From: Candidatus Roizmanbacteria bacterium CG10_big_fil_rev_8_21_14_0_10_45_7
GTDB lineage: Bacteria; Patescibacteriota; Microgenomatia; UBA1406
Direction of reading: 5' to 3'
Assembly: GCA_002793745.1 (NCBI GenBank)
Contig: PFEE01000006.1
Coordinates: forward strand, 21,022-34,800
Length of the DNA stretch: 13,779 bases
In this document: positions 1 through 13,779 of the stretch, one piece after another
Layout of the letters: each line of letters begins with the position of its first letter
How positions within the stretch are numbered: the stretch's first letter is position 1
Notes under the pieces: model-generated
Told to the model about the DNA's origin: nothing
What the model saw: the letters and a program-made list of their open reading frames with translations, nothing else
Database searches by the model: none
Translations under genes and position numbers: made by a program

Positions 1-292
1 TTTGGCGATTTTGCAGCTCTAAATGAAGATATACTGGGAAACTGTATGAAAGTTGTTTATCAAACGCCTCATCAACGCTAATCTTAGGAGATTGATACTC
101 AACTTTATCAAGCGTTAACAACCAATTTTTTTTGGTGTAGTCCTCTATGGGAAAAAACTCAGTTAGGATTTTTTCAAAGTCTTTTTCTATAAAGCGTTGG
201 TATGATTCCTTTTGAAAAGAAAGAAGGTCGAGTTCAATAGCCGCTTCGTTCGCGTTTTTTGAAAAAAAATTTCGTTTTTTTGATATAGCCAT
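1..292 (-). CDS. rpoB: RNA polymerase beta subunit, N-terminal fragment
   Basis: This is the 5' end of a gene that leaves the window on the left; 97 codons are visible. RpoB is the large catalytic beta subunit of RNA polymerase. The visible part matches the start of the beta protrusion domain: a segment reading LLSFQKESYQRFIEKD (residues about 23-38, family pattern L..iQ..SY..Fl), then FFPIEDYT (the conserved fPI.d.t element), then ISVDEAFDKQLSYSFPVYLH (family pattern k.s..Ea....tYs.Pl.v). The first residues are Lys/Asn/Phe-rich and not conserved. The ATG at 292 is chosen because AGAAGGATC, a good Shine-Dalgarno sequence, lies about 9 bases upstream and a near-consensus promoter lies about 70 bases upstream. 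Identification rests on the N-terminal pattern only, since the catalytic regions are outside the window. Confidence 0.85.
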   Translation of the reverse strand, partial: MAISKKRNFFSKNANEAAIELDLLSFQKESYQRFIEKDFEKILTEFFPIEDYTKKNWLLTLDKVEYQSPKISVDEAFDKQLSYSFPVYLHLELQNRQ

Positions 293-319
293 GTGCTTGA
301 TCCTTCTATGAAACAAAAT

Positions 320-342
320 AAAGCGCACAGAACGTACGCTTT
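320..342 (-). promoter_or_regulatory. Hairpin in the rpoB leader, possible attenuator
   Basis: In the rpoB sense, AAAGCGTAC and GTGCGCTTT form a 9-bp stem with one T-G wobble around a 5-base loop, followed by the T-rich tail ATTTTGTTT. It lies between the rpoB promoter and the rpoB Shine-Dalgarno. It could therefore act as a weak terminator for read-through from the ftsK run and as an attenuator of rpoB itself. The pairing is seen directly; the function is inferred. Confidence 0.5.
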
Positions 343-364
343 TGACCGTTTTGGTTGGAAGTCA

Positions 365-393
365 ATTGTATAAGAGCCAGCCTCACTTGTCAA
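365..393 (-). promoter_or_regulatory. rpoB promoter (sigma-70 type)
   Basis: On the minus strand a perfect -35 box TTGACA (388-393) is followed by a 17-base spacer and TACAAT (365-370), one mismatch from the -10 consensus. The predicted transcript start is near 358, giving a leader of about 65 bases before the rpoB ATG. The -35 box begins five bases past the stop codon of the YtxH-like gene, so rpoB has its own transcription start separate from the upstream run. Confidence 0.8.
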
Positions 394-398
394 CACTA

Positions 399-665
399 TT
401 ATGATTCCCGTTCGAGCTTCTTCAAAACAGAACGAACATTTTTGTGACCAGATTCCTTTTTAGACTGCTGTGTAGACCCCCTTGCCATACCCATATATTC
501 ATCACCATACTCGGCTAAATCCTCGGCTATGGTTAACAGTTGTTTAACGATTCGCCGGCCTGAGGGGGTAATAGCTAAATAGGCCAGTGCTCCGCCGACC
601 ACCGCTCCGGTAAATAACCCGCTGATAAATCCCTGACTCTGGTTAGTGTTGTCGTTATTACTCAT
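399..665 (-). CDS. YtxH-like small membrane protein
   Basis: An 88-residue protein with a polar N-terminus, one Gly/Ala-rich membrane segment at about residues 13-32 (FISGLFTGAVVGGALAYLA), the short motif ITPSGRRI just after it, and a Lys/Arg-rich soluble tail. A glycine-rich transmembrane segment followed by a TP..GRR-type motif and a charged helix is typical of the YtxH family (general-stress-associated small membrane proteins of unknown role). The gene start overlaps the end of the upstream 90-residue membrane protein by 8 bases, so the two are probably translated together. The family assignment rests on pattern only, and no enzymatic function is suggested. Confidence 0.6.
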   Translation of the reverse strand: MSNNDNTNQSQGFISGLFTGAVVGGALAYLAITPSGRRIVKQLLTIAEDLAEYGDEYMGMARGSTQQSKKESGHKNVRSVLKKLERES

Positions 666-930
666 GGTCTTCGGTTGAGCGCTTCTGCATAAATTGCCTA
701 ATTAATCCGCCCACCAGCCCAATGCTTTGGAATGCTCCCTGCATGCTGTTCATTGAACGAGATATACCGACGGTAAGCTTTTCCGCCTCTTTTGATACAA
801 ACTCAATGCGTGACGTGATTTTTGATATAGTGCGCAGCACTATAATGAGTTGGACCCCGACAATGGTAAGCAGAATACTGCTAATAACGAGTGTTGCCGT
901 AAGTAATATTTCTAATGAGTCAACCGTCAT
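658..930 (-). CDS. Small membrane protein with N-terminal TM helix and amphipathic tail
   Basis: A 90-residue protein that I do not recognise with confidence. Residues about 7-32 form one long hydrophobic segment (ILLTATLVISSILLTIVGVQ and onward). The rest, about 33-90, is polar and probably helical (RTISKITSRIEFVSKEAEKL), ending in charged residues. This layout resembles DUF948-type proteins, which often neighbour YtxH-like genes, but the match is only architectural. It lies 21 bases after the HTH gene and overlaps the YtxH-like gene by 8 bases, so it belongs to the ftsK run. A membrane-anchored helical protein next to FtsK and a membrane HTH protein suggests an envelope or division-site role; this is inference. 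Confidence 0.6.
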   Translation of the reverse strand: MTVDSLEILLTATLVISSILLTIVGVQLIIVLRTISKITSRIEFVSKEAEKLTVGISRSMNSMQGAFQSIGLVGGLIRQFMQKRSTEDHE

Positions 931-951
931 GATATAAGTACTGTATCAAAG

Positions 952-1560
952 TTACAATCGTACATCAACTGTGATTGTGCGCCGTGTTTCCTGTCCATTT
1001 TCACCGATTGCTAAAAACTCAAGCTCTTGCCTGCCCGGACGCAGATACAGTTCCTGAGTGAAGGCGCCTTTTTCATTTTGATAAATCCGCTCTTTATTCA
1101 GATACAACAGCACGCCCCGATCAGTTGATCCTTTAATCACCAGTGGCTCACTTCGGGTAATGCGTGAGGGTGTCGGCTGCAGCTCAAGGCGGGGTTTGAC
1201 AAAAATGGTGCGCAGTTCAATGTAGGCAAACAATAGGATGACAGCAATCACACCAATAACCGCAATAGGAATTGAGGTAAGGGTGCGATGCATATAACCA
1301 CTGGTACGGATAAATTTATTTTGCTTATCTGCGCAATCGCGGCGCAGCAACGATAGAGCCCGCTCCTCCACCATGCCCACGGCGCGTGCATAGCGCCGAA
1401 TAATACTTGATAAGTACCCAAATGAGGGAAATACATCCCACTTACCCTCCTCAATGGCTTCAATGTGGTGCATAGATATGTTCGTTTGTTTATGCAGCTC
1501 CTCCCGGGTTATGGCACGCACTTCACGCTGTTGTTTGAGCACTTCATTAAGCGGCCTCAT
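952..1560 (-). CDS. Membrane-anchored HTH protein with Ig-like C-terminal domain (RodZ-like layout)
   Basis: A 202-residue protein in three parts. Residues about 3-62 form a Cro/CI-type helix-turn-helix like the N-terminus of RodZ (LKQQREVRAITREELHKQT, then SFGYLSSIIRRYARAVG). Residues about 95-117 form one membrane helix. Residues about 123-202 form a beta-rich extracytoplasmic domain whose pattern (PLVIKGSTDRG, then LYLNKERIYQNEKGAF, then LRPGRQELEFLAIGENG) resembles bacterial Ig-like repeats. RodZ proteins use the HTH to bind the actin-like MreB rather than DNA. Whether this one does is unknown, and no mreB is visible. Its ATG overlaps the ftsK stop as ATGA, implying translational coupling with the DNA translocase. 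The architecture is clear; a RodZ function is only a suggestion. Confidence 0.75.
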   Translation of the reverse strand: MRPLNEVLKQQREVRAITREELHKQTNISMHHIEAIEEGKWDVFPSFGYLSSIIRRYARAVGMVEERALSLLRRDCADKQNKFIRTSGYMHRTLTSIPIAVIGVIAVILLFAYIELRTIFVKPRLELQPTPSRITRSEPLVIKGSTDRGVLLYLNKERIYQNEKGAFTQELYLRPGRQELEFLAIGENGQETRRTITVDVRL

Positions 1561-3695
1561 GCTTTATTGAGTTCTTCGGGGGACGTTATGCGTATTTCGC
1601 GGGGCTTTGCTCCACTGCCGGGGCCAATCGCTCCCGAGCTTTCCAACTTGTCCATGAGTCGCGCGGCACGCCCGTATCCTACGGATAAATAGCGCTGCAG
1701 GAAAGAGGTTGAAGCTTTACGATGTTGGCACACCAATTCAACGGCCCGCATAAACAATGGGTCATTGTTTTCACTTTTCAGCACCATCATGCCCGATGGA
1801 GTCATGGTTTCTTTTACCGAATTTTCGGTAATTTCCGTCGTATAGTGAACCACCGGCACGGTTTTCTTAAAAAATTCAACCAAGTTGTTGATTTCCTTTT
1901 CTGTCACAAACGGGCCCTGAATACGGGTGGGCTTTGAGCTTGAAGGTGATAGATACAACATATCACCCTTACCCAACAACTTTTCAGCGCCGGGCATATC
2001 AATAATAACTCGGGAGTCGATCATACTGGATACGTTAAATGATACACGTGCAGGAATATTTGCCTTCATAAGGCCGGTGATAACATCAACCGATGGCCGT
2101 TGCGTAGCCAACACCAAGTATATGCCCACAGCTCGGGCTTTTTGTGCTATGCGGGTAATCAGGCTTTCAACTTCTTTAGAGGCGGCCATCATCAGGTCGG
2201 CCAACTCATCAATAACAATTAACACCATAGGCATGCGCTCCTCCGGACGCACTGCCCGCGCGTTGTACGAGTAGATATCGCGGGCGCGCATATTGGATAA
2301 CAATTGGTAGCGGTCCTCCATTTCTCCAACCGCCCATTTCAGTGCCGATAACGTATCTTTGGTGTCATGAATAATATTGGTCATAAGATGGGGAATACCA
2401 TCAAACGGAGAAAACGTTACCCGCTTGGGATCTATCAGCAACAGCTTTACTTCATCAGGTGTGGTACGGAACAAAATGGAACAGATCCATGCAGACAAAC
2501 ATACCGACTTACCTGAGCCGGTTGTTCCCGCAACCAGAATATGGGGCATGGTATCGATATCAACGGTAATGGGGTTACCCGACACATCATAGCCCATCGG
2601 CACACGCAGTAGCTTTGCCCGGTCAACAAAATGTTGAGTACGCAGCATTTCCTTGAGCGAAACCGTTTGTGAGCGCAAATTCGGTACCTCAATACCCACC
2701 AATGATTTTCCGGGAATCGGAGCCTCAATACGAATTTGCCCATTGGGAGCAGCGAGCGCCAACGCAAGATTATTGGAAAGCGAGGTAATCTTATTGAGCT
2801 TAACGCCTTTGGCAATCTGCAGTGCATATTGGGTAACAGCTGGACCATAGCTGATGTCTACGACCCTCGCCCGTACGCCAAAACTGTCCAGCGCTTCCTC
2901 AATCGAGTCGGAATTTTGTTTGACGTCTCCCCGATCTGCCTGGACATTACTGGGATCGTCCAGCAGCGACAAGGGAGGAAACTTCCAGTCTTTTGATATG
3001 CCGGTTGCGGCCGAATGGAATTTATTATCGGCAAATTCAGTCTGGGCAGCAGCTGTCGCTTTGGTGGGTTGAGCCGAAGGCGAAATCCCCGAAGGGGACA
3101 TTGGTTTAGCAAGTGGCTTATTTCCAACAAACTCATCTTCCATCCTGTCCCGCGAAGTTTCAGCGGAGTGGGACTTATTGGGTACAATGGCAAAAATAGC
3201 CTGCAAAGTTTTTACGATTGCGTCGGTGATCTTTGCAACCAACATAATAAAATCCTGCAATGAAAGCTCGAAGATGATAAGCATACTGATAAGAAACAGT
3301 GTCAGATATAACACACTGGCACCCAGTGATGAAATAAAATCGGCAACCGTTACTTGCAGCACGATGCCAACTTCACCCGTTCCAAACAATCCCAACAATG
3401 ATATAAACAGCAATATTATCCCTGCCATCCAGCGCGGCTTTACCAATTTTACTTTTTTAGGCTGTATGGAAAGCGCCCCACCCATCAAGAAAAAAACCGG
3501 AAAGATAAAGGCAAACGCTCCGAACTGGTTCATCATCCAAACGCGTGCCCACGAAAGGCCTTCGGCCTTCTGATTAAAGGATATGGCTAGCAGCACAAAG
3601 GCTAGTATCAGCAGGAGCGCAAAAATGCTGTAGATCGTGCCCGATTTTAGTTTTCCTCCCACGATTGGTATACGTATCGCCTTCTTTCTTCCCAT
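1557..3695 (-). CDS. ftsK: FtsK/SpoIIIE-family DNA translocase
   Basis: A 712-residue septal DNA pump that moves chromosome DNA through the division site using ATP. Hydrophobic segments lie at about residues 20-40, 57-76, 90-108 and 120-150 (membrane anchor). A short Ser/Pro/Ala/Lys-rich linker of about 170-240 follows, then the alpha domain (about 255-370), the RecA-like motor with Walker A GTTGSGKS (390-397), Walker B LIVIDELADL (D496, E497), the ATQRPSVDVITG element (530-541), and a C-terminal winged-helix gamma domain (about 645-705, QHRKASTSFLQRYLSVGYGR). The linker is short compared with proteobacterial FtsK. The gene is complete. It has no Shine-Dalgarno; a TATAAT box lies 9 bases before the ATG. 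The downstream HTH gene overlaps its stop by 4 bases. Confidence 0.95.
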   Translation of the reverse strand: MGRKKAIRIPIVGGKLKSGTIYSIFALLLILAFVLLAISFNQKAEGLSWARVWMMNQFGAFAFIFPVFFLMGGALSIQPKKVKLVKPRWMAGIILLFISLLGLFGTGEVGIVLQVTVADFISSLGASVLYLTLFLISMLIIFELSLQDFIMLVAKITDAIVKTLQAIFAIVPNKSHSAETSRDRMEDEFVGNKPLAKPMSPSGISPSAQPTKATAAAQTEFADNKFHSAATGISKDWKFPPLSLLDDPSNVQADRGDVKQNSDSIEEALDSFGVRARVVDISYGPAVTQYALQIAKGVKLNKITSLSNNLALALAAPNGQIRIEAPIPGKSLVGIEVPNLRSQTVSLKEMLRTQHFVDRAKLLRVPMGYDVSGNPITVDIDTMPHILVAGTTGSGKSVCLSAWICSILFRTTPDEVKLLLIDPKRVTFSPFDGIPHLMTNIIHDTKDTLSALKWAVGEMEDRYQLLSNMRARDIYSYNARAVRPEERMPMVLIVIDELADLMMAASKEVESLITRIAQKARAVGIYLVLATQRPSVDVITGLMKANIPARVSFNVSSMIDSRVIIDMPGAEKLLGKGDMLYLSPSSSKPTRIQGPFVTEKEINNLVEFFKKTVPVVHYTTEITENSVKETMTPSGMMVLKSENNDPLFMRAVELVCQHRKASTSFLQRYLSVGYGRAARLMDKLESSGAIGPGSGAKPREIRITSPEELNKA

Positions 3696-3704
3696 AGTAG
3701 GAAG

Positions 3705-3733
3705 ATTATATACAAATCACCTGCTGTTGTATA
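3705..3733 (-). promoter_or_regulatory. ftsK promoter, probably giving a leaderless mRNA
   Basis: On the minus strand TATAAT (3705-3710) is a perfect -10 box, with TATACA (3728-3733, 4 of 6 to consensus) 17 bases upstream as a possible -35. Only 9 bases separate TATAAT from the ftsK ATG, so transcription would start about three bases before the start codon. No Shine-Dalgarno is present. The -35 candidate overlaps the -10 box of the divergent gene. Confidence 0.6.
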
Positions 3734-3735
3734 AT
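3730..3735 (+). promoter_or_regulatory. -10 box of the phosphodiesterase gene
   Basis: A perfect TATAAT on the plus strand, preceded directly by TG, ends 14 bases before the ATG at 3750, predicting a leader of about 8 bases. The best -35 candidate is TATACA at 3709-3714, with a short 15-base spacer, so the -35 is weak. No Shine-Dalgarno is seen before the start codon. Confidence 0.55.
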
Positions 3736-3749
3736 ACACCGTAATTATC

Positions 3750-5018
3750 ATGATCAATAACCGCTCCATAAAAGCCGTTTCACAAGCAACCTATCATGAA
3801 CAATTTATGCGCCCGCTGTATGATTCATACTGTTTTTCAAATATTCCTGGAACGATTGAGTACTTGCTAACCGGCACGCAAAACCGAACACTGCCACTGG
3901 ACACCTTAGGAAAGAAAACAAGATCAAATAAAGTGCTGCTGCTATTCATTGACAGCTTTGGGTGGGTGTTTTTTGAAAAGTATAAAAACAGATATCCCTT
4001 CCTCTCACGATTTGTTAAGCAGGGCACTGTGTCAAAATTAACGAGCCAGTTTCCCTCCACCACCGCTGCACATGTCACCAATATTCATACGGGATTAACC
4101 AGCGGAGAAAGCGGCATTTATGAATGGACCTATTGGGAACCAAAAATTCAACAGCTTATTAACCCGCTTTTGTTTAGCGTAGCCGACGGTTCAAAAGGAC
4201 GCGGAACGCTTAACGCACTGGGTGTAAAACCGTCAGATCTGTTTCCCCGACAAACGATATACCAAAGACTAAAAGAGAAAGGTATTACCTCTCATATTCA
4301 TCAATATAATATGTATACCCCGTCGGAATACTCCGATGTGGTATTTGACGGCGCCATTATCCACCCCTATTCATCATTTGCCCGCGGACTTACCGAATTG
4401 GCAGATAATATCAACAACACCAGCGGGAAACAGTACTTTTTCTACTACTACGACTTTATTGATGGCGCTGCCCATCTTGGTGGTCCTGATTCACCCTTTC
4501 AACTTGCAGAAATACATAACACCTTCACGATGCTTGAGGATTTGTTATATAAAAAAATTGCCAATATTGAAGACCTCACTATTTTACTCACCGCTGATCA
4601 TGGCATGGCCTCGGTTGATCCTGCAACCTGCATCTATATCGACCAATTACCAACCTACCAGAAACACATCAAGCCATATCTAGAAAAGCATAATAAAAAA
4701 CCCATTGCTCCCATCGGGTCTCCTCGCGATATGTTTTTGCGTATTTCTGATCAGCATACAGCAACCGTAATAGATCACCTCACTCCCCTATTAAAAGGTC
4801 GCGTTGAAGTTGTTGCAACACGGACCTTAATTGAACAAGGCTTCTTTGGCTCAGCATCAGATGAGTTCAAGGCAAAGGTAGGTTCAATTACGCTACTTCC
4901 CTATAATAAAAACGCCGTTTGGTGGTACGGTGAGAACGGCGAATTTAAGCTTACGTATCATGGACATCATGGCGGACTCACTCCACAGGAAATGCAAATA
5001 CCGTTCCTAGTATTATAA
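3750..5018 (+). CDS. Alkaline phosphatase superfamily phosphodiesterase / nucleotide pyrophosphatase
   Basis: A 422-residue metal-dependent hydrolase of the type I phosphodiesterase/nucleotide pyrophosphatase branch (NPP-like). The family metal and nucleophile motifs appear in order: LLLFIDSFG with metal-binding D68; FPSTTAAHVT with the likely nucleophile T105; YYYDFIDGAAHLGG with D238 and H242; LLTADHGM with D283 and H284; and HGHHGG (404-409) near the C-terminus. These fit a two-zinc active site that cleaves phosphodiester or pyrophosphate bonds. The substrate cannot be read from sequence. There is no signal peptide and no membrane segment, so the protein is probably cytoplasmic, unlike many secreted relatives. 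It is the only plus-strand gene in the window. It is divergent from ftsK, and its stop overlaps that of the convergent neighbour by 6 bases. Confidence 0.88.
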   Translation: MINNRSIKAVSQATYHEQFMRPLYDSYCFSNIPGTIEYLLTGTQNRTLPLDTLGKKTRSNKVLLLFIDSFGWVFFEKYKNRYPFLSRFVKQGTVSKLTSQFPSTTAAHVTNIHTGLTSGESGIYEWTYWEPKIQQLINPLLFSVADGSKGRGTLNALGVKPSDLFPRQTIYQRLKEKGITSHIHQYNMYTPSEYSDVVFDGAIIHPYSSFARGLTELADNINNTSGKQYFFYYYDFIDGAAHLGGPDSPFQLAEIHNTFTMLEDLLYKKIANIEDLTILLTADHGMASVDPATCIYIDQLPTYQKHIKPYLEKHNKKPIAPIGSPRDMFLRISDQHTATVIDHLTPLLKGRVEVVATRTLIEQGFFGSASDEFKAKVGSITLLPYNKNAVWWYGENGEFKLTYHGHHGGLTPQEMQIPFLVL

Positions 5019-6110
5019 ACCTTTAGCCACTAATGCTTGTGCCGTATAGAAATCTCCCAATAACTCGCGGCGGCGTTCTTCAGTGAATTGAGGTGGCCCT
5101 GCATAACTAAGCGCCTTTAGAAAGCCCTCACCCAACTCTCCATTCATCGAACGTCCATTATAAATTTGCATTAAGCCTGCTGCTGTTTTCAATGCATCCT
5201 GTCGTGCGCCAATGATGCTTCCATCGATATGAACTCCTTCTTTTATATTTGATGCAATAAGTAAATTTTCTAAAAAACTTAATCCTCGCTTATGTGATCC
5301 ATCAGACTGTACTACTTCTGGCCAACACCTAAAATTGCGTTCTTGATCAAGGACGGGCATATCAATTGCTTCGTGGGGAGCGCTTAAGTTACGTACCACG
5401 AACTGAGGTCTCTGTGTTGGCTGCACTCGTGGAACGAGCCCTCCAGCTCGAGCCACCTCAGGGAGAGAATTTTTTCCAATAACCAAAACCTCAACGCTAC
5501 ACCCTTCAGGAGTCATTGCGCAAATTAAACCATATCCAGCATTTCCGGCTTCTATAACCATTTCGCCTCCTCCTAATGAACCATTGCCTCTGCCAGAAAA
5601 CCCATATACTCCTTGGTCGGCAAGACTATCAATCGCTTCCAAAAATGATGCCTCCTCGCCTTCTACCGGTGATATTAATACATCTAAATCTGAAAAAGGG
5701 GTAGAGGGAAATCCTCTTGAAGAAAAAGAGCCTGTAGGTACAGCGTTTACTCCATAGCTTCCAAAATGGCCAACAAGACGGTCTTGTAATCGCCCTAAAT
5801 ATTCACCATGCTGCTCTATGGTTCTCGATCCCCGTTCAGGAAACATCATTCCGGCAAATGCGTTAATGAGATGTTTATTCATGGTTGCATCAATAATTCC
5901 TAGTCTGGCGGCAACGGCATCTCGTTGCTCATCAGTGAGGCCAAACATGGTATTTACAATATCTTCATAGTTGGAAACAAAACCCGTACTCATTTGTCCT
6001 CCAGTAGCAATATAGTTATAAATAGAATCTATGCGACACAAAAGAGACCGTATTTGTTCCTGCGAAGATTGGGGTTCCGAATAATGATGTATAGAATTAT
6101 CTACACCCAT
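5013..6110 (-). CDS. Nucleotidyltransferase-fold protein, second member of the module
   Basis: A 365-residue protein of no family I can name. It carries a Pol-beta-type nucleotidyltransferase signature: TGSF (G127, S128), then 11 residues, then SDLDVLI (S140, D141, D143), the GS...SDxD pattern that holds two catalytic metals. The usual third acidic residue on a later strand may be E207 in CSVEVLVI, a Glu rather than the more common Asp. Residues about 20-110 are probably helical and there is a Gly-rich loop near 175-185. The C-terminal third is helical, as in many enzymes of this fold. The ATG at 6110 is preferred; an in-frame TTG at 6143 would add 11 hydrophobic residues and begin 3 bases after the upstream stop. 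No Shine-Dalgarno is evident for either. The substrate (nucleotide, tRNA, protein or small molecule) is unknown. Confidence 0.65.
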   Translation of the reverse strand: MGVDNSIHHYSEPQSSQEQIRSLLCRIDSIYNYIATGGQMSTGFVSNYEDIVNTMFGLTDEQRDAVAARLGIIDATMNKHLINAFAGMMFPERGSRTIEQHGEYLGRLQDRLVGHFGSYGVNAVPTGSFSSRGFPSTPFSDLDVLISPVEGEEASFLEAIDSLADQGVYGFSGRGNGSLGGGEMVIEAGNAGYGLICAMTPEGCSVEVLVIGKNSLPEVARAGGLVPRVQPTQRPQFVVRNLSAPHEAIDMPVLDQERNFRCWPEVVQSDGSHKRGLSFLENLLIASNIKEGVHIDGSIIGARQDALKTAAGLMQIYNGRSMNGELGEGFLKALSYAGPPQFTEERRRELLGDFYTAQALVAKGL

Positions 6111-6146
6111 AGGTAATGGTAACAAGGAAAAATAAAAAAACAAGAC

Positions 6147-6731
6147 TTATGCCGAATGTTTTGAATAGATCTGCAAAAAATTTTGTAATTCGTTTATTTT
6201 TACTTCAACTTCGTTTGCTAGTTCGGTAAAAAAAATTTTATACACCTTGCTGTTTTTTTCCCAATATCCAATTAACAAAGAATATTCTTGTAGTAACGGT
6301 ATATAAAAATCTCTGTACCAGCCAATACCATTTGCCGAAACCACAAAAATACTTTTAGATGTATTGTCTAAAATATCTACCAGTTTAATTATCGAGCATT
6401 CTTCTGAAACAAAATACAAAGGGGCTATAGCCTCTTTAATTGTTTTATCTTTAAAGTCTATCGTCATCTCTTTAACTAATCGAAGTACGTCTTTATTGGT
6501 TAACTGTACTATCTCTTTTTCTGTTGCATCCGTGTCCTCTAACAGGTCGTGAAACAAACCCGCAATAATAATTGCTTGCTTTTTTTGCGCAGAGATACTG
6601 CTTTTGTCCAAAACCAGCTTGAGCTTGCATCCTACTCTTAGGCCGTGTTCAAAAATACTTGTTTTTGAGCCATCAACAAGGTTACCCAGCTTTTTGTGTG
6701 CAAATGCTACTTCTTTGGGGAAAAAGCTCAT
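6147..6731 (-). CDS. HD-domain phosphohydrolase, RelA/SpoT hydrolase-like
   Basis: A 194-residue single-domain protein. The HD metal set is complete: H29 in SIFEHGLRV, H61-D62 in AGLFHDLLEDT, and D119 in IIKLVDILDNT. E65-D66 and N123 match the extra catalytic and guanine-site residues of (p)ppGpp hydrolases (pattern LLHD..EDt ... K.aDr.hN). It therefore resembles the hydrolase half of SpoT or a stand-alone small alarmone hydrolase; no synthetase domain is present. A longer reading starting at 6806 exists, but the ATG at 6731 overlaps the upstream stop as ATGA and the family-like region begins there, so the short form is chosen. The C-terminal 60 residues are helical and not conserved. The substrate could be ppGpp or another nucleotide, including the product of a neighbouring nucleotidyltransferase (inference). 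The gene looks AT-rich. Confidence 0.75.
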   Translation of the reverse strand: MSFFPKEVAFAHKKLGNLVDGSKTSIFEHGLRVGCKLKLVLDKSSISAQKKQAIIIAGLFHDLLEDTDATEKEIVQLTNKDVLRLVKEMTIDFKDKTIKEAIAPLYFVSEECSIIKLVDILDNTSKSIFVVSANGIGWYRDFYIPLLQEYSLLIGYWEKNSKVYKIFFTELANEVEVKINELQNFLQIYSKHSA

Positions 6732-7528
6732 CGGTGTAGTTTTTCCTCTAACTTTGCTACTATTTCTTCTTTCAGTATAGGATTGTCGTAAGTCAGCGCA
6801 TTCCACACTTCTGCTGAGCCAGGATAATGGGGATCAAGAAGTCCGAGTTGGTACAGTCGACATAAATCATGAGTGTCCTGTTTTGGTACTCCCACTTGTG
6901 TCTGCCCTCCATATGCGCATAATCCATTCCCATTTCTGTTCATAGTTACTTTATAGAAACCGGTAAAAGCTGGGTGTGCAACGTGAACCTTCTGGCCGTC
7001 GACAATAACATGATCCGTATAGTCAAAAAGCACCCGCTGGTTCGTAGGATATGAATATGCTCTATTTGCTAATAAAGGAACCGTAGCACATTGAGGAAAA
7101 ACAGTAATCATCGTTGTTAAAAAATCCACCGGAAACTCATTAAAATCAGTCTGGACAATCGGGTTGGTAAATCTATACCCATGATGTTCTCTCGGGTCGG
7201 TTAGGAATTCAATGCCTCCAAAACCGGTACTCGCGTGAAGCGCTGCGTAAATTTGTTGCAATTTTTCGTAGCCGTCCTTAGGGTCCGAATGCCAAATAAT
7301 AATATCGGCATCGGTAGGTTTCCTGTCAATAATTTTTTGGTCCAGCTGTCGTAATGTAACACTGCCTCCCGCTGTAACAAACCAGTCTTTTCTGGGCAAA
7401 CCTATCTGATCTAATACATTTCCTACCTGTACGACGGTATCTAAAAAAGGCGCATACTCGGGGTATGCGCTCCTTTCAATTCCTCTATTAAAACATATGT
7501 CTTTCACTACTCCATTGTCTGCGCTCAT
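6728..7528 (-). CDS. Nucleotidyltransferase-fold protein, first gene of the module
   Basis: A 266-residue protein with the layout of the MNT/AbiEii-like nucleotidyltransferases. FVTAGGSVTLRQL (G54, G55, S56) is followed by RKPTDADIIIW (D73, D75) and a third acidic residue D135 in FPVDFLTT. Near the C-terminus KQDTHDLCRLYQLGLLD (K216, D218, D221) resembles the KD..Dl..L helix that follows the catalytic domain in AbiEii-type proteins. The three carboxylates suggest an active enzyme transferring NMP to an unknown acceptor. The region after D135 contains unusual Tyr/Asn/Gly-rich stretches (NRAYSYPTNQR, NRNGNGLCAYGG) that I cannot assign. It starts 18 bases past an intrinsic terminator, with no Shine-Dalgarno, and its stop overlaps the next gene by ATGA, so it is probably coupled to the HD hydrolase. 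It could be a toxin, an RNA-modifying enzyme or a metabolic enzyme. Confidence 0.65.
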   Translation of the reverse strand: MSADNGVVKDICFNRGIERSAYPEYAPFLDTVVQVGNVLDQIGLPRKDWFVTAGGSVTLRQLDQKIIDRKPTDADIIIWHSDPKDGYEKLQQIYAALHASTGFGGIEFLTDPREHHGYRFTNPIVQTDFNEFPVDFLTTMITVFPQCATVPLLANRAYSYPTNQRVLFDYTDHVIVDGQKVHVAHPAFTGFYKVTMNRNGNGLCAYGGQTQVGVPKQDTHDLCRLYQLGLLDPHYPGSAEVWNALTYDNPILKEEIVAKLEEKLHR

Positions 7529-7546
7529 GATTTAAGTGGTACTTAT

Positions 7547-7570
7547 AAAAAAAAGCGCCCCGTAGGGCGC
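7547..7570 (-). terminator. Rho-independent terminator after pnp
   Basis: On the minus strand GCGCCC, loop TACG and GGGCGC form a perfect 6-bp GC-only stem followed directly by eight T residues (7547-7554). It lies 69 bases beyond the pnp stop and 18 bases before the next start codon, so it ends the rpsO-pnp transcript and separates it from the nucleotidyltransferase/HD module. Confidence 0.92.
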
Positions 7571-7638
7571 ACACGTTAGTTAACTGCTGGTGCAAATGTA
7601 ATAATTAATCATTTTGACGACATAGTATACATGTTGTA

Positions 7639-9720
7639 TTACTTCACCAACGCAAACTTCATACGGCCGCGGTCGTCTATTTCAGAGATCTTTACTCGCA
7701 GCTCCTGGCCTTCCTTTAATACTTCATTAGCGTCTTTTACAAAACCCATGCCCATTTGAGATACGTGCAGCAAACCTTCTTTGCCTGAAGCGATCTGCAC
7801 CACGCCACCAAACGGCAACACTTTCACAACCGTCCCTGGATATTCTTCACCGAGTGCGTATACTTTGTATGCTTCCTGTACCATGGCAACCGCTCGCTCT
7901 ATGGAATCGGCGTCGGGACTCGAGATAGAAACTTTACCCCGCTCATCAATATCAACTTCTGCGCCGGTTTCGGCAATAATCCGTTTAATGTTTTTTCCTC
8001 CGGGTCCGATAATTTCACCGATTTTATCCTCGGGAGGAGTCAAAATAACAATGCGGGGTGCATATTTTGAAACTGTTGATCGTGGTTTTGCTATAGCCTT
8101 GTCCATCACGTCAAGCACCGTCATGCGTGCTTTCCCTGCCCGCTCAATAGTTTCTGCAATCATGGCGCTGGTTAAACCTACTTTTTTAACATCAAGCTGT
8201 ATGGCGGTAATGCCTTTTCTGGTTCCCGCCACCTTGAAGTCCATTTCTCCAAAAAAGTCTTCAATACCGATAATATCGGTTAATAGCTGATACTTCTCTT
8301 GCGATTCACGTACTATACCAATAGCTATGCCGCCAACAGCTGCTTTTATAGGTACACCTGCATCCATTAACGCTAGGCTTGATCCACAGGTCGAAGCCAT
8401 AGAGGTTGATCCGTTTGAAGACAATACTTCAGATACGACCCATGTCGTGTAGGGAAAGTCGTCTTCTACCGGAAGCAATGGTTCAATAGCTTTTTCGGCT
8501 AATGCACCATGTCCAATTTCACGCCGTGATGGCGAACCCATTCTTCCTGTTTCTCCAACTGAGTACGGAGGCATGTAGTAGTGGTGAATATAGTTTTTAA
8601 TAAATTCACCCTCTGGATTTTCAACCCATTGGCGCTGTGACAACGGTCCGAGTGTTGCAACCGATAATACCTGTGTTGCTCCGCGACGGAACAGGGCTGA
8701 TCCGTGTATTCGGGGCAACACACCAACCTCTGCTTCCAGTGGCCGGATTTCATCAAATTTGCGTCCATCAGCACGTCGACCCTCTTTAAACACTAATATT
8801 TTGGTTATTTTCTTAAAGACTATGGGCAGTATTTTCTTAAAACCTTTTTCGTCAAGCTCAAACTCTTCCATGATTTTAGTGAATAACTCGTCCCCGCTTG
8901 AATCCACATTTTCCTTGTCAGCCATTTTTTCAAGCTTTGCCTTCAATTCCGTTTCGTATTTCTTTACTATTTTTGCTGCAATTGCGTCATTTTCATTTTT
9001 GGGCAACTCGACTGCCGTAATCTTTTCTTCTGTTCGGATTTCTTCAAATAATGAAATCAAGACGGCATTTTCTTTTTTTGCCCGCTCAATACCTTTGACC
9101 ATAATGTCATTGGATACTTCTTCAGCGCGGCTCTCAATCATAACTACCTCATCTTTGGTGCTCGATACCACCAATTCAAGGTGTGAAAGTTGCTCTTCTT
9201 CGGGTGTGGGGTTAACAATTAAGTGGCCCTCTTTTTTGTCATTAGCAATAAGCAATCCTATTTTGGTTGTTGCAATAGGACCCTTCCAAGGAATGGGGCA
9301 CAGTGAAAGTGCACACGCAGTTGAAAGCGCGGCAACAATTTCGGGTGACGTTACGCCATCAACTGAAAGAAGGGTATTAATAATTTGTACATCACGACGA
9401 AACCCTTCGTCAAATAATGGACGAACAGAGCGGTCAATCAGACGACCAACCAGAACAGCGCTATCAGTTGGTCTACCTTCACGTTTTACCCAACGTGAGC
9501 CTTTAATGCGTCCACCGGCATACAGTTTCTCTAAATATTCAATGCTTAAGGGGAAATAATCAAGCTCATTATTTTCTTTGCCGATAACCACGGTCGTCAG
9601 TATGGTTGTTTCACCATATTGGGTCATGACTGCAGAGGTTGCCTGCTGTGCAAAGCCACCCCAACGAAAAGTGAGGGTTTTGCCGGTCGAAGATTCAATA
9701 ATTTTTGTGTGGGATTTCAT
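7639..9720 (-). CDS. pnp: Polyribonucleotide nucleotidyltransferase (PNPase)
   Basis: A 693-residue phosphorolytic 3'-to-5' exoribonuclease, core of RNA turnover in the cytoplasm and expected to be a trimer. Domain order is complete: first RNase PH-like domain (about 8-140), a linker with helical domain (about 235-312), the catalytic second RNase PH-like domain (about 318-545), a KH domain with the GPGG loop (572-575), and an S1 domain (about 625-692) ending at the C-terminus with almost no tail. Catalytic elements are present: PSRREIGHG (R399, R400, phosphate binding), SNGSTSMAS (S438) and IEDFFGEMDFKVAG (D488, D494, K496). One oddity is FRRGATQ at 344-350, where most PNPases have RGETQ. The gene follows rpsO by 18 bases, the arrangement known from many bacteria, and lacks a strong Shine-Dalgarno. 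Confidence 0.97.
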   Translation of the reverse strand: MKSHTKIIESSTGKTLTFRWGGFAQQATSAVMTQYGETTILTTVVIGKENNELDYFPLSIEYLEKLYAGGRIKGSRWVKREGRPTDSAVLVGRLIDRSVRPLFDEGFRRDVQIINTLLSVDGVTSPEIVAALSTACALSLCPIPWKGPIATTKIGLLIANDKKEGHLIVNPTPEEEQLSHLELVVSSTKDEVVMIESRAEEVSNDIMVKGIERAKKENAVLISLFEEIRTEEKITAVELPKNENDAIAAKIVKKYETELKAKLEKMADKENVDSSGDELFTKIMEEFELDEKGFKKILPIVFKKITKILVFKEGRRADGRKFDEIRPLEAEVGVLPRIHGSALFRRGATQVLSVATLGPLSQRQWVENPEGEFIKNYIHHYYMPPYSVGETGRMGSPSRREIGHGALAEKAIEPLLPVEDDFPYTTWVVSEVLSSNGSTSMASTCGSSLALMDAGVPIKAAVGGIAIGIVRESQEKYQLLTDIIGIEDFFGEMDFKVAGTRKGITAIQLDVKKVGLTSAMIAETIERAGKARMTVLDVMDKAIAKPRSTVSKYAPRIVILTPPEDKIGEIIGPGGKNIKRIIAETGAEVDIDERGKVSISSPDADSIERAVAMVQEAYKVYALGEEYPGTVVKVLPFGGVVQIASGKEGLLHVSQMGMGFVKDANEVLKEGQELRVKISEIDDRGRMKFALVK

Positions 9721-9738
9721 GTGCTGTTTGCATTTTTC

Positions 9739-10134
9739 TTACGCGCTGTAGTGCTGTTGAAATGTTTTGATTTTGTCTTCGACCATACCAAATCGCGCCT
9801 CGTCTTTATCCTTAAGATAGTTCATTATTCTGCGGCGCTTAGAAACAATCTTAAGGAGTCCACGGCGCGAATGGTTGTCTTTGGGGTTTTCGGTCAAATG
9901 ACTTTGCAGCTTAACGACCTTAAAGGTAAGAATGGCTACCTGAACCTCAGGAGAGCCGGTATCACCGCTCTTAAGGGCAAATCGGTTAATTACAAATTCT
10001 TTTGAAAGCTCCTCAAGGCTCGGCATGTTATCACCGACCGGCTTTACTGCTTTAACCTCTTTTTTCTTTGGTGCTTTGGGAGCTTTTACGACTACTTTTT
10101 TTGGGGCTGCTGCCTTTACTTTTTTGTCTGCCAT
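9739..10134 (-). CDS. rpsO: 30S ribosomal protein S15 with Lys/Ala-rich N-terminal extension
   Basis: A 131-residue protein. Residues about 39-131 are a full S15 with the family hallmarks FALKSGDTGSPEVQVAILT and HSRRGLLKIVSKRRRIMNYL; S15 binds 16S rRNA early in small-subunit assembly. Typical S15 has about 89 residues. Here a 36-residue N-terminal extension rich in Lys, Ala, Val and Pro (AAAPKKVVVKAPKAPKKK) precedes it. M37 is an alternative start with a weak purine run upstream and would give a standard-length protein. The longer form is chosen because a perfect TATAAT lies 8 bases before its ATG and the reading frame is open and low-complexity basic, as in other extended ribosomal proteins. 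It is followed by pnp. Confidence 0.93.
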   Translation of the reverse strand: MADKKVKAAAPKKVVVKAPKAPKKKEVKAVKPVGDNMPSLEELSKEFVINRFALKSGDTGSPEVQVAILTFKVVKLQSHLTENPKDNHSRRGLLKIVSKRRRIMNYLKDKDEARFGMVEDKIKTFQQHYSA

Positions 10135-10142
10135 AGACAGGA

Positions 10143-10170
10143 ATTATACATAATGGGTAGGGAAAAGCAA
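10143..10170 (-). promoter_or_regulatory. rpsO promoter, probably leaderless
   Basis: On the minus strand TATAAT (10143-10148) is a perfect -10 box, with TTGCTT (10165-10170) 16 bases upstream as a weak -35 (3 of 6). The box ends 8 bases before the rpsO ATG, so the mRNA would begin at, or one or two bases before, the start codon. There is no Shine-Dalgarno. The -35 sits just after the sufU stop codon. Confidence 0.6.
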
Positions 10171-10173
10171 AGT

Positions 10174-10551
10174 CTATTTTTTTATTATCAGCGCACGATG
10201 TACTGCCTCAAGGGGCAAAAGGGCGCATTTCAGCCGAGCTGGCGTTAACTGATGCGTGTGTAGCGATGCCAAGATGTCTTCTGTGGTTATACGCTGTATC
10301 TGTGCTATGGTTTTCCCTAACAACGATTCAAATAAGATGCTGGCGGAAGCGATAGAAATGGCGCACCCACTTGCGATAAACGAGGCGTCCACCACCACGC
10401 CATCTGTAACTCGTAAATAGGTATCTATCGTGTCACCACACAAAGGGTTATCAATATGAGAGGAATGAGTATACGCAGCCAGTTTCCCCGATTTTCGAGG
10501 ATGATGGTAATGGTCAAGTATGATTTCTTTATACAAGTCCTGCTCGTCCAT
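10174..10551 (-). CDS. sufU: SufU-type Fe-S assembly sulfur-relay protein, short form
   Basis: A 125-residue member of the SufU/IscU fold. The zinc and sulfur-relay ligands are visible: C38 and D40 in NPLCGD, C63 in ASGCAISIASAS, and C109 in RLKCALL. In Gram-positive SUF systems SufU takes persulfide from the SufS cysteine desulfurase and passes it to the SufBCD scaffold. Arg-x-x-Cys at the last ligand (no His before C109) favours SufU over IscU. The C63-C109 spacing of 46 residues, however, is close to IscU and shorter than in Bacillus SufU, so the extra SufU insert is largely missing. The N-terminal LYKEIILDHYHHPRKSG is typical. The start overlaps sufD by 23 bases; GAGGT lies 11 bases before the ATG, a distant Shine-Dalgarno. 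It is the last gene of the SUF run. Confidence 0.92.
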   Translation of the reverse strand: MDEQDLYKEIILDHYHHPRKSGKLAAYTHSSHIDNPLCGDTIDTYLRVTDGVVVDASFIASGCAISIASASILFESLLGKTIAQIQRITTEDILASLHTHQLTPARLKCALLPLEAVHRALIIKK

Positions 10552-11140
10552 AGAGAGATTCTACCTCAGAAAGGGTAATGCCCGCTTCTAATAATTTTTG
10601 TATGCCCGAACGCAAAAAACCCGCAGCGATCAGATCTTCGACCTGTTGCTGCGACACGCCCCGCGTAGACAGATAGTATTGTTCATCTTCTGATAGGTAT
10701 CCGGTGGTTGAACCATGGGTACAAAACACCTCATGCGCCTCAATTTCCAGCTTAGGCTCCGATACCACCCGCCCTTCACTACTTAATATAAGATTGTCAT
10801 TCTTTTGATACGCATGGCTGTGTGCGCCGGTTGTATCAATGGTGATAGTACCTTCAAAATGAAAAAATGACGTATCCCTTACCAGTGATTTACAGAGCAA
10901 GTCAGAGGTACTCTGTTTACTAGTATGACGCTGAAAGCTACGAATGGTATAGCTGCTGTTACCATTAAGCTGCACCAATATCACTACAAACAATCGAGAA
11001 TCTTCTGAAGGTTTCATATGAATTTCTATGTCACGCTCTGCGCTATCGCCAACGAGGTTCAGTACGACACAGGCAGTTTCATGTTTTTTTGAGATCAGTG
11101 TCAATGTGTTGCCTTTGGGGTTATTGATACAGCGAATCAT
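10529..11140 (-). CDS. sufD: Minimal SufD (SufBD-family core only)
   Basis: A 203-residue protein, about half the usual SufD length of roughly 400. The conserved SufBD core is present: FFHFEGTITI (93-101), YQKNDNLILS (111-120), PKLEIEAHEVFCTHGSTTG (129-147) with C140 and H142, and YYLSTRGVSQQQVEDLIAAGF (155-175). H142 sits where SufD carries its conserved HGAT histidine, important at the SufB-SufD cluster-building interface. The long N-terminal helical domain and part of the beta-helix of normal SufD are absent. The gene is not a frameshift remnant: it begins with an ATGA overlap on the sufB stop and has the strong Shine-Dalgarno GGAGGGGAG upstream. It is therefore probably a natural reduced SufD that pairs with SufB. 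Confidence 0.85.
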   Translation of the reverse strand: MIRCINNPKGNTLTLISKKHETACVVLNLVGDSAERDIEIHMKPSEDSRLFVVILVQLNGNSSYTIRSFQRHTSKQSTSDLLCKSLVRDTSFFHFEGTITIDTTGAHSHAYQKNDNLILSSEGRVVSEPKLEIEAHEVFCTHGSTTGYLSEDEQYYLSTRGVSQQQVEDLIAAGFLRSGIQKLLEAGITLSEVESLYGRAGLV

Positions 11141-13623
11141 CCGATACTCCCCTCCATTTCCAGCGCAATTAAGCGGTTGAGCTCAACGGCATACTCAAGG
11201 GGAAGTTCGCGCACCACTGAATCCAAAAAGCCGTTCACGATTAATGCCTCGGCGCGCTCCTTGGTCACGCCCCGCGACATGAGATAAAACAGCTGCTCAT
11301 CGCCAATTTTGGATACCACCGCTTCATGCTCAACTTGGGTGTGTTGTTCATCGATCTTCATGGTTGGATACGTGTCGGACCGTGACTGGGCATCCAGCAA
11401 GAGCGCGTCGCACACCACTTTTGTTTTGGTATGGTGGGCTCCCCGTTTTATATACACCAAACCGCGGTATGAGGTTCGTCCGGCGTCTTTGGCAATTGAC
11501 TTTGACACAATGCGCGAGGTGGTGTAAGGGGCAAAATGCATCATTTTGGCACCGGCATCCTGATGCTGGAGCGCTCCCGCATAGGCAATGGACAGCACCT
11601 CACCGCGCGCTCCCTCTCCCATGAGGTAACATGAGGGGTACTTCATGGTTAATTTACTATTGTGTACGATGATTCCGTTTGCAATAAAATTTTCCGCTCC
11701 TTCTACCTCAAGATCATATACTTTTTCTTTTTCTTGTGGGATAACAGCTTTTACCTGAACAAATGTGCCTATTGGTTGTTGAATATATTTATTTTTAATA
11801 ATGTCTAAACTTTTTTTGGCTTTCAAAACAAGAAAATGAGAAATATATGTCTTTAATTTTCCTTTATAAAGCTTTCTCTCTTTCACGTATGTCGAAATTT
11901 TTAATGGATCAAGTCCGCAGGATATTAAAAGATATTTACACTGCAATAATAATGCTTTATTACTGCTCGAAAAAGTAATCTGGCCATATTCTCTCCCTTG
12001 TATTGTTTTATGATTTCGTATGTATCCATCGGCATCTAAATATCCTTCAATAAAAGCTAATCGCTGCTCAATGGGCAAGGTCCATATCCATTGGGGAATA
12101 TGCTTGTCTTTTGCAGTACCATCAAAATCAAGCTTCATCAGTAATGATGCGATAACGACCGAGTTGATAGTGACTGAAATACCCTTCTCGCTATAGGGAA
12201 TATGAAATAGTTTATCGATCACTTGTATCAGTCGTTTTCTTGATTTATCTTTTGGCGGAATCGCTAGATAGACTCTATTTGGGTGTCCTGCTCTATTTCG
12301 ATCAACAAACCCATCTCCAAGATATAAACCCAGAAGCCACATGAAATCATTATTAGTCTCCTGGGGCAAGATGGGGTGGTGTTTTAAGTTTTTATATTGG
12401 TGTCGGTACTCAATACTATACGGCTTCCCTTCGTCTGGTAAGGACTGAGCTACAGCAACATAGTCACCAATATGTATATTTTTCAACTCTTTCCAATGCA
12501 TGATATAGGATGATGCGTACCGTTCTTTAGATAAAACGAGAAAGGGATGATTATCAGTTGCTTTAATTGAACGAAAATTTTGTGTAACCAATTCATAGAC
12601 TGATCTCGTTCCAGTAACACGAGTTGCCTTCACTGGAAATGCTTTAATACAATATGTTTTAGGGTCAAGACCATAGAGTTTATCTCCTGCTCTTATATCT
12701 ACTACATTCATGAGTCCCTTATTTTTTTCATACACCTTTGTATCTCCTGCTAAGCATCCTAAATTACCGTCAATCCATTGCATAGTGGCCTGCTTTTCAA
12801 CCCGTGCCCTCTTGGTTACTAGGTTATATACATTCGGGCTCCAATTTTGCACGGTGGTGTAGCGTACCTTGGCTTCCTCCTTTACAAAAATTTCAACCAC
12901 CGCGCTGTGAAGCGACGAGGTTGTGTATGTAGGAGCACTGCAACCCTCTATATAATGAACCGATGATGCCTCCTCGGCAATAATAAGCGTGCGTTCAAAC
13001 TGGCCCATGTTTTGCGTGTTAATGCGGAAATAGGCCTGAAGCGGCATGGGAATCGTTACTCCTTTGGGAATATATACAAAACTGCCACCAGACCAAAACG
13101 CCGTATTGAGTGCCGCAAATTTGTTATCGGCAGCAGGGATAAGCGTACCGAAATATGCTTTAAACAGCTCAGGATACTCGCGTAAGCCGCTGTCAGTGTC
13201 CAAAAAAACAACACCGAGTTTTGAAAGCTCACTGTGGATTGACTTATATAACACCTCGGACTCGTACTGAGCGGAAACACCGGACAGATACTTCTTTTCT
13301 GCCTCAGGAATACCCAAATAATCGTAGGTTTTTTTGATGTCGGCAGGAAGTTCATTCCATGAATTGGCTTTTTTGGCCTCGGGACGAACATAGTAATGAA
13401 TGCTTTCAAAATCAATTCTGGAAAGGTCGCCACCCCAGGCAGGCAAAGACTTTTTCTGAAATATAGAGTAGGCCGCCAGGCGCCGTTCAAGCATCCACGA
13501 CGGTTCCTGCTTGTAGGCAGACAGCTCACGAATAACCCTCTCGCTCAAACCCGGCTTTGCCTTAAAGGCGTAGGCGCTGTCTGATCGCATATCCCACTGT
13601 GAGATGTGGCTATCTGCTCCCAT
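11137..13623 (-). CDS. sufB: SufB Fe-S cluster scaffold, interrupted by an in-frame intein
   Basis: An 828-codon frame encoding SufB (residues 1-289 and 656-828, 462 residues once joined, normal length) with an intein between. SufB with SufC and SufD forms the scaffold that assembles Fe-S clusters in the cytoplasm. N-extein marks include FVYIPKGVTIPMPLQAYFRI (182-201) and VHYIEGCSAPTYT. C-extein marks include SKLTMKYPSCYLMGEGARGE, VEHEAVVSKIGDEQLFYLMS and the C-terminus LPLEYAVELNRLIALEMEGSIG-type, close to Gram-positive SufB. As in Bacillus, the position of the E. coli cluster cysteine (C405) is not Cys here (LLLDAQSRSDT). The sufC stop lies 3 bases upstream; no good Shine-Dalgarno is seen at the ATG. 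The stop overlaps sufD by ATGA. Splicing is needed for activity. Confidence 0.95.
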   Translation of the reverse strand: MGADSHISQWDMRSDSAYAFKAKPGLSERVIRELSAYKQEPSWMLERRLAAYSIFQKKSLPAWGGDLSRIDFESIHYYVRPEAKKANSWNELPADIKKTYDYLGIPEAEKKYLSGVSAQYESEVLYKSIHSELSKLGVVFLDTDSGLREYPELFKAYFGTLIPAADNKFAALNTAFWSGGSFVYIPKGVTIPMPLQAYFRINTQNMGQFERTLIIAEEASSVHYIEGCSAPTYTTSSLHSAVVEIFVKEEAKVRYTTVQNWSPNVYNLVTKRARVEKQATMQWIDGNLGCLAGDTKVYEKNKGLMNVVDIRAGDKLYGLDPKTYCIKAFPVKATRVTGTRSVYELVTQNFRSIKATDNHPFLVLSKERYASSYIMHWKELKNIHIGDYVAVAQSLPDEGKPYSIEYRHQYKNLKHHPILPQETNNDFMWLLGLYLGDGFVDRNRAGHPNRVYLAIPPKDKSRKRLIQVIDKLFHIPYSEKGISVTINSVVIASLLMKLDFDGTAKDKHIPQWIWTLPIEQRLAFIEGYLDADGYIRNHKTIQGREYGQITFSSSNKALLLQCKYLLISCGLDPLKISTYVKERKLYKGKLKTYISHFLVLKAKKSLDIIKNKYIQQPIGTFVQVKAVIPQEKEKVYDLEVEGAENFIANGIIVHNSKLTMKYPSCYLMGEGARGEVLSIAYAGALQHQDAGAKMMHFAPYTTSRIVSKSIAKDAGRTSYRGLVYIKRGAHHTKTKVVCDALLLDAQSRSDTYPTMKIDEQHTQVEHEAVVSKIGDEQLFYLMSRGVTKERAEALIVNGFLDSVVRELPLEYAVELNRLIALEMEGSIG
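11659..12756 (-). mobile_element. SufB intein with LAGLIDADG homing endonuclease
   Basis: A complete 366-residue intein (SufB precursor residues 290-655). It begins with C290 (block A, CLAGDTKVYEKNKG), has the block B T-x-x-H motif (T356, H359 in KATDNHPFLVL), and ends with blocks F and G (VYDLEVEGAENFIANG, then IIVHN with H654-N655), followed by the +1 nucleophile S656. The middle holds a two-motif LAGLIDADG endonuclease: LLGLYLGDG (D437) and FIEGYLDADG (D530, D532). All splicing and catalytic residues are intact, so both self-splicing and homing appear possible. The insertion splits a highly conserved SufB motif, GNLG before and SKLTMKYPS after. The DNA is visibly AT-richer than the flanking extein: 14 of 60 bases are G/C at 11821-11880 versus 30 of 60 at 11401-11460. 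Confidence 0.96.
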
Positions 13624-13626
13624 TAG

Positions 13627-13779
13627 TTAGGTAAAAGACGCATAACCGTTGTTTTCAATCTCAGTAATAACATCACGTTTTCCTTCATGTATGAGCTTGC
13701 CCGCTTTCATAATATACACGCGATCAACCGGTATAAGCTCGGCAAGGCGCAAGTAATGGGTAATAACAAGACATCCGAT
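13627..13779 (-). CDS. sufC: SufC ATPase, C-terminal fragment
   Basis: The last 50 codons of a gene that enters from the right edge. SufC is the ABC-type ATPase that energises the SufBD scaffold. The visible part starts with CLVITHYLRLAELIPVDRVY, which contains the ABC H-loop histidine in the ITHY form typical of SufC. It continues with IMKAGKLIHEG, the usual final beta-strand pattern (VHVM.dGrIv.sG), and ENNGY near the end. The Walker A, signature and Walker B motifs lie outside the window. The stop codon is 3 bases before sufB, so this gene heads the visible SUF run sufC-sufB-sufD-sufU. Confidence 0.88.
   Translation of the reverse strand: MGCLVITHYLRLAELIPVDRVYIMKAGKLIHEGKRDVITEIENNGYASFT

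Follow-up and report, generated by a model that had tools for sequence, protein, structure and literature searches.

Patchy linkage of a putative nucleotidyltransferase gene with an ENPP-like phosphodiesterase gene in Patescibacteria

A gene encoding a putative nucleotidyltransferase (NTase), ORF3, and a gene encoding a type I phosphodiesterase, PDE, form a pair that is rare and patchy, yet linked in two lineages. This distribution suggests that Patescibacteria possess an uncommon family of NTases linked to an ENPP-like phosphodiesterase, a modest finding that replaces a three-gene module proposed in a preliminary description of the same DNA. That description had grouped ORF3 with an HD hydrolase (ORF2, hereafter HD) and a further protein carrying NTase motifs (ORF1). 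ORF1 and HD are read here as coupled accessory genes located between PNP and ORF3/PDE, in an interval of variable content that includes several nucleotide enzymes.

The window (the whole stretch of 13,779 nucleotides analysed, positions 21022–34800 of contig C35) belongs to genome G000, a Roizmanbacteria-type MAG of 634 kb (634,434 bases) that is 80% complete. The three adjacent minus-strand genes proposed earlier are confirmed as open frames (Table 1), as are the ATGA overlap of the first two (4 nt) and the close position of the third, 36 nt behind HD if ATG 6110 is taken as the start of ORF3. Of the terminator and the convergent gene said to flank them, the first corresponds to a terminator-like hairpin and the second is present: the hairpin, downstream of PNP and read from 7570 to 7555 (GCGCCCTACGGGGCGC), is followed by T8, and the 3' ends of PDE and ORF3 overlap by 6 nt. 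Scanned neighbours in the window gave housekeeping matches (FtsK, a RodZ-like helix-turn-helix protein, PNP, a NifU-like protein, SufB and a SufBD-core protein); S15 and RpoB, assigned by eye, also lie in the neighbourhood. The GC content is 0.43 for ORF1 and ORF3, 0.34 for HD and 0.43–0.45 for PDE, PNP, SufB and S15, while GC3 is 0.30–0.37 in ORF1, HD and ORF3 vs 0.39–0.51 in six neighbours. Of the idea of an inserted cassette, the variable interval is supported, as relatives hold other genes there; the GC content of ORF1 and ORF3 is like that of their neighbours, and a foreign origin is not shown.

Table 1. Features of the locus (positions in the window)
Feature	Position	Strand	Description
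ORF1	6728–7528	minus	Orphan protein with NTase motifs GGS, TDAD, VDF
ORF2 (HD)	6147–6731	minus	SpoT/Mesh1-type HD hydrolase
ORF3	5013–6110	minus	Putative NTase family, GS-X12-DLD, E207; alternative start 5993
PDE	3750–5018	plus	Type I phosphodiesterase/nucleotide pyrophosphatase, PF01663, ENPP-like; convergent with ORF3
Terminator-like hairpin	7555–7570	minus	Between PNP and ORF1
Conserved DNA block, ORF3 5' end	6056–6132	minus	74/77 nt identical to G001; 47-nt identical run at 6071–6117

Membership of ORF3 in the NTase (pol beta) superfamily is partly supported by its conserved motif and a predicted NTase-like core. The motif comprises GS (residues 127–128), DLD (141–143) and VE (206–207), and GS-X11/12-DLD with a third E or D is kept in all five NTases of the family. 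Because a looser three-part NTase pattern also arises in shuffled sequences (1214 of 20000 shuffles of ORF3 and 287 of 20000 of ORF1, with 17 of 549 background ORFs), the motif of ORF3 is weak on its own; that five homologues conserve it carries more weight. The predicted structure (model pLDDT 52) shows an NTase-like core, a helical N-terminal part and a weakly modelled C-terminal half. ORF3 shares 59% identity with its homologue in Ca. Roizmanbacteria P6-15 (G001; same genus, 87% complete) and is under purifying selection (dN 0.34, dS 2.1 in this comparison). It has no Pfam match at E 10 and no PADLOC match at E 1; NCBIfam and PHROGs returned solely unrelated matches (E 0.17–0.25), and a sequence search of the PDB gave nothing useful, the best profile matches being CD-NTases and URT1 (E 0.8–0.9). 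A search of 5.8 billion proteins retrieved ORF3 alone; as it requires shared 5-residue words, remote relatives may escape it. Neither ORF3 nor alignment A3 matched viral contigs, and an ORF3 homologue used as query matched no phage or plasmid. Two candidates were rejected on reading, namely a single-sequence match in G312 (E 0.003; chance or another family) and a profile match in G368 (E 5e-6; a short generic NTase).

The assignment of PDE relies on a match to PF01663 (1.7e-23, 84.2 bits for a cut-off of 23) and on ENPP chains in the PDB (9e-7 and weaker), ENPP1, 3, 4 and 5 being the nearest solved relatives. Candidate catalytic residues are present (D68, T104/T105, D238, H242, D283, H284, H406/H407). 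Among 27 PDE loci from named genomes, at least four carry an ORF3-family gene (two Roizmanbacteria, L060 from Nomurabacteria RIFOXYB1_FULL_39_16 and L050 from a Paceibacterota MAG), a lower bound because some loci end near PDE. The other 23 loci, whose neighbours vary by eye, have PDE without this NTase; PDE must therefore act independently of ORF3 in some way, which would make ORF3 the partner that depends on the other.

Members of the ORF3 family were found in three genomes of Roizmanbacteria and in one each of Nomurabacteria and Paceibacterota, five in all. The gene is directly beside PDE in four of them and 2.7 kb away, within one interval, in Ca. Roizmanbacteria RIFOXYC1_FULL_41_16 (G002; same family, 94% complete). 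ORF3 and PDE are convergent and touching in the window and G001, and the NTase gene follows PDE by 17 nt on the same strand in L050 and L060. Roizmanbacteria are members of the Microgenomates. Nomurabacteria are placed in the Parcubacteria group by the NCBI taxonomy. Because L050 and L060 had been found via PDE, the NTase profile was also searched alone (E 1e-4): it matched 2 of 296 relatives of the Nomurabacteria genome, which are the genomes of L050 and L060, and PDE (E 1e-20) was found in the same two among 256 relatives. Around the window's genome, 3 of 233 relatives carry the NTase; of 13 tested for PDE, these three have it. A phylum sample of 379 genomes yielded the window's genome and three weak profile matches (G368, read as stated above; G123, 5e-4; G153, 2e-3). 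In the open-access literature, no paper was found on an NTase in Roizmanbacteria, on an NTase/nucleotide pyrophosphatase gene pair in the candidate phyla radiation or on a type I phosphodiesterase–NTase operon.

The same relatives separate the three genes of the proposed module. In G002, where the interval is contiguous, PNP and PDE keep the relative order of the window and lie 5.4 kb apart; between them are a 147-aa protein, a sub-threshold M64-peptidase-like protein, the ORF3 homologue, a HAD hydrolase, a uridine-kinase-like protein and a weakly HIT-like protein (E 0.25). In G001, the ORF3 homologue adjoins PDE and a deoxynucleoside kinase (PF01712, 1.7e-8) is found upstream, where the window has HD. 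Neither whole genome has an ORF1 match or, at E 1e-4, an HD match, although ORF1 or HD could lie in the gap of G001, since its PNP–PDE interval is split over contigs C30 and C116. For G580 and G581, ORF1 and HD were judged by eye in L060 and L050 alone. The presence of ORF3 without ORF1 or a close HD in G001 and G002, together with HD homologues that have no adjacent NTase (see below), thus speaks against the three genes as a unit: they do not travel together, and G001 and G002 keep ORF3 alone of the three. The preliminary description had itself named homologues occurring singly, with no co-occurrence, as evidence against its module; no co-occurrence of ORF3 with ORF1 and HD was found in these relatives, which corresponds to part of that. 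A three-gene reading drawn from one genome may thus join what is separate in related genomes.

No relative of ORF1 could be detected in any collection searched. Its motifs, GGS (54–56), TDAD (72–75) and VDF (134–136), are thus those of a single sequence without homologue; a strict GG..[RK]..D.D pattern appears in 37 of 20000 shuffled versions of ORF1 and in 2 of 549 background ORFs, both of which are copies of ORF1. ORF1 was the only match among 5.8 billion proteins, in the search that needs shared 5-residue words. It had no Pfam match at E 10 (AbiEii, PF08843, included), none in PADLOC, NCBIfam or PHROGs at E 1 and none in viral contigs, phages or plasmids, and the PDB sequence search gave nothing useful. 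Among 185 relatives, ORF1 is present in the window's own genome alone, apart from three weak matches (G173, G007 and G170; E 0.008–0.06), which fall within unrelated proteins or in reading frames that overlie other genes and were judged to be chance. Of the two NTase-fold proteins announced earlier, ORF3 is thus favoured by a conserved motif and a predicted core, while ORF1 shows the motifs but gave no confident structural model.

The RelA/SpoT-type HD hydrolase described between the two NTase-motif genes is confirmed as a SpoT/Mesh1-type HD by domain matches and invariant residues. It matches PF01966 (1.6e-5, 25.6 bits for a cut-off of 22), TIGR00691 (8e-8, with partial coverage and far under the cut-off of that model) and PDB 3nqw (CG11900, Drosophila Mesh1; 1.5e-6). 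Its motif residues are H29, HD 61–62, ED 65–66, D119 and N123, and H29, H61-D62, E65-D66, K116, D119 and N123 are invariant across 16 aligned HD sequences; K116 apart, they form the metal-binding and catalytic set of the HD fold. At E 1e-4, 7 of 233 relatives match; besides the window's genome, these are six distant genomes (7e-11 to 4e-5). In the three of these six whose contexts were read by eye, no NTase is adjacent, and two of the three have HD beside nucleotide-enzyme-like genes (kinase-like, nucleoside-phosphorylase-like; by eye). One of the three, L068, shows by eye an AbiE-like pair, with an AbiEii-like NTase, on the opposite strand at 1.5 kb from the HD homologue. HD had no match among viral contigs; one phage record matched.

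An HD of this type invites a reading as nucleotide second-messenger turnover, in which ORF1 or ORF3 would make (p)ppGpp or a relative and HD would hydrolyse it. This is very improbable. The RelA/SpoT synthetase PF04607 was found in none of G000, G001 and G002 (MAGs 80–94% complete), compared with 11 of 14 control genomes, and the basic residue that precedes the first His of small alarmone hydrolases serves the nucleobase. At this position 12 of the 16 aligned sequences have Arg (by-eye count), but HD has Asp, as does P0004, its nearest relative; turnover of ppGpp is disfavoured on both grounds. Moreover, ORF3 carries the GS/DxD motif of true NTases and is present in G001 and G002 without a close HD. 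PMC9765508 describes an orphan small alarmone hydrolase that hydrolyses NADPH as well, so that an HD without cognate synthetase has precedent.

The 5' end of ORF3 stands out from the rest of the gene. Of five window/G001 alignments, that of the ORF3 region has the lowest conservation (63% of nucleotides), yet the 47-nt identical run is the longest within these alignments; the identity of the whole block is a value that PNP also attains. In codons 1–39, dS is 0.33 vs 2.1 across the whole gene. The block contains a promoter-like TTGTTA-18-GATAAT, a type of site that is not enriched (8 vs 11.5 expected from shuffles). ORF3 has two candidate starts, 6110 and 5993. If the block is a promoter, ORF3 would be transcribed apart from ORF1-HD and its start may be 5993, which is preceded by GGAGG; against this, G001 has ATA at the equivalent position, and the N-terminal helix is modelled at pLDDT block means of 60–81. 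Within a sample of 177,940 bases of G000 (634,434 in total), taken as 17 stretches from 16 contigs, the block is single-copy; it matched no viral contig, plasmid or phage, had no Rfam match close to gathering score and gave an RNA fold z of -0.25.

Taken as a whole, the locus can be viewed as an NTase/phosphodiesterase pair, ORF3 and PDE, that would set one modification or nucleotide product, with ORF1-HD as a separate accessory couple, a reading that we hold to be about evenly balanced between right and wrong. ORF3 would transfer an NMP from an NTP to a target (a protein, an RNA end or a small molecule), PDE would hydrolyse the resulting phosphodiester or pyrophosphate bond, and together they would set its level; the coupling and the direction of the reactions are what we infer from an NTase found beside a phosphodiesterase without other constant partner, which is why adding and removing an NMP, or making and degrading a product, is proposed. 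The convergent touching layout of the window and G001 would allow opposed expression, and the operon-like layout in Nomurabacteria joint expression. The modification/de-modification pair suggested earlier thus survives in altered form, between ORF3 and the PDE that had been left outside. Patescibacteria have reduced genomes and their regulation is little studied; if the pair is real, this group would have a previously undescribed family of NTases to which a phosphodiesterase is linked, and both enzymes are testable in vitro.

A possible, though less probable, explanation is that ORF1, HD, ORF3 and PDE are independent genes of an accessory nucleotide-salvage island, gathered in a permissive interval with no specific PDE–NTase partnership. 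The deoxynucleoside kinase of G001, the HAD hydrolase and uridine-kinase-like protein of G002, the kinase-like and nucleoside-phosphorylase-like genes seen by eye beside HD relatives, and the 23 of 27 loci having PDE alone (some ending near it) would all fit this; against it, the NTase family was never seen away from PDE in the genomes searched (weak matches in G123 and G153 apart), and a second lineage has the pair again among otherwise different neighbours. A toxin–antitoxin or defence system, with ORF1 and/or ORF3 as NTase toxins or antitoxins and HD as partner, appears unlikely. NTase motifs, the ORF1-HD overlap and patchy occurrence are consistent with it, as are the AbiE-like pair of L068 and a fused NTase-HEPN protein adjoining a PDE in L042, but ORF1–3 have no PADLOC match at E 1, PDE has a weak PglZ match alone (0.012), AbiEii gives no match at E 10 and the neighbours identified in the window have housekeeping roles; this earlier suggestion therefore found no support. 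It is similarly doubtful that an uncharacterised nucleotide signal or oligonucleotide is made by ORF3 and hydrolysed by the ENPP-like PDE, by analogy with cGAS-ENPP1, a eukaryotic synthase–hydrolase couple; here the setting would be the cytosol of an ultra-small bacterium, and its genome yielded no RelA-type synthetase.

Compared with known systems, ORF1 does not fall within AbiE, for want of a PF08843 match at E 10, and CBASS is not indicated, as ORF1–3 have no PADLOC match and the other scanned window genes give housekeeping matches. HD has the fold and metal-binding residues of small alarmone hydrolases (SpoT HD, Mesh1) but differs by its Asp for Arg before the first His and by the lack of a synthetase found in the genome. 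ORF3 differs from pol beta-type NTases (Pol lambda, Pol beta, PolX, Cid1) in having no significant sequence match to them and no Pfam match, and in its helical N-terminal part and weakly modelled C-terminal half. PDE resembles ENPPs/type I phosphodiesterases in its PF01663 domain and candidate catalytic residues but has no signal peptide apparent by eye and, in five genomes, is linked to an NTase. In HEPN/MNT, as described in PMC7641770, the NTase of HepT/MntA adenylylates its partner protein and MntA has the motif GSX10DXD, whereas the ORF3 family has GSX11/12DXD and no HEPN partner is found in the window (no match in ORF1, ORF2 or PDE); its partner-adenylylating NTase nevertheless illustrates how ORF3 might act.

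In G001, a relative from the same genus, the gene for PNP is adjoined by three different genes, two of which have no Pfam match while the third shows a weak likeness to adenylate kinases (E 0.04); the gene content of the interval varies from species to species. At the 5' end of ORF3, the nucleotidyltransferase (NTase) gene, 74 of 77 nt are the same as in G001, and outside this block ORF3 is a fast-evolving gene. The block may correspond to a promoter, an operator or a constrained start region.

Features and their coordinates
Feature	Sequence	Positions	Basis
SufB, interrupted by an intein with LAGLIDADG domain	window	11137-13623	
Conserved block	window	6056-6132	
PNP-adjoining genes	L024 (G001:C30)	1-2319	
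HD relative	MT839270.1	378-914	31% identity across 92% of ORF2
Fused NTase-HEPN protein	L042	823-2193	PF01909 4e-9, PF05168 5e-8

The intein that splits SufB is missing from the SufB of G001 (462 aa) and from the portion of SufB read in the same-family relative G002, a distribution that may reflect either a recent gain or two losses.

The relative of the HD hydrolase ORF2 is encoded in phage DNA from human faeces; the record is 4.4 kb long. On L042, a contig of an uncultured bacterium, a homologue of the ENPP-like phosphodiesterase (PDE) adjoins the NTase-HEPN fusion, as does a NUDIX gene. This fusion is a second kind of NTase found next to the PDE, unrelated to the ORF3 family.
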